The notes under the pieces were generated by a model that did not search any database, had not been told where the DNA came from, and was given only the letters and a program-made list of their open reading frames with translations. A stretch of DNA of 64,000 bases, from positions 4,000,001 to 4,064,000 of the forward strand of contig NZ_CP054840.1 in assembly GCF_013363755.1 (NCBI RefSeq), written 5' to 3'. The translations under genes were made by a program, and so were the position numbers. This DNA comes from Comamonas antarctica. Its GTDB lineage: Bacteria > Pseudomonadota > Gammaproteobacteria > Burkholderiales > Burkholderiaceae_C. Every line of letters starts with the position of its first letter. Position 1 is the first letter of the stretch. This document shows, piece after piece, positions 1 through 64,000 of the stretch.

Positions 1-371
1 CGCTCGGGCGTCCAGTGTGGCGCGGCGCGGCCGTCGGGCCAGTGGCGCGGCGCCTGGCGGCCGACCTCGAGGTTCTCGCGCACCGTGAGATCGGTGAAGA
101 TGCGCCGGTCCTCGGGCACATAGCCCAGGCCCAGCCGTGCGATGCGGTAGGCCGGCCAGCCGTCGATGGACTGACCCATGCAGCGCACCTGGCCGCTGCG
201 CCGCGCCAGCAGGCCGGCAATGGCCTTGAGCGTGGTCGACTTGCCCGCGCCATTGCGGCCCATCAGCGCCACGACCTCGCCCGGCCCGACATCGAGCGCG
301 ATGTCCTGCAGGATCTGCGCCGCGCCATACCAGCCGCCCAGGCCGCTGACTTCGAGAAGCGGTGCCGTCAT
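1..371 (-). CDS. livF: LivF-type branched-chain amino acid ABC transporter ATPase (partial)
   Basis: N-terminal 123 residues of an ABC ATPase; the rest lies beyond the window edge. Walker A is GRNGAGKST at residues 38-46, and the segment GLGYVPEDRRIFTDLTV is typical of LivF (the second ATPase of HAAT systems). The start codon overlaps the stop of livG by four bases (ATGA), so the two are translationally coupled. It should energise uptake through the fused LivHM permease encoded upstream in the same operon. The substrate cannot be read from sequence; the family moves leucine/isoleucine/valine, but also urea, amides and aromatic acids. Confidence 0.93.
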   Translation of the reverse strand, partial: MTAPLLEVSGLGGWYGAAQILQDIALDVGPGEVVALMGRNGAGKSTTLKAIAGLLARRSGQVRCMGQSIDGWPAYRIARLGLGYVPEDRRIFTDLTVRENLEVGRQAPRHWPDGRAAPHWTPE

Positions 372-1132
372 TGCCTGCGCCTTCCAAGAATCTGTCCATT
401 GCCCAGATAGGCCTGCTGCACGCGCGCATCGCGCTGGATCGCTTCGGGCGTGCCCTCGGCCAGCAGCCGGCCGCGCACCAGCACCAGCACGCGGTCGGCC
501 TGGCCGAATACCACGTCCATGCTGTGCTCGGTGAACAGCACGCCCATCTGCCGCTCCTTGGCCAGCGCGCGCGTGAGCGCCATCAGCGCCAGCCGCTCGG
601 CCGGCGCCATGCCGGCCGTGGGTTCATCCATCAGCAGCAGTTGCGGACCATGCGCCAGCGCCATCGCCAGCTCCACGCGCTTGACGTCGCCATAGGCCAG
701 CGCGCTGCAGGGCCGGTCGGCTTGGTTCCCCATGCCCACGCGCTCGAGCAGCGCCAGCGCATCACCACGCCGGTGGCCCGCGGCGCGGCGCCAGAACGCA
801 AACACCTTGCGGTCGGCCGACAGCAGCGCCATCTGCACGTTCTCGACCACGCTCAGCGAGGCAAACGTCGCGGCGATCTGGAAGGTGCGGCCCACGTCGC
901 GGCGCCAGATCGCGCGCGGCGACAGGCCCGCGATCTCCTGGCCGGCGAGCCGCACCGAACCGCTGTCGGGCGCGAGCTGGCCGCCGACCAGGTTGAAGGT
1001 GGTCGACTTGCCCGCGCCGTTCGGCCCGATCAGCGCCAGCAGCTCGCCCTTGCCCAGCGTGAAATCCACGCCGTCGACGGCCTTGACGCCGCCAAAGGCC
1101 TTGTTCAGCCCCGTGACCTGCAGCAGGCTCAT
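368..1132 (-). CDS. livG: LivG-type branched-chain amino acid ABC transporter ATPase
   Basis: Complete 254-residue ABC ATPase of usual LivG length. Walker A GPNGAGKST lies near residue 36 and Walker B LLLMDEPTAGM near residue 160. The ABC signature reads ALAYGDVKRVELAMAL, so the usual LSYGQ-type core is altered to LAYGD; the rest of the fold looks intact. The start codon overlaps the livHM stop by four bases, and its own stop overlaps the livF start by four bases, so livHM-livG-livF form one tightly coupled operon. It pairs with LivF as the nucleotide-binding dimer on the cytoplasmic face. Confidence 0.94.
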   Translation of the reverse strand: MSLLQVTGLNKAFGGVKAVDGVDFTLGKGELLALIGPNGAGKSTTFNLVGGQLAPDSGSVRLAGQEIAGLSPRAIWRRDVGRTFQIAATFASLSVVENVQMALLSADRKVFAFWRRAAGHRRGDALALLERVGMGNQADRPCSALAYGDVKRVELAMALAHGPQLLLMDEPTAGMAPAERLALMALTRALAKERQMGVLFTEHSMDVVFGQADRVLVLVRGRLLAEGTPEAIQRDARVQQAYLGNGQILGRRRQ

Positions 1133-3024
1133 GCGCGCGCCCTCCGGCGCTGCCACGCACTCTGCAGCTGCTGCGCGAAGCCGGCAAGGCCCTGCGGAAA
1201 CAGCAGCACCAGCGCCAGCATGACCGCGCCCAGCAGCGCGCGCCAGTAATCGGTCTCGCGCGCAATGGTGTCGTGCAGCCAGGTGAACACGCCCGCGCCG
1301 ACCAGCGGCCCGGCCAGCGCCTGCACGCCGCCCAGCAGCACCATCACCAGCGCATCGACGGATTTCGTCACCGACAGGCTGTCGGGCGAGATGCTGCCCT
1401 TGGAGAACACGAACAGCGCGCCCGCGAGTCCGGCAAACAGCCCGGCGATCACGAAGCCCGCCCACTGCACGCGGCGTACGTCGATGCCTATGGCCTCGGC
1501 GCGCAGCGCCGAGTCGCGCGCCGCGCGCAGCGCCAGGCCCAGCGGCGCGAACAGCATGCGCCACAGCGCGAAGACGCCCGCCGCGACCAGCGCCAGCGTG
1601 AGCCAGTAATAGGCCGCGCCCTGGCTGGCCCAGTCGCTGGGCCAGACGCCGGTCAGGCCGTTGCTGCCGCCCGTGAGCGCATCCCACTGGAAGCAGATGG
1701 CCCAGGTGATCTGCGCGAACGCCAGCGTGAGCATGGTCAGGTAGACACCCGACAGCCGCACGCAGAACCAGCCGAACAGCAGGGCGCCGCCGGCCGCGGC
1801 CAGCGGTGCGAGCAGCAGCGCGGCTTCCATGGACAGGCCGCTGCTGCGCACCAGCAGCGCCGCCGCATACGCGCCCAGGCCGAAGTAGGCCGCGTGGCCG
1901 AACGAATGCATGCCGCCGGGCCCGAGAATCGCATGCAGGCTCGCGGCAAACAGCGCCATGATCAGGATGTCGGTCAGCAGCACCAGCGCATAGCTGCCCG
2001 CGCCGGCCAGCAGCGGCAGCGCCGCGAGCAGCGCCAGCCCGGCCCAGCCCGCGGCTTGCCCGCGCGGCCCGGCGCGGCGCAGCGGGGCTTCTGCTTCGCC
2101 CAGCGCGCGCGCCGTGGCCTGCGGCCGGCCCATCAGCCCCCAGGGACGCCAGACCAGCACCACCGCCATCACCACGAATTCCACGACCAGCGTCAGCTTG
2201 GAAAACGAGATTTCCACGCCGCCGATCTCCACCAGTCCGAGCCAGATGCAGATCGCCTTGAGTTCGGCGATCAAGAGCGCGGCGACAAACGCGCCCGGAA
2301 TCGAGCCCATGCCGCCGACCACGACCACGACAAATGCCGCGCCTATCGTCAGCAGGTCCATGTCGAGGTGCGCGGGCTCGCGCGGCAACTGCAGCGCGCC
2401 GCCCAGGCCGGCGAGCAGCGTGCCCAGTGCAAACACCGCGGTGAACAGCCAGGCCTGGTTGACGCCCAAAGCGCCGACCATCTCGCGGTCCTGCGTCGCG
2501 GCGCGCACCAGCGTGCCCCAGCGCGTGCGCGTCAGCAGCAGCGTGAGCAGGCCCAGCACCACGGGGCCGGCCGCGATCAGCAGCAGGTCATAGACCGGGA
2601 ACTGCCGCCCCAGGATGTCGACCGCGCCTTCGAGCCCGGGCGCGCGCGGGCCGAACAGCTCCTCCGGCCCCCAGAACCACAGCACGCCGTCCTTGATCAC
2701 CAGCACCAGCGCAAACGTCGCCAGCAGCTGGAACAGCTCGGGCGCCTGGTAGATGCGCCGCAGCAGCAGCATCTCCACCAGCGCGCCCAGCGCCGCCGTC
2801 AACAGCGGCGCGAGCAGCAGCGCGGGCCAGAAGCCGATGCTGTCGCCCAGCACGCCGACCAGCGAATAGGCCGCATACAGGCCCAGCATGTAGAACGAGC
2901 CATGGGCGAAGTTGATGGTGCGCGTGACGCCGAAGATCAGCGACAGGCCCACCGAGACCAGGAACAGCGACGAGGCGCTGGCCAGGCCATTGAGCAGTTG
3001 CACCAGCAGACCGGACAGGCTCAT
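1129..3024 (-). CDS. Fused LivH-LivM branched-chain amino acid ABC transporter permease
   Basis: A single 631-residue membrane protein carries both permease halves. Residues 1 to about 305 are LivH-like (VGLSLIFGVTRTINFAHGS near the N-terminus, ending WRPWGLMGRP). Residues about 325 to 631 are LivM-like (LGPGGMHSFGHAAYFGLGAYA, then the GxxxGxxFxF-type core). Usually these are two genes of about 300 and 330 codons; here a short linker rich in Ala, Arg and Gly joins them. Such fusions are known in betaproteobacteria. It follows the binding-protein gene by 18 bases and overlaps livG by four. Confidence 0.93.
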   Translation of the reverse strand: MSLSGLLVQLLNGLASASSLFLVSVGLSLIFGVTRTINFAHGSFYMLGLYAAYSLVGVLGDSIGFWPALLLAPLLTAALGALVEMLLLRRIYQAPELFQLLATFALVLVIKDGVLWFWGPEELFGPRAPGLEGAVDILGRQFPVYDLLLIAAGPVVLGLLTLLLTRTRWGTLVRAATQDREMVGALGVNQAWLFTAVFALGTLLAGLGGALQLPREPAHLDMDLLTIGAAFVVVVVGGMGSIPGAFVAALLIAELKAICIWLGLVEIGGVEISFSKLTLVVEFVVMAVVLVWRPWGLMGRPQATARALGEAEAPLRRAGPRGQAAGWAGLALLAALPLLAGAGSYALVLLTDILIMALFAASLHAILGPGGMHSFGHAAYFGLGAYAAALLVRSSGLSMEAALLLAPLAAAGGALLFGWFCVRLSGVYLTMLTLAFAQITWAICFQWDALTGGSNGLTGVWPSDWASQGAAYYWLTLALVAAGVFALWRMLFAPLGLALRAARDSALRAEAIGIDVRRVQWAGFVIAGLFAGLAGALFVFSKGSISPDSLSVTKSVDALVMVLLGGVQALAGPLVGAGVFTWLHDTIARETDYWRALLGAVMLALVLLFPQGLAGFAQQLQSAWQRRRARA

Positions 3025-3042
3025 CGCGCTTGCCGCTGCCGC

Positions 3043-4251
3043 TCAGCGTGCCGAAGCCGGGCGCAATGCGCGCACGGCTTCGTTCGACGGCTGGTAGTCC
3101 TTGCCGTCGGCATAGTGGAAGTCCACCATCACGCCATGCTGCAGGCGCTCGTCGTAGGCGGTCTTGCCGACATAGGCGCCCATGGTCGACTGGTTGTCCT
3201 CGGGCCGGTAGAAGATGCGGCCGAACGGAATGTCGACTTCCAGGCCCTTGAACGCCGCGATCAGCTTCTCGCTGTCGGCGCTGCCGCCGGTCTTGCGCAG
3301 CCCGGCTTCGAGCGACTTGATCGCGCCGTAGCCAACGATGGTGCCCAGGCGCGGATGCTCCTTGTAGCGCTCCTGGTAGGCCTTGAGGAAGGCCTGGTGC
3401 TCGGGGGTCTTGATCGCGTACCAGGGATAGCCAGTGACGATCCAGCCCAGCGGCGCTTCCTTCTTCAGCGGCTCGAGGTATTCGGGCTCGCCGGTCAGCA
3501 GGCCGACCACTTCGCGGCCCTTGAACAGGCCGCGCGTGTTGCCTTCGCGCACGAACTTGCCCAGGTCGGCCGAGAACAGCACGTTGAAGATCGCATCGGG
3601 CTTGGCATCGGCCAGCGCCTGCACCACGCTGCCGGCATCGATCTTGCCCAGCGCCGGCGCCTGCTCGGCGACGAACTCGACATCGGGTTGCGCCTCCTTG
3701 AGCAGCTTCTTGAAGGTCGCCACCGCCGACTGGCCGTACTCGTAGTTGGGATAGACGATGGCCCAGCGCTTTTTCTTCAGCTTCGCGGCCTCGGGCACCA
3801 GCATCGCGACCTGCATATAGGTCGATCCGCGCAGGCGGTAGGTGTAGCGGTTGCCCTGGGCCCAGACCACCTTGTCGGTAAGGGTTTCGGAGGCCAGGAA
3901 GAAGCGCTTTTTCTGCTGCGCGTAATCGGTCAGCGCCAGGCCCACATGCGACAGGAAGCTGCCGGTGAGCACATCGATCTTCTCGCGCGTGTAGAGCTCC
4001 TCGGCCGCGCGCACCGCGTCGCCCGGGTTGCCGTTGTCGTCGCGCGTGACCAGCTCGAGCTTCTTGCCGGCAATGCCGCCACCGGCATTGATCTGTTCGA
4101 CCGCCAGCTCCATGCCCTTCTTGTAGGGCTCGAGAAAGGCCGGCATGGCCTTGTAGCTGTTGATTTCACCGATCTTGATCACGCCTTGCGCGCCTGCCTG
4201 GCCTCCCGCCAGGGCCAGCACCGCCGCCATTGTCCACGCCTGCCTCTTCAT
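3043..4251 (-). CDS. LivK-family ABC transporter periplasmic substrate-binding protein
   Basis: 402 residues with a clear Sec signal peptide (MKRQAWTMAAVLALAGG, cleavage after AGA-QG). The mature part is a Peripla_BP_6 (leucine/isoleucine/valine-binding) fold, with GEINSYKAMPAFLEPYKKG at its start and the hallmark ITGYPWY-like and RLGTIVGYGAIKSLEAGL segments later. It is the first gene of the livK-livHM-livG-livF operon and delivers the ligand to LivHM. The ligand is unknown; this subgroup is often near aromatic or amide catabolic genes, but no such gene is adjacent here. It is divergent from fpr across 185 bases. Confidence 0.92.
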   Translation of the reverse strand: MKRQAWTMAAVLALAGGQAGAQGVIKIGEINSYKAMPAFLEPYKKGMELAVEQINAGGGIAGKKLELVTRDDNGNPGDAVRAAEELYTREKIDVLTGSFLSHVGLALTDYAQQKKRFFLASETLTDKVVWAQGNRYTYRLRGSTYMQVAMLVPEAAKLKKKRWAIVYPNYEYGQSAVATFKKLLKEAQPDVEFVAEQAPALGKIDAGSVVQALADAKPDAIFNVLFSADLGKFVREGNTRGLFKGREVVGLLTGEPEYLEPLKKEAPLGWIVTGYPWYAIKTPEHQAFLKAYQERYKEHPRLGTIVGYGAIKSLEAGLRKTGGSADSEKLIAAFKGLEVDIPFGRIFYRPEDNQSTMGAYVGKTAYDERLQHGVMVDFHYADGKDYQPSNEAVRALRPASAR

Positions 4252-4436
4252 GCGATTTCCTTAGGTTTGAATACGGACTGGGAATGAAATGTACCCTTAG
4301 CGGCGCATATGCCCGACAATGCCCAGGTTTGCCCGCTTGACAGTTGCCCGCCCCGCAGACGCCACCGGCGCGTTTTGCCAGCCAGCTTTGCCCTGCTGCC
4401 TCCCGGGTTCCCGCATCACTTCATCCATTTCACGCC

Positions 4437-5210
4437 ATGAGTGCTTTCAACGAAGAACGCGTGCTGTCCGTCCACCACTGGACCGACCGCCTTTTTTCCT
4501 TCACCACCACGCGCGACACCTCGCTGCGGTTCTCCAACGGCCATTTCACGATGATCGGCCTGAAGGTGGACGGCAAGAACCTGCTGCGCGCCTACTCGAT
4601 CGCCAGCCCGAACTACGAGGAGCACCTCGAGTTCCTGTCGATCAAGGTGGACAACGGCCCGCTGACGTCGAAGCTGCAGCACATCCAGGTCGGCGACACC
4701 ATCATTGTGGGCAAGAAGCCCACGGGCACGCTGCTGATCGACTATCTGCTGCCTGGCAAGAACCTCTACATGATCGGCACCGGCACCGGCCTCGCGCCCT
4801 GGCTGTCGGTCGCGCGCGACCCCGAGACCTATGAGAAGTTCGAGAAGGCCGTCGTGGTGCACGGCGTGCGCCAGGTCGAGGAACTGGCCTACCAGCAGCT
4901 GTTCGAGAAGGATCTGGGCGAGCACGAGTTCCTCGGCGAGATCGTGCGCGACAAGCTGATCTACTACCCCACCGTGACGCGCGAGCCGTTCCGCAACCAG
5001 GGCCGCATCACCGACCTGATCCAGAGCGGCAAGTTCGCTGCCGACATCGGCCTGCCCGAGCTCAACCCCGAAACCGACCGCGTGATGCTGTGCGGCAGCC
5101 CGGCCATGCTCGCCGACCTCAAGCAAATGCTCGAGGAACGCGGCTTCAAGGAAGGCAACACCACGACGCCGGGCGACTTCGTGGTCGAACGCGCGTTTGT
5201 CGAGAAGTAA
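4437..5210 (+). CDS. fpr: Ferredoxin--NADP(+) reductase
   Basis: 257-residue FNR of the bacterial short type. It shows the FAD-binding RAYSIASPNYEEHLEF segment near residues 51-66, GTGTGLAPWLSV for NADP ribose/pyrophosphate binding near residue 115, and the closing GDFVVERAFVEK tail typical of subclass IA enzymes. It moves electrons between NADPH and ferredoxin or flavodoxin in the cytoplasm, commonly in oxidative-stress and Fe-S supply. The ATG at 4437 was chosen because homologues start MSxFxEERVLSVHHWTD; an upstream in-frame ATG at 4344 would add an unlike 31-residue extension. A G/C hairpin without a U tract follows at 5217-5236. Confidence 0.95.
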   Translation: MSAFNEERVLSVHHWTDRLFSFTTTRDTSLRFSNGHFTMIGLKVDGKNLLRAYSIASPNYEEHLEFLSIKVDNGPLTSKLQHIQVGDTIIVGKKPTGTLLIDYLLPGKNLYMIGTGTGLAPWLSVARDPETYEKFEKAVVVHGVRQVEELAYQQLFEKDLGEHEFLGEIVRDKLIYYPTVTREPFRNQGRITDLIQSGKFAADIGLPELNPETDRVMLCGSPAMLADLKQMLEERGFKEGNTTTPGDFVVERAFVEK

Positions 5211-5240
5211 GCAATGACGGGGGCTTTGGCCCCCGTGGCG

Positions 5241-6329
5241 TCAGATGTTCTCTCCCGCGTAGCTGGGCAGCTTGGCCAGCGGGTTGGCGCCGTCCGGACC
5301 ATCCTGGGCCGGGCTGGATTCGATGGCGGTTTTGCCGGCCGCGCCTGAGCCGGCCGCGCCTGAGCCGGCCGCACCTGAGCCGGCCGCACCTGAGCCGGCC
5401 ACTCCCTTGCGATCCGCGTCCCTGGACGCGGATTTTCTTTTGCTGCGCGCATCGCAGACCGCCTTGGCGCTGGCCGCCGCAAACAGCAAGATGGCCGAGG
5501 AGAAATAGATCCACATCAGCAGCACGACGATCGAGCCGGCCGCGCCATACGCCGACACCACCGCCGCGGTCGACAGGTAGAAGGCCAGGCCCTGCTTGCC
5601 CAGCGTGAACAGGATGGCGCCCATGACGGCGCCGAAGATCAGGAAGCGCAGCGGCGGCTTGGGGCCGCTGCCGATGCGCATCAGCCCGACAAACAGCAGC
5701 ACCGCGATGCCGAAAGCCACGCTTTCGTTGATCAGGCCGATCACCGGCGCAAAGGACGCGATGCCGATGCGGCTGTCGGCCCAGGTCGTGAACATGTGGA
5801 CCGCGGTGGACAGCACCATCGAGACCAGCAGCAGAAAGCCCAGCGCCAGCACATAGGCCAGGCCACGCAGCCGCAGCGTCGCCATGCGCCACCAGGCCGC
5901 CCTTTGCTCGGCGGGCTCCGTCGAGCCCATCTGCCAGAGCTTCTCCAGCGCCGACTGCAGCTCGACGAACACCCCGGTGGCACCCGACAGCAGCAGCACG
6001 AAGGCGATGATCGACGCGATCGTGCCCTCGCTGGGCTTTTGCGCGCTGGCCAGCGCGGCCTTCACGACCTCGGCGCCGCGCTCGCCCATGATGCCCTGCA
6101 CCTGGGCCAGCAGCGTGGTCTCGATATAGGAACGGTCGAGCCACCAGCCCAGCAGGCCGACCAGCAGCAGCAGCAGTGGCGCCAGGCTCAACAGCCCATA
6201 GAACGACATGGCCGCGCTCATGCGCAGCCCATCGGCATTCAGCCAGAGCTGGAACGCATCGATCAACGGTTGGATGGGGCGCGTGAGGACACGCGCGCGG
6301 CGCAGCAGGGATTCAAGCTTCGGTGGCAT
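5241..6329 (-). CDS. YihY/BrkB family inner-membrane protein
   Basis: About 362 residues with six predicted membrane helices and the family signature AMSFYGLLSLAPLLLLLVG near the N-terminus. The family was once called ribonuclease BN or virulence factor BrkB; its molecular role is not settled. The start MPPKLESLL at 6329 is preferred over upstream codons because upstream residues do not resemble the family. The cytoplasmic C-terminal tail carries four perfect-register AAGSG pentapeptides (bases 5337-5396), an expansion not part of the family core. It is convergent with fpr. Confidence 0.88.
   Translation of the reverse strand: MPPKLESLLRRARVLTRPIQPLIDAFQLWLNADGLRMSAAMSFYGLLSLAPLLLLLVGLLGWWLDRSYIETTLLAQVQGIMGERGAEVVKAALASAQKPSEGTIASIIAFVLLLSGATGVFVELQSALEKLWQMGSTEPAEQRAAWWRMATLRLRGLAYVLALGFLLLVSMVLSTAVHMFTTWADSRIGIASFAPVIGLINESVAFGIAVLLFVGLMRIGSGPKPPLRFLIFGAVMGAILFTLGKQGLAFYLSTAAVVSAYGAAGSIVVLLMWIYFSSAILLFAAASAKAVCDARSKRKSASRDADRKGVAGSGAAGSGAAGSGAAGSGAAGKTAIESSPAQDGPDGANPLAKLPSYAGENI
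5337..5396. repeat. 15-bp in-frame minisatellite in the BrkB-family gene
   Basis: Four consecutive 15-bp units, ggccgc(g/a)cctgagcc, encode repeated Gly-Ser-Gly-Ala-Ala on the minus strand. Units one and two carry g, units three and four carry a, at the variable base. The array keeps frame, so copy number could change without frameshift. Confidence 0.95.
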
Positions 6330-6515
6330 GCGCCTATCTTGAACCAGGATGGGCGCTTGCGCTATCAAAAACGCACCTTCGCCCGCCATCGGAATGCATT
6401 GTGCGAAGAAAGCTGACACGGCCGGCAGCCGCTGTCCGGGGGGCAAACGCAGCGAGAATGGATGGGCCGGTGGCGCCACCGGCTTTTTTCATTTGCGCAC
6501 CGAAAGAATTGCCCT

Positions 6516-7478
6516 ATGTCACGTCCTCCCCGCCTGCTGCAAAACGGCGCCATGCCCCTGGCCGCGCTCAACCAGGAACTCGCTGCCCGCTTCGATATCC
6601 ACCGCCTCGACCAGGAGCCCGACCGCGCTGCCTTCCTGGCCGCGCAGGGCGCCGAGTTCTGCGGCCTGGTCACCTCGGCCGGCATTGGCGCCGATGCCGC
6701 GTTGGTGCGCGCGCTGCCCAAGCTGCAGGTGGTGAGCAGCTTCGGCGTGGGCTACGACGCGCTCGATGAAGCCGCACTGGTGGCGCAGAAAGTGCGCGTG
6801 GGCTATACGCCCGACGTGCTCAACGATTGCGTGGCCGACCTGGCGTTCGCGCTGCTGCTCGACGTCTCGCGCGGCGTCAGCGCCGCCGACCGCTTCGTGC
6901 GCCGCGGCGACTGGGAAAAAGGCCGCTTCGGCCTGCAGACGAGGGTCTCGGGCAAGCGCCTGGGCATCTTCGGCATGGGCCGCATCGGCTCGACCATCGC
7001 GCGCCGCGCGTCGGGCTTCGATATGGAAGTCGGCTACCACAACCGCCGTCCGGTCGAAGGCTCGCCGCACCAGTACATGGACTCGCTGCGCGCGCTGGCC
7101 GAGTGGGCCGACTACCTGGTGGTGGTGGCCGCGGGCGGCGCGGGCACGCGCCATCTGGTCAACGCCGAAGTGCTCGACGCGCTGGGCCCGCAGGGCTTCC
7201 TGGTGAACGTGGCGCGCGGCAGCGTGGTCGATGAAGCCGCGCTGGTACAGGCGCTGCAGCAAAACCGCATTGCCGGCGCCGGCCTCGATGTGTTCGAGGA
7301 CGAACCGCGCCCGCTGCCCGCGCTGCTCGCACTCGACAACGTGGTGCTGGCCCCGCACATGGCCAGCGGCACGCACGAGACGCGCCGCGCGATGGGCGAT
7401 CTGGTGCTGGAGAACCTGGAGACGTTCTTTGCGACCGGACGGCCCAAGGCGGAAGTGCCCTGGTCGGCGGCGCTGTAA
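6516..7478 (+). CDS. D-2-hydroxyacid dehydrogenase (glyoxylate/hydroxypyruvate reductase type)
   Basis: 320-residue NAD(P)-dependent oxidoreductase. The Rossmann motif GIFGMGRIGSTIARRA lies near residues 150-165; the catalytic trio is Arg in VNVARGSVVDE, Glu in FEDEP, and His in LAPHMASGT. It likely reduces glyoxylate, hydroxypyruvate or another 2-keto acid in the cytoplasm. The start ATG at 6516 (MSRPPRLLQ) fits the family; an upstream in-frame ATG at 6462 gives an unlike N-terminus. It stands alone between the BrkB gene and metH. A REP-like element follows its stop. Confidence 0.9.
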   Translation: MSRPPRLLQNGAMPLAALNQELAARFDIHRLDQEPDRAAFLAAQGAEFCGLVTSAGIGADAALVRALPKLQVVSSFGVGYDALDEAALVAQKVRVGYTPDVLNDCVADLAFALLLDVSRGVSAADRFVRRGDWEKGRFGLQTRVSGKRLGIFGMGRIGSTIARRASGFDMEVGYHNRRPVEGSPHQYMDSLRALAEWADYLVVVAAGGAGTRHLVNAEVLDALGPQGFLVNVARGSVVDEAALVQALQQNRIAGAGLDVFEDEPRPLPALLALDNVVLAPHMASGTHETRRAMGDLVLENLETFFATGRPKAEVPWSAAL

Positions 7479-7483
7479 AGCAG

Positions 7484-7570
7484 GCCGCTCATCCTTCGAC
7501 AAGCTCAGGACGAACGGAAAACCGTTCGTGGTGAGCTTGCCTGGACGGCCCCGTCGCACCATGAACGTCC
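7484..7570. repeat. REP-like palindromic intergenic element, copy 1
   Basis: Imperfect nested palindrome. The inner arms ACGAACGG (7510-7517) and CCGTTCGT (7522-7529) are perfect around an AAAA loop, and an outer pair links ccttcgac near 7493 with gtcgcaccatgaacg near 7552-7567. It shares CCGTTCGTGGTGAGC with copies 2 to 4 in this window. It lies between the convergent ends of the hydroxyacid dehydrogenase and metH. Confidence 0.85.
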
Positions 7571-7576
7571 CGCTCC

Positions 7577-7616
7577 CAAAAAAGGCATCCGATCCGTTGA
7601 AAATTCAGGGATGCCT
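7577..7616 (-). terminator. Rho-independent terminator of the metH C-terminal gene
   Basis: On the minus strand perfect 8-bp arms AGGCATCC and GGATGCCT are followed by a run of T. It begins 8 bases after the metH stop codon. Confidence 0.85.
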
Positions 7617-7623
7617 CCCGCCC

Positions 7624-10362
<2,739 letters not shown>

Positions 10363-10366
10363 ACAA

Positions 10367-10481
10367 CTCACCTGCACAAAACAAGGGCCAACAGGTGAGC
10401 GTCGTTGCGGAGAGCGGAACCCCAAGCCTGACAGTGGGTCCGATGATGGATCGGACCGACCGCTGCAACGCTCCTTGGGGG
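10367..10481 (-). promoter_or_regulatory. S-adenosylhomocysteine (SAH) riboswitch with ribosome-site-sequestering platform
   Basis: The leader RNA (5' end near 10481) reads CCAAGGAGCGUUGCAGCGG, then a variable hairpin, then CAGGCUUGGGGUU and CAACGACGCUCACC. CCAAG pairs with CUUGG, and GAGCGU pairs with ACGCUC to form the H-type pseudoknot of the SAH riboswitch class, known before metH and ahcY in Ralstonia and Burkholderia relatives. The expression platform can be seen directly: CUCACCUG (10399-10392), part of the pseudoknot 3' strand, is perfectly complementary to CAGGUGAG (10374-10367), the metH ribosome site. SAH binding should free the ribosome site, making this an ON switch. Confidence 0.92.
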
Positions 10482-10541
10482 TTAACCCGGGATTTTAACG
10501 GGGTCGCGGCGGGGTTGCCGCCGCTGGGGTTCTGGAAGGGG

Positions 10542-10622
10542 GGACGTTCATGGTTCGACGCGGCCGGCGAGGCGGGCTCACCACGAACGGCAAAACCGCT
10601 CGTCCTGAGCTTGTCGGAGGAC
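10542..10622. repeat. REP-like palindromic intergenic element, copy 2
   Basis: Inverse orientation to copy 1: gacgttcatggttcgacg at the left, gggctcaccacgaacgg in the centre, cgctcgtcctgagcttgtcgg at the right. Lies between the 3' end of mmsA and the metH leader. Confidence 0.85.
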
Positions 10623-10648
10623 GCTGGTGGAAAGCCGAAAACCCGTCC

Positions 10649-12172
<1,524 letters not shown>

Positions 12173-12285
12173 GGAATGAATCCTGTGGTGGGTCGCAAGA
12201 CGATGACCGAAGTGTAGGCAGCCATTCGCGCCCTGCCCAGCCCTGCCAGATGAATTGGTTGTTTAATTTGATGAACAATGGCGCC

Positions 12286-13236
12286 ATGAATTCCAATGAT
12301 TCACTGAAAACCGAACAGCTCTGGTCGCATCTCTGGTGGCTGGTGGTGCTGGAGCAGCAGGGCAGCTTCACGGCCGCCGCCGCGCGCCTGGGCGTGAGCA
12401 AGGCCGCGGTGAGCCAGCACATCGCGGGCCTGGAGCGCGCGGCCGGCGTGCCGCTGGTGCGGCGCACCACGCGCTCGATGCTGCTGACCGAGGCCGGCCA
12501 GCATCTGGTGCAGGACACGCGCGACGCGTTTGCGCGCATCGCGGGCAGCTTTGCCCAGGTGCGCGATCTGGCCGATGCGCCGCGCGGCCGCCTGCGCGTC
12601 ACGGCGCCGGTGGCGCTGGCACGCCAGCATCTGGTGCCGCGCCTGCCCGGATTTCTCGACAAGTACCCCGATATCCAGCTCGAACTCGACCTGTCCGACC
12701 AGCTGCGCCCGCTGTCGCAGCAGGGCCTGGACCTGGCCATCCGCCATATCGCCACGCCGCCCGAGAACCATGTCGCCTGGGCGCTGTGCGCCACGCATTC
12801 GGTGCTGGTCGCAAGCCAGGCCTATCTGGACCGCCATGGCCCCGCGCCCGCGTCGCCCGACGAGCTGCGCCAGCACCGCTGCCTGCACTACCCGCGCGGC
12901 CAGGAGGCCGCCGCCTGGACCCTGCAGCGCCTGGGCCGCGGCGGCGGCGCGCGCGCCACCGTGCCGGTACGCGGCCCCTTGGTCGCCAACAACAGCGAGG
13001 CGCTGCGCGACGCGGCCATTGCGGGCCTGGGCATCGCCCTGGTGCCCGACTTCAGCGCCCAGGCCGCGCTGGCTTCAGGCCAGCTGGTGCGGGTGCTGCC
13101 GCAATGGCGGCCGATGGGCGCCTTCAGCGACACCATCTACGCCATGCGTCCCTATTCGGCCCATGTGCCGCGCGCGGTGGCGGTGTTCGTGGAGTGGGTG
13201 CGGGAGGTGTTTGCCGAGGGGTTTGCGCCGGATTGA
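12286..13236 (+). CDS. LysR-family transcriptional regulator divergent from mmsA
   Basis: About 316 residues. The N-terminal winged helix-turn-helix reads FTAAAARLGVSKAAVSQHIAGLE, followed by a LysR substrate-binding domain. Three in-frame ATGs occur at 12250, 12271 and 12286; the last is chosen because the dyad ATT-N8-AAT (about 12254-12267) would otherwise be inside the gene, and because the family usually begins about 10 residues before the helix-turn-helix. By position it probably controls mmsA and itself; the inducer is unknown. Confidence 0.85.
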   Translation: MNSNDSLKTEQLWSHLWWLVVLEQQGSFTAAAARLGVSKAAVSQHIAGLERAAGVPLVRRTTRSMLLTEAGQHLVQDTRDAFARIAGSFAQVRDLADAPRGRLRVTAPVALARQHLVPRLPGFLDKYPDIQLELDLSDQLRPLSQQGLDLAIRHIATPPENHVAWALCATHSVLVASQAYLDRHGPAPASPDELRQHRCLHYPRGQEAAAWTLQRLGRGGGARATVPVRGPLVANNSEALRDAAIAGLGIALVPDFSAQAALASGQLVRVLPQWRPMGAFSDTIYAMRPYSAHVPRAVAVFVEWVREVFAEGFAPD

Positions 13237-13259
13237 AAGGCGGCAGGGCATGAGGACAG

Positions 13260-13348
13260 GCCGTTCACCCTTCGACGGGCTCAGGGCGGACGGTTACAAC
13301 CGTTCGTGGTGAGCCTGCCTCGCCGGCCGCGTCGAACCATGAACGGCC
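13260..13348. repeat. REP-like palindromic intergenic element, copy 3
   Basis: Contains ccgttcacccttcgac at the left, the core CCGTTCGTGGTGAGCCTGCC (13300-13319), and gtcgaaccatgaacgg at the right; outer arms are mutually complementary. The core and right arm are nearly identical to copy 4. Sits between convergent LysR and Bug genes. Confidence 0.88.
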
Positions 13349-13354
13349 GCCCCG

Positions 13355-13392
13355 CAAAAAAACAGCCCGGCATCCTCTCGGACCCCAGGCTG
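13355..13392 (-). terminator. Rho-independent terminator after the iol/Bug operon
   Basis: On the minus strand CAGCCTGG and CCGGGCTG form an imperfect 8-bp stem followed by seven T residues. It lies about 20 bases after the last gene of the iolC-iolB-Bug-Bug run. Confidence 0.65.
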
Positions 13393-13411
13393 CACAGGAC
13401 TCAAGCCGCGA

Positions 13412-14392
13412 TCAGGCCTTGATGCCGAGCTTGTTCACCAGCTGCTTGAAGGTCGCGTTATCCCGCGCAATGACCTCCAGGAATGCCGGCTGGTCCAGAT
13501 AGCCCTCGCCCATGTTCTGCTTGGCCATGGTGGCGCGCAGTTCGGGCTCCTGCAGCGTGCGCGCCATCACCGTGCGCAGCTGCTGGATGATCTCGGGCGG
13601 CGTGTGCTTGGGCGCCGCCAGGCCGCGCCAGCCGCCGATCACCAGGTCGATGCCGCGCTCCTTGAGCGTCGGCACCTGCTCCCAGCCGGCCTGGATGCGC
13701 TTGTCGCCCATGATCGCCAGCGGCCGGATCTTGCCCGCGGCCACATAGGTCGCGACTTCCACCGGCGTCACCGCCACGGCCTCGATATGGCCGCCCAGCA
13801 GATCGAGCACCGCGGGATTCGCGCCGCGGTAGGGCAAGTGGCTGAACTGCACGCCGGCCTTGTCTTCGAGCGCCGCGGCGGCCAGGTGGCCCAGCGAGCC
13901 CGGACCCGCATTGCCGATGCGCACGCTGCCCGCGCTCTTTTTCGCCGCGGCCAGGAACTCCTCGACTGTCTTGAACGGCGAATCGGCGCGCACCGCGATC
14001 GTCGCCGGGTCGGCATTGAGGCGCGCGATCGGCAGCACATCGTCCGATGTGATCTTGGTCACGCCCATGTGCGGAATCATGGTCATCTCTACGGTGATGA
14101 TCGCCAGCTTGTAGCCGTCGGGCTTGGCGGCGGCCAGCTCCTGCCAGCCCACGGCGCCGCTGGCGCCCGCGCGGTTCATGACGATCACGCTTTGCGAAAA
14201 ATGCCGGCGCATGGTCTCGGCCAGGGCGCGCGCCAGCACATCGGTGCCGCCGCCCGCGGCAAACGGCACGATCAGCTCGACCGGGCGCTGGGGATAGGTG
14301 CCCGCGGGCTGGGCCCAGGCCGGCAGGCTGGCAGCAGCCGCCATGGCGGCCAGGCGCTGGCCGAAAACACGGCGATTCGGGATGGTGTTCAT
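13412..14392 (-). CDS. Bug/TctC-family periplasmic solute-binding protein (iol cluster, second copy)
   Basis: 326 residues with a twin-Arg-poor Sec signal peptide ending SLPAWA-QP. The mature start YPQRPVELIVPFAAGGGTDVLAR is the hallmark of Bug proteins, the extracytoplasmic receptors of tripartite tricarboxylate transporters, which are greatly expanded in Burkholderiales. It follows another Bug gene by 10 bases and is the last gene in the run iolC-iolB-Bug-Bug. No TctA or TctB membrane gene is nearby, so it must work with distant membrane subunits or act as a sensor. The ligand is not known. Confidence 0.9.
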   Translation of the reverse strand: MNTIPNRRVFGQRLAAMAAAASLPAWAQPAGTYPQRPVELIVPFAAGGGTDVLARALAETMRRHFSQSVIVMNRAGASGAVGWQELAAAKPDGYKLAIITVEMTMIPHMGVTKITSDDVLPIARLNADPATIAVRADSPFKTVEEFLAAAKKSAGSVRIGNAGPGSLGHLAAAALEDKAGVQFSHLPYRGANPAVLDLLGGHIEAVAVTPVEVATYVAAGKIRPLAIMGDKRIQAGWEQVPTLKERGIDLVIGGWRGLAAPKHTPPEIIQQLRTVMARTLQEPELRATMAKQNMGEGYLDQPAFLEVIARDNATFKQLVNKLGIKA

Positions 14393-14402
14393 GTCTGTCT
14401 CC

Positions 14403-15377
14403 TCAGTCCAGCTGGATCTTTGCCGAGCGGATGACTTCGCTCCAGAGCTTCTGTTCGCTGCGCACGTAGTCGCCGAATTCGCGCGGTGTCATGGTCATCG
14501 GCTGGATGCCGATCTCCTCGAACTTGGCGCGCAGCGCGGGCTGGGCCAGCGCCGCGCCCAGGTCCCTGTTGAGGCGCTGCACCACGGCCTCGGGCATCCT
14601 GGCCGGCCCGACGAAGCCCTGCCAGGCATAGGCCTCGAAACCGGGCACGCCGGCCTCGGCCATGGTCGGTACATCGGGCAGGATCGCCAGGCGCTGGGGC
14701 GTGGCCACGGCCAGCACGCGCAGCTTGCCGCCCTTGATCATCGACAGGCTCGGCGGCAGGTCGACAAACATGGTCTGCACCTGGCCGGCCATCAGGTCCT
14801 GCAATGCGGGCGCCGAGCCCTTGTAGGGCACATGCAGCAGGTTGCTGCCGGTGCGCTGCTTGAACAGTTCAAGCGCCACATGCAGCGGCGAGCCCGGGCC
14901 CGACGAGCCCGAAGTCACCTGGCCCGGATGGCTGCGCACATGCGCCAGGAACTCGCGCATGTTCTTCGCCGGAAAGTCCGGGTGTACGGCCAGCACCAGC
15001 GGCATGCGGCCCAGGCCGCCGATGAAGCTGAAGTCCTTTTGCGCGTCGTAGCTCAGGCTGCGGTACATCGCCGGATTGAACGCCAGCGTGCCCGAATCGG
15101 CCGTGCCCACGGTGTAGCCGTCGGGCGCGGAGCGCGCGATCTGCGTTGCGCCGATGATGGTCGCGGCGCCGGGCTTGTTCTCGACCACGACGGTCTGGCC
15201 CAGCTCCTTCGACATGCCGATTGCGAGATTGCGCGCAATCACGTCGGTGGTGCCGCCGGGGGCATAGGGCACGACCCATTTGACCGCCTGCTGCGCGGGA
15301 TAGGCGGTCTGCGCCTGGGCCATTCCCGTGCCCAGCAGGGCCACGCCAATGGCTGCAATGAATTGCCGTTTCTGCAT
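14403..15377 (-). CDS. Bug/TctC-family periplasmic solute-binding protein (iol cluster, first copy)
   Basis: About 324 residues; signal peptide MQKRQFIAAIGVALLGTGMA cleaved before QTAYP. The mature protein shows KWVVPYAPGGTTDVIARN and later FVDLPPSLSMIKGGKLR, both typical of Bug receptors. The ATG at 15377 has a good ribosome site (AGGAGACAAG), so the longer frame upstream is not used. It lies 62 bases after iolB and 10 before a second Bug gene. The two proteins are clearly diverged from each other, so this is not a recent duplication. Confidence 0.9.
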   Translation of the reverse strand: MQKRQFIAAIGVALLGTGMAQAQTAYPAQQAVKWVVPYAPGGTTDVIARNLAIGMSKELGQTVVVENKPGAATIIGATQIARSAPDGYTVGTADSGTLAFNPAMYRSLSYDAQKDFSFIGGLGRMPLVLAVHPDFPAKNMREFLAHVRSHPGQVTSGSSGPGSPLHVALELFKQRTGSNLLHVPYKGSAPALQDLMAGQVQTMFVDLPPSLSMIKGGKLRVLAVATPQRLAILPDVPTMAEAGVPGFEAYAWQGFVGPARMPEAVVQRLNRDLGAALAQPALRAKFEEIGIQPMTMTPREFGDYVRSEQKLWSEVIRSAKIQLD

Positions 15378-15439
15378 CTCTTGTCTCCTGGTTTTATGTT
15401 TTTTCTGCCCTCGCCGGGGCGATTCACGCAGGCGGAGGC

Positions 15440-16243
15440 TCAGGCCGCCGCCAGCATCCATTCATGCGCCGGATCGTTGCGGAAAGCCCAGCGGCGCTCC
15501 GGTCCGGCCATGGTGTTGAGGTAGTACAGGTCGTAGCCATGCGGCGCGACGCAGGGGTGGTAGCCGCGCGGCACCATGACCGTGTCGCGGTGCTCGACGG
15601 CCATGGTTTCATCGAGCGAGCGGTCGTCGGTGTAGACGCGCTGGAAGGCAAAGCCCTGCTGCGGGTTGATCTGGTGGTAGTAGGTTTCCTCGAGCACGGT
15701 CTCGGCGTTCGGCTGCGCCGGATCGGCGCTGTCATGCTTGTGCGGCGGATAGCTCGATGAATTGCCCGCGGGCGTGACCACTTCGACGACCAGCAGGCTT
15801 TCCGCCGCTTCGGACTCGGGCAGGATGTCGCAGACGAAGCGCGTGTTGCTGCCCTTGCCGCGCACGCTGCGCTTCATCTGCTGCGGCGCGATCACGCGCT
15901 CCGGGTGCAGGCCCCTCGCGGGCGCCAGGCTCAGCGCGACCTCGGCGTCGCCCGTGGCGCTGATCCGCACCTCGCGCCCCGGCGGCACATACAGCGCGGC
16001 CGGCGCGCGTTCCTCGAACACCGAGGCGCGGTTGCCCAGCGCGCTGTAGAGCACGCCGCCCACGCGCACATCGACGCTGCCGGCCAGCACCGTGAGGCAC
16101 AGCTCGAGCGCGCCGGTGTGCAGCGCCTCTTCCTCGCCGGCCAGCAGGCGCAGCACCTTGAACGTGATGTGGCGCCAGCCCGCCGAGGCCGGCGTGATGT
16201 CGGTGACGATGCGGCCCGGCTGGGCTTTGACAAGCAGGGTCAT
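15440..16243 (-). CDS. iolB: 5-deoxy-glucuronate isomerase
   Basis: 267-residue cupin-type isomerase of the usual IolB length. Marker segments are NSSSYPPHKHD (metal-binding His pair) near residue 165, EETYYHQINPQQGFAFQRVYTD near 190, and VMVPRGYHPCVAPHGYDLYYLN near 225. It converts 5-deoxy-D-glucuronate to 5-dehydro-2-deoxy-D-gluconate in myo-inositol catabolism, feeding the IolC kinase. Its start overlaps the iolC stop by four bases, so the pair is coupled. Confidence 0.95.
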   Translation of the reverse strand: MTLLVKAQPGRIVTDITPASAGWRHITFKVLRLLAGEEEALHTGALELCLTVLAGSVDVRVGGVLYSALGNRASVFEERAPAALYVPPGREVRISATGDAEVALSLAPARGLHPERVIAPQQMKRSVRGKGSNTRFVCDILPESEAAESLLVVEVVTPAGNSSSYPPHKHDSADPAQPNAETVLEETYYHQINPQQGFAFQRVYTDDRSLDETMAVEHRDTVMVPRGYHPCVAPHGYDLYYLNTMAGPERRWAFRNDPAHEWMLAAA

Positions 16244-18213
16244 GCCATTGCTCCTTCGCTGGCGCGCTGTTCGGCAGGGCTCTCGGCACGCGCCGCGCGC
16301 CAGCCCGCGATCAGCGCGCGGAAATTCGCCGCGACCTGCGCATGCAGGCCGGCATCGTCGATCTCGCCGCGCAGCCAGGCCAGCGCGGGCGCCGACCAGA
16401 CGCTGCGGCCGATCATGAAACCCTTGACCAGCGATGGCGGGGCTTCGGCAAACGCCGCGATCAGCTGCTCGACGGGCTGCGACAGGCCCAAGATCACCGC
16501 GCCGCGGCAATGCGGATCGCGCGCCTGCACCAGCGCTTCGAGCGCCAGCCACTGCGCGCGCGGCATGGCGCCCACCTTCCACCATTCGGGCTTGAAGCCC
16601 AGGTCGTAGAAGCGTTCGATGGTCTGCACCACGCATTCGCCGTTATCGTCGGGCGCGAGCTGCGCCTTGGGCGGAATCACTTCCAGCAGCAGCTCATGGC
16701 CGCTGGCGCGCGTGGCTTCCCAGACCTGCTGCAGCCATTCCTCCTGCTCGGCGCGCAGCGCGGCTTCGTCCAGCGGGTGGTAGAACACCAGGCACTTGAC
16801 GGTCTGTTCGCGCGGCCAATGCTGCAGCTGCGAGGCCAGCGAATGCGTGCCGTCGAAGCGCAGCGGGCGCGAGCCCGGGCGCTCGACGGGGCGGCCGACC
16901 CACCAGCCGCGTCCCGTGGCATCGTGAAGCGCGGCTTCGCCGATGCGACCGTCGATCAGCACGCCCATGCGGCCCTTGCAGCCCGGGTCGTTCTCCACGT
17001 CCTCGACCACGCGGTTGATCAGGCGCTTGAGTTGCGGCAGGCGCGCACGCTCGGCGCCCGCCTGGTCGGCCAGTTCCTCGAACTGCGAACGGTGGTCATA
17101 GGCCAGCACGTACAGCTCGGGCCAGGCCGGGCGCGCGGCCGTCACGCGGTGCAGATGGGCCAGTTCCGGGTCCTGGTCCGGGCGCACATGGCGCCGGCCC
17201 GAGAACCAGTGCGCGAGCTCGGCCGGCGTCGGCATCGCGGGCGCGCAGCCATGGCGCGACACGACGATCGCGCCGCAGGCGTTGGCCATGGCCGCGGCTT
17301 CGGCAAACGGCTTGCCGCGCAACAGCCCGGCCAGCAGGCCCGACGCAAACGCATCGCCCGCGCCCAGCACGTTGAGCACTTCGATGCGCTCGCCCAGCAC
17401 CGTCATGGCATCGTCGATAGACGCGGGAATCGCGCCCGCGATCACCGAGCAGCCCAGCGGGCCGCGCTTGACGACGAAAACCGCAGGCGTGCACTCGCGC
17501 GCGCGCCGCAGGCTGGCCATCAGGTCGCCCTCGGCGCCGCCCGCAATCATCCACTCCTCCTCGGTGCCGATGATCAGTTCAAACTGGTTCAACTGCTGCT
17601 GCAGGTGGGCGCTGACCTGGCCGTTGCCGATATAGCGCGTCTCGCCGTCGCCCTTGCCGGTCAGGCCCCAGAGCACCGGGCGGTAGTCGATGTCGAGCAC
17701 GCGCACCAGGCCGTGGCGGCCGGCGATGGCCAGCGCCTTGCGGCTGGCGGCCAGCACGCCGGGCGTGCTCAGGTGCGTGCCGGTGACCACCAGGCTGCGG
17801 CAGCGCGCAAGGAAGGCTTCGTCGATATCGTCCTCGCACAGCGCCATGTCGGCGCAGTTCTCGCGCGCGAACAGCAGCGGGAACGTATCCTGGTCCTTGA
17901 TGCCCAGCAGCACCATGCCGGTAAGGCGCTCGGGGTCGACGCGCACCTGGCTCACGTCGCAGCCCTCGCGCTGCAGCGTGTTGCACAGGAAGCGGCCGTT
18001 TTGCTCATTGCCGACGCGCGAGACCATTGCCGAACGCAGGCCCAGGCGCGCCGTGCCGAAGGCGATGTTCGCGGACGAGCCGCCGAGGTACTTGGAAAAA
18101 CTGCTGGCGTCCTCGAGGCTGCAGCCGATCTGCTGCGCATAGAGGTCGACGGCCAGGCGCCCGAGGCAGGCGACATCGAAGGGGCGGTCGGCGGGGAAAG
18201 ACAGCGTGCTCAT
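16240..18213 (-). CDS. iolC: 5-dehydro-2-deoxygluconokinase fused to DUF2090
   Basis: 657 residues in two parts. Residues about 15-330 are a PfkB-family sugar kinase (LGGSSANIAFGTARLG near residue 45; VLNVLGAGDAFASGLLAGLL with catalytic Asp near 290). Residues about 355-650 are a DUF2090 domain (YVLAYDHRSQFEELAD at its start). This two-domain IolC is usual in proteobacteria; the second half is thought to act as the 5-dehydro-2-deoxyphosphogluconate aldolase that Bacillus encodes as IolJ. Kinase plus aldolase would give malonate semialdehyde and dihydroxyacetone phosphate. First gene of its operon, divergent from the RpiR regulator, with an operator-like palindrome between. Confidence 0.94.
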   Translation of the reverse strand: MSTLSFPADRPFDVACLGRLAVDLYAQQIGCSLEDASSFSKYLGGSSANIAFGTARLGLRSAMVSRVGNEQNGRFLCNTLQREGCDVSQVRVDPERLTGMVLLGIKDQDTFPLLFARENCADMALCEDDIDEAFLARCRSLVVTGTHLSTPGVLAASRKALAIAGRHGLVRVLDIDYRPVLWGLTGKGDGETRYIGNGQVSAHLQQQLNQFELIIGTEEEWMIAGGAEGDLMASLRRARECTPAVFVVKRGPLGCSVIAGAIPASIDDAMTVLGERIEVLNVLGAGDAFASGLLAGLLRGKPFAEAAAMANACGAIVVSRHGCAPAMPTPAELAHWFSGRRHVRPDQDPELAHLHRVTAARPAWPELYVLAYDHRSQFEELADQAGAERARLPQLKRLINRVVEDVENDPGCKGRMGVLIDGRIGEAALHDATGRGWWVGRPVERPGSRPLRFDGTHSLASQLQHWPREQTVKCLVFYHPLDEAALRAEQEEWLQQVWEATRASGHELLLEVIPPKAQLAPDDNGECVVQTIERFYDLGFKPEWWKVGAMPRAQWLALEALVQARDPHCRGAVILGLSQPVEQLIAAFAEAPPSLVKGFMIGRSVWSAPALAWLRGEIDDAGLHAQVAANFRALIAGWRAARAESPAEQRASEGAMA

Positions 18214-18269
18214 GGGTTCCTTGTGGTCACATCGGCAGCGCGCAGGCCCCGCCGGATAATCTTCGCCAG

Positions 18270-18302
18270 CGGATGATAATCCGATATAGAAAATATTTTC
18301 TA
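18270..18302. promoter_or_regulatory. Operator palindromes between iolC and the RpiR regulator
   Basis: A perfect 16-bp palindrome TAGAAAATATTTTCTA occupies 18287-18302, five bases before the regulator start. Just upstream, CGGAT-GATA-ATCCG (18270-18283) is a second perfect-arm dyad. Both sit in the only AT-rich patch of the divergent region. RpiR/SIS regulators typically bind GAAA-type inverted repeats, so the 16-mer is a strong candidate autoregulatory operator. Confidence 0.7.
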
Positions 18303-18307
18303 AATTT

Positions 18308-19210
18308 ATGAAAAATAGAACAACGGCTTCGAAGACATTGCCGGCCGCTGTTGCGTCCGCGCCATTTGCCGACACCCCGGCCTTTCTGGCCAGCGTACAG
18401 GCCCAGTTCGACGGCCTGAGCCGCCAGCTCAAGGCCATTGCGCGCCATGTGGAGATGCACCGCGACCGGCTGGTGCTCGACGGTGTGCAAGCCACGGCCC
18501 AGGCCTGCGGGGTGCAGCCCTCGGCCGTCGTGCGCTTTGCCAAGCACTTCGGTTTCAGCGGGTATTCGGAGTTGCAGGCGCTGTTTCGCGCCGATGCCGA
18601 GCGCCAGCTCGCGCCCAACCGCGGCTACGAGGAGCGCATCCGCGGCCTGATCGTGCCCGGCGCCCAGACGCTGGCCGTCGGCCAGCTGGCGCGCGAAGTC
18701 ATCGAACGCAGCATCGACAGCCTGCAGGCGCTGCAGCGCCAGCTGCCCGACGACCGCTTCGAGGCCGCGGTCGACCGGATGGTCCAGGCGCCCGCGATCT
18801 GGCTGGCGGCATCACGCCGCGCGTTTCCGGTCGGCGCCTATCTGGCCTATGCGCTGCAGCACACCGGCAAGCCGGTGCACTGGCTCAACGGCCTGGGCGC
18901 GATGCAGCAGCTCGAGATGCGCGCGCTGCGCCCCGGCGACGTGATGCTGGCGGTATCGTTCGCGCCCTATGCGCAGGAAACGCTGGAACTGGCTCAGGCG
19001 GCGGTGGCGCGCGGCGCCCACCTGCTGGCCATCACCGACAGCCAGCTGAGCCCGCTGGCCGCGCAGGCCAGCGTGGTGCTGGTCGCGCAGGATGGCGCCA
19101 CCTTTGGTTTCCGTTCCCTCACGAGCACGCTGGCGCTGGCGCAGTCGCTGTTCCTGGGATTGGCGTACCGGCTGGAACTGGCTTACGAGGCGCCGGTGGC
19201 CACCGACTGA
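18308..19210 (+). CDS. MurR/RpiR-family regulator, probable inositol regulator
   Basis: 300 residues. N-terminal helix-turn-helix of RpiR type (ATAQACGVQPSAVVRFAKHFGFSG near residues 60-80) and a C-terminal SIS sugar-phosphate binding domain (about 130-270; GDVMLAVSFAPYAQETLEL). Divergence from iolC-iolB indicates that it is the IolR-type repressor of this block, answering a phosphorylated inositol intermediate. Its last 28 bases overlap the 3' end of the convergent PACE gene. Confidence 0.88.
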   Translation: MKNRTTASKTLPAAVASAPFADTPAFLASVQAQFDGLSRQLKAIARHVEMHRDRLVLDGVQATAQACGVQPSAVVRFAKHFGFSGYSELQALFRADAERQLAPNRGYEERIRGLIVPGAQTLAVGQLAREVIERSIDSLQALQRQLPDDRFEAAVDRMVQAPAIWLAASRRAFPVGAYLAYALQHTGKPVHWLNGLGAMQQLEMRALRPGDVMLAVSFAPYAQETLELAQAAVARGAHLLAITDSQLSPLAAQASVVLVAQDGATFGFRSLTSTLALAQSLFLGLAYRLELAYEAPVATD

Positions 19211-19677
19211 GGCAGCGGCTGGGCCTGGGCCGACGCCGGCAGGCCGAACACGCGGTCGAATGCCCAGTTGAACGCGAACGTATAGACCAGGAAGAACAGC
19301 AGCAGGCCCAGGTCCATCAGGAAGGCCTGCCACAGGCTGACCTTGAACCACCAGGCAAACAGCGGCACCAGCATCACCACCAGGCCGCCTTCCATGCCCA
19401 GCGCATGCGCGGCGCGCCGCGCGAAGCCGCGGCCGCGCCGGGCCTGGCGCGCTTCCCAGCGCTCGAACAGGCCGTTCCAGACCACGTTCCAGGCCACCGC
19501 AATGGCCGACGTCATGACCGCCACCACGGTCGAGTGCGCGGCGCTTTCGCCGGTCAGCGCGGACAGGCCGAACGAGGTCGCGGCAATGGCAAACAGTTCG
19601 AACAAGGTGACATACACCACACGCCGCCACGGGCCCTGGAGCTGCATTTTTGGGGAAGAAGAGACTGGCAAAGACAT
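19183..19677 (-). CDS. PACE-family multidrug (chlorhexidine/biguanide) efflux transporter
   Basis: 164 residues, four membrane helices arranged as two bacterial transmembrane pair domains. PACE motifs can be seen: RVVYVTLFE with the functional Glu at residue 27 (the His of the canonical RxxHxxxFE is Tyr here), WNVVWNGLFERWEAR, and NWAFDRVFGLP closing the second repeat. The prototype AceI exports chlorhexidine and short-chain diamines by proton antiport. The LysR gene divergent from it is arranged like AceR-AceI. An internal Met at residue 11 is an alternative start. Confidence 0.9.
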   Translation of the reverse strand: MSLPVSSSPKMQLQGPWRRVVYVTLFELFAIAATSFGLSALTGESAAHSTVVAVMTSAIAVAWNVVWNGLFERWEARQARRGRGFARRAAHALGMEGGLVVMLVPLFAWWFKVSLWQAFLMDLGLLLFFLVYTFAFNWAFDRVFGLPASAQAQPLPQSVATGAS

Positions 19678-19704
19678 CGCCCAACTTTATAGGGTTTTCA
19701 CTGA

Positions 19705-19735
19705 CAGCAAAAGTCAGGATGTTTCAGTTTTGCTG
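19705..19735. promoter_or_regulatory. Inverted repeat between PACE gene and LysR gene
   Basis: Perfect arms CAGCAAAA (19705-19712) and TTTTGCTG (19728-19735) separated by 15 bases, in the 71-base divergent region. Position and AT-rich spacer fit a LysR-type operator serving both promoters. Confidence 0.6.
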
Positions 19736-19748
19736 ATAGATTGCAGCG

Positions 19749-20651
19749 ATGGCTTTTTCTTCCGACAACGTGCAGGTGTTCCTGGCCGTGCTCGACCATG
19801 GCTCGTTCTCGGCCGCGGCGCGCGCGCTGTCGCGCGTGCCCTCGGCCGTGAGCATGGCCATCGCCCATCTCGAGGCCGAACTGCAGCTCACGCTGTTCGA
19901 CCGCAGCGGCCGCGAGCCGCGGCCCACCGAAAGCGCGCGCGCGCTCGAACCCCAGGCACGGCTGCTGGCCGCGCAGTTGCAGCAGCTCAACGGCCAGGCG
20001 CTGGCGTTGACACAGGGGCTTGAACAGCGGCTGAGCATTGCGATTGCGCCCGAGCTGCTGGCCTCGCGCTGGACCACAGCGCTGGCCGCGCTGGCCCAGG
20101 CCCATCCATTGCTGGAAGTCGAGGTGCTCGCCGCACCGCAGGAAGACGCGCTGGCGCTGCTGCACACGGGCCGCGCGCAGCTGGCGCTGGTCTTCGAGCG
20201 CATCAGCCTCGACGGCCGCGAAGGCTTCCAGGAGGTCGGCAGCGAAACCCTGATCGCGGTCATGGCCCCCGACCACCCGGTGCTGGAAACCGCGCGCGCC
20301 CAGGCCCTGTCGCTGAGCGAGGAGCATCTCAAGACCACGCGCCAGATCGTGGTCGCGAGCCGCAACCTGGGCCAGACCGATGCGCGCTTCGTCTATGCGC
20401 GCCACATCTGGCGCACCGACAACCACCTGGCCGCGCTGGGCCTGATCGAGGCCGGCCTGGGCTGGGGCTGGCAGCCGCGCTCCCTGGTCCAGCCGCGCAT
20501 CGAGGCCGGCACGCTGGTGCAGATGCCCTTTGCCAACCTCAGCAACGGCTTTCGCCTCTGGGTCGATGTGGTCTGGTCCAAGCAGCGGCCCATGGGGCTC
20601 GGGGCGCAGCGCTTCGTGCAGGCGATGGGCCGGCAGCTGGCCGGCGACTGA
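19749..20651 (+). CDS. LysR-family regulator divergent from the PACE transporter (AceR-like)
   Basis: 300 residues, standard LysR length. Helix-turn-helix segment FSAAARALSRVPSAVSMAIAHLE lies at residues about 18-40, followed by the two-lobe effector domain. Its position next to a PACE pump parallels AceR, the diamine/chlorhexidine-responsive activator of aceI, which is the best guess for its role. Nothing suggests truncation. Confidence 0.87.
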   Translation: MAFSSDNVQVFLAVLDHGSFSAAARALSRVPSAVSMAIAHLEAELQLTLFDRSGREPRPTESARALEPQARLLAAQLQQLNGQALALTQGLEQRLSIAIAPELLASRWTTALAALAQAHPLLEVEVLAAPQEDALALLHTGRAQLALVFERISLDGREGFQEVGSETLIAVMAPDHPVLETARAQALSLSEEHLKTTRQIVVASRNLGQTDARFVYARHIWRTDNHLAALGLIEAGLGWGWQPRSLVQPRIEAGTLVQMPFANLSNGFRLWVDVVWSKQRPMGLGAQRFVQAMGRQLAGD

Positions 20652-20680
20652 CGCACGGCCCGCGCGCGCCAGGGCCTGGC

Positions 20681-21454
20681 TTACAACTGCAGCCAGGCCT
20701 CGCCGATGCCATCGAACTGCACATGCACCGTGTCCCCGGCCTGGGCCCGGGCCAGGCCCACCCAGCTGCCCGTGGTGACCACCGTGCCGGCCGCGAGCGT
20801 GCCGTACTGCATGGTGGCATGGCGCAGCCAGTCGGACAGCAGCCAAGCCGGATCGGCCAGTGAATGGGTGCCGGTATGCACGCTGGCCTCGCCGTTGCCT
20901 ATGCGCATGCGGCAGACCTGCTGCGTCCAGTCGGGCGCGGCGTGCCGCAGGTCGCAAGGCTGCCATTCGCCCAGCACCAGCGCGCCATGGCACAGCTGGT
21001 CGGCCATGAGCAGCAGCGGTGGGGCGGCAAACTGCTGGAGCCAGCGCGACTCGACGACTTCGATGCTCACAGCCATTGCATCCACCAGCCCCGCGCAGTC
21101 GCCGGGCGCCAGCTGCCAGGCCTTGGCCACGGACACCTCCTGGCCCAGGCGCAGCCCAATCTCGGCTTCGATGCCGCGTGTGTGCAAGGGCCACCCACCC
21201 GCGCGCGCCGGGCTGGGCCAGACGCCGGCCGGCGGCAGCGGCGCATGGCTCATGGCCGCCCCGCGTGCGGGGCCGCCCGACTTCCAGGCCCGCGGCACGC
21301 CCTCGGCAAACCAGTCCAGTTGCCGCGCCACGGCCTCCTGCACCGCATAGGCCTGTTCGGGGCCCGACAGGCTGTCTGCCAGCGGCAAGGCATCGGCAAG
21401 TTCGGCCTGCGCGCGCGCCTGCAGCAGGGTATGGGTGACGGCTTCGACGGACAT
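20681..21454 (-). CDS. 2-keto-4-pentenoate hydratase-like protein (FAH family)
   Basis: 257 residues of the MhpD/DmpE group within the fumarylacetoacetate hydrolase superfamily: AYAVQEAVARQLDWFAEG near the N-terminus, IEAEIGLRLGQEV with the metal-ligand Glu pair near residue 100, and GTLAAGTVVTTGSWVGL near 215. Family members hydrate 2-hydroxypenta-2,4-dienoate in meta-cleavage pathways. No ring-cleavage dioxygenase or aldolase is adjacent, so the substrate here is open. The start at 21454 fits the family; the longer upstream frame does not. Divergent from gdhA. Confidence 0.78.
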   Translation of the reverse strand: MSVEAVTHTLLQARAQAELADALPLADSLSGPEQAYAVQEAVARQLDWFAEGVPRAWKSGGPARGAAMSHAPLPPAGVWPSPARAGGWPLHTRGIEAEIGLRLGQEVSVAKAWQLAPGDCAGLVDAMAVSIEVVESRWLQQFAAPPLLLMADQLCHGALVLGEWQPCDLRHAAPDWTQQVCRMRIGNGEASVHTGTHSLADPAWLLSDWLRHATMQYGTLAAGTVVTTGSWVGLARAQAGDTVHVQFDGIGEAWLQL

Positions 21455-21557
21455 GCGCTTCCTCGGTAAAGACAGTGATGGAATCAGGGTCGGCAAGCCT
21501 TGCATTCTTGCGTAAAAAAGCGCGGCCGCAAGCGTTCTGCCAGTGGACACCGCGATG

Positions 21558-21578
21558 GTTATGCATGAAACGCATAAC
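21558..21578. promoter_or_regulatory. Inverted repeat upstream of gdhA
   Basis: GTTATGC (21558-21564) and GCATAAC (21572-21578) are perfect 7-bp arms around a 7-base spacer, 101 bases before the gdhA ATG, in the region shared with the divergent hydratase gene. Candidate operator; its protein is unknown. Confidence 0.45.
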
Positions 21579-21679
21579 AAGCAAAGCAAGCGGCGTTGGA
21601 CAAGCACCAGCCACAGGAATAAGCTGAAAAGCGTGTCATTTCTTCTTTGACCACCGCTTCAAACGCTTTGGAATCTTCC

Positions 21680-22996
21680 ATGCAAAACACCGCTCCCCCC
21701 CTTTCGTCCAACGCGCTGTCGGCGCATGCCCTGCCCTCCTATCTGCAAGCCGAAAAGCTCGGCCCCTGGGGCATCTACCTGCAGCAGATCGATCGGGTCA
21801 CGCCCTACCTGGGCCATCTGGCACGCTGGGTCGAAACGCTCAAGCGCCCCAAGCGCGCGCTGATCGTCGATGTGCCGATCGAACTCGACAACGGCACCAT
21901 TGCCCACTTCGAGGGCTACCGCGTGCAGCACAACACCAGCCGCGGCCCGGGCAAGGGCGGCGTGCGTTTCCACCAGGACGTGACGCTGTCCGAAGTCATG
22001 GCGCTGTCGGCCTGGATGTCGATCAAGAACGCGGCCGTGAACGTGCCCTACGGCGGTGCCAAGGGCGGCATCCGCGTCGACCCCAAGACGCTGTCGCACG
22101 CCGAGCTCGAGCGCCTCACGCGCCGCTACACCAGCGAGATCGGCATCATCATCGGCCCGAACAAGGACATCCCCGCGCCCGACGTCAACACCAACGAGCA
22201 GATCATGTCCTGGATGATGGACACCTACTCGATGAACACCGGCTCCACCGCGACCGGCGTGGTCACGGGCAAGCCGGTCGATCTGGGCGGTTCGCTGGGC
22301 CGGCGCGAAGCCACGGGCCGCGGCGTGTTCACCGTGGGCGTCGAGGCGATGCGCCGCTCCGACATGCGCGTCGACGGCGCGCGCGTGGCCGTGCAGGGCT
22401 TCGGCAATGTCGGCGGCATCGCCGCCAAGCTGTTTGTCGAGGCCGGTGCCAAGCTGGTGGCGGTGCAGGACCACAGCGGCAGCATCTTCAACAGCCTGGG
22501 CATCGACGTGCCGGCGCTGCTGCGCCATGTGCAGCACACCGGCGGCGTCGCCGATTTCGCGGGTGCCGAGGTGCTGGCCAAGGACGAGTTCTGGGGCGTG
22601 GACTGCGAGATCATGATCCCGGCCGCGCTCGAAGGCCAGATCCATGCCGGCAACGCCGCGCAGATCAAGGCCAAGCTGGTGATCGAAGGCGCGAACGGCC
22701 CGACCACGCCCGAGGCCGACGACATCCTCAACGACAAGGGCGTGCTGGTGCTGCCCGACGTGATTGCCAACGCCGGCGGCGTCACGGTGAGCTACTTCGA
22801 ATGGGTGCAGGATTTCTCCAGCTTCTTCTGGAGCGAAGACGAGATCAATGCCCGCCTGGTGCGCATCATGCAGGAAGCGTTTGCAGGCGTCTGGCAGGTG
22901 GCCCAGGACCACAAGGTCAGCCTGCGCACGGCGACCTTCATCATTGCCTGCCAGCGCATCCTGCACGCGCGCGAAATGCGCGGCCTCTACCCCTGA
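21680..22996 (+). CDS. gdhA: Glutamate dehydrogenase (Glu/Leu/Phe/Val dehydrogenase family)
   Basis: 438 residues. The catalytic Lys lies in [13 protein letters not shown] near residue 117; the substrate-side segment [22 protein letters not shown] precedes it, and the NAD-binding glycine motif is [13 protein letters not shown] near residue 232. It interconverts glutamate and 2-oxoglutarate plus ammonia. The 430-residue size and motif set resemble NAD-linked or dual-specificity hexameric enzymes. ATG 21680 is preferred to an in-frame TTG at 21647, which lacks a ribosome site. Monocistronic as far as can be seen. Confidence 0.94.
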
Positions 22997-23026
22997 GCGC
23001 GAGCGGCGCGCCCCGGCCGCGGCGCG

Positions 23027-24394
23027 TCAGAACCGGTAGGTCGCGGCCAGCCAGATCCGCGGGTTCCTGTAGCCCAGCCGGGAATGGGGCCGGTGGCCGC
23101 CGGTGCGCCAGGCCACTGCGGCCTGCGCGCTCCAGGTGTCCGCGTTCCAGCGCAGCCCGGGTCCCGCGCCCGCGAGCGAACGCCAGTTGTTGCCGGACCG
23201 GTGCCAGGGCCGGTGCCGCAGCTTCACCTGCCCGAAGTCGGCGAAAACGAAAGGCTGGGCCTGGCCCATGCGGTGCTGCAGCTCCAGCTGCAGCAGCCAG
23301 CCTTCGTCGCCCTGGGCCTCGGCACTGGTCCAGGCGCGAATCCGTTGCGGCCCCGAAGCCGCAAACCATTTTTCGCTGTCGAGGTTGCGGCTGGCTTTCT
23401 GGCCCGCAAGGCGGCCGAACAGCGTCCAATCCTTGGCCAGCGCGCGTTCGTGGCGCAGGTCGGCGCTGAACAATTGATAGCGGCCCTCGGCCCGCGCCGT
23501 GTTGCGGTCCTCCGTGCCGAGCGCATGGTCGAGCTTGAGCCGGCCCAGTCCCCACATCAACTGGCCCGACGTCTTGTGGCCGCCGTGCGCGTGCTTGAGC
23601 GTGAGCTTCAGCGGCGCCATGTCCATCTCGCGGTGCTCCTTGAGCGCGGGCTTGGTGCGTGGCCGGGCCCTGTCGTCCGCATGCGTGCGCTCCAGACCCA
23701 CGCTCGCATACAGGCTGCCCGCATCGCCCAGCCATAACGGGTAGGCCAGCTCCAGCAGCAGCACATCCGAAGTGCCGCTGGCACCCAGGGAGCGCCGCTC
23801 GCGGTGCAACTGGTAATAGCTGCGTTCCACTTCCGCATGGAGGCTCCAGCCATCGGTGCCCAGCGGCAGCGTATAGCCGAGATTGAGATTCCAGGTGCCA
23901 TGCCAGCGGCGGTTGCCCGACACGCTCAGGCTGTCTCCCAACGTCCACAGGCTGGGCACCTCCAGGCCGAAACGCACGCGCTGATCGCCGGTGAAACGGC
24001 TGCCATGGTTGTCGACGCCCACCAGGCCGCTGTAGCGCGGCCCGCGCTCCAGCTTCAGGCGCAGATCGCGCGCGCCGTCCTCGCGTGTCGCCAGCACGGA
24101 CTGGCTGTTCACGCCCGGCAGCGCCTTGAGCAGTTGCAACCGGCGCTGCAGCGCGTTTTCATCGATGGCCTCGCCCGCGCGCAGGTCGCGCACCCAGCGC
24201 CGCGCCGCGGGCTGCAGCGCGGGGTCATCGGTCTCGATGCTGACCGCACCATACCGCCCGCCATGCAGGTCGTCGGCTGCGCGCCCCGGCAGCGCCGTGC
24301 CCGGGGATTCTTCGGCGCATGCCAGCGGCACGCACAGCAAGGAGGAACAAAGGGGCAACAAGGCCCGGCAGGCAGCGTGGTGCAAACGGCGCAT
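23027..24394 (-). CDS. TpsB/ShlB-FhaC-like outer-membrane protein, short form
   Basis: 455 residues with signal peptide (MRRLHHAACRALLPL, cleavage after ACA). Residues about 35-115 look like one POTRA domain (ENALQRRLQLLKALPGVNSQ, GARDLRLKLERG). The rest fits a beta-barrel: YSGLVGVDNHGSRFTGDQR starts it, GPQRIRAWTSAEAQGD resembles the conserved loop-6 GxxxVRGF/Y region of TpsB transporters, and it ends in Phe (LAATYRF). TpsB proteins normally have two POTRA domains and about 550-580 residues, so the first POTRA seems missing. No TpsA exoprotein gene is adjacent. Function as a secretion pore is inferred. Confidence 0.72.
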   Translation of the reverse strand: MRRLHHAACRALLPLCSSLLCVPLACAEESPGTALPGRAADDLHGGRYGAVSIETDDPALQPAARRWVRDLRAGEAIDENALQRRLQLLKALPGVNSQSVLATREDGARDLRLKLERGPRYSGLVGVDNHGSRFTGDQRVRFGLEVPSLWTLGDSLSVSGNRRWHGTWNLNLGYTLPLGTDGWSLHAEVERSYYQLHRERRSLGASGTSDVLLLELAYPLWLGDAGSLYASVGLERTHADDRARPRTKPALKEHREMDMAPLKLTLKHAHGGHKTSGQLMWGLGRLKLDHALGTEDRNTARAEGRYQLFSADLRHERALAKDWTLFGRLAGQKASRNLDSEKWFAASGPQRIRAWTSAEAQGDEGWLLQLELQHRMGQAQPFVFADFGQVKLRHRPWHRSGNNWRSLAGAGPGLRWNADTWSAQAAVAWRTGGHRPHSRLGYRNPRIWLAATYRF

Positions 24395-24400
24395 GGCGAT

Positions 24401-24446
24401 CCTCCTTGGCAACGCAAGGCACTGGACCACCCAGGCCTTGCCAAGG
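24401..24446 (-). promoter_or_regulatory. 5' leader hairpin covering the TpsB-like ribosome site
   Basis: In the mRNA, CCUUGGCAAGGC pairs with GCCUUG and GCCAAGG (five-base bulge on the 3' side), and an inner CUGG/CCAG extends the stem. The last paired bases, CCAAGG, take up part of the AAGGAGG ribosome site that sits 7 bases before the ATG. No U tract follows, so it is not a terminator. Confidence 0.6.
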
Positions 24447-24583
24447 CTTGACGCTAACTAGATGCCACGCCGATTCATAGGTTGGAACTATCGACAACTG
24501 GACAATTGCGCGCATGGCGTTGGCTGGTGCCGCACGAAACCGCTGTTGTCTGGCACCGCGAACCGGTGCCTCGGGGCATGGCT

Positions 24584-25864
24584 TCAGCCTGCCGTCGGGC
24601 CGAGGCGCACCGCGGCCCAGACCCGGTTCATGTCCGCGCAGAAAGGCTGTGCGCAGCTGGCCTTGCCGTGATAGGGACAGCCCGGTTCGTCGCACAGGCC
24701 GGTGCGGCGCTCGTCGATGCGCTGGTCTTCGCGCGGCCGCTGGCCGCTGGCCTGCAGCGCGGCCATCTGCAGCCAGGGATCGTTGCGGGGCTGCAGCGTG
24801 CCCAGTTGCTGGGCCAGGGGCGAGCCTGGCAACAGGCTTGCCAGCGCGGCCGCCGAGGGCGCGCCCTGGGCGGCCACGGGCAGCGGCTGGAAATCCAGCC
24901 ACAGCAGCGCACTGGTGCGCAGGCGCTCGCCTCCGGGTCCGGCGTTCTGCAGCACCAGCGCCAGCGCGCCGGATTCGAGCTGCTGCGCGGGCGTGGCCAA
25001 AGGCAGCTGCAGTTGCGGCAAGGCATGGGCGGCGGGAGGCTGGCCCGCAGGCGTGGCCAGCGGCACGGGCATGGCCTGCAGCTGCGCCCAGGCCTGCGGC
25101 ACCTGCAGCGTCAGCGCAAAACCGCGCTCGCCGTCGGGCGCCTGCACCACGCCTTGCTGCACCAGCCAGGTCTGCATCGGCGGCAGGCGCGGCGCCACCG
25201 TGGAGGCAACAGTGCCGGGCGTCGATACGCCGGGCGTCGTTACGCCGGGCGTCGTCACGCCGGGCGTCGTCACGCCGGGCGCTGCAAGTGTTGCGGGCGT
25301 CGACACGCCGGCGGCCTGCGTGGCGACGCCCGGCGCGGCGTTGCCAGCGACTGCGGGCGGCGCAGCAGTGTCGGCGGCTGCCGCCGTCGGCGCATTGGCC
25401 GCGAGCACCGTATTGAGCCAGGTCTGCGGCCAGTGCTGCACCGCGGCCAGCTGCTGCGGCTGGGGCAGGCCGGCGGTGGCCTGGGCGATCAGCGTCGACA
25501 GCATTTCGCGCAGCGCCGTGGGCACGCCGCTGGTGGGCCATTGCGGCGCCGTGGCCGGGTTGCTGGACTGGACCTGGGTCACGAGCTGCGCGATCAGCGT
25601 CTGGAACACCTGCAGCCGCAGCGCCTGTTGCGCCTGGGCCGAGACGCTCAGCGCGGGGGTGGCCGGCGCGGCCGGAACGGCCGGCTGCGCCGGGGCCACG
25701 GGCGCGGCGGGCTGCGCGGGTGCAACGCCTGTGGCGGGCGGCACCACCACTGCGGGAACGCCGCTGGCCACGGGTGCAGCCGCCGCCGTGGGCGCGATGG
25801 CCGCCACGGGCGGCACGGCGCCCGTGGCGGACGGTACGGCAGCGGGCAGCAGCGGCTGGTTCAT
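24584..25864 (-). CDS. Pro/Ala-rich protein of unknown function with Cys-rich C-terminus
   Basis: 426 residues, not recognised with certainty. Residues 1-75 and about 165-245 are low-complexity Ala/Pro/Val. A four-copy PGVTT array lies near residue 200. Residues about 75-150 and 245-385 look globular (LRLQVFQTLIAQLVTQVQ; FALTLQVPQAWAQLQ; ALALVLQNAG). The last 40 residues carry CDEPGCPYHGKASCAQPFC, a four-Cys/one-His pattern suggestive of metal binding. The layout recalls FliK-like hook-length proteins, but no flagellar gene is near and the Cys-rich end is not a FliK trait. It starts 14 bases after the metH N-terminal gene and is probably co-transcribed with it. Confidence 0.7.
   Translation of the reverse strand: MNQPLLPAAVPSATGAVPPVAAIAPTAAAAPVASGVPAVVVPPATGVAPAQPAAPVAPAQPAVPAAPATPALSVSAQAQQALRLQVFQTLIAQLVTQVQSSNPATAPQWPTSGVPTALREMLSTLIAQATAGLPQPQQLAAVQHWPQTWLNTVLAANAPTAAAADTAAPPAVAGNAAPGVATQAAGVSTPATLAAPGVTTPGVTTPGVTTPGVSTPGTVASTVAPRLPPMQTWLVQQGVVQAPDGERGFALTLQVPQAWAQLQAMPVPLATPAGQPPAAHALPQLQLPLATPAQQLESGALALVLQNAGPGGERLRTSALLWLDFQPLPVAAQGAPSAAALASLLPGSPLAQQLGTLQPRNDPWLQMAALQASGQRPREDQRIDERRTGLCDEPGCPYHGKASCAQPFCADMNRVWAAVRLGPTAG
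25219..25278. repeat. 15-bp in-frame minisatellite in the Pro/Ala-rich gene
   Basis: Four consecutive units of gcgtcg(a/t)(t/c)acgccgg-type encode Pro-Gly-Val-(Thr/Ser)-Thr on the minus strand. The last two units are identical. Confidence 0.92.
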
Positions 25865-25878
25865 CGCGGCCGCAGGGG

Positions 25879-26943
<1,065 letters not shown>

Positions 26944-26982
26944 CCCCCGATTGTAGGAAGTTGGGCGTGGCCCCGTGCCGGG

Positions 26983-27699
26983 TCAGCCATCTTGCGGGTA
27001 CTGCGCTCTGGCCATGCGGAAGGTCAGGTTCCAGCGCTCGCTGCCCAGCAGCGAATGCACGCCGTCCTTGAGCGGATGGATGCCGTGGTACGCCAGCCGC
27101 GTGGCCCCGCCCCAGACCAGCACATCGCCATGCGCGAGCTGCATGCGGCGCGCGCGGTCGGTGCGCGCCAGCCCGCCCCACAGAAAGGTCGCCGGCAGGC
27201 CCAGCGAGACCGAGACGATGGGTGCGCGCCGGTCGGTTTCGTCCTGGTCGCGGTGCAGCGACATCTTCGCGCCCGGCGCATAGCGGTTGATCAGGCAGGC
27301 GTCGGGCGCGAAGCCCGGGTAGCCCGCAGCCGCGGCCGCGGCGCGCGCCTGCGTCCAGAACCATTCGGGCAGCGCGGGCCAGGGCTGGCCGCTGAGCGGG
27401 TCGGTGGCGGTGTACGCATAGCCGCTGGCATCCGAGACCCAGCCCCATGGGCCGCAGTTGGTGATGCCCACCGACATCGACTTGCCGCCGGGCGTGTGCA
27501 TCACGCGCCAGGGCGCCTGCGCCACGACCTGGCGCACGCCCTCGATCCAGCGCCCGGCCTCGGCCGCGGCCCAGCCCGGCAGCAGCCAGGCGCCCTCGTC
27601 GAGCGCGATCGGCGCGTCGTCGGCGGGACCGAACAGCCGGCCGTTGTCGGCCAGGGCCATGGAGTCGGAAATGGCAGGAGAGCGGGGCATGGCAGCCAT
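26983..27699 (-). CDS. alkB: Alpha-ketoglutarate-dependent DNA dioxygenase AlkB
   Basis: 238 residues. Iron ligands are the H-x-D pair in MSLHRDQDE near residue 154 and the distal His in YHGIHPLKDG near residue 208; the 2-oxoglutarate-binding Arg is in ERWNLTFRMA. The substrate-lid segment RYAPGAKMSLHRDQDE is typical. The enzyme removes methyl groups from 1-methyladenine and 3-methylcytosine by oxidation. It precedes the metH N-terminal gene by 39 bases and is divergent from recQ. The exact start could be any of three nearby Met codons. Confidence 0.93.
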   Translation of the reverse strand: MAAMPRSPAISDSMALADNGRLFGPADDAPIALDEGAWLLPGWAAAEAGRWIEGVRQVVAQAPWRVMHTPGGKSMSVGITNCGPWGWVSDASGYAYTATDPLSGQPWPALPEWFWTQARAAAAAAGYPGFAPDACLINRYAPGAKMSLHRDQDETDRRAPIVSVSLGLPATFLWGGLARTDRARRMQLAHGDVLVWGGATRLAYHGIHPLKDGVHSLLGSERWNLTFRMARAQYPQDG

Positions 27700-27806
27700 T
27701 GTAGAAAGCCCTTGGCATCGGCTTCAAGCCGCGGCGGGCACAATAGGCACCTGTCCGGCCTCCGCCTCCACGGGCCGCTTTCCGCTGTTTTCTCGAGAGT
27801 ATCCGC

Positions 27807-29666
27807 TTGTCCACCGCGCAGTCCGTATTGCAAGAAGTTTTTGGCTACGACCAGTTCCGTGGCCCGCAGGCGGCGATCGTCGACCATGTGATTGCCGGCG
27901 GCGACGCGCTGGTGCTGATGCCCACGGGCGGCGGCAAGAGCCTGTGCTACCAGGTGCCGGCCATCGTGCGCCAGCAGCAGGGCCGGGGCGTGGCCATCGT
28001 CGTCTCGCCGCTGATCGCGCTGATGCACGACCAGGTCGGCGCGCTGCATGAAGCCGGGGTGGGCGCGGCATTCCTGAACTCCACGCTGTCGTACGAGCAG
28101 ACGCAGGAAGTCGAGCTGCGGCTGCAGACCGGCGACATCACGCTGCTCTACGCCGCGCCCGAGCGGCTCAACACGCCGCGCTTCCTCGGCCTGCTCGACA
28201 GCCTCTACGAAGCCGGCCAGCTGTCGCTGTTCGCCATCGACGAAGCGCATTGCGTGAGCCAGTGGGGCCATGACTTCCGCCCCGAGTACCGCGCGCTGAG
28301 CGTGCTGCACGAGCGCTATGCCGGCGTGCCGCGCATCGCGCTCACGGCCACCGCCGATGCGCTCACGCGCGCCGACATCGTCGAGCGGCTGCAGCTCGAA
28401 GAGGCGCAGCAGTTCGTCAGCAGCTTCGACCGCCCCAACATCCGCTACACCATCGTCGAGAAGAAGGACGCGACGGCCCAACTGCAGCGTTTCATCCAGA
28501 GCGAGCACCAGGGCGAGGCTGGCGTGGTCTATTGCCAGTCGCGCAAGCGCGTCGAGGAGCTGGCGCAGACGCTGCAAAATTGCGGCATCTCGGCCCTGCC
28601 CTACCACGCCGGCCTGCCCGCCGACACGCGCCAGCATCACCAGGACCGCTTCCTGCGCGAGGAAGGCATCGTGATGTGCGCGACCATCGCGTTCGGCATG
28701 GGCATCGACAAGCCCGACGTGCGCTTCGTCGCGCATGTCGACATGCCCAAGAACATCGAAGGCTACTACCAGGAAACCGGCCGCGCGGGCCGCGACGGCC
28801 TGCCCGCGCACGCCTGGATGGCCTACGGCCTCAACGACGTGGTCAACCAGCGCCGCATGATCGATGAAAGCCCGGCCGAGGAGACCTTCAAGCAGGTCAT
28901 GCGCGGCAAGCTCGACGCGCTGCTGGCGCTGGCCGAAGCCACCGACTGCCGGCGCCAGCGGCTGCTGGGCTATTTCGGCGAGGACTCGACGCCCTGCGGC
29001 AACTGCGACAACTGCCTCCACCCGCCCGCGGTCTGGGACGGCACCGATGCCGCGCGCAAGCTGCTGTCCACGATCTACCGCGTGCACGAAGCCAGCCAGC
29101 TGACCTTCGGCACGGGCCACATCATGGATGTGCTGCGCGGCAAGGACACGGAAAAGGTGCGCCAGTTCGGCCATGACAGCCTGTCGACCTTCGGCCTGGG
29201 CGCGCAGTACTCCGAGGCCCAGCTGCGCGGCGTGCTGCGCCAGCTGCTGGCCACGGGCGCCCTGGGCCTGCACAAGGTCACCAGCGACAGCGGCCACAGC
29301 TTCGACACGCTGGCGCTCACGCCGGGCTCGCGCGCCGTGCTGCGCGGCGAAGCGCAGGTGCTGCTGCGCGAGGCCACGGCCAGCGCGCCCAAGCGCACGC
29401 GCAAGGCGCCGCAGGCCAATGTCGCGGCGCTCAACCTCGGCCCCGATGCGCAGGTGCGCTTCATCAACCTCAAGGCCTGGCGCGCCGAAGTCGCGCGCGA
29501 GCACAACCTGCCGGCCTATGTGATCTTCCACGACGCGACGCTGGCCGCCATTGCCGAGCGCGATCCGGCCAGCCTCGAGGAGCTCAACGGCATTCCCGGC
29601 ATGGGCGCGAAGAAATTCGACGCCTACGGCGCCGAAGTGCTGCGCGTGTGCCAGATGGCGCAATAG
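27807..29666 (+). CDS. recQ: ATP-dependent DNA helicase RecQ
   Basis: 619 residues with full RecQ layout: Walker [13 protein letters not shown] near residue 42, [17 protein letters not shown] near 145, [12 protein letters not shown] near 323, the zinc cluster CRRQ...CGNCDNC near 375-400, a winged-helix domain, and an HRDC domain at about 530-610. It unwinds forks and recombination intermediates in a 3' to 5' direction. The start codon appears to be TTG, since no ATG fits and the N-terminus [18 protein letters not shown] aligns with the family. It is divergent from alkB. Confidence 0.95.
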
Positions 29667-29768
29667 GCACGATACGGGCACGGCGCGGCCAGCGGCTTGG
29701 CATCGGCGTAAATCCGCACACCCGCGGCGCACCCGGGCTCCTAGACTGGCAGCCAGGAGAGCCTCGCC

Positions 29769-31427
29769 ATGCATGCCTTTGCCACCCATGAAATCAGCAA
29801 CCAGTTCGATGAACGCACCGACTTCGACCTGCTTGCCACCGATGCCGCGCTGAACGAGGCGCTCACGCGCGCCGGCGCCGACTGGTGCCGGCCGCAGCTG
29901 TCGCAGCAGGCGCGGCTGCTGGGCGGCGCCGGCACCTGGAAACTCGCCGCGCAGGCCAACCGGCACACGCCCGAGCTGCAGCGCTACGACGCGCGCGGCC
30001 GGCGCATCGACGAAGTCGAATTCCACCCCAGCTGGCATGCCTTGCAGGCGCTGTTTCGCAGCCAGGGCCTGGCCAGCCTGCCCTTGCGCGATCCGCGCCC
30101 CGGCCGCTGGAGCGCGTGGGCCGCGGGCTTTTATCTGCATGGCCAGGTCGAACAGGGCAGCCTGTGCCCGGGCACGATGACCATGGCCAGCATCCCGGTG
30201 CTGCAAAAGGAGCCCGCGCTGTGGCAGGCGCTGCAGCCCGGGCTTTACAGCGACGCCTATGACCCGCGCGACCTGCCGCTGGCGCAAAAGCCGTCGCTCT
30301 GGATCGGCATGGGCATGACCGAGAAACAGGGCGGCTCCGACGTGCGCAGCAACACCTCGTGGGCCACGCCCCTGGGCAGCGGCGGGCGCGGCGGCGAATA
30401 CCTGCTGCGCGGCCACAAATGGTTTCTCTCGGCGCCTATGTCCGATGCGCATCTGGTGGTCGCGCGGCTTGGCGAGCAAGGCCCGCCCGCCTGCTTCTTC
30501 GTGCCGCGCTGGCGCCCCGACGGCAGCCGCAACGGCGTGCGCCTGCAGCGCCTCAAGGACAAGCTGGGCAACCGCAGCAATGCCAGCAGCGAAGCCGAAT
30601 TCGAGGATGCGTGGGGCGTGCTGGTGGGCGAGGAAGGGCGCGGCATCGCGACGATCCTGGAAATGGCCGGCTACACCCGCCTTAACTGCGTGCTGGGCAG
30701 CGCCGCCATGCTGCGCTCGGCAAGCGTGCAGGCGCTGGCCTATGCGCGCCGGCGCATGGCGTTCGGCCAGCCGCTGGCCGCGCACCCGCTGATGCGGGCC
30801 GTGCTGGCCGACCTGGCGCTGGAGAGCGAAGCCGCGCTGGCGCTGTCCATGCGCCTGGCGCAGGCCTATGAAAGCGACGACACGCCCCAGCAGCGCGCCT
30901 GGAAGCGCATCATGACGCCGGCCGCGAAGTTCTGGGTCTGCAAGCGCGCCGTGGAACTGATGGGCGAAGCCATGGAAGTCTTTGGCGGCAACGGCTATGT
31001 CGACGACAGCCTCGCGGCCCGGCTGCTGCGCGAGGCGCCGGTGAATTCGATCTGGGAAGGCTCGGGCAACGTGATGTGCCTGGACGTGCTGCGCGCCATC
31101 GCGCGCGATCCCGAGCCGGCACGCGCGCTGCTGCACGAGCTGCTGGCGCTGGCCGAGGGCGACCCGTTGCTGCGCGCGGCGGCGCACACGCTGGCGCAGC
31201 AACTCCAGTTGCCGCCCGCCCAGCTCGAAGGCCAGGGCCGGCTGCTGGTGCAGCGCCTGGTGCTGCTGGCCCAGGCCGGCCTGCTGCGCCACACCGCGCC
31301 CCAGGCCGTGGCCGATGCCTTCATTGCCACGCGCCTGGGCGCGCAGGCCACGGGCTGGGTCGTGGGCACGCTCGATCCCGGCCGCCATGATGTGGCGGCG
31401 ATCCTGCAGCGCGCCTTCCCCGACTGA
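29769..31427 (+). CDS. AidB-type acyl-CoA dehydrogenase family flavoprotein
   Basis: 552 residues, AidB length. The AidB-specific stretch RYDARGRRIDEVEFHPSWH lies near residue 75. Flavin-contact segments MGMTEKQGGSDVRSNT (near 180), EVFGGNGYVDDS (near 405) and the active-site region PVNSIWEGSGNVMCLDVLR (near 425) are all present. E. coli AidB is induced by Ada under alkylation stress, binds DNA and protects it; some relatives are ordinary dehydrogenases. With alkB and recQ close by, a protective role is plausible. A degenerate paralogue follows 128 bases downstream. Confidence 0.87.
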   Translation: MHAFATHEISNQFDERTDFDLLATDAALNEALTRAGADWCRPQLSQQARLLGGAGTWKLAAQANRHTPELQRYDARGRRIDEVEFHPSWHALQALFRSQGLASLPLRDPRPGRWSAWAAGFYLHGQVEQGSLCPGTMTMASIPVLQKEPALWQALQPGLYSDAYDPRDLPLAQKPSLWIGMGMTEKQGGSDVRSNTSWATPLGSGGRGGEYLLRGHKWFLSAPMSDAHLVVARLGEQGPPACFFVPRWRPDGSRNGVRLQRLKDKLGNRSNASSEAEFEDAWGVLVGEEGRGIATILEMAGYTRLNCVLGSAAMLRSASVQALAYARRRMAFGQPLAAHPLMRAVLADLALESEAALALSMRLAQAYESDDTPQQRAWKRIMTPAAKFWVCKRAVELMGEAMEVFGGNGYVDDSLAARLLREAPVNSIWEGSGNVMCLDVLRAIARDPEPARALLHELLALAEGDPLLRAAAHTLAQQLQLPPAQLEGQGRLLVQRLVLLAQAGLLRHTAPQAVADAFIATRLGAQATGWVVGTLDPGRHDVAAILQRAFPD

Positions 31428-31555
31428 AGCGCAAGGCCGCGTCCGACGACCGGCGAAGCTCTCCGACAACACGGCCGGCGCTGGATGCGGATACTGCAGG
31501 CATGCGGGTTGCCGATCCAGGATGGCCCGCGCCATACCGCGCTCAGGAGACAACC

Positions 31556-33130
31556 ATGTCCACTGCCTTGCATCCGGAACCGCCGTCGATTGGCCACGAC
31601 GCCCCCCTGGACGAAGCGCTGCGGCGCGCCGATGCGGCCGATGCGCGCGCCGTGCTCGACGCCTATGCAAGCCAGCTGGCGCGGACCCAGCCGCCCGCTG
31701 ACGCCACGCAGGACGATCCGGCATGGCTTGCGCAGCGCGCGCTGGGCCGGCGCCAGGGGCTGGTGGCGCAGGCGCTGACGCAGCAGACGCCGGGGCGCTG
31801 GAGCCTCTGGGCCGCGGGCATCTATCTGCACAGCCAGCTGGCGCCCGACAGCGTCGATCCGCTGCTGCTGACTTCGGGCGCGCTGGCCGTGCTGCGCAAG
31901 GAGCCGGCGCTCTGGGCGCGTCTAGGCCCGCTGCTGTGCAGCCCCGAAGATGACGCGCGCGACCTGCCGATCGCGCAGAAAAGCGCGCTCTGGATGGGCC
32001 TCGATGCCAGTGTCGTGCAGACCTCGCAGGCGCTGCAGCCGACTTTCCAGCAGCTGCAGGCCATGCCCGTCGGCATGGGACTGTGGGGTCAGCAATTCCG
32101 GCTCAGCGGCCGCACGCCCGGGCTCGCGTCCGCGGACAGCGATGCGCACCTGCTGTGCGCCCAGACCGCACAGGGCCTGAGCTGCTTTTTCGTGCCGCGC
32201 TGGCGCGAAGACGGGCAACGCAACGGCGTCGAGGTCCATCCGCAGCACAATGCGCTCGGCACCATGGCCGCGGCCCGGCTGCAGCTCGATGCCGCCAGCG
32301 GCTATCTGCTGGGCGAGGAAGGCCAGGGCCAGGCCAGCCTGCGCGCCGCGCAAGCCATCGTGCGGCTCGGCCATACGCTGGCCAGCTGCGCACTGCTGCG
32401 CCAGGCGCTGGTGCAATCGCTGACGCAGGCCCGCAGCCTGACCGATCTCGCCAACCAGCCTTTGCTGGGCAGCGTGCTGGTCGACATGGCACTGGAAAGC
32501 GAGGCCGCGCTGATGCTGTCGATGCGCCTGGCCCAGGCCTACGAGCGCTGCGAGGATTCCAAGGAAGACCATCTGCCCGTGGTCGATCGCGCGCTGCAGC
32601 AGGTCATGGCGCCCGCCGCGCAGTTCTGGATCGGCCGGCGCGCGATGGAAATCACCGCCGAGACCATGGAGTGGGCCGGCTCCCAGGGCGCGCTCGACAC
32701 CCCGCAGGGACGCACCCTGGCGCGGCTGTTTCTCGCGGCGCCGGCCCAGGGCCGCGGCGAAGGCATGGGCAATGCACTGTGCCTGCAGGCGCTGCAGGCA
32801 CTGGACCGCCAGCGGCCCATGGCAAGACAGCTGTTCGAGGCGCTGGAAACCATAGCCAGCGGCGACGCGCGCATCGTCGCCCAGCTGCATTCACTGCGCG
32901 CGATGCTGGCCCAGCCGCCCGCCGAACAGCAGGCCATGGCGCGCATGCTGGTGCACCGGCTGGTGCTCACCGTGCAGGCCTGCCTGCTGCACCGCGATGC
33001 GCCACCGGCCGTATCCCAGGCCTTCATCCAGTCGCGCCTGGGCCATGGCGGCGGCGGCCGGGTGCTGGGCGCATTGGATACGCGGCAGATGGATGTGGCG
33101 CAATTGCTGCAGCGCGCCTTGCCGGCCTGA
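31556..33130 (+). CDS. Degenerate AidB paralogue (probable pseudoenzyme)
   Basis: 524 residues, clearly related to the preceding gene: PGRWSLWAAGIYLHSQL, LRKEPALWARLGPLL, CFFVPRWREDGQRNGVEVH and LESEAALMLSMRLAQAYE match it in order. But every flavin or active-site signature is lost. MGMTEKQGGSDVR is MGLDASVVQTSQA, GGNGYVDDS is AGSQGALDTP, and NSIWEGSGNVMC is AQGRGEGMGNALC. The frame is open across its whole length and codon use looks normal, so it is being kept, perhaps as a structural partner of the intact copy. ATG 31556 has the ribosome site CAGGAGACAACC. Confidence 0.85.
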   Translation: MSTALHPEPPSIGHDAPLDEALRRADAADARAVLDAYASQLARTQPPADATQDDPAWLAQRALGRRQGLVAQALTQQTPGRWSLWAAGIYLHSQLAPDSVDPLLLTSGALAVLRKEPALWARLGPLLCSPEDDARDLPIAQKSALWMGLDASVVQTSQALQPTFQQLQAMPVGMGLWGQQFRLSGRTPGLASADSDAHLLCAQTAQGLSCFFVPRWREDGQRNGVEVHPQHNALGTMAAARLQLDAASGYLLGEEGQGQASLRAAQAIVRLGHTLASCALLRQALVQSLTQARSLTDLANQPLLGSVLVDMALESEAALMLSMRLAQAYERCEDSKEDHLPVVDRALQQVMAPAAQFWIGRRAMEITAETMEWAGSQGALDTPQGRTLARLFLAAPAQGRGEGMGNALCLQALQALDRQRPMARQLFEALETIASGDARIVAQLHSLRAMLAQPPAEQQAMARMLVHRLVLTVQACLLHRDAPPAVSQAFIQSRLGHGGGGRVLGALDTRQMDVAQLLQRALPA

Positions 33131-33192
33131 ATTGCCAGCGCGCCAGAACCTGCATGCCGCGTCCAGGTTTTCAACTCTGGACACAATGGCCC

Positions 33193-34392
33193 ATGATCAG
33201 CCTTCACGACATCGAGCAAGCCGCCGGGCGCCTGCGCGGCCACATCCTCGAGACCCCTTGCGTGGAATCACGCACGCTGTCGCAGATCGTCGGCGCGCAG
33301 GTATTTCTCAAGTTCGAGAACCTGCAGTTCACGGCCTCGTTCAAGGAGCGCGGCGCCTGCAACAAGCTGGCCCAGCTCACGCCCGAGGAGCGCGCGCGCG
33401 GCGTCATTGCGATGAGCGCGGGCAACCATGCGCAAGGCGTGGCCTACCATGCGCAGCGCCTGGGCGTGCGCGCGGTCATCGTGATGCCGCGCTTCACGCC
33501 CGACGTCAAGGTCGAGCGCACGCGCGGCTTCGGCGCCGAGGTCGTGCTGCATGGCGACACGCTGGACGAAGCCCGCGCCCATGCGCGTGAAATGGCGCAA
33601 TCCCAGGGCCTGGTGTTCGTGCACCCTTACGACGACGAAGCCGTGGCCGCGGGCCAGGGCACGCTGGCGCTGGAGATGCTCAAGACCCAGCCCGACCTGG
33701 AGATGCTGGTGATCGCCATTGGCGGCGGCGGGCTGATTGCCGGCGTGGCCACGGCGGCCAAGGCCCTCAAGCCAGGCATCGAGATCATTGGCGTGCAGAC
33801 CCAGCGCTTTCCCTCGATGCTCAATGCCATCCAGGGCAGCGACCTGCCCATGGGCCAGTCGACGATTGCCGAGGGCATTGCCGTGGCCACGCCCGGCCAG
33901 CTGACCCAGGGCGTGGTGCGCGAACTGGTCGACGACCTGCTGCTGGTCGACGAGGGCGACATCGAGCAAGCCGTGCTGATGCTGCTCGAGATCGAGAAGA
34001 CCCTGGTCGAAGGCGCGGGCGCGGCGGGCCTGGCGGCCATGCTGCGCCATGGCGCGCGCTTCGCGGGCAGGAAGGTCGGGCTGGTGCTGTCGGGCGGCAA
34101 CATCGACCCGCTGCTGCTGGCGGCCATCATCGAGCGCGGCATGGTGCGCTCGGGCCGGCTGGCACGCATCCGCGTGAGCGCGCGCGACGTGCCCGGCGTG
34201 CTGGCGCGCATCACCGCCACCGTGGCCGATGCCGGCGCCAACATCGAGGAGGTGCATCACCAGCGCGCATTCACGCTGCTGGCCGCGCAGAACGTCGAGA
34301 TCGAATGCGTGCTGCAGACGCGCAACCAGCCGCATGTGGAACAGGTGCTCGAGCGCCTGCGCGCGCAGGGCATGGAGGCGCAGCGCGCCTGA
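33193..34392 (+). CDS. ilvA: Threonine ammonia-lyase (TdcB type with ACT domain)
   Basis: 399 residues, fold-type II PLP enzyme. The cofactor Lys is in FTASFKERGA near residue 51; the phosphate-binding glycine loop is IAIGGGGLIAGVA near residue 177. Residues about 325-399 form a single ACT domain (ISVSARDVPGVLARITATVADAGANIEEV-type). It deaminates threonine to 2-oxobutyrate. The length and single ACT domain match the catabolic/TdcB-like form rather than the 500-residue biosynthetic IlvA with two regulatory domains, although either could feed isoleucine synthesis. It follows the AidB paralogue by 62 bases. Confidence 0.93.
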   Translation: MISLHDIEQAAGRLRGHILETPCVESRTLSQIVGAQVFLKFENLQFTASFKERGACNKLAQLTPEERARGVIAMSAGNHAQGVAYHAQRLGVRAVIVMPRFTPDVKVERTRGFGAEVVLHGDTLDEARAHAREMAQSQGLVFVHPYDDEAVAAGQGTLALEMLKTQPDLEMLVIAIGGGGLIAGVATAAKALKPGIEIIGVQTQRFPSMLNAIQGSDLPMGQSTIAEGIAVATPGQLTQGVVRELVDDLLLVDEGDIEQAVLMLLEIEKTLVEGAGAAGLAAMLRHGARFAGRKVGLVLSGGNIDPLLLAAIIERGMVRSGRLARIRVSARDVPGVLARITATVADAGANIEEVHHQRAFTLLAAQNVEIECVLQTRNQPHVEQVLERLRAQGMEAQRA

Positions 34393-34508
34393 GCGCAGGC
34401 CGCCTGCCGCAGGAACGCCTGCCGCAGGGCTAACCCCATGCCGTTATCCCCAGTCGCTGCTTAAAATAAAGGCATTGCCGACCTCTTGAACCACGGGAGC
34501 CTGATCTC

Positions 34509-34655
34509 ATGACCCATCCTGCACCGCCCAACGCGGCCGACGAACCCACCGTCGACTCCACCGAAGCCGTCGTCCCGTACATTCCGTTCGTGCTGCCGCT
34601 GGTCGGCGGTGTACTGATGTTCCTGCTGGCGTTCATTGCCGTCTATCTGGCCTGA
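34509..34655 (+). CDS. 48-residue single-span membrane protein
   Basis: Short open frame with ATG 34509 and TGA 34653-34655. The N-terminal half is polar and acidic (THPAPPNAADEPTVDSTEA). The rest is one hydrophobic helix, PFVLPLVGGVLMFLLAFIAV, ending YLA. It is followed 22 bases later by a strong terminator, so it appears to be an independent transcription unit. Similar tiny proteins occur in Comamonadaceae, without known function. The call rests on membrane-helix composition, clean start and terminator. Confidence 0.7.
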   Translation: MTHPAPPNAADEPTVDSTEAVVPYIPFVLPLVGGVLMFLLAFIAVYLA

Positions 34656-34677
34656 AACCGCCGCTGCGCCACTTCCC

Positions 34678-34702
34678 AAGCCCCGGTCACGGGGCTTTTT
34701 TT
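34678..34702 (+). terminator. Rho-independent terminator after the 48-residue gene
   Basis: AAGCCCC-GGTCAC-GGGGCTT followed by a T run; 22 bases after the stop codon. Confidence 0.9.
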
Positions 34703-34867
34703 CGCCCATTTTTTATGCATTCATGCATCGTATAGCGCATATATTGATACTTATATTGCATAGATTTTTGACTTATGGATGACACAAAAATGCGGCATCT
34801 CCCTAAAATTGCGGATCCTGCTGGGTTACAGCCGGGTTACGAACTCGCCCGGCATGACCTTACGAGC

Positions 34868-34934
34868 TTGAAAAAACCTGTTTTCTCAAAGGCTGCCGCG
34901 GTGCAGCACTGCCTTTGAAAAAACGTTTTTTCAA
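34868..34934. promoter_or_regulatory. Paired palindromes upstream of pckG
   Basis: Site A (34868-34889) is a 22-bp palindrome with one mismatch per arm pair: TTGAAAAAAC, two spacer bases, GTTTTCTCAA. Site B (34915-34934) is a perfect 20-bp palindrome TTGAAAAAACGTTTTTTCAA. Between and overlapping them, TCAAAGGC (34886-34893) and GCCTTTGA (34911-34918) form a further perfect dyad. The two site centres are 46 bp apart, and site B ends 17 bases before the pckG ATG. The pattern suggests a dimeric repressor or activator with two operators; the rest of 34703-34951 is AT-rich with no gene seen. Confidence 0.7.
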
Positions 34935-34951
34935 TTAGAAAGCTCCTCGTG

Positions 34952-36817
34952 ATGAACGCTCCTGCACTGCAAGGCCTGACCATTCAGGCTCCTTCCTATG
35001 TCAAGAACGCCCGGCTGATTGCCTGGGTCGCCGAAATGGCCGCGCTGTGCAAGCCGGCCAGCATCCACTGGTGCGATGGCTCGCAGCAGGAGTACGACGC
35101 GCTGTGCGAGCAGCTCGTCGCCGCCGGCACCTTCAAGCCGCTGAACCCCGCCAAGCGCCCCGGCAGCTTCCTCGCCTGGTCCGACCCGTCCGACGTGGCG
35201 CGCGTCGAAGACCGCACCTACATCTGCAGCCAGAACCAGGCCGATGCCGGCCCGACCAACAACTGGATGGCGCCAAATGAGATGCGCGCCACGCTGCAGC
35301 CGCTGTTCGACGGCTGCATGGCCGGCCGCACGATGTATGTCGTTCCGTTCTCGATGGGCCCGCTGGGCTCGCCCATCGCCCATGTCGGCGTGGAACTCTC
35401 CGACAGCGCCTATGTCGCCGTCAACATGAAGATCATGACGCGCATGGGCAAGGACGTGTACGACGTCATCGGCACCGATGGCGACTTCGTGCCCTGCATG
35501 CACACCGTCGGCGCCCCCCTGGCCGCAGGCGAGAAGGACACCACCAGCTGGCCCTGCAACAAGACCAAGTACATCGTCCACTACCCCGAAACGCGCGAGA
35601 TCTGGTCGTACGGCTCGGGCTACGGCGGCAACGCGCTGCTGGGCAAGAAGTGCTTCGCGCTGCGCATTGCCTCGACCATGGGCCGCGACCAGGGCTGGCT
35701 GGCCGAACACATGCTGATCCTGGGCGTGGCCAAGCCCGACGGCACCAAGTACCACGTCGCTGCCGCCTTCCCCTCGGCCTGCGGCAAGACCAACTTCTCG
35801 ATGCTGGTGCCGCCCGCGGCCTTCGACGGCTGGAAGGTCACGACCATCGGCGACGACATCGCCTGGATCAAGCCCCAGGCCGACGGCTCGCTGCGCGCCA
35901 TCAACCCCGAAGCCGGCTACTTCGGCGTGGCTCCGGGCACCAACTACCACACCAACCCGAACTGCATGGCCAGCCTCGACAAGAACGTGATCTTCACGAA
36001 CGTCGCGCTGACCGATGACGGCGACGTCTGGTGGGAAGGCATGGAAAAGGACACCGGCAGCCTGCCCGACCATCTGATCGACTGGCAAGGCAAGGACTGG
36101 ACCCCGCAGATCGCGCGCGAGACCGGCGCCAAGGCGGCCCACCCCAACGCCCGCTTCACCGTGGCCGCGACCAACAATCCCGCGCTGGACCCCGCCTGGG
36201 ACGATCCGGCCGGCGTGAAGATCGACGCCTTCCTGTTCGGCGGCCGCCGCTCGACCACCGTGCCGCTGGTCACCGAAGCCCGCACCTGGACCGAAGGCGT
36301 CTACATGGCCGCGACCATGGGCTCGGAAACCACCGCTGCGGCCTTCGGCGCCCAGGGCGTGGTGCGCCGCGACCCGTTCGCGATGCTGCCCTTCATGGGC
36401 TACAACATGAGCCAGTACTTCCAGCACTGGCTCGACATCGGCGCCAAGCTCGAAGCCACGGGCGCCACGCTGCCCCACCTGTACACGACCAACTGGTTCC
36501 GCAAGGACGAAGCCGGCAAGTTCGTCTGGCCCGGCTACGGCGAGAACATGCGCGTGCTGAAGTGGATGATCGACCGCATCGAAGGCAAGGTCCAGGGTGT
36601 GGACAACATGCTGGGCGTGAGCCCGGCCTACGGCGAAATCAACTGGAACGGCCTGGATTTCAACGCCAGCCAGTTCGACACCGTGACGCGCATCGACAAG
36701 GACGCCTGGCAAGCCGAACTGCAACTGCACGACGCGCTGTTCACCCAGCTCGCCGACAAGCTGCCCCAGGAACTGCTGGCCACCCGCGCCAACCTGGAAC
36801 AGCGCCTGGCGGACTGA
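34952..36817 (+). CDS. pckG: Phosphoenolpyruvate carboxykinase (GTP)
   Basis: 621 residues, the usual size for the GTP-dependent enzyme. The P-loop [15 protein letters not shown] (kinase-1a, near residue 275) and downstream [13 protein letters not shown] (kinase-2) are clear, as are substrate segments [12 protein letters not shown] and [16 protein letters not shown]. It converts oxaloacetate to PEP at the start of gluconeogenesis. The ATG at 34952 is used; a GTG one codon earlier is also possible. The palindromes immediately upstream suggest regulation by carbon source. A terminator follows at 36859. Confidence 0.96.
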
Positions 36818-36858
36818 TCCTCGCGTGATGGAGCGGGCCTGCCCGCTTCTCCCATCCC

Positions 36859-36883
36859 AAGCCCTGCTGTGCAGGGCTTTTTT
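36859..36883 (+). terminator. Rho-independent terminator of pckG
   Basis: AAGCCCTGC-TGT-GCAGGGCTT followed by T residues, 42 bases after the stop. Confidence 0.9.
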
Positions 36884-36891
36884 GCGTGAAT

Positions 36892-36962
36892 CGGGACGAG
36901 CGGATAGAAACCGTTCGTGGTGAGCCTGCCTCGCCGGCCGCGTCGAACCATCAACGGCCCGT
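36892..36962. repeat. REP-like palindromic intergenic element, copy 4 (partial left arm)
   Basis: Core CCGTTCGTGGTGAGCCTGCC and right arm cgtcgaaccatcaacgg match copy 3 almost base for base; the left arm is shortened to gggacgagcgga. Lies just behind the pckG terminator. Confidence 0.85.
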
Positions 36963-37035
36963 GCCAGAGATCAGACCGCGGGTGCCATCCTTAGACGGGC
37001 CCGCCCAGGCAAGCTCCGGACGAGCAGGCGAACAA

Positions 37036-37070
37036 CAAAAAAGCCGCGGCCTTCTGGGCAGCGGCTTTTT
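37036..37070 (-). terminator. Bidirectional hairpin, terminator of the small gene at 37108
   Basis: AAAAAGCCGC and GCGGCTTTTT arms around a 13-base loop, with A run on one side and T run on the other, so it can end transcription from either direction. The remaining bases of 36818-37107 hold no gene. Confidence 0.85.
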
Positions 37071-37107
37071 CTTTGGAGGCGGCAGCGCCCCCGACCCGGA
37101 CGACGCC

Positions 37108-37428
37108 TTAGCGGTCCTGGCGTTGCATCGCACGGCTCAGATCGGCCATGATACGAGCGTCTTGCAATGCGGCGTTCCAGGTGCGCTCGTCTTCGGCGGC
37201 CTGCTTGCGGCTTTGCACCCAGTCGCGGTGGCCGGCGCGCACCATCACGGCAGCGCGGCGTGCGGCGGCCGCCAGCATGCGCAGTCCAGCCCGCAGACCG
37301 GCACCCATAGGCAGGCGCTGCGAGCCTGTCAGATCGGCGGCAGTGGCTTGCAGGAACTCGGCGGCACGCTGCATGCGCACGACGCCGTTGTGTTCAAAGG
37401 AAGGGCTGGAATTTACGGAACTGTTCAT
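37108..37428 (-). CDS. Small hypothetical protein, Ala/Arg-rich helical
   Basis: 106 residues starting MNSSVNSSPSFEHNG, with ribosome site GAGG eight bases before ATG 37428. The central part (QRAAEFLQATAADLTGSQ; LRMLAAAARRAAVMVRAG) is predicted as amphipathic helices with many Arg; no signal peptide and no membrane helix. Not recognised. It is divergent from a LysR gene and has its own terminator. An upstream in-frame start at 37533 would include the operator-like region and is rejected. Confidence 0.7.
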   Translation of the reverse strand: MNSSVNSSPSFEHNGVVRMQRAAEFLQATAADLTGSQRLPMGAGLRAGLRMLAAAARRAAVMVRAGHRDWVQSRKQAAEDERTWNAALQDARIMADLSRAMQRQDR

Positions 37429-37504
37429 GATGGAAACCTCGTTACAGACGCTTGTGGCGAAATTGCCGGGCAATGCAGCAATCATAGGGTTTACCCCATG
37501 TAAC

Positions 37505-37546
37505 TTCAAATTTATCTTTTGAATTAATATCATTCATATGAGTGAT
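37505..37546. promoter_or_regulatory. Dyads in the divergent promoter region of the LysR gene at 37558
   Basis: TTCAAA (37505-37510) and TTTGAA (37518-37523) form one dyad. ATCATTCATATGAGTGAT (37529-37546) is a near-perfect 18-bp palindrome with core TCATATGA. AT-rich region; candidate LysR autoregulatory sites. Confidence 0.5.
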
Positions 37547-37557
37547 GTATTGGCGCC

Positions 37558-38520
37558 ATGACACCGCACGGCTTTCACCAGCTTGACCTCAATCTATTGC
37601 GCGTCTTTGACGAAGTCATGGCCGAGCGCAGCCTCACGCGCGCCGCGCACAAGCTGGCCATCACCCAGCCTGCGGTCAGCAATGCCATGCGGCGCCTGCG
37701 CGAAGCGCTCGATGACGAGTTGCTGGTACGCCACGGCCAGGGCGTGCAGCCCACGCCCCGGGCGCTGGCGCTGTGGCCCGCGGTGCGCGGCGCGCTGGCC
37801 CAGTTGCAGCAGACGCTGGCGCCTGATCCGTTTGATCCGGCCACGGCCAACCACACCTTCGTGCTGGCCATGGCCGATGCCACGGCCTCGACGCTGATCC
37901 CTGCGCTCCACACCATCCTGGAGCGCGAAGCGCCAGGCATCTCGCTGCGCGTGCTGCCGCTGACCACGCGCGATCCGCGCCAGCTGCTCGAAGACGGCGA
38001 GGCCGACATTGCCGTGGGCTACTTTCCCGCGGTGCTGGCCGACCTGACGGCACGCGAGCAGTCGGGCGATGTCGTCGGCTTTGAAAGCCGCCGCCTGTAT
38101 GCCAGCGCTTACATCTGCGTGATGCGCGAGGGCCATCCCCTGGCCCATGTACCGCTCACGCTCGACAACTACTGCGCCGCACGGCATATGCTGGTGAGCT
38201 TTTCCGGGCGCTCGTTCGGCTTCATCGACGAAGCCCTGGCCTCGCTGGGCCGCAAGCGCCAGGTGGTGCTCACGGTGAACCAGTTCTTCACCGCCGGGCG
38301 CGTGGTGGTGCAGTCCGACCTGCTCACCATCCTGCCGCGGCACTTCGTGCCCGTGACCGGCATGGCCGGGTCGCTGGCGCTGCGCGAGCTGCCGTTCCAT
38401 GTGCCGCCGGTGCATGTCGATGCGCTGTGGCGCCACCGCGGCCCGCAGGCCAATGCCGGCAACTGGCTGCTGCAGGCGCTGTTCCGTTCCGCCCAGACCA
38501 CTTTTCCCAGCGCGCCATGA
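37558..38520 (+). CDS. LysR-family regulator (NodD/LeuO-like branch)
   Basis: 320 residues. The N-terminus DLNLLRVFDEVMAERSLTRA and helix-turn-helix LAITQPAVSNAMRRLREAL place it in the branch with NodD, LeuO and NahR-like regulators, whose members often answer aromatic ligands. The effector domain looks complete (PLTLDNYCAARHMLVSFSG). No catabolic genes are adjacent; only the small unknown gene is divergent. Target unknown. Confidence 0.86.
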   Translation: MTPHGFHQLDLNLLRVFDEVMAERSLTRAAHKLAITQPAVSNAMRRLREALDDELLVRHGQGVQPTPRALALWPAVRGALAQLQQTLAPDPFDPATANHTFVLAMADATASTLIPALHTILEREAPGISLRVLPLTTRDPRQLLEDGEADIAVGYFPAVLADLTAREQSGDVVGFESRRLYASAYICVMREGHPLAHVPLTLDNYCAARHMLVSFSGRSFGFIDEALASLGRKRQVVLTVNQFFTAGRVVVQSDLLTILPRHFVPVTGMAGSLALRELPFHVPPVHVDALWRHRGPQANAGNWLLQALFRSAQTTFPSAP

Positions 38521-38584
38521 AGCACAGCAATGCCGCGGCGGCATCGGCCTCACGCTGGTGCACACCCTGCACCAGCTTGGCCCT

Positions 38585-39487
38585 TCACTCCCCGTCCTGG
38601 TTCGCGTCCCGCAGCTGGCCGGCGACAAACTCGGCGAATGCCGCCGCAGCCACCGGCAGCACGCGCTCGCGCAGCGCCACCAGCACCAGCCGCCCGGCCG
38701 GCAGGCGGCGTTCGTCGATAGGGATGGCGACCACACCCGCCGAGGGCCCGGCCCCGATCTCGATCTGAAAGCTCACGCCGCCGGTTTCACGCGCATAGCC
38801 GCGCATCATTTCATAGGAGTTGGAGACCAGCGGCGGATGCGGCTGCGCCGCGGATTGCCCGAACCAGTCCTCCAGCACGCTGCGGCCTGAAAGGCTGCTG
38901 TCCGGCAGGGCAATGGGGTAATCGAGGCAGTCCTTGAGGCGTACGCTGGCGCGCCCGGCCAGCGGATGGTCCGGCGCGACCATCGCGCAGGTGCGCTGGC
39001 GCGCCTGCGCCAGCACCGCGAGGCCGCGCAGTTCCGGTGGATTGAAGATCAGGCCGAGGTCCGCCTCGAAATCGGTGACGGCGGCAACGGCGCGTTCGCG
39101 GTCGTGCACCTTGACGTCGAAGGCAATGCCCGGCCTGAGGGCCTGGAACGCGTGAATGGCGCGGGGCAGGAAGGCCGGCGCCAGCGCCTGGCTCGCGGCC
39201 AGCGTGACCTGGCCGCGGCGCACGCCGCCCAGGTCTTCGATCTGCGAGCGCACCTGCTCCAGATCGGCCTGGCGCCGGCGCGCATAGCCGAGGAACAGTT
39301 CCCCGGCCGCCGTCAGGCGCACGCCGCGCGGCAGCCGCTCGAAAAGCGGCGTGCCCAGTTCCTCTTCGAGGTCCTGGACACGGCGGTTGACGGCGGAGGA
39401 CGCGACATGCAGCTTCTCGGCGGCGGCACGGATGGAGCCGCTGCGGGCGACGGCGTCGATGTAATGCAGAAAGCGCAGGTGTTGCAT
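38585..39487 (-). CDS. atzR: LysR-family regulator of the cyanuric acid cluster (AtzR-like)
   Basis: 300 residues. N-terminus MQHLRFLHYIDAVARSGSIR with helix-turn-helix AAEKLHVASSAVNRRVQDLEEELG, then a full effector domain. It is divergent from atzD across 131 bases, just as AtzR of Pseudomonas sp. ADP is divergent from atzDEF. There AtzR activates the operon in response to cyanuric acid and nitrogen limitation, and its own gene has a sigma-54 promoter. A sigma-54-like element is found here right before this gene. Assignment rests on position and family; identity to AtzR was not computed. Confidence 0.8.
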   Translation of the reverse strand: MQHLRFLHYIDAVARSGSIRAAAEKLHVASSAVNRRVQDLEEELGTPLFERLPRGVRLTAAGELFLGYARRRQADLEQVRSQIEDLGGVRRGQVTLAASQALAPAFLPRAIHAFQALRPGIAFDVKVHDRERAVAAVTDFEADLGLIFNPPELRGLAVLAQARQRTCAMVAPDHPLAGRASVRLKDCLDYPIALPDSSLSGRSVLEDWFGQSAAQPHPPLVSNSYEMMRGYARETGGVSFQIEIGAGPSAGVVAIPIDERRLPAGRLVLVALRERVLPVAAAAFAEFVAGQLRDANQDGE

Positions 39488-39498
39488 GCCTTTGCCAT

Positions 39499-39514
39499 TG
39501 CAAGACCGATGCCA
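39499..39514 (-). promoter_or_regulatory. Sigma-54-like -24/-12 element facing atzR
   Basis: On the minus strand TGGCATCGGTCTTGCA has GG and GC exactly 10 bases apart, with the TGGCA and TTGCA blocks of the sigma-54 consensus. The expected transcription start falls at or within a base of the atzR ATG, implying a leaderless or near-leaderless message. Confidence 0.6.
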
Positions 39515-39548
39515 GAACGGCAGCGCACAGCGCGCGAAAAGGCCTCGG

Positions 39549-39562
39549 TCGAGAGCGCTCGA
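39549..39562. promoter_or_regulatory. Dyad in the atzR-atzD region, candidate AtzR site
   Basis: TCGAG-AGCG-CTCGA has perfect 5-bp arms and directly abuts the -24 block of the element facing atzD. Candidate regulator contact site only. Confidence 0.35.
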
Positions 39563-39578
39563 TGGCATGCCGCTTGCG
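39563..39578 (+). promoter_or_regulatory. Sigma-54-like -24/-12 element facing atzD
   Basis: TGGCATGCCGCTTGCG has GG-N10-GC spacing and TGGCA/TTGC blocks. The predicted start near 39589 leaves a leader of about 30 bases before the atzD ATG. Confidence 0.55.
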
Positions 39579-39618
39579 TGCCGGCATGGGCATACCTGTC
39601 CCAGAAAGACCCCCGCCT

Positions 39619-40710
39619 ATGCACCACATCGACGTCATCCGCATTCCCAGCCGCAGCCCGGGCGATACCTCCGGCCTCGAAGCACTGATCGCCTCGGGCC
39701 GGGTTGCCGCGCACGACATCGTGGCGGTGATGGGCAAGACCGAGGGCAACGGCTGCGTCAACGATTACACGCGCGAATACGCCACCAGCATGCTCGCGGC
39801 CTGCCTGGGCCGGCACCTCGACATGGCGCCTGCCGCGGTGGAAAAGCGCGTGGCCTTCGTCATGTCGGGCGGCACCGAAGGCGTGTTGTCGCCGCACCAT
39901 ACCGTGTTCACACGGCGCCCGGCGCAAGGGACGCCCGCTGTCGGCGCCAAGCGGCTGACCCTGGGCATTGCGTTCACGCGCGACTTCCTGCCCGAGGAAA
40001 TCGGCCGCCGGGCCCAGATCGAGGAAACCGCCGCGGCCGTGCAGCAGGCGATGCGCGATGCGGGCATCGCCAGCAGCGAAGACCTGCACTTCGTTCAGGT
40101 GAAGTGCCCGCTGCTGACGCCGGGCAGGATTGCCGCGGCGCGCGCGCGGGGCTGCGAGCCGGTCACGGCCGACACCTATGAATCGATGGGCTACTCGCGC
40201 GGCGCCTCCGCGCTGGGCATCGCGCTGGCGACCGGAGAAGCGGCCTTGCCGGACCTGGCCGACGCCGCCGTGCTGCACGACTGGAGCCTGTGCTCGGGCG
40301 TGGCTTCGGTGTCGGCCGGGATCGAGGTGGAGCACAACGTGGTCATCGCCCTCGGCATGAGCGCCGAGGCCACGAGCGAGCTGGCCATCGCCCATGAAGT
40401 GATGAACGACGCCATCGATGCGGCCGCCGTGCGGCGCACGCTCGAGACCCTGGGCCTGCACGGCGCCGAAGGACTGGAGCGGATCGTCAACGTCTTTTGC
40501 AAGGCGGAGGCCAGCCCCGACGGGCAGGTGCGCGGCATGCGCCACACCATGCTGGGCGACTCGGACATCCACTCGACCCGGCATGCGCGCGCCGTGACCG
40601 GCGCCGTCGTCGCCTCGGTGGTCGGCCACGGCATGGTCTACGTCTCGGGCGGTGCCGAGCACCAGGGTCCGGCCGGTGGCGGCCCGGTGGCCGTGATCGC
40701 GCGCGCCTGA
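39619..40710 (+). CDS. atzD: Cyanuric acid amidohydrolase
   Basis: 363 residues, exactly the length of AtzD, in the small ring-opening amidohydrolase family (AtzD/TrzD/barbiturase). The three-fold internal repeat is visible. Domain one has the Lys in VAVMGKTEGNG (residue 40) and Ser in FVMSGGTEGVL (residue 83); domain two has VKCPLLTP and SAGIEVEHN; domain three has VFCKAEASPDG and VSGGAEHQGPAGGGP. It hydrolyses cyanuric acid to 1-carboxybiuret. Near-identity of recalled AtzD segments such as HTVFTRRPA and DTYESMGYSRGASALGIALAT favours AtzD over barbiturase. First gene of atzD-G-E-H. Confidence 0.94.
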   Translation: MHHIDVIRIPSRSPGDTSGLEALIASGRVAAHDIVAVMGKTEGNGCVNDYTREYATSMLAACLGRHLDMAPAAVEKRVAFVMSGGTEGVLSPHHTVFTRRPAQGTPAVGAKRLTLGIAFTRDFLPEEIGRRAQIEETAAAVQQAMRDAGIASSEDLHFVQVKCPLLTPGRIAAARARGCEPVTADTYESMGYSRGASALGIALATGEAALPDLADAAVLHDWSLCSGVASVSAGIEVEHNVVIALGMSAEATSELAIAHEVMNDAIDAAAVRRTLETLGLHGAEGLERIVNVFCKAEASPDGQVRGMRHTMLGDSDIHSTRHARAVTGAVVASVVGHGMVYVSGGAEHQGPAGGGPVAVIARA

Positions 40711-40733
40711 GGCATCAACAAGGGGACACAGAC

Positions 40734-40946
40734 ATGGAAGAACAGGACATCCTCGCCTACGTCAAGGCCGGCGCGCCGGCGCTGGGCTTGCAGCTGGACG
40801 CGCAACGCGCGGCGGCAGTCGCCCAGCACTTCGGCCGCACCCTGGCCCTGGCGCGGCTGCTGGAACAGGCGCCTCTCGCGCCCGAACTGGAGCTGGCCGA
40901 GATCTACCGCGCCGCGCCGTTTCCCGGCGCAGAGGTGAGTGCATGA
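40734..40946 (+). CDS. atzG: AtzG-like small subunit of the AtzE amidase (DUF4089)
   Basis: 70 residues, all-helical and acidic: MEEQDILAYVKAGAPALGL at the start, LARLLEQAPLAPELELAEIY near the end. AtzG (68 residues) in Pseudomonas sp. ADP forms an obligate complex with AtzE and is related to GatC; HpxX of the oxalurate operon is another relative. Here it lies between atzD and atzE, 23 bases after the former and overlapping the latter by four bases (ATGA), matching the known gene order. Confidence 0.9.
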   Translation: MEEQDILAYVKAGAPALGLQLDAQRAAAVAQHFGRTLALARLLEQAPLAPELELAEIYRAAPFPGAEVSA

Positions 40947-42316
40947 ACTCGGCAACGCTACTGCGCGCGATCGCCCGCGGCGAGCGCAGCGCCCGCGAGA
41001 TCTGCGACGAGGCCCTGGCGTGCATCGAGGCCAGCGACGGCGCCGTCAATGCATTCACCGCAGTCACCGCGCAGCGCGCGCGCGCCGAGGCCGATGCGGT
41101 GGATGCACGCCGCGCGCGCGGCGAGACGCTGCCGCCGCTCGCCGGCCTGCCCTACGCCGTCAAGAACCTGTTCGACATCGAAGGCCTCACGACCCTGGCG
41201 GGGTCGCGCATCAACCAGGAACTGCCTGCGGCCCATGAGGACGCAGTGCTGGTGCAACGCCTGCGGGCCGCCGGCGCGGTGCTGGTCGGCGCGCTCAACA
41301 TGGACGAATACGCGTATGGTTTCACGACCGAGAACACGCACTACGGCGCCACCCGCAACCCGCACGACAGCGCGCGCATCGCGGGCGGCTCGTCGGGCGG
41401 TTCGGGCGCGGCGGTCGCAGCGCGCCAGGTACCGCTGACGCTGGGCTCCGACACCAACGGCTCGATCCGCGTGCCCGCATCGCTGTGCGGCACCTGGGGG
41501 CTCAAGCCCACCTTCGGCCGGCTGTCGCGGCGCGGCACCTATCCGTTCGTGCACAGCCTGGACCATCTCGGCCCGCTGGCAGACGGCGTGCACAGCCTGG
41601 CGCTGGCCTACGACGCGCTGCAGGGCCCCGACCCGCTGGACCCGGGCTGCCAGGCGCTGCGCGTGCAGGCCGCGGCGCCCGCGCTGCAGCAAGGCATTGG
41701 CGGCTTGCGCATCGGTGTGCTGGGCGGATATTTCCGCGAACACGCCGGCGCCCCGGCGCGCGCCGCCGTGGATCTTGCCGCACGCACGCTGGGCGCGCGG
41801 GGCGAGGTGCTGTGGCCGGATGCGGCGCTCGCGCGTGCCGCCGCCTTCATCGTCACCGCCAGCGAAGGCGGCAGCCTGCATCTGCATGACCTGCGCCAGC
41901 GCCCCCAGGATTTCGAGCCGCTGTCGGTGGACCGCTTCATCGCGGGCCTGCTGCAGCCCGCCGACTGGTATCTGCGCGCGCAGCGCTTTCGCCGCGTGTA
42001 CCGAGACCAGGTCAACGCGCTGTTCCAGGACTGGGATCTGCTGCTGGCTCCGGCCACGCCGGTCAGCGCGCCCGAGATCGGCAGCGAATGGATAGAGATC
42101 AACGGCAGCCGCCACCCCTGCCGCCCGGCCATGGGCCTGCTCACGCAGCCGATCTCGTTTGCCGGCTGCCCGGTGGTCGCGGCGCCGCTGTGGCCCGAAG
42201 GCACGGGCGGCATGCCGATCGGCGTGCAACTCATCGCCGCGCCGTGGAACGAAGCGCTTTGCCTGCGCGCCGCGCGCATGCTGGAAGAAGCGGGCACGGC
42301 CCGCATGGAGCCATGA
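40943..42316 (+). CDS. atzE: AtzE-type amidase, 1-carboxybiuret hydrolase catalytic subunit
   Basis: 457 residues, the length of AtzE. Amidase-signature triad: Lys in [13 protein letters not shown] (near residue 74), the cis-Ser in [13 protein letters not shown] (near 150) and the nucleophile Ser in [16 protein letters not shown] (near 174). Biochemistry on the ADP strain identifies AtzEG as 1-carboxybiuret hydrolase, giving 1,3-dicarboxyurea and ammonia. Overlaps atzG and atzH by four bases on each side, so all three are coupled. HpxY is a close relative, but the presence of atzD settles the pathway. Confidence 0.92.
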
Positions 42317-42711
42317 TGGAACAGATGCAGATCAATCTTCCCGAAGTCCTGGCCGAGGTGACGGCCGCGTTCGAGCGCTACGAGCAGGCGCTGACGTCCA
42401 ACGACGTGGCGGTGCTCGACGCGCTGTTCTGGCGCAGCCCGCACACGCTGCGCTATGGCGCGACCGAAAACCTCTATGGCCATGAAGCCATCGCCGGTTT
42501 CCGTGCGGCGCGGCCGGCGCACGGGCTGGCGCGGCAGCTGCTGCGCACCGTCATCACCACCTATGGAACGGACTGCGCCACGGCCAACGTCGAGTTCCGC
42601 CGCAGCGGCAGCGACCGCACCGGGCGCCAGAGCCAGACCTGGCTGCGCACGCCCGAAGGCTGGCGGGTGGTCGCGGCGCATGTGAGCCTGCTGGCGCCGC
42701 CGGCCGCCTGA
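42313..42711 (+). CDS. atzH: AtzH-like 1,3-dicarboxyurea decarboxylase (DUF3225, SnoaL-like)
   Basis: 132 residues (or 131 from the second Met). DUF3225/NTF2-like fold: [20 protein letters not shown] at the start, [19 protein letters not shown] near residue 45, and [19 protein letters not shown] at the end. AtzH in the ADP strain decarboxylates 1,3-dicarboxyurea to allophanate; HpxZ is the oxalurate-operon relative. The ATG overlaps the atzE stop. No atzF (allophanate hydrolase) follows; the next gene is an unrelated phosphoesterase. Confidence 0.9.
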
Positions 42712-42788
42712 GAGCCGGCGCGGCGGTTTGTTGGTAACCTGCGGATGTTCGGCGCACCATGCCGAAGCTCCCAGCCCACGACGCCGCA

Positions 42789-43643
42789 ATGAAAATCCAA
42801 CTGCTTTCCGACCTGCACCTCGAAGCCGATCCGCATTTCCAGGCCGAACCCGCGCCCGGCGCCGAGGTGCTGGTGCTGGCCGGCGACATCGGCTCCTATC
42901 AGCAAGGCGGCCAGCTCACCGAGCCGGATTTCGGCCTGGCGCGCTTCTCGCCGCTGCCGCAGTACGCCGGCTGGCCCTGCCCGGTGCTGTTCGTGCCCGG
43001 CAACCACGAGTACGACATGCAGGACTTCGACGCCGCGCATGCGCGCCTGCGCGCGGCCTGCGACCGGCTGGGCCTGATCTGGCTCGAGCGCGAAACCGCG
43101 GTGCTGAACGGCGTGCGCTTTGTCGGCACCACGCTCTGGACCGATTACGACGCGATTGCGCTGCAGGACCGCAAGGTGCAGGCCGGCGACCTGGGCGCGC
43201 TGCTGCGCCTGCGCGAAAAGGCGTTCCGCGCGGCCAATTTCTATCTGCGCAAGACCGGCGGCACGCGCCATGGCGAAGCCTTCCTGGCCGAGCCGATGCG
43301 CGAACAGGCATTGCTGTGCCAGCAGTGGCTGCAGCGGGCGCTGGACCAGCCATTCGACGGCCCGACGGTGGCCGTGACCCACTTTGCGCCCAGCCTGCGC
43401 AGCGCCGACCCACGCTACGGCCTGGTGCCGGGCACGGCGGGCTTCTGCAATGCGCTGGACGACTGGTTCGCCAAGGCACAGCTGTGGCTGCACGGCCATC
43501 TGCATGCGCCCAGCGACTACACCGTGCGTGGCGAAAATGCCGATGGAACGCCCTGGCAATGCCGCGTCGTGGCCAACCCGCTGGGCTATGCGCGCAAGAA
43601 CGAACAGGCTTATTTCCAGCCCCGCGCCTGCATCGACTTATGA
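42789..43643 (+). CDS. Calcineurin-like metallophosphoesterase
   Basis: 284 residues. The five metallophosphoesterase motifs are seen: LLSDLHLEAD (residues about 5-14), LVLAGDIGSYQ, FVPGNHEYD, VTHFAPS and WLHGHLHAP. The substrate cannot be inferred; this class hydrolyses phosphomono- or diesters including nucleotides. Start MKIQLLSDLH at 42789 is preferred over an upstream ATG at 42759 because the motif normally begins at residue 5-10. It lies 77 bases after atzH and probably is not part of that operon. Confidence 0.88.
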   Translation: MKIQLLSDLHLEADPHFQAEPAPGAEVLVLAGDIGSYQQGGQLTEPDFGLARFSPLPQYAGWPCPVLFVPGNHEYDMQDFDAAHARLRAACDRLGLIWLERETAVLNGVRFVGTTLWTDYDAIALQDRKVQAGDLGALLRLREKAFRAANFYLRKTGGTRHGEAFLAEPMREQALLCQQWLQRALDQPFDGPTVAVTHFAPSLRSADPRYGLVPGTAGFCNALDDWFAKAQLWLHGHLHAPSDYTVRGENADGTPWQCRVVANPLGYARKNEQAYFQPRACIDL

Positions 43644-43766
43644 TGGACCTGCCGCCTGCGATCCGCGCCAGGCGGCTTGCCGGCTGCGGTCCCCAAAAAC
43701 ATGACCTATATCAAGACGCGCAACTTCCGCTGGCACTAATCTGATCACGAACATCAGGAGGACACC

Positions 43767-44189
43767 ATGAAGATATTGCTTGCTGTCGACGGCAGCGCCT
43801 ATACCCGCAAGATGCTCGACTACCTGGCCTCGCATCCCGAGTTGCTGGCGCGCACGCATGAATACACGGCCGTGACGGTGCAAAGCGCATTGCCCCCGCG
43901 CGCGCGCAGCGCGCTGGGCAAGGACGTGGTCGACCAGTACTACGCCGAGGAATCGGACAAGGTCCTGGCGCCGGTGTGCGAATTCCTCGCCCAGCATGGC
44001 GTGCAGGCCAAGGGCGTGGGCAAGGTGGGCCCGGCGGGCGAAACCATTGCCAAGCTCGCCGAAGACGGCCAGTTCGACCTGCTGGTCATGGGCACGCACG
44101 GCCATGGCGCGCTGGGCAAGCTGGTGATGGGCTCGGTCAGCACCCAGGTGCTGGCCCACAGCACGGTTCCGGTGCTGCTGGTACGCTGA
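43767..44189 (+). CDS. Universal stress protein (UspA family)
   Basis: 140 residues. N-terminus MKILLAVDGSAYTRKMLDYL and the C-terminal ATP-loop MGTHGHGALGKLVMGSVSTQV (G-2x-G-9x-G-S pattern) define the ATP-binding Usp subclass. Ends VLAHSTVPVLLVR as is usual. Ribosome site AGGAGG lies 6-11 bases before the ATG. Single transcription unit with a terminator behind it. Confidence 0.93.
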   Translation: MKILLAVDGSAYTRKMLDYLASHPELLARTHEYTAVTVQSALPPRARSALGKDVVDQYYAEESDKVLAPVCEFLAQHGVQAKGVGKVGPAGETIAKLAEDGQFDLLVMGTHGHGALGKLVMGSVSTQVLAHSTVPVLLVR

Positions 44190-44234
44190 GCACGACGCGC
44201 TGATTCGCGGACCGGACCCCGGGCCCTGATTCAC

Positions 44235-44264
44235 GGGCCGCAGGCATTGCCTGCGGCCTTTTTT
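44235..44264 (+). terminator. Rho-independent terminator of the usp gene
   Basis: GGCCGCAGGC and GCCTGCGGCC arms with a three-base loop, followed by six T residues. Confidence 0.92.
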
Positions 44265-44307
44265 GATGGCCGCGCCGGCATTTGGGCGCCATGGGACAAT
44301 TCTTCCC

Positions 44308-45021
44308 ATGTCTTCCGCCATTGCCGTCATTGACTTTGAAACCACGGGCATGACGCCCGGCCAGGGCGCGCGCGCCACCGAAGTGGCCATCGTGCTGCTC
44401 GAGGCCGGCCAGGTCGTGGACCGGTTCCAGAGCCTGATGCGCACCGGGGCCTACATCCCCTCCTTCATCACCCGGCTCACGGGCATCACCAACCAGATGG
44501 TCGCCGGCGCGCCAGATGCCGAGGACGTGATGCGCGATGCCGCGCGCTTTGTCGGCGCCGCGCCCATGGTGGCGCACAACGCCGCCTTCGACCGCAAGTT
44601 CTGGGAGGCCGAGCTGGCCCACGCCGGCCTGCCCGCGCCGCAGCCGTTTGCCTGCACCGTGCTGCTGTCGCGGCGGCTCTACCCCGAAGCGCCCAGCCAC
44701 AAGCTGGGCAACATCGTCGACCATCTGGGCCTGCCGCGTGCGGGCCGCGCCCACCGGGCGCTGGCCGATGCCGAGATGGCGGCCAGCCTGCTGGCGCGCA
44801 TGCAAAGCGACCTGCGGCTGCGCTGGGGCCTGGGCCAGACCGGGCATGAGCTGCTGTCGACGCTGCAGCGCTGCCCCAAGGGCCAGATGCCGCGCCTGCT
44901 GGCCCAGCAGGCGGCGCAGTTTCCGCTGACCCGCGACCTGTTCGAACGCGAATCCGGTGTTCTTCCCCCGCACCCCGTGGTTGATCAGGCTGGTCCCATA
45001 ATAGGCCCCTCCTTGCCGTGA
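44308..45021 (+). CDS. 3'-5' exonuclease, DnaQ-like (DEDDh)
   Basis: 237 residues. DEDDh motifs: exo I VIDFETTGM near residue 8, exo II VAHNAAFDRKFWE near residue 90, exo III HRALADAEMA near residue 148. It resembles stand-alone exonuclease-domain proteins related to the epsilon proofreading subunit and ExoX; whether it joins a polymerase is not known. The C-terminal 60 residues are not recognised. It ends 7 bases before the flavin reductase gene. Confidence 0.87.
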   Translation: MSSAIAVIDFETTGMTPGQGARATEVAIVLLEAGQVVDRFQSLMRTGAYIPSFITRLTGITNQMVAGAPDAEDVMRDAARFVGAAPMVAHNAAFDRKFWEAELAHAGLPAPQPFACTVLLSRRLYPEAPSHKLGNIVDHLGLPRAGRAHRALADAEMAASLLARMQSDLRLRWGLGQTGHELLSTLQRCPKGQMPRLLAQQAAQFPLTRDLFERESGVLPPHPVVDQAGPIIGPSLP

Positions 45022-45028
45022 CCGCTCT

Positions 45029-45541
45029 GTGCCCGTGAACTCGCCCCTACCCCACTCCGCCGTGGCCCAGCCACCTGCCTTTTCCTCGCCCGACTTCCGC
45101 AAGGCACTGGGCCAGTTCGCGACCGGCGTGACCATCGTGACCGCGCTCAATGCCCAGCACGAGCCGGTGGGCGTCACGGTGAGTTCCTTCAATTCGGTAT
45201 CGCTGCACCCGCCGCTGGTGCTGTGGAGCATGGCCAACAGCGCCGCGTCGCTGCCGGTGTTCATGGCCTGCACGCACTATGCGGTGCATGTGCTGGGCGC
45301 GGAGCAAAAGGATTTGGCGCTGCAGTTCGCGAGCAAGGGCATCGACCGCTGGGCCGGCGTGGTGCACGCGCCCGGCCACAGCGGCGTGCCGCTGCTCGCG
45401 GGCGCGGTGGCCCACTTCGAATGCTTCAACCGCAGCCGCTACCAGGAAGGCGACCACGTGATCTTCATCGGTGAGGTCGAGCATTGCAGCCACCGCAATG
45501 AGGCCGCGCCCTTGATCTATCACGATGGGCGCATGAAATAG
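45029..45541 (+). CDS. Flavin reductase domain protein (FMN-binding split barrel)
   Basis: 170 residues of the HpaC/RutF/NtaB-type flavin reductase family: FRKALGQFATGVTIVTAL near residue 24, GVTVSSFNSVSLHPPLVL near 48, and a C-terminal DHVIFIGEVEHC. It probably supplies reduced FMN/FAD to a monooxygenase, but no monooxygenase is adjacent. The start is GTG (45029, or 45035). The last residues of the gene run into a comamonad-type repeat. Confidence 0.85.
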   Translation: MPVNSPLPHSAVAQPPAFSSPDFRKALGQFATGVTIVTALNAQHEPVGVTVSSFNSVSLHPPLVLWSMANSAASLPVFMACTHYAVHVLGAEQKDLALQFASKGIDRWAGVVHAPGHSGVPLLAGAVAHFECFNRSRYQEGDHVIFIGEVEHCSHRNEAAPLIYHDGRMK

Positions 45542-45640
45542 CCCCCCACGCTTGCCCACTTCGTGTGGCTGCGCTGCCCCCCCATGGGGGGCGCGTTTCG
45601 CCTTGGGGGGGCCGGCCATCCGGCGGCCCGGCGGCGAAAC
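45541..45640. repeat. G/C-homopolymer intergenic repeat of comamonad type
   Basis: Begins directly at the flavin reductase stop codon: cccccac...gcttgcc, ctgcgctgcccccc, a run atggggggcgcg, then cgccttgggggggccgg. Alternating C6 and G6 runs allow hairpins. The stretch 45542-45825 contains this repeat and REP copy 5, and no gene was seen in it. Confidence 0.6.
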
Positions 45641-45660
45641 CTTGCGCGGTCTTCAATCGC

Positions 45661-45788
45661 CCTGCGCCAGGCTCAGTGCGAACGGGGTTTGCCAAGCTCG
45701 ATGCGAACGGCCTTTAGACAGACGGCCCTTTTCCCACCGTTCGTCCTGAGCTTGGCGCAGGGCATCCTGTCGAAGGATGAACGGCCCA
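45661..45788. repeat. REP-like palindromic intergenic element, copy 5 (long form)
   Basis: Long imperfect palindrome: cctgcgccaggctcag with cgaacgg on the left is complementary to ccgttcg with ctgagcttggcgcagg on the right (45737-45760). A further ctgtcgaaggatgaacgg follows. Lies 38 bases beyond the minE stop codon. Confidence 0.8.
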
Positions 45789-45825
45789 TCTCGGAACAGC
45801 GCCCCCGTTCCCAAGCTTTTAGGCG

Positions 45826-46089
45826 CTACTTGACGGCTTCCGGCAGCTCGATCTTCACCTCGAGCACTTCCAGGTTGTCCTGGCGCTCGAGCTGCACCTT
45901 GATGTCGTTCGGGTGGATCGACACGTACTTGGAGATCACCGCCATCAGCTCGCGCTGCAGCTCGGGCAGGTAATCGTGCTGGCTGCGGCCGCCGCCGACG
46001 CGTTCGTGCGCCAGGATGATCTGCAGGCGCTCCTTGGCGACCGAAGCCGATTTCTTTTTTTCGCCCAGTAGAAAAGACAGCATCGACAT
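45826..46089 (-). CDS. minE: Cell division topological specificity factor MinE
   Basis: 87 residues, typical. N-terminal membrane/MinD contact segment [22 protein letters not shown] with [11 protein letters not shown] as the anti-MinCD helix, and dimer domain [18 protein letters not shown]. It stimulates the MinD ATPase so that the Min proteins oscillate and the Z ring forms at midcell. Three bases separate it from minD. Last gene of minC-minD-minE. Confidence 0.97.
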
Positions 46090-46092
46090 CTT

Positions 46093-46908
46093 TTACCTCC
46101 CCCCGAAGATGCGTTTGAAGAAACCCGGCTTTTGCACATCGATGAAGCGCATGGGCTTTTCCTCGCCCAGGAAGCGGTCGATCACATCCTTGTAGGCCTC
46201 GGACACATCGGTATTCGCCATGTGCACCGCCGGAATGCCCTGGTTGGATGCCTGCAGCACGGTCTCGGATTCGGGAATCACGCCGATCAGCTGGATGCGC
46301 AGGATGTCCTGGATGTCCTCGAGCGACAGCATCTGGCCGTCCTCGACGCGGTTCGGGTTGTAGCGCGTGATCAGCAGGTGTTCCTTGATCGGCTCGCCGC
46401 CCGCGATCGCGCGCTGGGTCTTGGAGCTGAGCATGCCCAGGATGCGGTCGGAGTCGCGCACCGAGGAGACCTCGGGGTTGGTCACCACCAGCGCCTCGTC
46501 GGCGAAGTGCATGGCCATCAGCGCACCGCTCTCGATGCCCGCCGGCGAATCGCAGACGATGTAGTCGAAGCCCATCTCGCCCAGGTCCTTGAGGATCTTC
46601 TCGACGCCGTCCTGGGTCAGCGCGTCCTTGTCGCGCGTCTGCGAGGCGGCCAGCACGAACAGGTTGTCGCACTGCTTGTCCTTGATCAGCGCCTGGTGCA
46701 GGTTGGCTTCACCCTGGATCACATTGATCAGGTCATACACCACGCGGCGTTCGCAACCCATGATCAGGTCGAGATTGCGCAGGCCGACGTCGAAGTCGAT
46801 GACGGCGGTCTTGTGGCCCCGCAGGGCGAGGCCGGAGGCAAAGCTGGCACTGGTGGTGGTCTTTCCCACACCACCTTTGCCGGAGGTCACGACGACGATT
46901 TTGGCCAT
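46093..46908 (-). CDS. minD: Septum site-determining ATPase MinD
   Basis: 271 residues. Deviant Walker A SGKGGVGKTTTSASFA at residues about 9-24; DFDVGLRNLDLIMGCERRVVYD follows; the C-terminal amphipathic membrane helix is KPGFFKRIFGG. ATP-bound dimers bind the inner membrane and recruit MinC. Lies 66 bases after minC and 3 bases before minE. Confidence 0.98.
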   Translation of the reverse strand: MAKIVVVTSGKGGVGKTTTSASFASGLALRGHKTAVIDFDVGLRNLDLIMGCERRVVYDLINVIQGEANLHQALIKDKQCDNLFVLAASQTRDKDALTQDGVEKILKDLGEMGFDYIVCDSPAGIESGALMAMHFADEALVVTNPEVSSVRDSDRILGMLSSKTQRAIAGGEPIKEHLLITRYNPNRVEDGQMLSLEDIQDILRIQLIGVIPESETVLQASNQGIPAVHMANTDVSEAYKDVIDRFLGEEKPMRFIDVQKPGFFKRIFGGR

Positions 46909-46974
46909 GTTTGCACTGTTCCTTAAAGACGAAGCTTAACCAGGGCGAAGACCAGGCTCCGCCCTACGCACGCA

Positions 46975-47736
46975 TTACACAGGCTCGACGATGATCTTTT
47001 CACCGTCCAGCCGAACCTGGGCCGGCTTGCCGACCACCTCGGGAGGAAGCTCCGTCTCGGTGGTGCGGTACATGCCGGCAATGGATAGCAACTGCGGCTC
47101 CATGCAGGTGCTGAAGATGCGCGCCGAGGTATTGCCACGCGCACCCGCGATGGCGCGGCCGCGCAGCGGCGCATAGACATGCACGTTGCCGTCCGCAATA
47201 ACCTCCGCACCATAACTGACCACGGCGAGAACCACCAGATCGGTTCCCCGCGCATAGACCTGCTGGCCGGAGCGCAGCGGCTTGTCGATGACCATCGCGC
47301 CGGCCATCGGCGCCGGCACTTCGCGCACCACCTCGACCTCGACTTCGCGGATCACCTCGTGCACGACTTCGTGCACCTCGACCGCCGGCGCGGCGCGCGC
47401 GGCCTGCGCATCGGGCGCCGAGCACAGGCCCGCGGCCAACGCATCCTGGGTCTGCGCCGCGCTGCCGCCGCGCACCGCCACGGGCTGGGTGTGGTGCGAG
47501 CGCAGCAACGCGATCAGCGCCGGGAAATCAATCGGTTGTTCGGCGTCCTTGACCTGCGACAGGTCGATCAGCACCGGGTCGTTGTCGAAGAAGTCGGGAT
47601 CGTCGGCCAGGCGCTGTGCGAGATCGGCCGCGACCAGTGGAACGTCGGTGTCCTTGAGCGCGACGGCCACGACGTGCAACTGGGCACTCTTGAGATCGAA
47701 ACTGGAGCGGGCGGCGCCCGTCGGATCAGCGGCCAT
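46975..47736 (-). CDS. minC: Septum site-determining protein MinC
   Basis: 253 residues. N-terminal FtsZ-inhibiting domain (residues 1-105), a Glu/Val-rich linker (VEVHEVVHEVIREVEVEVV near residues 130-150), then the beta-helix C-terminal domain that binds MinD (YARGTDLVVLAVVSYGAEVIADGNVHVY; GNTSARIFSTCMEPQLLSIAG). The ATG at 47736 was chosen because upstream codons overlap the spacer holding the mobile-element remnant. Inhibits Z-ring assembly near the poles. Confidence 0.96.
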   Translation of the reverse strand: MAADPTGAARSSFDLKSAQLHVVAVALKDTDVPLVAADLAQRLADDPDFFDNDPVLIDLSQVKDAEQPIDFPALIALLRSHHTQPVAVRGGSAAQTQDALAAGLCSAPDAQAARAAPAVEVHEVVHEVIREVEVEVVREVPAPMAGAMVIDKPLRSGQQVYARGTDLVVLAVVSYGAEVIADGNVHVYAPLRGRAIAGARGNTSARIFSTCMEPQLLSIAGMYRTTETELPPEVVGKPAQVRLDGEKIIVEPV

Positions 47737-47860
47737 GTATCGGTGTGCGGTAGAAAGGACGGAGACCAGGCACGGGGCCTGGTAGGGGACGAGGCCAAAG
47801 TGTACCCCGCTGCCAACGACCGCAACCCGCCTGTGACCGCAGAGATACAAGTCATGACAT

Positions 47861-47933
47861 CTAGGGACCCTCTGCACAAATCCCTGCGGCCGTTGGCAGC
47901 ACGGCTCGGGCGGTTTATGCAGAGGATCCCTAG
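47861..47933. mobile_element. 73-bp MITE-like remnant with inverted ends and CTAG borders
   Basis: Left end ctagggaccctctgcacaaa (47861-47880) and right end tttatgcagaggatccctag (47914-47933) are inverted with two mismatches over 20 bp. Both are bordered by CTAG, which fits the YTAR target duplication of the IS5 subgroup. A 33-bp core lies between. No transposase remains. The right CTAG supplies the TAG stop codon of aacS. Confidence 0.6.
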
Positions 47934-50044
47934 GCGGAGGCCGCCTCCGCCGCGGCCACCTGGCGCATCTGTGCCAGCGCCTCGTACCAGGCCAGGCAGC
48001 CGGGGTTGGCCATGGTGTCCTTGTTCACCACCTGCGCCAGCGGCTTGCCCAGCAGCAGCTGCTTGATCGGCAGCTCCTGCTTCTTGCCGCTGAGCGTGCG
48101 CGGCACCTCGGCCACCTCGAAGATCTCGTCGGGCACGAAGCGCGGCGAGACGCCGCTGCGGATCGCGCCGTTGATGCGCGCGCGCAGCGCCGCATCGAGT
48201 TCCACGCCCGGGCGCAGCACGACGAACAGCGGCATGTAGCTGTCGCGGCCCAGGTATTCGAGGTCGACCACCAGGCTGTCGAGCACTTCGGGCAGGGCTT
48301 CGACCGCGCGGTAGATCTCGCTGGTGCCCATGCGCAGGCCGTGGCGGTTGATGGTCGCGTCGCTGCGGCCGTAGATCACGCAGCCGCCTTCGGGCGTGAC
48401 GCGGATCCAGTCGCCATGGCGCCAGACCGCGCCGGCCTCGGGCCCGGTGTCGCCGCCGCCGGGCCGGCGGCCCTGGCCCGGCGCGAAATGCTCGAAATAG
48501 CTTGCGCGGTAGCGCCGGCCATCGGTGTCGCCCCAGAAATACAGCGGCATCGACGGGATGGGCTGGCTGCAGACCAGTTCGCCGACCTCGTCGATGACCG
48601 GCCGGCCCTGGTCGTCCCAGGCCTCGACGGCCGCGCCCAGCTGGCGGCACTGCATGACGCCCGGCACCTGCGGCAGCTCGCGGTGGCCGCCCAGGAAGGC
48701 GCCGCAGAAATCGGTGCCGCCGGAGATGTTGTTCCACCAGATGTCCTCATCGGAGGGCAGCCCGGGCCGGCCCTGCGCCTCGGCCTGCGCGCGCAGCGCG
48801 CGGAACTGGTCGGTGCCCCACTGCTGCACCTCGGCCGACAGCGGCGAGCCGGTCGAGCCCAGCGCGCGCACGCGCGACAGGTCGCCGCAGGCCGACAAGT
48901 CCACGCCGGCCTTCATGCAGTTCGCATAGAACGCCGCGCCCGAGCCAAAGCAGGTCACGCCGGTCTCGGCCGCAAAGCGCCACAGCACGCCCCAGTCGGG
49001 CTGCTCCTTGCTGCCGCCGGGGCTGCCATCGAAGATCACGCAGGTCGTGCCGCCGAGCAGGCCCGACACCTGGGCATTCCACATCACCCAGCCGGTCGAG
49101 CTGTACCAGTGGAAGCGCTCGCCCCAGCTGTTGGGGTCCCAGCTGCAGCCGACATCGTTGTGCAGGCCCTTGAGCTGCATGGCCACCAGCACCATGCCGC
49201 CATGGCCGTGCACGATGGGCTTGGGCAGGCCGGTGGTGCCGCTCGAATAGACGATCCACAGCGGATGGTCGAAGGGCAGCCACAGCGGCTCGAAGGCGGC
49301 GGTGGCCGCATCGTCGCGCGCCGTGATCCGGCCCCAGTGCGCGCAGTCGGCGCGATCGAGCGCCAGGTCCAGGTTGTTGACCAGGATCACCTGCTGCAGG
49401 CTGGGCAGTTGCGCGCGCAGCTCGGCCAGCACCGTCTGGCGGTCGAGGTCGCGGCCCGCGTAGTGCACGCCGTCGACGGCAATCAGCACCTTGGGCTCGA
49501 TCTGGCGGAAGCGGTCGAGCACCGCCTGCGTGCCCATGTCGGGCGCGCAGATGCTCCAGACCGCGCCAATGCTGGCGCAGGCCAGCAGCGCCACCATGGC
49601 CTCGGGAATATTCGGCAGGTAGGCGGCCACGCGGTCGCCGGGCTGCACTCCCTGGTCGCGCAGATGCAGCGCCAGCGCCGCGACCTGGCGGCGCAGTTCG
49701 GGCCAGCTCAGTTCGCGGTGCAGGCCCTGCTCGTTGCGGCTGATGACGGCCGGCATGCCGGCAGCGGCCGCGGCTTCGGTATGGCGCAGCACCTGCTGCG
49801 TGTAATTGACCTGCGCGCCCGGAAACCACTCGGCGCCCGGCATCACGTTGCGCGCCAGCACCGCGGTGTGCGGCGTGGGCGACTGCAGGTCGCAGTAGTC
49901 CCAGATGCTCTGCCAGAAGGTGTCGAGTTCGGTGACCGACCAGCGCCAGAGCGCGTCGTAGTCGGCAAAGCGCAGGCCATGGCGTTCGGCCAGCCAGTCT
50001 TGGTAGCGGCGGATCTGGGGAAGGTAGGCGGGAAGTTTGGACAT
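47930..50044 (-). CDS. Acetoacetate--CoA ligase
   Basis: 704 residues, slightly longer than the usual 650-690. Adenylate-forming motifs: WIVYSSGTTGLPKPIVHGHGG (P-loop, near residue 270), LGSTGSPLSAEV near 395, GRSDATINRHGLRMGTSEIY near 575, and the acceptor Lys in LSGKKQELPIKQLLLG. It activates acetoacetate to acetoacetyl-CoA, used in ketone-body use and PHB recycling. The stop codon TAG lies inside the right border of a MITE-like element, so the last residues (AAAEAASA) may be set by that insertion. Confidence 0.93.
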   Translation of the reverse strand: MSKLPAYLPQIRRYQDWLAERHGLRFADYDALWRWSVTELDTFWQSIWDYCDLQSPTPHTAVLARNVMPGAEWFPGAQVNYTQQVLRHTEAAAAAGMPAVISRNEQGLHRELSWPELRRQVAALALHLRDQGVQPGDRVAAYLPNIPEAMVALLACASIGAVWSICAPDMGTQAVLDRFRQIEPKVLIAVDGVHYAGRDLDRQTVLAELRAQLPSLQQVILVNNLDLALDRADCAHWGRITARDDAATAAFEPLWLPFDHPLWIVYSSGTTGLPKPIVHGHGGMVLVAMQLKGLHNDVGCSWDPNSWGERFHWYSSTGWVMWNAQVSGLLGGTTCVIFDGSPGGSKEQPDWGVLWRFAAETGVTCFGSGAAFYANCMKAGVDLSACGDLSRVRALGSTGSPLSAEVQQWGTDQFRALRAQAEAQGRPGLPSDEDIWWNNISGGTDFCGAFLGGHRELPQVPGVMQCRQLGAAVEAWDDQGRPVIDEVGELVCSQPIPSMPLYFWGDTDGRRYRASYFEHFAPGQGRRPGGGDTGPEAGAVWRHGDWIRVTPEGGCVIYGRSDATINRHGLRMGTSEIYRAVEALPEVLDSLVVDLEYLGRDSYMPLFVVLRPGVELDAALRARINGAIRSGVSPRFVPDEIFEVAEVPRTLSGKKQELPIKQLLLGKPLAQVVNKDTMANPGCLAWYEALAQMRQVAAAEAASA

Positions 50045-50219
50045 AGTTCCACGACGTTAGCCCGCACGGCGCGCAGGCGTTTCAGGGTTAGCCCGCAAAC
50101 TGCTGCCTCGGCGACAGGGGGGAACGGGCGTCAACCACCAACAACGGTCTGCGAATCTGTCCACCACCGCACGCCGAATATCTCTAACATCGCGCCAGTT
50201 TTTTCAGGAGAGATAAGCG

Positions 50220-51509
50220 ATGGGAATATTCCACTGGACCGAAAAGTCCCCCGATGTGCTGCATTCCGGGGGCGTGATCGGCCCCGATGAGCGCCTGCCC
50301 TGGCCGCAGACCGGCCTGATGGGCATCCAGCACGTGATTGCGATGTTCGGCTCGACCGTGCTGGCTCCCATCCTGATGGGCTTCGACCCCAACCTGGCGG
50401 TGCTGATGAGCGGCATCGGCACGCTGATCTTCTTCCTGATCACCGGCGGCAAGGTGCCCAGCTACCTGGGCTCGTCGTTTGCGTTCATCGGCGTGGTGAT
50501 TGCCGCCACGGGCTATGCGGGCCAGGGCGCGAACGCCAACATCGGCGTGGCGCTGGGCGGCATCATTGCCTGCGGCGCGGTCTACACGCTGATCGGCGTG
50601 CTGGTGCAATGGCTGGGCACGGGCTGGATCGAGCGCTTCATGCCGCCGGTCGTGACCGGCGCCGTGGTCGCGGTCATCGGCCTGAACCTGGCCGCCATTC
50701 CGATCAAGAACATGGCGGCGAGCAACTTCGACAGCTGGATGCAGGCCCTGACCTTCACCACCGTCGGCCTGGTCGCGGTGCTCACGCGCGGCATGCTGCA
50801 GCGCCTGCTGATCCTGGTCGGCCTGATCGTCGCGAGCATCTTCTACGCGCTGCTGACCAACGTTGCCGGCCTGGGCAAGCCCATCGACCTGTCGGGCGTG
50901 GCCAACGCCGCCTGGCTGGGTCTGCCGCAGTTCCACGCGCCGGTGTTCAGCGGCCCCGCAATGCTGCTGATCGTGCCCGTGGTCATCATCCTGGTGGCCG
51001 AGAACCTGGGCCACATCAAGGCCGTCACGGCCATGACCGGCAAGAACATCGACCAGTACATGGGCCGCGCGTTCATCGGCGATGGCGTGGCGACCATGGT
51101 CAGTGGCGCGGGCGGCGGCACGGGCGTGACCACCTATGCCGAGAACATCGGCGTGATGGCCGCGACGCGCATCTACTCGACGGCGGTGTTCCTGTGCGCG
51201 GCGCTGCTGGCCGTGCTGCTGGGCTTCAGCCCCAAGTTCGGCGCGCTGATCCAGGCGATTCCGCTGCCGGTGATGGGCGGCGTGTCGATCGTGGTGTTCG
51301 GCCTGATTGCCGTGGCCGGCGCCAACATCTGGGTGCGCAACCAGGTCGACTTCTCGCAGAACAAGAACCTGATCGTGGCCGCGATCACGCTGATCCTGGG
51401 CACGGGCGAATTCACGCTCAAGTTCGGCGACTTCGCGCTGGGCGGCATCGGTACCGCGACCTTTGGCGCGATCATCCTGTACGCGCTGCTCGACCGCAAG
51501 CCGCGCTGA
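50220..51509 (+). CDS. NCS2-family uracil/pyrimidine permease (RutG/UraA-like)
   Basis: 429 residues with about 12-14 membrane helices. IQHVIAMFGSTVLAPILMGFDP near residue 37 and PVMGGVSIVVFGLIAVAGANIW near residue 350 are NCS2 signatures; ITGGKVPSYLGSSFAFIG and AENLGHIKAVTAMTG fit the uracil-transporting branch. It most likely imports uracil (or another pyrimidine/cyclic ureide) by proton symport. Cyclic imide transport would also suit cyanuric acid, but the gene is 8 kb from the atz block. Ribosome site AGGAGAG lies before the ATG. Confidence 0.88.
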   Translation: MGIFHWTEKSPDVLHSGGVIGPDERLPWPQTGLMGIQHVIAMFGSTVLAPILMGFDPNLAVLMSGIGTLIFFLITGGKVPSYLGSSFAFIGVVIAATGYAGQGANANIGVALGGIIACGAVYTLIGVLVQWLGTGWIERFMPPVVTGAVVAVIGLNLAAIPIKNMAASNFDSWMQALTFTTVGLVAVLTRGMLQRLLILVGLIVASIFYALLTNVAGLGKPIDLSGVANAAWLGLPQFHAPVFSGPAMLLIVPVVIILVAENLGHIKAVTAMTGKNIDQYMGRAFIGDGVATMVSGAGGGTGVTTYAENIGVMAATRIYSTAVFLCAALLAVLLGFSPKFGALIQAIPLPVMGGVSIVVFGLIAVAGANIWVRNQVDFSQNKNLIVAAITLILGTGEFTLKFGDFALGGIGTATFGAIILYALLDRKPR

Positions 51510-51602
51510 CCGAACCCGGCCGCCCAGGGATTGGCGGCCCGCTCCTACACCGCCGCCGGCGCAGCAGCGTAGGCTGCAGGATTTCACTTCCGGTGGAATA
51601 CC

Positions 51603-52361
51603 ATGCATCTGCGAACCACTGCCCTGGTGTGGGCCGCGGCCGCCGCGCTGGCCGGCTGCGGCGAGAACAACACCGCCTCGAATGTGACGGCGCCCGGCGC
51701 GCCCGAGTCCGCCAAGACCAAGGTGCTCGATGCCGGCGCCGCGGCGCTGCAGAACAAGCCGCCGATCGAGGCCCTCAATGCCTATCTCAACGGCTTTCAC
51801 TTCTACAACGGCCGGCCCGAAGTGCAGATGCAGGCCCACCACTACTGCGCCATCGTCAACGAGGACGTGACGCAGTGCGTGATCTACGACGGCAACCAGA
51901 AGGACGCGAAGATCATGGGCGTCGAGTACATCGTCAGTGCCAAGCTCTTCGCCACGCTGCCCGCGGCCGAGAAGGCGCTGTGGCACAGCCATGTGCATGA
52001 GGTGAAGTCGGGCCAACTGGTCGCGCCCGGCATTCCCGACATCGCCGAGAAGGCGCTGATGAAGAAGCTGGTCGGCACCTATGGCAAGACCTGGCATACC
52101 TGGCATACCGATCTCGGCAAGCCCTTGCCGCTGGGCGTGCCGCAGCTGATGATGGGCTTCACCGCCGACGGCCAGAACGACCCGCAGATGGTGGCCGCGC
52201 GCGACCGCAGCCTCGGCATCGACAGCGCCGCCAAGCGCCGCGAGCGCGAAGACATCCCCGCGCCCGCGATCGATCCGGGCGCCGACGCCTGGCAAAAAGG
52301 CCAGGTCGTGCAGATCGACGATCCCACCGGCCACCCGCATGCGGCGCCGGGCGCGCAGTGA
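51603..52361 (+). CDS. OBAP-family (DUF1264) lipoprotein
   Basis: 252 residues with a lipoprotein signal (AAAALAGC, Cys near residue 19). The mature part matches the DUF1264/oil-body-associated-protein-like family: LNGFHFYNGRPEVQMQAHHYC near residue 62, QCVIYDGNQKDAKIMGVEYIVS, LWHSHVHEVKSGQLVAPGIP and TYGKTWHTWH. The conserved His/Cys residues suggest metal or ligand binding, but the bacterial function is unknown. It should be anchored to the outer membrane. Confidence 0.82.
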   Translation: MHLRTTALVWAAAAALAGCGENNTASNVTAPGAPESAKTKVLDAGAAALQNKPPIEALNAYLNGFHFYNGRPEVQMQAHHYCAIVNEDVTQCVIYDGNQKDAKIMGVEYIVSAKLFATLPAAEKALWHSHVHEVKSGQLVAPGIPDIAEKALMKKLVGTYGKTWHTWHTDLGKPLPLGVPQLMMGFTADGQNDPQMVAARDRSLGIDSAAKRREREDIPAPAIDPGADAWQKGQVVQIDDPTGHPHAAPGAQ

Positions 52362-52515
52362 CCACTTGCATCGGCCTGGAGTGCGCCATGGCGCGAACTC
52401 AAGTACCCCGGGTTCGCCAGGAGCCGGGCGCCCATCGCTGCTAACATCCCGCCCGCAAGCCACCGCGCCCGAATTGCAGGAGACAGGCGGTGGCGTTTCT
52501 TTGCGGAGTTTGCAG

Positions 52516-54030
52516 ATGTCATTGATTGACCGCGTACGGTATAGCGATTTCCATCCCCTGATCATGAGCGCCGAAGCGGCGGCGGCCCTGGTGCCGGCGG
52601 GCGCCAACGTCGGCATGAGCGGGTTCACCGGCGCGGGTTATCCCAAGCTCCTGCCCCAGGCACTCGCGGCGCGCGCGCGCGCCGAGCATGCCGCGGGCCG
52701 GCCGTTCAAGATCAGCGCCTGGACCGGCGCCTCGACCGCGCCCGAGATGGACGGCCTGCTGGCCGCGGCCGATGCCTATGAAAAGCGCCTGCCCTTCCAG
52801 AGCGACCCGATCTGCCGCAACAAGATCAATGCCGGCGAGATCCATTTCATCGACATGCACCTGTCGCACGTCGCGCAGCAGGCATGGTTTGGTTTCCTCG
52901 GCGAGATGAAGGTCGCGGTGATCGAGGTGCTGGGCGTGCTGCCCGACGGCCGGCTGATCCCGTCGACCTCGGTGGGCAACAACAAGACCTGGCTCGAGAT
53001 CGCCGACAAGGTGATCCTCGAGGTCAACACGCGCCCGCCGCTGGCCATGGAGGGCATGCACGACATCTATTACGGCACGGCCATCCCGCCGCGCCGCACG
53101 CCGATCCACATGACGCATGCCGCCGAGCGCATCGGCGAGCCGTACCTGCGCGTCGACCCGTCCAAGGTGATTGCCGTCGTCGAAACCGACCAGAACGACC
53201 GCAACTCGGGCTTCGCGCTGCCCGATGCGGTATCGACGCAGATCGCCACGCACATCATCGACTTCCTGGCGCACGAGATGAAGCAGGGCCGGCTGCCCAA
53301 GGACATGCTGCCGATCCAGTCGGGCGTGGGCAACGTCGCCAACGCGGTGCTGGCCGGGCTGCTCAACGGCCCGTTCGACAACCTGCTGGGCTTCACCGAG
53401 GTGCTGCAGGACGGCATGCTCGACCTGCTGCGCACCGGCAAGATGCGCCAGGCCTCGGCCACCGCGATCTCGCTGAGCAACAGCGCCTACGAGGACTTCG
53501 AGCGCAACATCGACTTCTACCGCGAGCGCATCATCCTGCGCCCGCAGGAGATCAGCAACCATCCCGAGCTGGTGCGCCGCCTGGGCATCATTGCCATGAA
53601 CTCGATGATCGAGGCCGACATCTACGGCAACATCAATTCGACCCACATCATGGGCTCGGGCATGATGAACGGCATTGGCGGCTCGGGCGACTTCGCGCGC
53701 AACGGCTACCTGTCTTTCTTCGTCACGCCGTCGGTGGCCAAGGACGGCAAGATCAGCTGCATCGTGCCAATGTGCTCGCATGTCGACCATACCGAGCACG
53801 ACACGCAGATCATCGTCACCGAGCAAGGCCTTGCCGACCTGCGCGGCCTGTCGCCGCGCGAGCGCGCGCAGGTCATCATCGACAAGTGCGCGCACCCCGA
53901 CTTCCGCCCCCTGCTGCAGGATTACTTCGACCGCGCACGGCAAAAGGGCGCGCAGCACACGCCGCACATCCTGGGCGAGGCGCTGAGCTGGCATGAACGC
54001 TTTCTTGAAACGGGAACCATGCATGGCTGA
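52516..54030 (+). CDS. Acetyl-CoA hydrolase/succinate CoA-transferase family protein
   Basis: 504 residues of the Ach1/AarC/Cat1 class I CoA-transferase family. Markers: GANVGMSGFTGAGYPKLLP near residue 30, ISAWTGASTAPEMDG, IDMHLSHVAQQAWFGFLG, the catalytic-Glu region LLGFTEVLQDGMLDLL near residue 295, and GSGGSGDFARN-type GMMNGIGGSGDFARNGYLS. It likely exchanges CoA between acetyl-CoA and succinate, a role in acetate handling, rather than wasting acetyl-CoA by hydrolysis. Start ATG 52516 fits the family. Confidence 0.9.
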   Translation: MSLIDRVRYSDFHPLIMSAEAAAALVPAGANVGMSGFTGAGYPKLLPQALAARARAEHAAGRPFKISAWTGASTAPEMDGLLAAADAYEKRLPFQSDPICRNKINAGEIHFIDMHLSHVAQQAWFGFLGEMKVAVIEVLGVLPDGRLIPSTSVGNNKTWLEIADKVILEVNTRPPLAMEGMHDIYYGTAIPPRRTPIHMTHAAERIGEPYLRVDPSKVIAVVETDQNDRNSGFALPDAVSTQIATHIIDFLAHEMKQGRLPKDMLPIQSGVGNVANAVLAGLLNGPFDNLLGFTEVLQDGMLDLLRTGKMRQASATAISLSNSAYEDFERNIDFYRERIILRPQEISNHPELVRRLGIIAMNSMIEADIYGNINSTHIMGSGMMNGIGGSGDFARNGYLSFFVTPSVAKDGKISCIVPMCSHVDHTEHDTQIIVTEQGLADLRGLSPRERAQVIIDKCAHPDFRPLLQDYFDRARQKGAQHTPHILGEALSWHERFLETGTMHG

Positions 54031-54122
54031 GCGCGGCGCGGCCGCGCTGTCGCCTGCGTTGTGCAGCGCGCGCCGGCCGCGGGCATGATGCAGGCATTGT
54101 TTCCACCTGCCTGAACTGCCTT

Positions 54123-54545
54123 ATGTCGATCTGGAAAAAGTCCGCTTCCGTGCATGCCCTGAACCGCGACAGCGCCAAAACCGCGGTCAGCCACCTGGGC
54201 ATTGAAATCACCGAGATCGGCGACGACTACATCGTCGGCCGCGTGCCGGTCGATGAGCGCACCGTGCAGCCCTTCGGGCTGCTGCATGGCGGCGTGAGCG
54301 TGGTGCTGGCCGAGACCCTGGGCTCGCTGGGCGCGTTCTACGCCAGCCCCGAAGGCCATACCGCGGTCGGCCTGGACATCAACGCCAACCACCTGCGCGC
54401 CGCGCGCAGCGGCTGGGTCACGGCCACCGCCAAGCCGGTGCACATCGGCCGCACGACCCATGTCTGGCAGATCGACATGGTCAACGATGAAGGCCAGCCG
54501 ACCTGCACCTCGCGCATCACGATGGCGATCCTGGCGCCGCGCTGA
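54123..54545 (+). CDS. Hotdog-fold thioesterase (YdiI/EntH-like)
   Basis: 140 residues. The catalytic region VQPFGLLHGGVSVVLAETLGS contains the conserved LHGG and Glu of the PaaI/EntH/YdiI group; VGLDINANHLRAARSG and TWQIDMVN-like HVWQIDMVNDEGQPTCTSRIT follow. It hydrolyses acyl- or aryl-CoA thioesters; the natural substrate is not known. The last 29 bases overlap the convergent LysR gene. Confidence 0.88.
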   Translation: MSIWKKSASVHALNRDSAKTAVSHLGIEITEIGDDYIVGRVPVDERTVQPFGLLHGGVSVVLAETLGSLGAFYASPEGHTAVGLDINANHLRAARSGWVTATAKPVHIGRTTHVWQIDMVNDEGQPTCTSRITMAILAPR

Positions 54546-55434
54546 AGCCGACGGCCAGCAGGCATTGCCGCAGGGCTTGCGCCGGCGGGCCGAGCACGCG
54601 GTCGCGCCGCTGCAGCAGGCCCAGGGTGCGCCAGACCTCGGGGGCGACCAGCGGCACGCTGCGCACCTCGCGGTGGCCCTGGCGCAGCGCGAGCTGGGGT
54701 ATGACCGCCAGGCCCAGCCCGGCTTCGACCAAGGCCACGGCGCCCGCGACGTGGTTGCACTCGTACCAGGCCAGGGGCTGCTCGGGCAACTGCGCCATCA
54801 CCTGGTCCAGAAGCAGCCGGTTGCCGCTCTGGTGCGACACCGAGACCAGGCGCTGGCCGGCCAGCTCGGCCCATGCCACCTCCTCGCGCGCGGCCCAGGG
54901 ATGGTCATGGGCCATGGCCAGCACATAGCGCTCGCGCGTCAGCGCCTCGAAGCGCAATGCCGGCTCCTGGCTGCCGGTGAAGCTCACGCCGAAGTCCGCT
55001 TCGCCGCGCAGAACGCAGTCCACGACCTGGCGGGCGTTCTCATCGATGACATGCACCTGGACATCGGGCTGCGCGCTGGCAAACGCGCGCAAGACCTGCG
55101 GCAGCAGATGGCTGGCAATCGATGGAATGCACGCGATGGTGACCCGCCCACGCCGCAGCTGCAACTGGTCGCCCACCCGCTGCACGGCTTGATCCAGCCC
55201 GGCCAAGGCGGCACGCGCCTCGTGCAGGAATTCCTTGCCGACCTCCGTCAAAGCCACATGGCGCGTCGTGCGCTCGAGCAGCCGCGCGCCCAGCGCCAAC
55301 TCCAGGCGCTCGACACGCCGGCTCAGCGCCGGAGGCGACAGGAACAGGGCTTCGGCGGCCAGGCGAAAGCTGGCCTTCTCGGCCGTGACCACGAAGGCCC
55401 GCAACTCCGCCAGATCGAATTTGATGCGCTGCAT
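54517..55434 (-). CDS. LysR-family regulator divergent from a Bug gene
   Basis: 305 residues. MQRIKFDLAELRAFVVTAEK with helix-turn-helix AAEALFLSPPALSRRVERLELALG, then an intact effector domain. An in-frame GTG at 55464 would add ten unlike residues; ATG 55434 is preferred. Its position implies control of the divergent Bug and ModA-like genes. The dyad AATTGCAATT lies between. Confidence 0.86.
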   Translation of the reverse strand: MQRIKFDLAELRAFVVTAEKASFRLAAEALFLSPPALSRRVERLELALGARLLERTTRHVALTEVGKEFLHEARAALAGLDQAVQRVGDQLQLRRGRVTIACIPSIASHLLPQVLRAFASAQPDVQVHVIDENARQVVDCVLRGEADFGVSFTGSQEPALRFEALTRERYVLAMAHDHPWAAREEVAWAELAGQRLVSVSHQSGNRLLLDQVMAQLPEQPLAWYECNHVAGAVALVEAGLGLAVIPQLALRQGHREVRSVPLVAPEVWRTLGLLQRRDRVLGPPAQALRQCLLAVGFSAAPGSPS

Positions 55435-55451
55435 GCAATGGTGCGTCCATA

Positions 55452-55461
55452 AATTGCAATT
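55452..55461. promoter_or_regulatory. Short palindrome in the LysR-Bug divergent region
   Basis: Perfect 10-bp palindrome AATTGCAATT, 18 bases upstream of the LysR start and in an otherwise GC-rich area. Candidate operator core. Confidence 0.35.
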
Positions 55462-55538
55462 CACAGAATAGTAGCCGCTGCATAGGATGGCGAACTTTCA
55501 CAGAGCCGGCCAGCGGCCAGGCAGATCCCGGAGACAAC

Positions 55539-56513
55539 ATGCAGCGACGTTCCTTGTTCGTGGCCACCACCCTGGTGGCCGGTCTTTCCATGGCCCTTTG
55601 CAGCGCCCAGGCACAGGATTTTCCGCCCAAAAAGCCCGTCACGATGGTCGTGGGTTTCGCCGCCGGCGGCTCCGCGGACATCGCGGCGCGCGTGATCGCC
55701 AAGAAGCTTGGCGAGAACATCGGCCAGTCGGTCGTGGTCGACAACAAGCCGGGCGCGGGCGGCAATCTGGCGCATGCGCAGGTGGCCAAGGGCCCGGCGG
55801 ATGGCTCGGTGCTGCTGTTCGGCTCCATCGGCCCCTTGAGCATCTCGCCGCACTTCATGAAGGTCGGCTACGACCCGCTCAAGGACTTGGCGCCAATCAC
55901 CATGGGCGTGACCTTCCCCAACGTGCTGGTGGTGCCTGCCGACACGGGCATCAAGACGCTGGCCGAGTTCGTGGCCAAGGCCAAACGCGAACCGGGCAAG
56001 CTGGACTTCGCCTCCACCGGCCCGGGCTCGGCGGCCCATCTGGCTGGCGAACTGCTCAATGACATTGCCAGGATCGATACCCTGCATGTGCCCTACAAGG
56101 GCGGCGCGCCAGCCCTGCAGGACGTGCTGGGCAACCGCGTGACCGCGTTCTACGCCGCGCCGCCCACCGCCCTGCCGCACATCGAGAGCGGCAAGCTCAT
56201 CCCCTTGGCGACCACCGGACTGACCCGTCCGGCCTATCTGCCGAACGTGCCCACGGTGGCCGAGACCTACCCCGGCTTCAATGCGACCAACTGGTATGCC
56301 TTCGTGGCCTCGGCGAAGACCCCGACGCCCCTGCTCGAGCGCTGGAATGCCGAACTGGTCAAGGTCCTGAACAATCCCGAGGTGCGCGACAACCTGCTCA
56401 AGCACGGCCAGACCGCCGCGCCGACGAGCCGCGAGGAGCTCGGCAAGTTCATCGCCACCGAGTACGGCAAATGGGGCCGGATCATCCGTGAACGCAAGCT
56501 CAGCGCCGACTGA
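55539..56513 (+). CDS. Bug/TctC-family periplasmic solute-binding protein
   Basis: 324 residues; signal peptide MQRRSLFVATTLVAGLSMAL cleaved near AQA-QD. Mature start FPPKKPVTMVVGFAAGGSAD; later HVPYKGGAPALQDVLGNRV and LPHIESGKLIPLATTG are diagnostic for Bug proteins. A ribosome site GGAGACAAC precedes the ATG. It is followed 44 bases later by a ModA-like binding protein. No TctA/TctB genes are nearby. Confidence 0.91.
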   Translation: MQRRSLFVATTLVAGLSMALCSAQAQDFPPKKPVTMVVGFAAGGSADIAARVIAKKLGENIGQSVVVDNKPGAGGNLAHAQVAKGPADGSVLLFGSIGPLSISPHFMKVGYDPLKDLAPITMGVTFPNVLVVPADTGIKTLAEFVAKAKREPGKLDFASTGPGSAAHLAGELLNDIARIDTLHVPYKGGAPALQDVLGNRVTAFYAAPPTALPHIESGKLIPLATTGLTRPAYLPNVPTVAETYPGFNATNWYAFVASAKTPTPLLERWNAELVKVLNNPEVRDNLLKHGQTAAPTSREELGKFIATEYGKWGRIIRERKLSAD

Positions 56514-56557
56514 GCCCACATTTCCCAGCCGGCCAAGAACAACATCGGAGACACCGC

Positions 56558-57382
56558 ATGCTGCCCTTCCTCTCGACCCCGAAACCCTCGCTGCGGCTGC
56601 GCCGCCGCGTCCTGTCCGCCCTGCTGGGCACGGCTCTGAGCCTGGCCGCCACCGCCCCCTGGGCCGTGCACGCCGCGGAAATCCGCGTGGTCACCTCGGG
56701 CGGTTTTTCCGCGGCCTACGACCAGCTGGTGCCGCTGTATGAGCAGGCCACGGGCCATACGGTGGTGACGGCACGCGGGGCCTCGATCGGCAATGCGCCC
56801 GACTCCATCCCCAGCCGCATGGCCCGGGGCGAGCAGTTCGACGTCGTGATCCTGGCCGACTCGGCGCTGGACCAACTCGTGCCGCAGGGCAAGGTGCAGG
56901 CGGGAAGCCACGTGGATCTGGCGCGCTCGATGATAGGCATGAGCGTGCGCAAGGGCACGCCCAAGCCCGACATCGGCAGTGTCGCGGCACTGCGCCAGAC
57001 ACTGCTTGACGCCAAGAGCGTCGCCTATTCCGCCAGCGCCAGCGGCACCTACCTCGTCAACGAGCTGTTCCCGCGGCTGGGGGTGGCCGAGCAGATGCAG
57101 ACCAAAGCCCGCAAGATCTACAGCGAACGCGTCGGGGCCGTGGTCTTGCGCGGCGATGCCGAGATCGGTTTCCAGCAGGTCAGCGAGCTGCTGCCCTTCA
57201 AGGAGCTGGAGTTCGTCGGTCCGCTGCCCGATGAAGTGCAGCAGCGCGTGTTCTTTTCCGCGGGCGTCGCGGTCGGAGCGCGCGAGCCGGAGCTCGCACG
57301 GCATTTGATACGCTTTCTCGCGGCACCGGCCGCCGCGCCGATCGTGCGCAGCACGGGCATGGAGCCCGTGGCGGGCCGATGA
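56558..57382 (+). CDS. ModA-like periplasmic substrate-binding protein
   Basis: 274 residues with a long Arg-rich signal peptide (RLRRRVLSALLGTALSLA) ending AVHA-AE. The fold is type II periplasmic binding protein related to ModA (VTSGGFSAAYDQLVPLYEQATGH; FDVVILADSALDQLV; SASGTYLVNELFPRLG). No modB/modC genes follow, and relatives of this type are usually found near Bug or catabolic genes, so molybdate is not assured. Probably co-transcribed with the Bug gene and regulated by the divergent LysR. Confidence 0.8.
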   Translation: MLPFLSTPKPSLRLRRRVLSALLGTALSLAATAPWAVHAAEIRVVTSGGFSAAYDQLVPLYEQATGHTVVTARGASIGNAPDSIPSRMARGEQFDVVILADSALDQLVPQGKVQAGSHVDLARSMIGMSVRKGTPKPDIGSVAALRQTLLDAKSVAYSASASGTYLVNELFPRLGVAEQMQTKARKIYSERVGAVVLRGDAEIGFQQVSELLPFKELEFVGPLPDEVQQRVFFSAGVAVGAREPELARHLIRFLAAPAAAPIVRSTGMEPVAGR

Positions 57383-57395
57383 TGCGCGGCCCGCG

Positions 57396-57968
57396 TCAGG
57401 CGCCGCCTTCGCCCTGCGCCTTCAGGCGCTCGCTCTTCCAGTAGACGTCGTCGCCGCCCTGCATGCGGTTGAGCACGCGCGCCAGCACGAACATCAGGTC
57501 GGACAGGCGGTTCAGGTACTGGCGCGGCGCGGGCCGCATCGCCTCGGCCTGCTCCAGCGCCACCACCATGCGCTCGGCGCGGCGCGCCACGGTGCGGCAG
57601 ACATGGGCCTGCGCCGCGGCGCGCGTGCCCACAGGCAGGATGAACTCCTGCAGCCGCGGCAGCTGTGCGTTGTAGTGCGCGAGCGCATTGTCGAGCTGCA
57701 GCAGGGCGTCGTCCTTGAGCAGCTCGAAACCCGGGATCGACAGCTCGCCGCCCAGGTTGAACAGCTGGTGCTGGACATCGACCAGCAGTTCGCGCACGTC
57801 CTGCGGCAGCGGCTCGCACAGCAGCAGGCCCAGATGCGAGTTGAGTTCGTCGACGTCGCCCATCGCATGCGGGCGGCCGCTGTGCTTCGAGACGCGGGTG
57901 TTGTCGCCCAGGCCGGTGGTGCCGTCGTCTCCGGTGCGCGTGGCGATCTGTGTCAGGCGGTTGCCCAT
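57396..57968 (-). CDS. Cob(I)yrinic acid a,c-diamide/cobalamin adenosyltransferase, PduO type
   Basis: 190 residues, PduO/MMAB length. The ATP-binding N-terminus TRTGDDGTTGLGDNTRVSKHS (residues about 10-30) and the helix pair CRTVARRAERMVVALEQ and YLNRLSDLMFVLARVLN are hallmark segments. It makes adenosylcobalamin from cob(I)alamin. In this window cobalamin is also used by methionine synthase, though that enzyme needs methylcobalamin. Convergent with the ModA-like gene; divergent from the D-lactate dehydrogenase gene. Confidence 0.92.
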   Translation of the reverse strand: MGNRLTQIATRTGDDGTTGLGDNTRVSKHSGRPHAMGDVDELNSHLGLLLCEPLPQDVRELLVDVQHQLFNLGGELSIPGFELLKDDALLQLDNALAHYNAQLPRLQEFILPVGTRAAAQAHVCRTVARRAERMVVALEQAEAMRPAPRQYLNRLSDLMFVLARVLNRMQGGDDVYWKSERLKAQGEGGA

Positions 57969-58088
57969 GGGAATTCCTCCAGAATGGCTTGCTGTCCATT
58001 CTCCGTGACGCCAGGCAGGGAGTGCGGCAGCGGAGCAGCAGGCGGTGGGTGTGGATGGTATTCTTTCAGACCGATCAAGAGGCTCCCC

Positions 58089-59513
58089 ATGAATTCACCC
58101 ATCGCTGCCCAGCACCTGCTGCCCGCCACGGCGCCCCGCCCGGTGTCTGCCGCTTTTCTCGACGCCCTGGTGGCGCGCTTTGGCGCCCAGTGCTCGCAAT
58201 CCCTGGCCGTGCGCGAGCAGCATGGCCGCGACGAAGGCGCGCTGCAGGCGCCGCCGCCCGCCGCCGTGGTGTTTGCCGAAAGCACCCAGGACGTGGCCGA
58301 CGCCGTGAAGCTGGCCAGCGAATATGAGGTGCCGGTCATTCCGTATGGCGCGGGTTCGTCCATCGAAGGCCACCTGCTGGCCGTGCAGGGCGGCATCAGT
58401 CTCGATGTGAGCCGCATGAACCGCGTGCTCAGCGTCAACGCCGAGGACCTCACCGTGACGGTGCAGCCCGGCCTGTCGCGCAAGCAGCTCAACGAAGCCG
58501 TGCGCGACACCGGACTGTTCTTCCCCATCGACCCGGGCGCCGACGCCAGCATCGGCGGCATGACCGCCACGCGCGCCAGCGGCACCAACGCCGTGCGCTA
58601 CGGAACCATGCGCGAGAACGTGCTGGCGCTGGAAGTCGTCACCGCCAGCGGCGAAGTGATCCGCACCGGCACGCGCGCCAAGAAAAGCAGCGCCGGCTAC
58701 GACCTCACGCGCCTGATGGTCGGCAGCGAAGGCACGCTGGGCATCATCACCGAAGTCACGGTACGCCTGTACCCGCTGCCCGAAGCCGTCTCGGCCGCGG
58801 TCTGCTCCTTCCCCAGCATCGAAGCCGCGGTGCGCACGGTGATCCAGACCATCCAGCTGGGCGTGCCGATCGCGCGCGTGGAACTGCTCGATGCGAATTC
58901 GGTGCGCATGGTCAACAACTACAGCAAGACCACGCTGCGCGAGGAGCCGATGCTGCTGATGGAATTCCACGGCACGCCGGCCAGCGTCAAGGAGCAGGCC
59001 GAGACGGTGCAGGACATCGCCAGCGAGTTCGGTGGCCAGTCCTTCGAATGGGCCAGCACGCCCGAGGAGCGCACGCGCCTGTGGACCGCGCGCCACAACG
59101 CCTACTTCGCCGCCGTGAGCTCCGTGCCCGGCTGCCGCGCCATCAGCACCGACACCTGCGTGCCCATCAGCCGCCTGGCCGACTGCCTGCTGGATTCGAT
59201 CACCGAAGCCGATGCCAGCGGCATCCCCTACTTCCTCGTCGGCCACGTCGGCGACGGCAATTTCCACTTCGGCTACCTGCTCGACCCGACCCAGCCCGAG
59301 CAAGCCGAAAAAGCCGAGACCCTGAACCACCAGCTGGTCAACCGCGCGCTGCGCCTGGGCGGCACCTGCACCGGCGAACACGGCATCGGCCTGCACAAGA
59401 TGGACTTCCTGGTCGACGAAACCGGCACCGGCGCCATCGACATGATGCGCGCCATCAAACGCGCGCTGGACCCAAAGAACATCCTCAATCCGGGGAAGAT
59501 CTTCACGCTGTAA
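58089..59513 (+). CDS. FAD-linked D-lactate dehydrogenase/glycolate oxidase (LdhD/GlcD type)
   Basis: 474 residues. The FAD_binding_4 (PCMH) domain covers about 50-190 (VIPYGAGSSIEGHLLAVQGG; DPGADASIGGMTATRASGTNAVRYG), and FAD-oxidase C-terminal domain the rest (VGHVGDGNFHFGYLLDP; GGTCTGEHGIGLHKMDFL). It oxidises D-lactate, glycolate or another 2-hydroxy acid and passes electrons to the respiratory chain. No Fe-S partner (GlcF) is adjacent, which favours the single-subunit D-lactate dehydrogenase type. ATG 58089 fits the family. Confidence 0.9.
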   Translation: MNSPIAAQHLLPATAPRPVSAAFLDALVARFGAQCSQSLAVREQHGRDEGALQAPPPAAVVFAESTQDVADAVKLASEYEVPVIPYGAGSSIEGHLLAVQGGISLDVSRMNRVLSVNAEDLTVTVQPGLSRKQLNEAVRDTGLFFPIDPGADASIGGMTATRASGTNAVRYGTMRENVLALEVVTASGEVIRTGTRAKKSSAGYDLTRLMVGSEGTLGIITEVTVRLYPLPEAVSAAVCSFPSIEAAVRTVIQTIQLGVPIARVELLDANSVRMVNNYSKTTLREEPMLLMEFHGTPASVKEQAETVQDIASEFGGQSFEWASTPEERTRLWTARHNAYFAAVSSVPGCRAISTDTCVPISRLADCLLDSITEADASGIPYFLVGHVGDGNFHFGYLLDPTQPEQAEKAETLNHQLVNRALRLGGTCTGEHGIGLHKMDFLVDETGTGAIDMMRAIKRALDPKNILNPGKIFTL

Positions 59514-59812
59514 AACGTCAATGGGCTGGCGGCCATCGGCAAGGCCAAAGCCGCCCACGCCCAAAGAAGCTATCCGGGCCCCGGGCCCCGCCCTTCTGTC
59601 TGCGCCTGCCGCGCGCAGGGCCCGGGCTGGCAGGTGTGCCGAAGGACACACCTGTTTCGTAAACTGACTCACCGCGGTTGTCCGAGCGCAGCGCCGGGGG
59701 CGCCTAGCCGCAGGCGCGTAGCGAGTTCCGCGGTGCAGCCCGGGACCGAGCACGGCAGGTTGCCCGGAGCGAAGCGCAGGGACGCAGACAGCAGGGCCGC
59801 ATTCTTTTGCTT

Positions 59813-59838
59813 ACTTTTCTTGTGCGAGCAAGAAAAGT
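59813..59838. repeat. Intergenic inverted repeat in the 59514-59940 gap
   Basis: ACTTTTCTTG and CAAGAAAAGT are perfect 10-bp arms around TGCGAG, preceded by ATTCTTTTGCTT. It lies within a 427-base gene-free stretch; apart from this repeat and GC-rich low-complexity sequence nothing was seen there. The TTTTGCTTACTTTTCTT motif is of a kind widely scattered between genes in proteobacteria. Confidence 0.7.
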
Positions 59839-59940
59839 GAGTCGGCTGCCGGGCCGAAACCCGGCTCCTGTCCCCTGCAAGGGCATGTCGTTGAATTCGT
59901 CCTGGATGTCGCCTGAATTGACCCGCTACGGAATTCTGGC

Positions 59941-61209
59941 TCAAGCCGCAGCGTACTTCTGCGCCACCTTCTGCCCCACGAATGCCGCCGACACCACGCT
60001 CAGCGCCAGCGCCGTGGCCGAGCCGAAGAACACCCCGCCATAGACCTGCGCATCGAGCATCGCGCCAAACACCGGCGCCGCCAGGCAAAAGCCCAGATCC
60101 AGCCCGGAATAGACCGTGCCATAGACCCGGCCCGTCGCGCCCGGGGGCGCGGCCTTCTTGATCAGCATGTCGCGCGACGGCCCGGCGATGCCCGTGCCGA
60201 AACCCGCCACCGCCGCGACGAACAGCGCCAGATAGCCCGGCAGCAGCCCCGCACCGACGATCGCCAGCAGCACGGCCGAAGCCAGCAGGCTGATGGCAAT
60301 CAGCTTTTCCAGCCGCTGCACCCGGCCGACCAGGAAACCGCCGATCAGCATGCCGGCCGCACCGCACAGCATGTAGCCCGTGGCCACCAGCGCCGTGAGG
60401 CTCAGTGGCAGGCCGTACATCGACTGCAGCGCCGGGCTGGCGAAGCTCTGGATGGCGCTGAGCGCGCAGGTGCTCCAGAAGAAAAACGAGAAGCACAGCC
60501 AGACCGAAGGCAGGCGCAGGAATGCCATCGGATGCTCGGTCGGCGCATTGGCCGCGGCCGCGGCGCGCGTCGCGGCATCGGGCTGGACCAGCGGCTTGCG
60601 GTCGTCGAGCGCGTCGCGGTTGAGCACCATGACCACCAGCACGATGGCCGCGAGCGCCGCGCCGCACAGGCAGGCCGTGCGCCACGAACCCGTGGCGGTG
60701 GTGATGCCGGCCATGAACACCGGCGCCAGCGCCCAGCCCAGGTTGCCCGAGATGCCATGCACTGAGAACGCATGGCCGATGCGCGGCGCCGACACGCGCT
60801 TGTTGAGGATGGTGAAATCCACCGGGTGGAACGGCGCATTGCCCAGGCCCGCGAACACCGAGGCCAGCAGCAGCATGGCGTAGCCGGTGGCGGAACTCGC
60901 AATCACGCCCGCGACGGCAAAGCTGGTCAGCGCGGCAAACAGGATCGGGCGCGCGCCCACGCGGTCCACGAGAAAGCCCGACAGCGCCTGGCCCACGCCC
61001 GACACCACGAAAAACACCGACAGCAGCACGCTCAGCTCGGAATAGCTGTAGCCGAAATCGGCAATCAGCCAGGGAAACAGCGGCGGCAGCAGCAGGTGGA
61101 AGAAGTGCGAGGAACCATGGGCCAGGCCGATCAAGCCAATGGTGCGCGCATCCTGGCGCAGCGGCACGCCGGCAGCAGCCGGCGCCGAAAGGGACGGAGA
61201 AGCATTCAT
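59941..61209 (-). CDS. MFS transporter (Fsr-like)
   Basis: 422 residues, about 12 membrane helices. LIGLAHGSSHFFHLLLPPLFPWL at helix 1, FLVDRVGARPILFAAL at the loop 2-3 motif, and PSRDMLIKKAAPPGATGRVYG before helix 11 fit the fosmidomycin-resistance (Fsr) related branch of drug exporters. The AraC gene is divergent 64 bases away, an arrangement like NimR-NimT in E. coli. Substrate unknown. Confidence 0.88.
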   Translation of the reverse strand: MNASPSLSAPAAAGVPLRQDARTIGLIGLAHGSSHFFHLLLPPLFPWLIADFGYSYSELSVLLSVFFVVSGVGQALSGFLVDRVGARPILFAALTSFAVAGVIASSATGYAMLLLASVFAGLGNAPFHPVDFTILNKRVSAPRIGHAFSVHGISGNLGWALAPVFMAGITTATGSWRTACLCGAALAAIVLVVMVLNRDALDDRKPLVQPDAATRAAAAANAPTEHPMAFLRLPSVWLCFSFFFWSTCALSAIQSFASPALQSMYGLPLSLTALVATGYMLCGAAGMLIGGFLVGRVQRLEKLIAISLLASAVLLAIVGAGLLPGYLALFVAAVAGFGTGIAGPSRDMLIKKAAPPGATGRVYGTVYSGLDLGFCLAAPVFGAMLDAQVYGGVFFGSATALALSVVSAAFVGQKVAQKYAAA

Positions 61210-61273
61210 GCGGCCATCTTAGGCAAGAGCGGCGCGGCCTGTATGCGATAGACTGCCAAAAACTGTCGCCAAG

Positions 61274-62179
61274 ATGCCAAAACTGCCTGTGCCTCCGCTC
61301 CCGTCCGCCGCCGGACGCAAGGCCTTGCGCGCGCTCTCCTATGTGCCGCTGCTCGACCCGCATCTGTACCAGCCCAGCGCGCAGCGGCCCGTGCGCTCCA
61401 AGATGCGCGAACTGCGCCGCGACACCCAGGTCGCGCCGCACAGCCATCCCTGGGCGCAGATGGCGATCTCCATGGGCGGCGTGATCCGCCTGTCGCTGGA
61501 CCACGCCACCTACATCGTGCCGCCCAGCCGCGCCATCTGGGTGCCCGCGGGCCTGCCGCACGCGGTGACCATGGTGGAAACCGCAAAGCTCTACACGCTG
61601 TACTTCCTGCCGGCACGCGCCGGCGCCGGGGCGCAGGCCGCCTGGATGGACCAGCCGGCCTGGCAGCAATGCCGCGTGCTGCAGGCTTCGGAGCTGCTGC
61701 GCGCACTGGTGCGCGAACTCAGCACCGACAGCGATGCCGATGCGCCGCTCGCGCCCGAGGCCTTGGAGCGCGAGCACCATCTGAGCGCGCTGGTCTGCGA
61801 TGAAATGCGCCGCGCCGAGGTGATGCGCCTGGGCATCGTGCTGCCGCGCGACAAGCGGCTGCAGCACCTGTGCGAAGCCGTGCTCGACGATCCCACGCGC
61901 CATGCGGGCCTGGAGCAGTGGGCGCTCGACACCGGCGCCAGCCTGCGCACCGTGGCGCGGCTGTTCCGCAGCGAACTGGGCTGCACCTTCACGCAGTGGC
62001 GCCAGCAGGTGGTGCTGGCGCATGCGGTGGCGCTGGCCGCGCAGCACCTGCCGATCGCGCACATTGCCGCGGAACTGGGCTACACGCCCAGCGCCTTCAG
62101 CGCCATGGTGCGGCGCAGCGTGGGCATGACGGCCGCTGCCTTTCTGGGCCAGCACCAACTGCAATCCTCTGGGCGCTGA
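61274..62179 (+). CDS. AraC-family regulator with N-terminal cupin (NimR-like)
   Basis: 301 residues. The N-terminal cupin domain shows HSHPWAQMAISMGGVIRL near residue 56 and VPPSRAIWVPAGLPHAVTM near 82. The C-terminal double helix-turn-helix holds LRTVARLFRSELGCTFTQWRQQ and IAAELGYTPSAFSAMVRRSVG. It is of the YeaM/NimR subgroup, which controls a divergent MFS exporter. The near-direct repeats TGCCAAAAACTG (61254) and TGCCAAAACTG at the start codon could be its half-sites. Confidence 0.88.
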   Translation: MPKLPVPPLPSAAGRKALRALSYVPLLDPHLYQPSAQRPVRSKMRELRRDTQVAPHSHPWAQMAISMGGVIRLSLDHATYIVPPSRAIWVPAGLPHAVTMVETAKLYTLYFLPARAGAGAQAAWMDQPAWQQCRVLQASELLRALVRELSTDSDADAPLAPEALEREHHLSALVCDEMRRAEVMRLGIVLPRDKRLQHLCEAVLDDPTRHAGLEQWALDTGASLRTVARLFRSELGCTFTQWRQQVVLAHAVALAAQHLPIAHIAAELGYTPSAFSAMVRRSVGMTAAAFLGQHQLQSSGR

Positions 62180-62319
62180 AGGACCGCCAGCCTTTGCTGG
62201 CAAAAAATGGGAATTCGTCGCAAAAGGTGTCCAGAAGCAAATAAGTGTGCATTCCTGGCCCGAATTCACAAGAATCCCCCCTTCGGAAAAAACCAAAACC
62301 ATGAGGGGGGACTCTGTTC

Positions 62320-62922
62320 ATGCACAGGGCTTTATTGCTATGGCCCGCAGCCGCGCTGGCCTTGCTCGGCTGCGCGGCGCACACGCCTGCCGAGCAGCTC
62401 GCGCCTGCCAGCGACACAGTGCGGGTCTGCGAAGGCAGCCGCTGCGTCGACCAGCACCGCAGCCACCAGCGCTGGCAACCACCAGCCGCGGATGCCGCGG
62501 CCGAACGGCGCCTCGAGGCGCTGAGCCGCCTGGCGGCGCAGGATCCCAAGGCCGCCTACGACCTGGGCCTGCGCCTGCTGCGCGGCGACGGTGTGGCGCG
62601 CGACAGCTTCCAGGCCATCGAATGGCTGCGCCAGGCCGGCGACCACGGGCTGGTGGCCGCGCAGCTGGCGCTGGGCCGCATCTACCTGCAGGGCCTGGAG
62701 GAAATGGGCCCCGATCCCGCCGAAGCCGAAGCCTGGCTCGGGCGCGCCGCCGCCCAGGGCAACAAGGAGGCGGGCCGGCTGCTGCCGCAAGCCCAGGCCG
62801 CCAAGCGCGATGCCCAGGCCGGCTACCAGGTCCGCGCGGCCGAACGCAGCGCCTGGGGCCGCTGGTACGCGGCCGCGCCCTATTACTGGTACTGGGGCGG
62901 CGCGGGCTGGATCCTCTACTGA
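62320..62922 (+). CDS. Sel1-repeat lipoprotein
   Basis: 200 residues with lipobox ALLGC (Cys near residue 18). Two Sel1-type repeats can be seen: AAYDLGLRLLRGDGVARDSFQAIEWLRQAG-like from about residue 75 and AAQLALGRIYLQG...AEAWLGRAAAQG from about 112. The C-terminus is aromatic (YAAAPYYWYWGGAGW). Sel1 repeats mediate protein contacts; the partner is unknown. It is followed 74 bases later by another lipoprotein. The AGGGGGGA ribosome site can pair with an upstream TCCCCCCT. Confidence 0.85.
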   Translation: MHRALLLWPAAALALLGCAAHTPAEQLAPASDTVRVCEGSRCVDQHRSHQRWQPPAADAAAERRLEALSRLAAQDPKAAYDLGLRLLRGDGVARDSFQAIEWLRQAGDHGLVAAQLALGRIYLQGLEEMGPDPAEAEAWLGRAAAQGNKEAGRLLPQAQAAKRDAQAGYQVRAAERSAWGRWYAAAPYYWYWGGAGWILY

Positions 62923-62996
62923 CCGCCTGGCGCCCCGCCATCCACCGGGCCGCGCCGCAGCGGCCCTTCCACTGTTTCCATCCACCGAGAATTTCC

Positions 62997-63821
62997 ATGT
63001 CCAAGATTTCCCTGAGCCTCGCCACGCTTGCCTCCGCACTGCTGCTGTCCGGCTGCGTCACGCCCGGCGGCGGCATGCTGACCGCGGGCAACGCCCCCAC
63101 GGCGGCCAGCGGCGCCGCCGGTGGCGCCACCAGCGTCAACGCCAACGAATCGCTCGAGCGCTGCGATGCGCCGCTGGGCACCATCGCCGTCGACGACGGC
63201 CGCGGCAAGGAGTGGTTTGCCAGCTTCGGCCAGGCCACCCAGGTCACCAACATCGAGCCGCTGATCCGCCTCGCGGTGCAGCAGTCGAATTGCTTCGTGA
63301 TCACCTCCATCGGCAACAACCGCACCGAAAGCCGCCTCAGCGCGATCACCGACAAGCAGCGCAACTCGGGCGAATTCCGCGCCGGCTCCAAGCAGCAAAA
63401 GGGCCAGCGCGTGGCCGCCGACTACTATCTGGAGCCGGCCATCATCATCAACAACGATTCCGTGGGCGGCCTCGCGGCCGGCCTGGGCAGCATGTTCGGC
63501 GGCGCGGCCGGTGCCATTGCCGGCTCGCTGCAAAGCAAGGTCTCGGTGGTCACGATGACCATGTTCGACATCCGTTCGGGCGTGCAGCTGTCGATCTCCG
63601 AGGGCAACGCCACGGCCACCAACTACGGCGCGGCGCTGGGCGCGTTCGGCGGCGGCGCGGCGGGCGGCCTGAGCGGCTTTTCGCGCACGCCCGAAGGCAA
63701 GGCCACGGTCGCCGCCTTCATGGATGCGTACAACAAGATGGTCGTTTCGCTGCGCAACTACAAGGCCCAGGAAGTCAAGGGCGGACTGGGCCGCGGCGGC
63801 CAGCTCAAGGTCGGCAAGTAA
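62997..63821 (+). CDS. CsgG-like lipoprotein
   Basis: 274 residues, lipobox LLLSGC (Cys near residue 20). The core resembles the CsgG/curli-assembly-related family: GTIAVDDGRGKEWFASFG, PLIRLAVQQSNCFVITSIGNNR, ADYYLEPAIIINND, then a glycine-rich patch GLGSMFGGAAGAIAG and SVVTMTMFDIRSGVQLSISEGNA. Unlike true CsgG there is no adjacent csgEF or curlin gene, so it is probably one of the periplasmic/outer-membrane stress lipoproteins sharing the fold. Likely co-transcribed with the Sel1 gene. Confidence 0.8.
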   Translation: MSKISLSLATLASALLLSGCVTPGGGMLTAGNAPTAASGAAGGATSVNANESLERCDAPLGTIAVDDGRGKEWFASFGQATQVTNIEPLIRLAVQQSNCFVITSIGNNRTESRLSAITDKQRNSGEFRAGSKQQKGQRVAADYYLEPAIIINNDSVGGLAAGLGSMFGGAAGAIAGSLQSKVSVVTMTMFDIRSGVQLSISEGNATATNYGAALGAFGGGAAGGLSGFSRTPEGKATVAAFMDAYNKMVVSLRNYKAQEVKGGLGRGGQLKVGK

Positions 63822-63839
63822 GCCGCCACTGCAATGGAC

Positions 63840-63866
63840 AAAGGGCTTCTGCGGAAGCCCTTTTTT
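63840..63866. terminator. Terminator after the CsgG-like gene
   Basis: AAGGGCTTC-TGCG-GAAGCCCTT followed by T residues; placed between the convergent CsgG-like and LysR genes. Confidence 0.92.
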
Positions 63867-63884
63867 CATCCGGCAGCGGCGCGC

Positions 63885-64000
63885 TCAATGGTGCGGCGGC
63901 AGCACTTCGCTGAGGTACTTCACCATCGAGGCAATGCGCGCCGATACCGCCGACTGCCGGTAGTACACCGCCTGCACCGGGCGGTCCACGGGCTGCGTGG
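63885..64000 (-). CDS. C-terminal end of a LysR-type regulator (partial)
   Basis: The last 38 residues of a gene that begins beyond the window: VDRPVQAVYYRQSAVSARI, then ASMVKYLSEVLPPHH and stop. The pattern (P-x-x-AVY-x-x, then S-x-R-x-x-x-x-V-x-x-L) is that of the LysR effector-domain end. Called from C-terminal pattern only. Confidence 0.6.
   Translation of the reverse strand, partial: TQPVDRPVQAVYYRQSAVSARIASMVKYLSEVLPPHH

Follow-up and report, generated by a model that had tools for sequence, protein, structure and literature searches.

A chromosomal atzR/atzDGEH cluster in Comamonas antarctica, probably completed in trans by a resident allophanate hydrolase

The stretch of DNA that we analyzed (the window, 64,000 nucleotides of Comamonas antarctica) contains a LysR-type regulator gene, atzR, that is divergent from four genes, atzD, atzG, atzE, and atzH (Table 1). 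The first-pass annotation had matched these genes, by order and length, to the cyanuric acid operon of pADP-1 (NC_004956.1), a herbicide-degrading plasmid of Pseudomonas sp. ADP on which the operon serves the use of cyanuric acid as nitrogen, and the coordinates, family scores, and identities bear this out. The two systems share the divergent regulator, the D-G-E-H order, and similar gene lengths, with protein identities of 54–80% (in global alignments, 80.0% for R, 79.1% for D, 54.4% for G, 76.6% for E, and 75.0% for H; by BLASTP, 80%, 79%, 77%, and 74% for R, D, E, and H). The open reading frame of atzR reaches 39568 (38585–39568, 327 aa), and the start that matches that of pADP-1 AtzR is at 39487. 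Both atzG/atzE (40943–40946) and atzE/atzH (42313–42316) overlap by ATGA. Unlike the pADP-1 operon, the cluster is chromosomal: as the annotation had it, the setting is housekeeping, on a chromosome-sized contig of 4.2 Mb, and the neighbors that we identified are pckG, LysR, phosphoesterase, and Usp genes. Also unlike pADP-1, it does not contain atzF, the last gene of a pADP-1-type atzDGEHF operon; a metallophosphoesterase gene comes after atzH. The claimed absence of atzF holds for the cluster but not for the genome, which encodes an allophanate hydrolase elsewhere. We infer the enzyme activities, regulation, and physiology of the cluster from pADP-1 and from knowledge of the families.

Table 1. 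The atz cluster, its promoter region, and the flanking genes (positions within the window)
Feature	Position	Strand	Remarks
LysR-type regulator, conserved flanking gene to the left of the insertion	37558..38520	+	LysR domains
atzR, LysR-type regulator	38585..39487	-	300 aa; start is that of pADP-1 AtzR; LysR Pfam domains
Sigma54-type -24/-12 motif TGGCAT-N5-TTGC towards atzR	39500..39514	-	
TGCC-N5-GGCA dyad, candidate AtzR site	39510..39522	+	kept in 5 aligned intergenic regions including pADP-1
Sigma54-type -24/-12 motif TGGCAT-N5-TTGC towards atzD	39563..39577	+	
atzD, predicted cyanuric acid amidohydrolase	39619..40710	+	363 aa; equivalog NF052395
atzG, predicted small subunit	40734..40946	+	70 aa; place between atzD and atzE, pADP-1 identity
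atzE, predicted 1-carboxybiuret amidohydrolase	40943..42316	+	457 aa; TIGR02715
atzH (DUF3225), putative 1,3-dicarboxyurea decarboxylase	42313..42711	+	132 aa; PF11533, 206.9 bits
Metallophosphoesterase, conserved flanking gene to the right of the insertion	42759..43643	+	PF00149; start conserved in relatives is 42789

By its scores, AtzD is a predicted cyanuric acid hydrolase. It reaches 529.9 bits against the NCBIfam equivalog model (cut-off 360), and against the chains of solved cyanuric acid hydrolases it scores 610 (4bvq), 433, 420, 414, and 322 bits, versus 272 bits for the barbiturase 5hwe. Cyanuric acid hydrolases have three Ser-Lys dyads, and an Arg where barbiturase has Gln (PMC4051656, in the available part of its text). 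AtzD keeps K40/S83, K162/S232, and K295/S343 as well as R194 (from alignment to 4nq3 and motif positions), and we reject a barbiturase on both the scores and Arg194. AtzE scores 714.5 bits against TIGR02715 (cut-off 425.75), and its nearest solved structure is 6c62 (813 bits). K74, S150, and S174 are at positions identical to those of pADP-1 AtzE, and we take them to have the roles of the amidase triad. Score, triad residues, and an adjoining AtzG are all as expected for a 1-carboxybiuret hydrolase. The first-pass annotation had proposed a phylogeny of AtzD and AtzE against plasmid-borne copies, and both fall in clades with the pADP-1 copies: AtzD with SH-aLRT of 96, in a 16-row tree without a labelled barbiturase, and AtzE together with other D-linked AtzE with SH-aLRT of 95, in a 19-row set. 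AtzG had no family-model match with a 74-aa query whose beginning was out of register; it is assigned by its position and its identity to pADP-1 AtzG.

AtzH scores 210.9 bits against the NCBIfam AtzH/HpxZ model (cut-off 135) and keeps all nine of the pocket residues given in the available text of PMC6219798, including Tyr22 and Arg46, with a numbering offset of 3 judged from the agreement of all nine letters. As AtzH scores as HpxZ, AtzG-AtzE-AtzH might serve oxalurate or another ureide, with AtzD as a bystander. We consider this the most improbable of the explanations that we weighed: AtzE falls with D-linked AtzE, the cluster also holds AtzR, AtzD, and a shared promoter region, and the identified neighbors are not ggt or allantoate genes. 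Clusters of the type ggt-atzG-atzE-atzH are presumably those that go by the name of hpx operon. These hpxXYZ clusters share G-E-H with the window, but they have no AtzD and have another presumed substrate, and gene contexts suggest that G-E-H may predate the cyanuric acid operon (both from the portion of PMC6219798 that was at hand).

The promoter regions of pADP-1 and of the window both contain the TGCC-N5-GGCA dyad and a sigma54 motif on the atzR side. The dyad pattern by itself is not rare (3 found versus 3.4 expected). In contrast to the window, pADP-1 has no recognizable equivalent of the sigma54 motif on the atzD side (the best candidate has 4 mismatches). Single sigma54 motifs in the window are within chance (3 found, 1.66 expected; 20 of 100 shuffles had as many), so only the conserved arrangement counts. 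The divergent pair, with an offset of 63 nt, is present in all seven loci with a close AtzR, the window included, and is absent from two loci with a distant divergent AtzR (L043, 48% identity, and L086, 41%). Of the genomes of the genus that were scored, 11 of 11 also have a sigma54 motif ahead of their allophanate hydrolase cassette. As far as the available text of PMC6834077 goes, both pADP-1 operons depend on sigma54 and are induced under nitrogen starvation. (The dependence of both promoters sits beside our finding of no good motif on the atzD side of pADP-1.) The motifs at the atz cluster and at the hydrolase cassette suggest joint nitrogen control.

The genome search that the first-pass annotation had recommended turned up a stand-alone allophanate hydrolase, encoded 113 kb from the cluster (758.8 bits against TIGR02713, cut-off 511.05, covering positions 2–563 of 563). 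It is 45–49% identical to pADP-1 AtzF and keeps the residues that align with Lys91 and Ser165, which we take to have functional roles in the hydrolase, and with Ser189. In pADP-1 AtzF, Ser189 is the nucleophile (PMC6219798, in the text available). By its score, full length, and Lys-Ser-Ser residues, this protein is predicted to provide the AtzF function in trans. The genome also contains two full matches to the urease alpha subunit (ureC). The annotation had instead expected a urea amidolyase elsewhere, and here it did not fare as well: no match to urea carboxylase (TIGR02712) exceeds the cut-off in C. antarctica, in its relative G009, or in G131, a genome matched to Comamonas serinivorans, and we reject a urea amidolyase as the missing step (the best match has 551.5 bits versus a cut-off of 1303.85 and covers positions 1–441 of 1201). 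Separate open reading frames at C1:2425911–2428845 match parts 2–432, 443–744, 981–1045, and 1121–1200 of this model, far below the cut-off. Another known route, in Rhizobium leguminosarum, shares ring opening by cyanuric acid hydrolase with the window but uses the biuret hydrolase BiuH rather than AtzG-E-H. With the cysteine hydrolase that adjoins atzD on the R. leguminosarum plasmid as the query (taken as BiuH by its position), we found no close relative in C. antarctica (the best match is 31% identical over residues 101–211 of 233). The biuret hydrolase route was also set aside for the other genomes searched: G009, G026, and G038 gave only partial matches, with identities no higher than 31%, and G131 gave none.

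We therefore favor, as quite probable on the present sequence evidence, a chromosomal insertion of atzR/atzDGEH whose pathway is completed in trans by the resident allophanate hydrolase, probably under joint sigma54 control. AtzD would open the ring of cyanuric acid to yield 1-carboxybiuret, AtzG-AtzE would remove one amide to yield 1,3-dicarboxyurea, and AtzH would decarboxylate this to allophanate, which the stand-alone enzyme would hydrolyze. AtzR would supply the response to cyanuric acid, and the cluster and the cassette would be induced together in nitrogen starvation, probably via the sigma54-type promoters. Any urea from decayed allophanate could be rescued by urease. Points that weigh against this reading are the modest identity of the resident hydrolase to pADP-1 AtzF and its failure to group with that protein, the separate allophanate source that its cassette must have, the chance level of single sigma54 motifs, and the lack of an identified transporter gene beside atzR.

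It is also conceivable that the resident hydrolase is irrelevant and that no AtzF is needed, with the ureases finishing the pathway. The genome does have two ureC, and both allophanate and 1,3-dicarboxyurea decay spontaneously to urea, according to the part of PMC6219798 available. Also, conservation of the cassette extends to genomes that lack AtzD, so it serves something else. The cassette is separately inherited and more widely distributed than the atz cluster, and it must have another allophanate source of its own. However, the retention of AtzH with its pocket intact makes sense mostly if its product is used enzymatically, sigma54 motifs are found at both units, and all three of the genomes found with an F-less cluster carry the hydrolase (the other two, G009 and G131, each have atzRDGEH and their own allophanate hydrolase). 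We regard this explanation as unlikely.

The cluster, probably a compact chromosomal insertion, is not core to the genus. AtzD is present in just 2 of 53 genomes of the genus, and all 20 of the other genomes of the genus examined lack atz genes at the site between the LysR gene and the phosphoesterase gene, so that the flanking genes adjoin. (The metallophosphoesterase is matched in 47 of the 53 genomes, with two weak matches of 38–40% identity.) In the nearest relatives (G005, G026, and G038), the stop of the LysR gene overlaps the start of the phosphoesterase gene (ATGA). The other genome with the cluster, G009, has it at the same site, with identities of 80–89%, within the range of its flanks. 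As C. antarctica and G009 are sisters (UFBoot of 92), one gain suffices. We found no compositional sign of transfer (G+C of 71% versus 68% for the window, GC3 of 0.88–0.90 versus 0.86–0.92), and this, along with the shared site in G009, would fit a cluster that was ancestral in the genus and lost from most members. The sparse distribution, the sites without atz genes, the overlapping flanks, and the sufficiency of one gain disfavor this history, which we consider quite unlikely, and they weaken the earlier suggestion that the cluster is native. No long repeat pair like transposon ends bounds the cluster (among the repeat families listed, which were 20 of the 34 direct and 25 of the 56 inverted ones). 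A short ATGAAG/ATGAAA is common to the left and right junctions, but it is missing on the left in G009, so we set it aside as evidence.

A related question is how the cluster relates to the plasmid operon. The first-pass annotation had suggested that it was a source of the plasmid clusters, but its DNA is 73.0% identical to the pADP-type plasmids, over the same stretch in all four records, and other AtzDs are about equally close to that of pADP-1 (80.4% for L015, a contig of an Aquabacterium metagenome-assembled genome, 79.6% for G009, and 79.1% for the window; the protein P0016 is nearer still, at 85%). The cluster appears from these identities to be a sister lineage of the plasmid operon, not its donor. 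Conversely, the chromosomal clusters could have arisen by loss of atzF from plasmid operons like that of pADP-1, given that the pADP-1 AtzD and AtzE lie within the same clades and that plasmid records from both Pseudomonas and Agrobacterium carry the operon. This is very unlikely, however: the four plasmid records are uniform and the other AtzDs compared (C. antarctica, G009, G131, and L015) are diverse, with 77–88% identity; the sigma54 pair is complete in the seven close-AtzR loci and half kept in pADP-1; and pADP-1 AtzF groups neither with the L015 AtzF nor with the resident hydrolases. A BMP-family binding protein is encoded with the pADP-1 operon; it has no match in the window, and no transporter gene was identified beside atzR. 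BMP-family relatives at 1.07 Mb (48–52% identity) were not taken as orthologs, and genes beyond atzR in L016–L018 were likewise rejected as counterparts of the pADP-1 transporter (30% in L016 and L017, no match in L018). L015 has a 33% match downstream of atzH.

Two other clusters are informative. First, the C. serinivorans chromosome is like the window in having atzR/atzDGEH without atzF and an allophanate hydrolase cassette in trans, but the cluster is at another genomic site (80–84% identity for D, E, H, and R and 71% for G). Second, L015 (NZ_CANBCC010000090.1) has R, D, G, E, and H at 67–82% identity to the window and the divergent sigma54 pair but, unlike the window, has atzF between D and G (D-F-G-E-H). 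This contig also encodes two TRZ/ATZ-type amidohydrolases and an ISL3 transposase. A grouping of pADP-1 AtzF with L015 AtzF is rejected (AU test, p = 1.5e-5), as is one with the resident hydrolases (p = 6e-120). As a clade of the resident hydrolases and L015 AtzF is not rejected (p = 0.29, in a sample made up mostly of relatives of pADP-1 AtzF, in which L015 AtzF lacks its nearest kin and has a long branch of 0.88), we claim two lineages of allophanate hydrolase rather than three. Also, G-E-H-linked AtzDs do not form one clade (7 changes), nor do D-linked AtzEs (5 changes), which gives no evidence that the D-G-E-H linkage arose only once (linkage was judged indirectly, from equal lengths of the longest contig, and rows scored as unlinked may be linked). 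A Comamonas atzDGEH cluster may already be in S3 Fig of PMC6219798, as the available text on this figure lists 'Comamomonas' among unique contexts.

R/D-G-E-H looks like a stable unit, with the allophanate hydrolase drawn from at least two lineages. With a little less than even confidence, we propose that the evolving unit is not the plasmid operon of five genes but an atzR/atzDGEH module that inserts where a sigma54-controlled hydrolase cassette resides, that different atzF lineages were added separately where such a host enzyme is not guaranteed, as with broad-host plasmids, and that the plasmid lost the atzD-side sigma54 motif. Insertion into a genome with an existing cassette would give a complete pathway at once; atzF would have been put after H in pADP-1 and between D and G in L015; and loss of the motif would have rewired control of the plasmid operon.

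With R/D-G-E-H copies that have a defined insertion site, a common promoter layout, and a last enzyme supplied by the host, the idea that the module came first and atzF later becomes directly testable. Screens for the whole five-gene operon would overlook organisms that, judging from their genes, are likely to mineralize cyanuric acid. Although this chromosomal cyanuric acid set apparently lacks its last enzyme, the genome encodes one at another place, and nitrogen starvation may control both.

Five genes that the first-pass annotation had read as atzR-atzD-atzG-atzE-atzH are borne out by their coordinates and by family models (see table). AtzG matched no family model, and ATGA overlaps mark the G/E and E/H junctions. 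At the DNA level, the atz stretch is 73.0% identical, across 90% of its length, to pADP-1 (the Pseudomonas sp. ADP plasmid with the atzR / atzDGEHF operon, NC_004956.1) and to three further plasmid records; these are the only 4 of 221 matching plasmid records that hold most of the stretch, all four at 73.0%.

Features of the atz cluster and the hydrolase cassette (atz positions are window coordinates; G000 is the genome that holds the window, C1 its 4.2-Mb chromosome-sized contig, and L010 a fetched locus)
Feature	Position	Strand	Evidence
atzR	38585-39568; start matching pADP-1 AtzR, 39487	minus	80.0% identity to pADP-1 AtzR
atzD	39619-40710	plus	family model well above curated cut-off; 79.1% identity to pADP-1 AtzD
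atzG	40734-40946	plus	position; 54.4% identity to pADP-1 AtzG
atzE	40943-42316	plus	family model well above curated cut-off; 76.6% identity to pADP-1 AtzE
atzH	42313-42711	plus	family model well above curated cut-off; 75.0% identity to pADP-1 AtzH
hydrolase cassette	L010:3190-9256 = G000:C1 about 4151190-4157256		sigma54-type motifs present

The window's AtzD aligned end to end with the cyanuric acid hydrolase 4bvq (610 bits; other cyanuric acid hydrolases, 322-433 bits). We rejected barbiturase as its identity: it scored 272 bits, behind all of the cyanuric acid hydrolases compared. Alignment to 4nq3 places the Ser-Lys dyads at K40/S83, K162/S232, and K295/S343, and R194 at the arginine that becomes glutamine in barbiturase (excerpt of PMC4051656). 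The comparison with plasmid copies that the first-pass annotation had proposed for AtzD and AtzE puts each in a set with its pADP-1 counterpart. In a 139-row tree made by a quick method, AtzD falls in one 16-row set (SH-aLRT 96) with AtzD from pADP-1, from G009 (the second genome of the genus with an atz cluster), and from G131 (a genome matching Comamonas serinivorans). AtzE shares a 19-row set with pADP-1 AtzE (SH-aLRT 95), whose branch is long, and retains K74, S150, and S174, which we take from the amidase family to be the catalytic residues. In AtzH, 9/9 of the pocket residues given in an excerpt of PMC6219798 are conserved. Judged from its sequence, the cyanuric acid gene set looks free of damage.

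That atzF is absent from the cluster holds true, and the allophanate hydrolase is found elsewhere in the genome. A full genome profile search placed it 113 kb from atzH (606 aa, C1:4155447-4157138; 758.8 bits, model positions 2-563 of 563), and it retains the residues aligned to K91, S165, and S189 of pADP-1 AtzF. No urea carboxylase in this genome exceeded the cut-off of 1303.85 (best match 551.5 bits, positions 1-441 of 1201). So, the earlier suggestion of a urea amidolyase encoded elsewhere was wrong in form and right in spirit: a stand-alone allophanate hydrolase is present, and a urea carboxylase above the cut-off is not. Adjacent separate ORFs at G000:C1:2425911-2428845 match urea carboxylase model positions 2-432, 443-744, 981-1045, and 1121-1200, far under the cut-off; they may represent a split, 5-oxoprolinase-type carboxylase. 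Urease alpha has two full matches, of 185.5 and 159.5 bits, whose genes lie at C1:1020985-1021350 and, on a 176-kb contig, C3:78464-78826; a further match, barely at the cut-off with 23.6 versus 23 and covering positions 59-99 of 121, is left out of this count. Neither urea nor biuret is degradable by strain ADP, in which leaks to either are dead ends (excerpt of PMC6219798). In contrast, with two urease alpha genes, a urea leak need not be a dead end in G000. The genome search found no close biuret hydrolase in G000.

Allophanate hydrolase is commoner in the genus than the atz cluster (above the cut-off in 15 of 53 genomes, versus 2 of 53 for AtzD). In 12 of the 15 (G000 as the reference, 10 of the 13 others compared, and G012), it sits in the same cassette, which holds an NMT1-type ABC transporter with an alpha/beta hydrolase and, adjoining the allophanate hydrolase, a GntR-type regulator; G131 has this cassette too. 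In the remaining three (G007, G034, and G051), it adjoins urea carboxylase. Among 17 genomes tested for urea carboxylase, 3 exceeded the cut-off, whereas G000, G009, and G131 all fell short of it. The hydrolase tree follows the species, with G000 and G009 together (SH-aLRT 99) inside a set with G026 and G038 (SH-aLRT 99).

The atzR-atzD region has two divergent sigma54-type motifs (39500-39514, minus; 39563-39577, plus). As single sites such motifs are not significant (3 found versus 1.66 expected in the window). The divergent pair, with an exact 63-nt offset, is present in 7/7 loci with a close AtzR (at least 68% identity) near atzD, namely the window, G009, and G131 on chromosome-sized contigs and L015, L016, L017, and L018 on MAG contigs; it is missing from L043 and L086, whose divergent AtzR is more distant (48% and 41%). 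The atzR-side motif is overlapped by a TGCC-N5-GGCA dyad, which is conserved in five aligned regions, including that of pADP-1. In the hydrolase cassette, a motif upstream of the transporter has 0 mismatches in 10 of 11 genomes and 1 in the other, and a motif 37-43 nt upstream of the hydrolase has 1 mismatch in 4, 2 in 6, and 3 in 1; these 11 genomes are related and hence not independent observations. In a control of 3000 segments of 320 bp drawn at random from these loci, real sites included, 71 contained a site with at most 1 mismatch and 169 one with at most 2. Together, the motif pair and the cassette motifs make joint nitrogen control of the atz cluster and the hydrolase cassette a reasonable prediction. 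This agrees with the statement, in an excerpt of PMC6834077, that pADP-1 operons are sigma54-dependent, but not with pADP-1 itself having only the atzR-side motif (the best atzD-side site has 4 mismatches).

The cluster is an insertion at this site. We fetched the flanking locus from G009 and, out of 45 further genomes of the genus in which the phosphoesterase had a match, from 20. G009 has the entire cluster at the same site; in all 20 others, the flanking LysR gene lies beside the phosphoesterase without atz genes (in G004 and G011, about 0.8 kb of other sequence separates them). In the nearest relatives (G005, G026, and G038), the LysR stop and the phosphoesterase start share an ATGA overlap; in the window, the same ATGA closes the LysR gene and is followed by the atz insert. 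G000 and G009 group together (UFBoot 92) in a 22-genome tree built on four flanking proteins, with fewer than four for some genomes, and this is most simply explained by a single gain in their ancestor. Between the two genomes, the flanking genes span 76-98% identity, and the 80-89% of the atz genes lies inside that range, so inheritance of the cluster since that gain is probable. The earlier view of the cluster as native is weakened by the 2/53 and 20/20 counts. AtzD occurs in 18 of 399 genomes of a family sample. We found no compositional mark of transfer for the cluster and no recognisable transposon end around it.

The cluster had also been proposed as a source of the plasmid clusters. Other copies are equally close to the plasmid, which makes the window's cluster a sister of the plasmid operon, not its source. 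Genome searches found a third cluster without atzF, in G131. We examined the best 80 of 200 AtzD loci in public genomes (this search may omit records near the window, and many loci are truncated where the contig stops): G-E-H lies directly with D in one, L015, from an Aquabacterium MAG. Within these best 80, relatives of AtzE (56-60%; L024, L041, and L056) or AtzH (67%; L044) lie several kb off. Across G000, G009, G131, L015, and pADP-1, pairwise identity is 75-89% for R, D, E, and H and 48-80% for G. The closest AtzD to pADP-1 among those compared is P0016 (85%), and the closest full-length AtzF is P0242 (77%); their contigs are equally long.

Allophanate hydrolases from pADP-1, from L015, and from the window's genome share 49-53% identity and lie in differing places. 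Grouping pADP-1 AtzF with L015 AtzF was rejected (p-AU 1.5e-5), as was grouping pADP-1 AtzF with nine hydrolases from the resident cassettes (p-AU 6e-120). Constraining L015 AtzF to group with the resident hydrolases was not rejected (p-AU 0.29, in a sample mostly of pADP-1 AtzF relatives), so the test establishes two hydrolase lineages and not three. With R, D, E, and H conserved and the hydrolases divergent and differently placed, R/D-G-E-H seems to be what stays constant as a unit, with F as the part that varies.

The L015 cluster (L015:354-13803, NZ_CANBCC010000090.1) is ordered atzR / D-F-G-E-H. An ISL3 transposase and two TRZ/ATZ-type amidohydrolases, whose best matches stay under curated cut-offs, flank it. 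The AtzE of L015 has the same sequence as P0138, a protein that carries the name Pseudomonas aeruginosa and occurs in 191 contigs of up to 7.05 Mb. The region looks like a mobile s-triazine island and has no full match among PLSDB plasmids. Two Polaromonas loci (L016:8986-9996 and L017:8987-9997) have an additional 336-aa gene that separates atzR from atzD. On the far side of atzR, they encode a binding protein with only about 30% identity to the BMP-family protein of pADP-1; G-E-H was not found adjoining atzD in either locus. Three clustered BMP-family binding proteins at G000:C1:1071355-1077488 are 48-52% identical to the pADP-1 protein and could possibly serve purine or triazine uptake.

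Clusters of G-E-H that lack both D and F, and a Comamonas among the unusual contexts, have already been mentioned (excerpt of PMC6219798). The window's system varies a known pathway in a well-defined way, and it tells more than the label 'cluster lacking atzF' would: the genome does have the last enzyme, the cluster arrived by insertion, and the plasmid operon is its sister.
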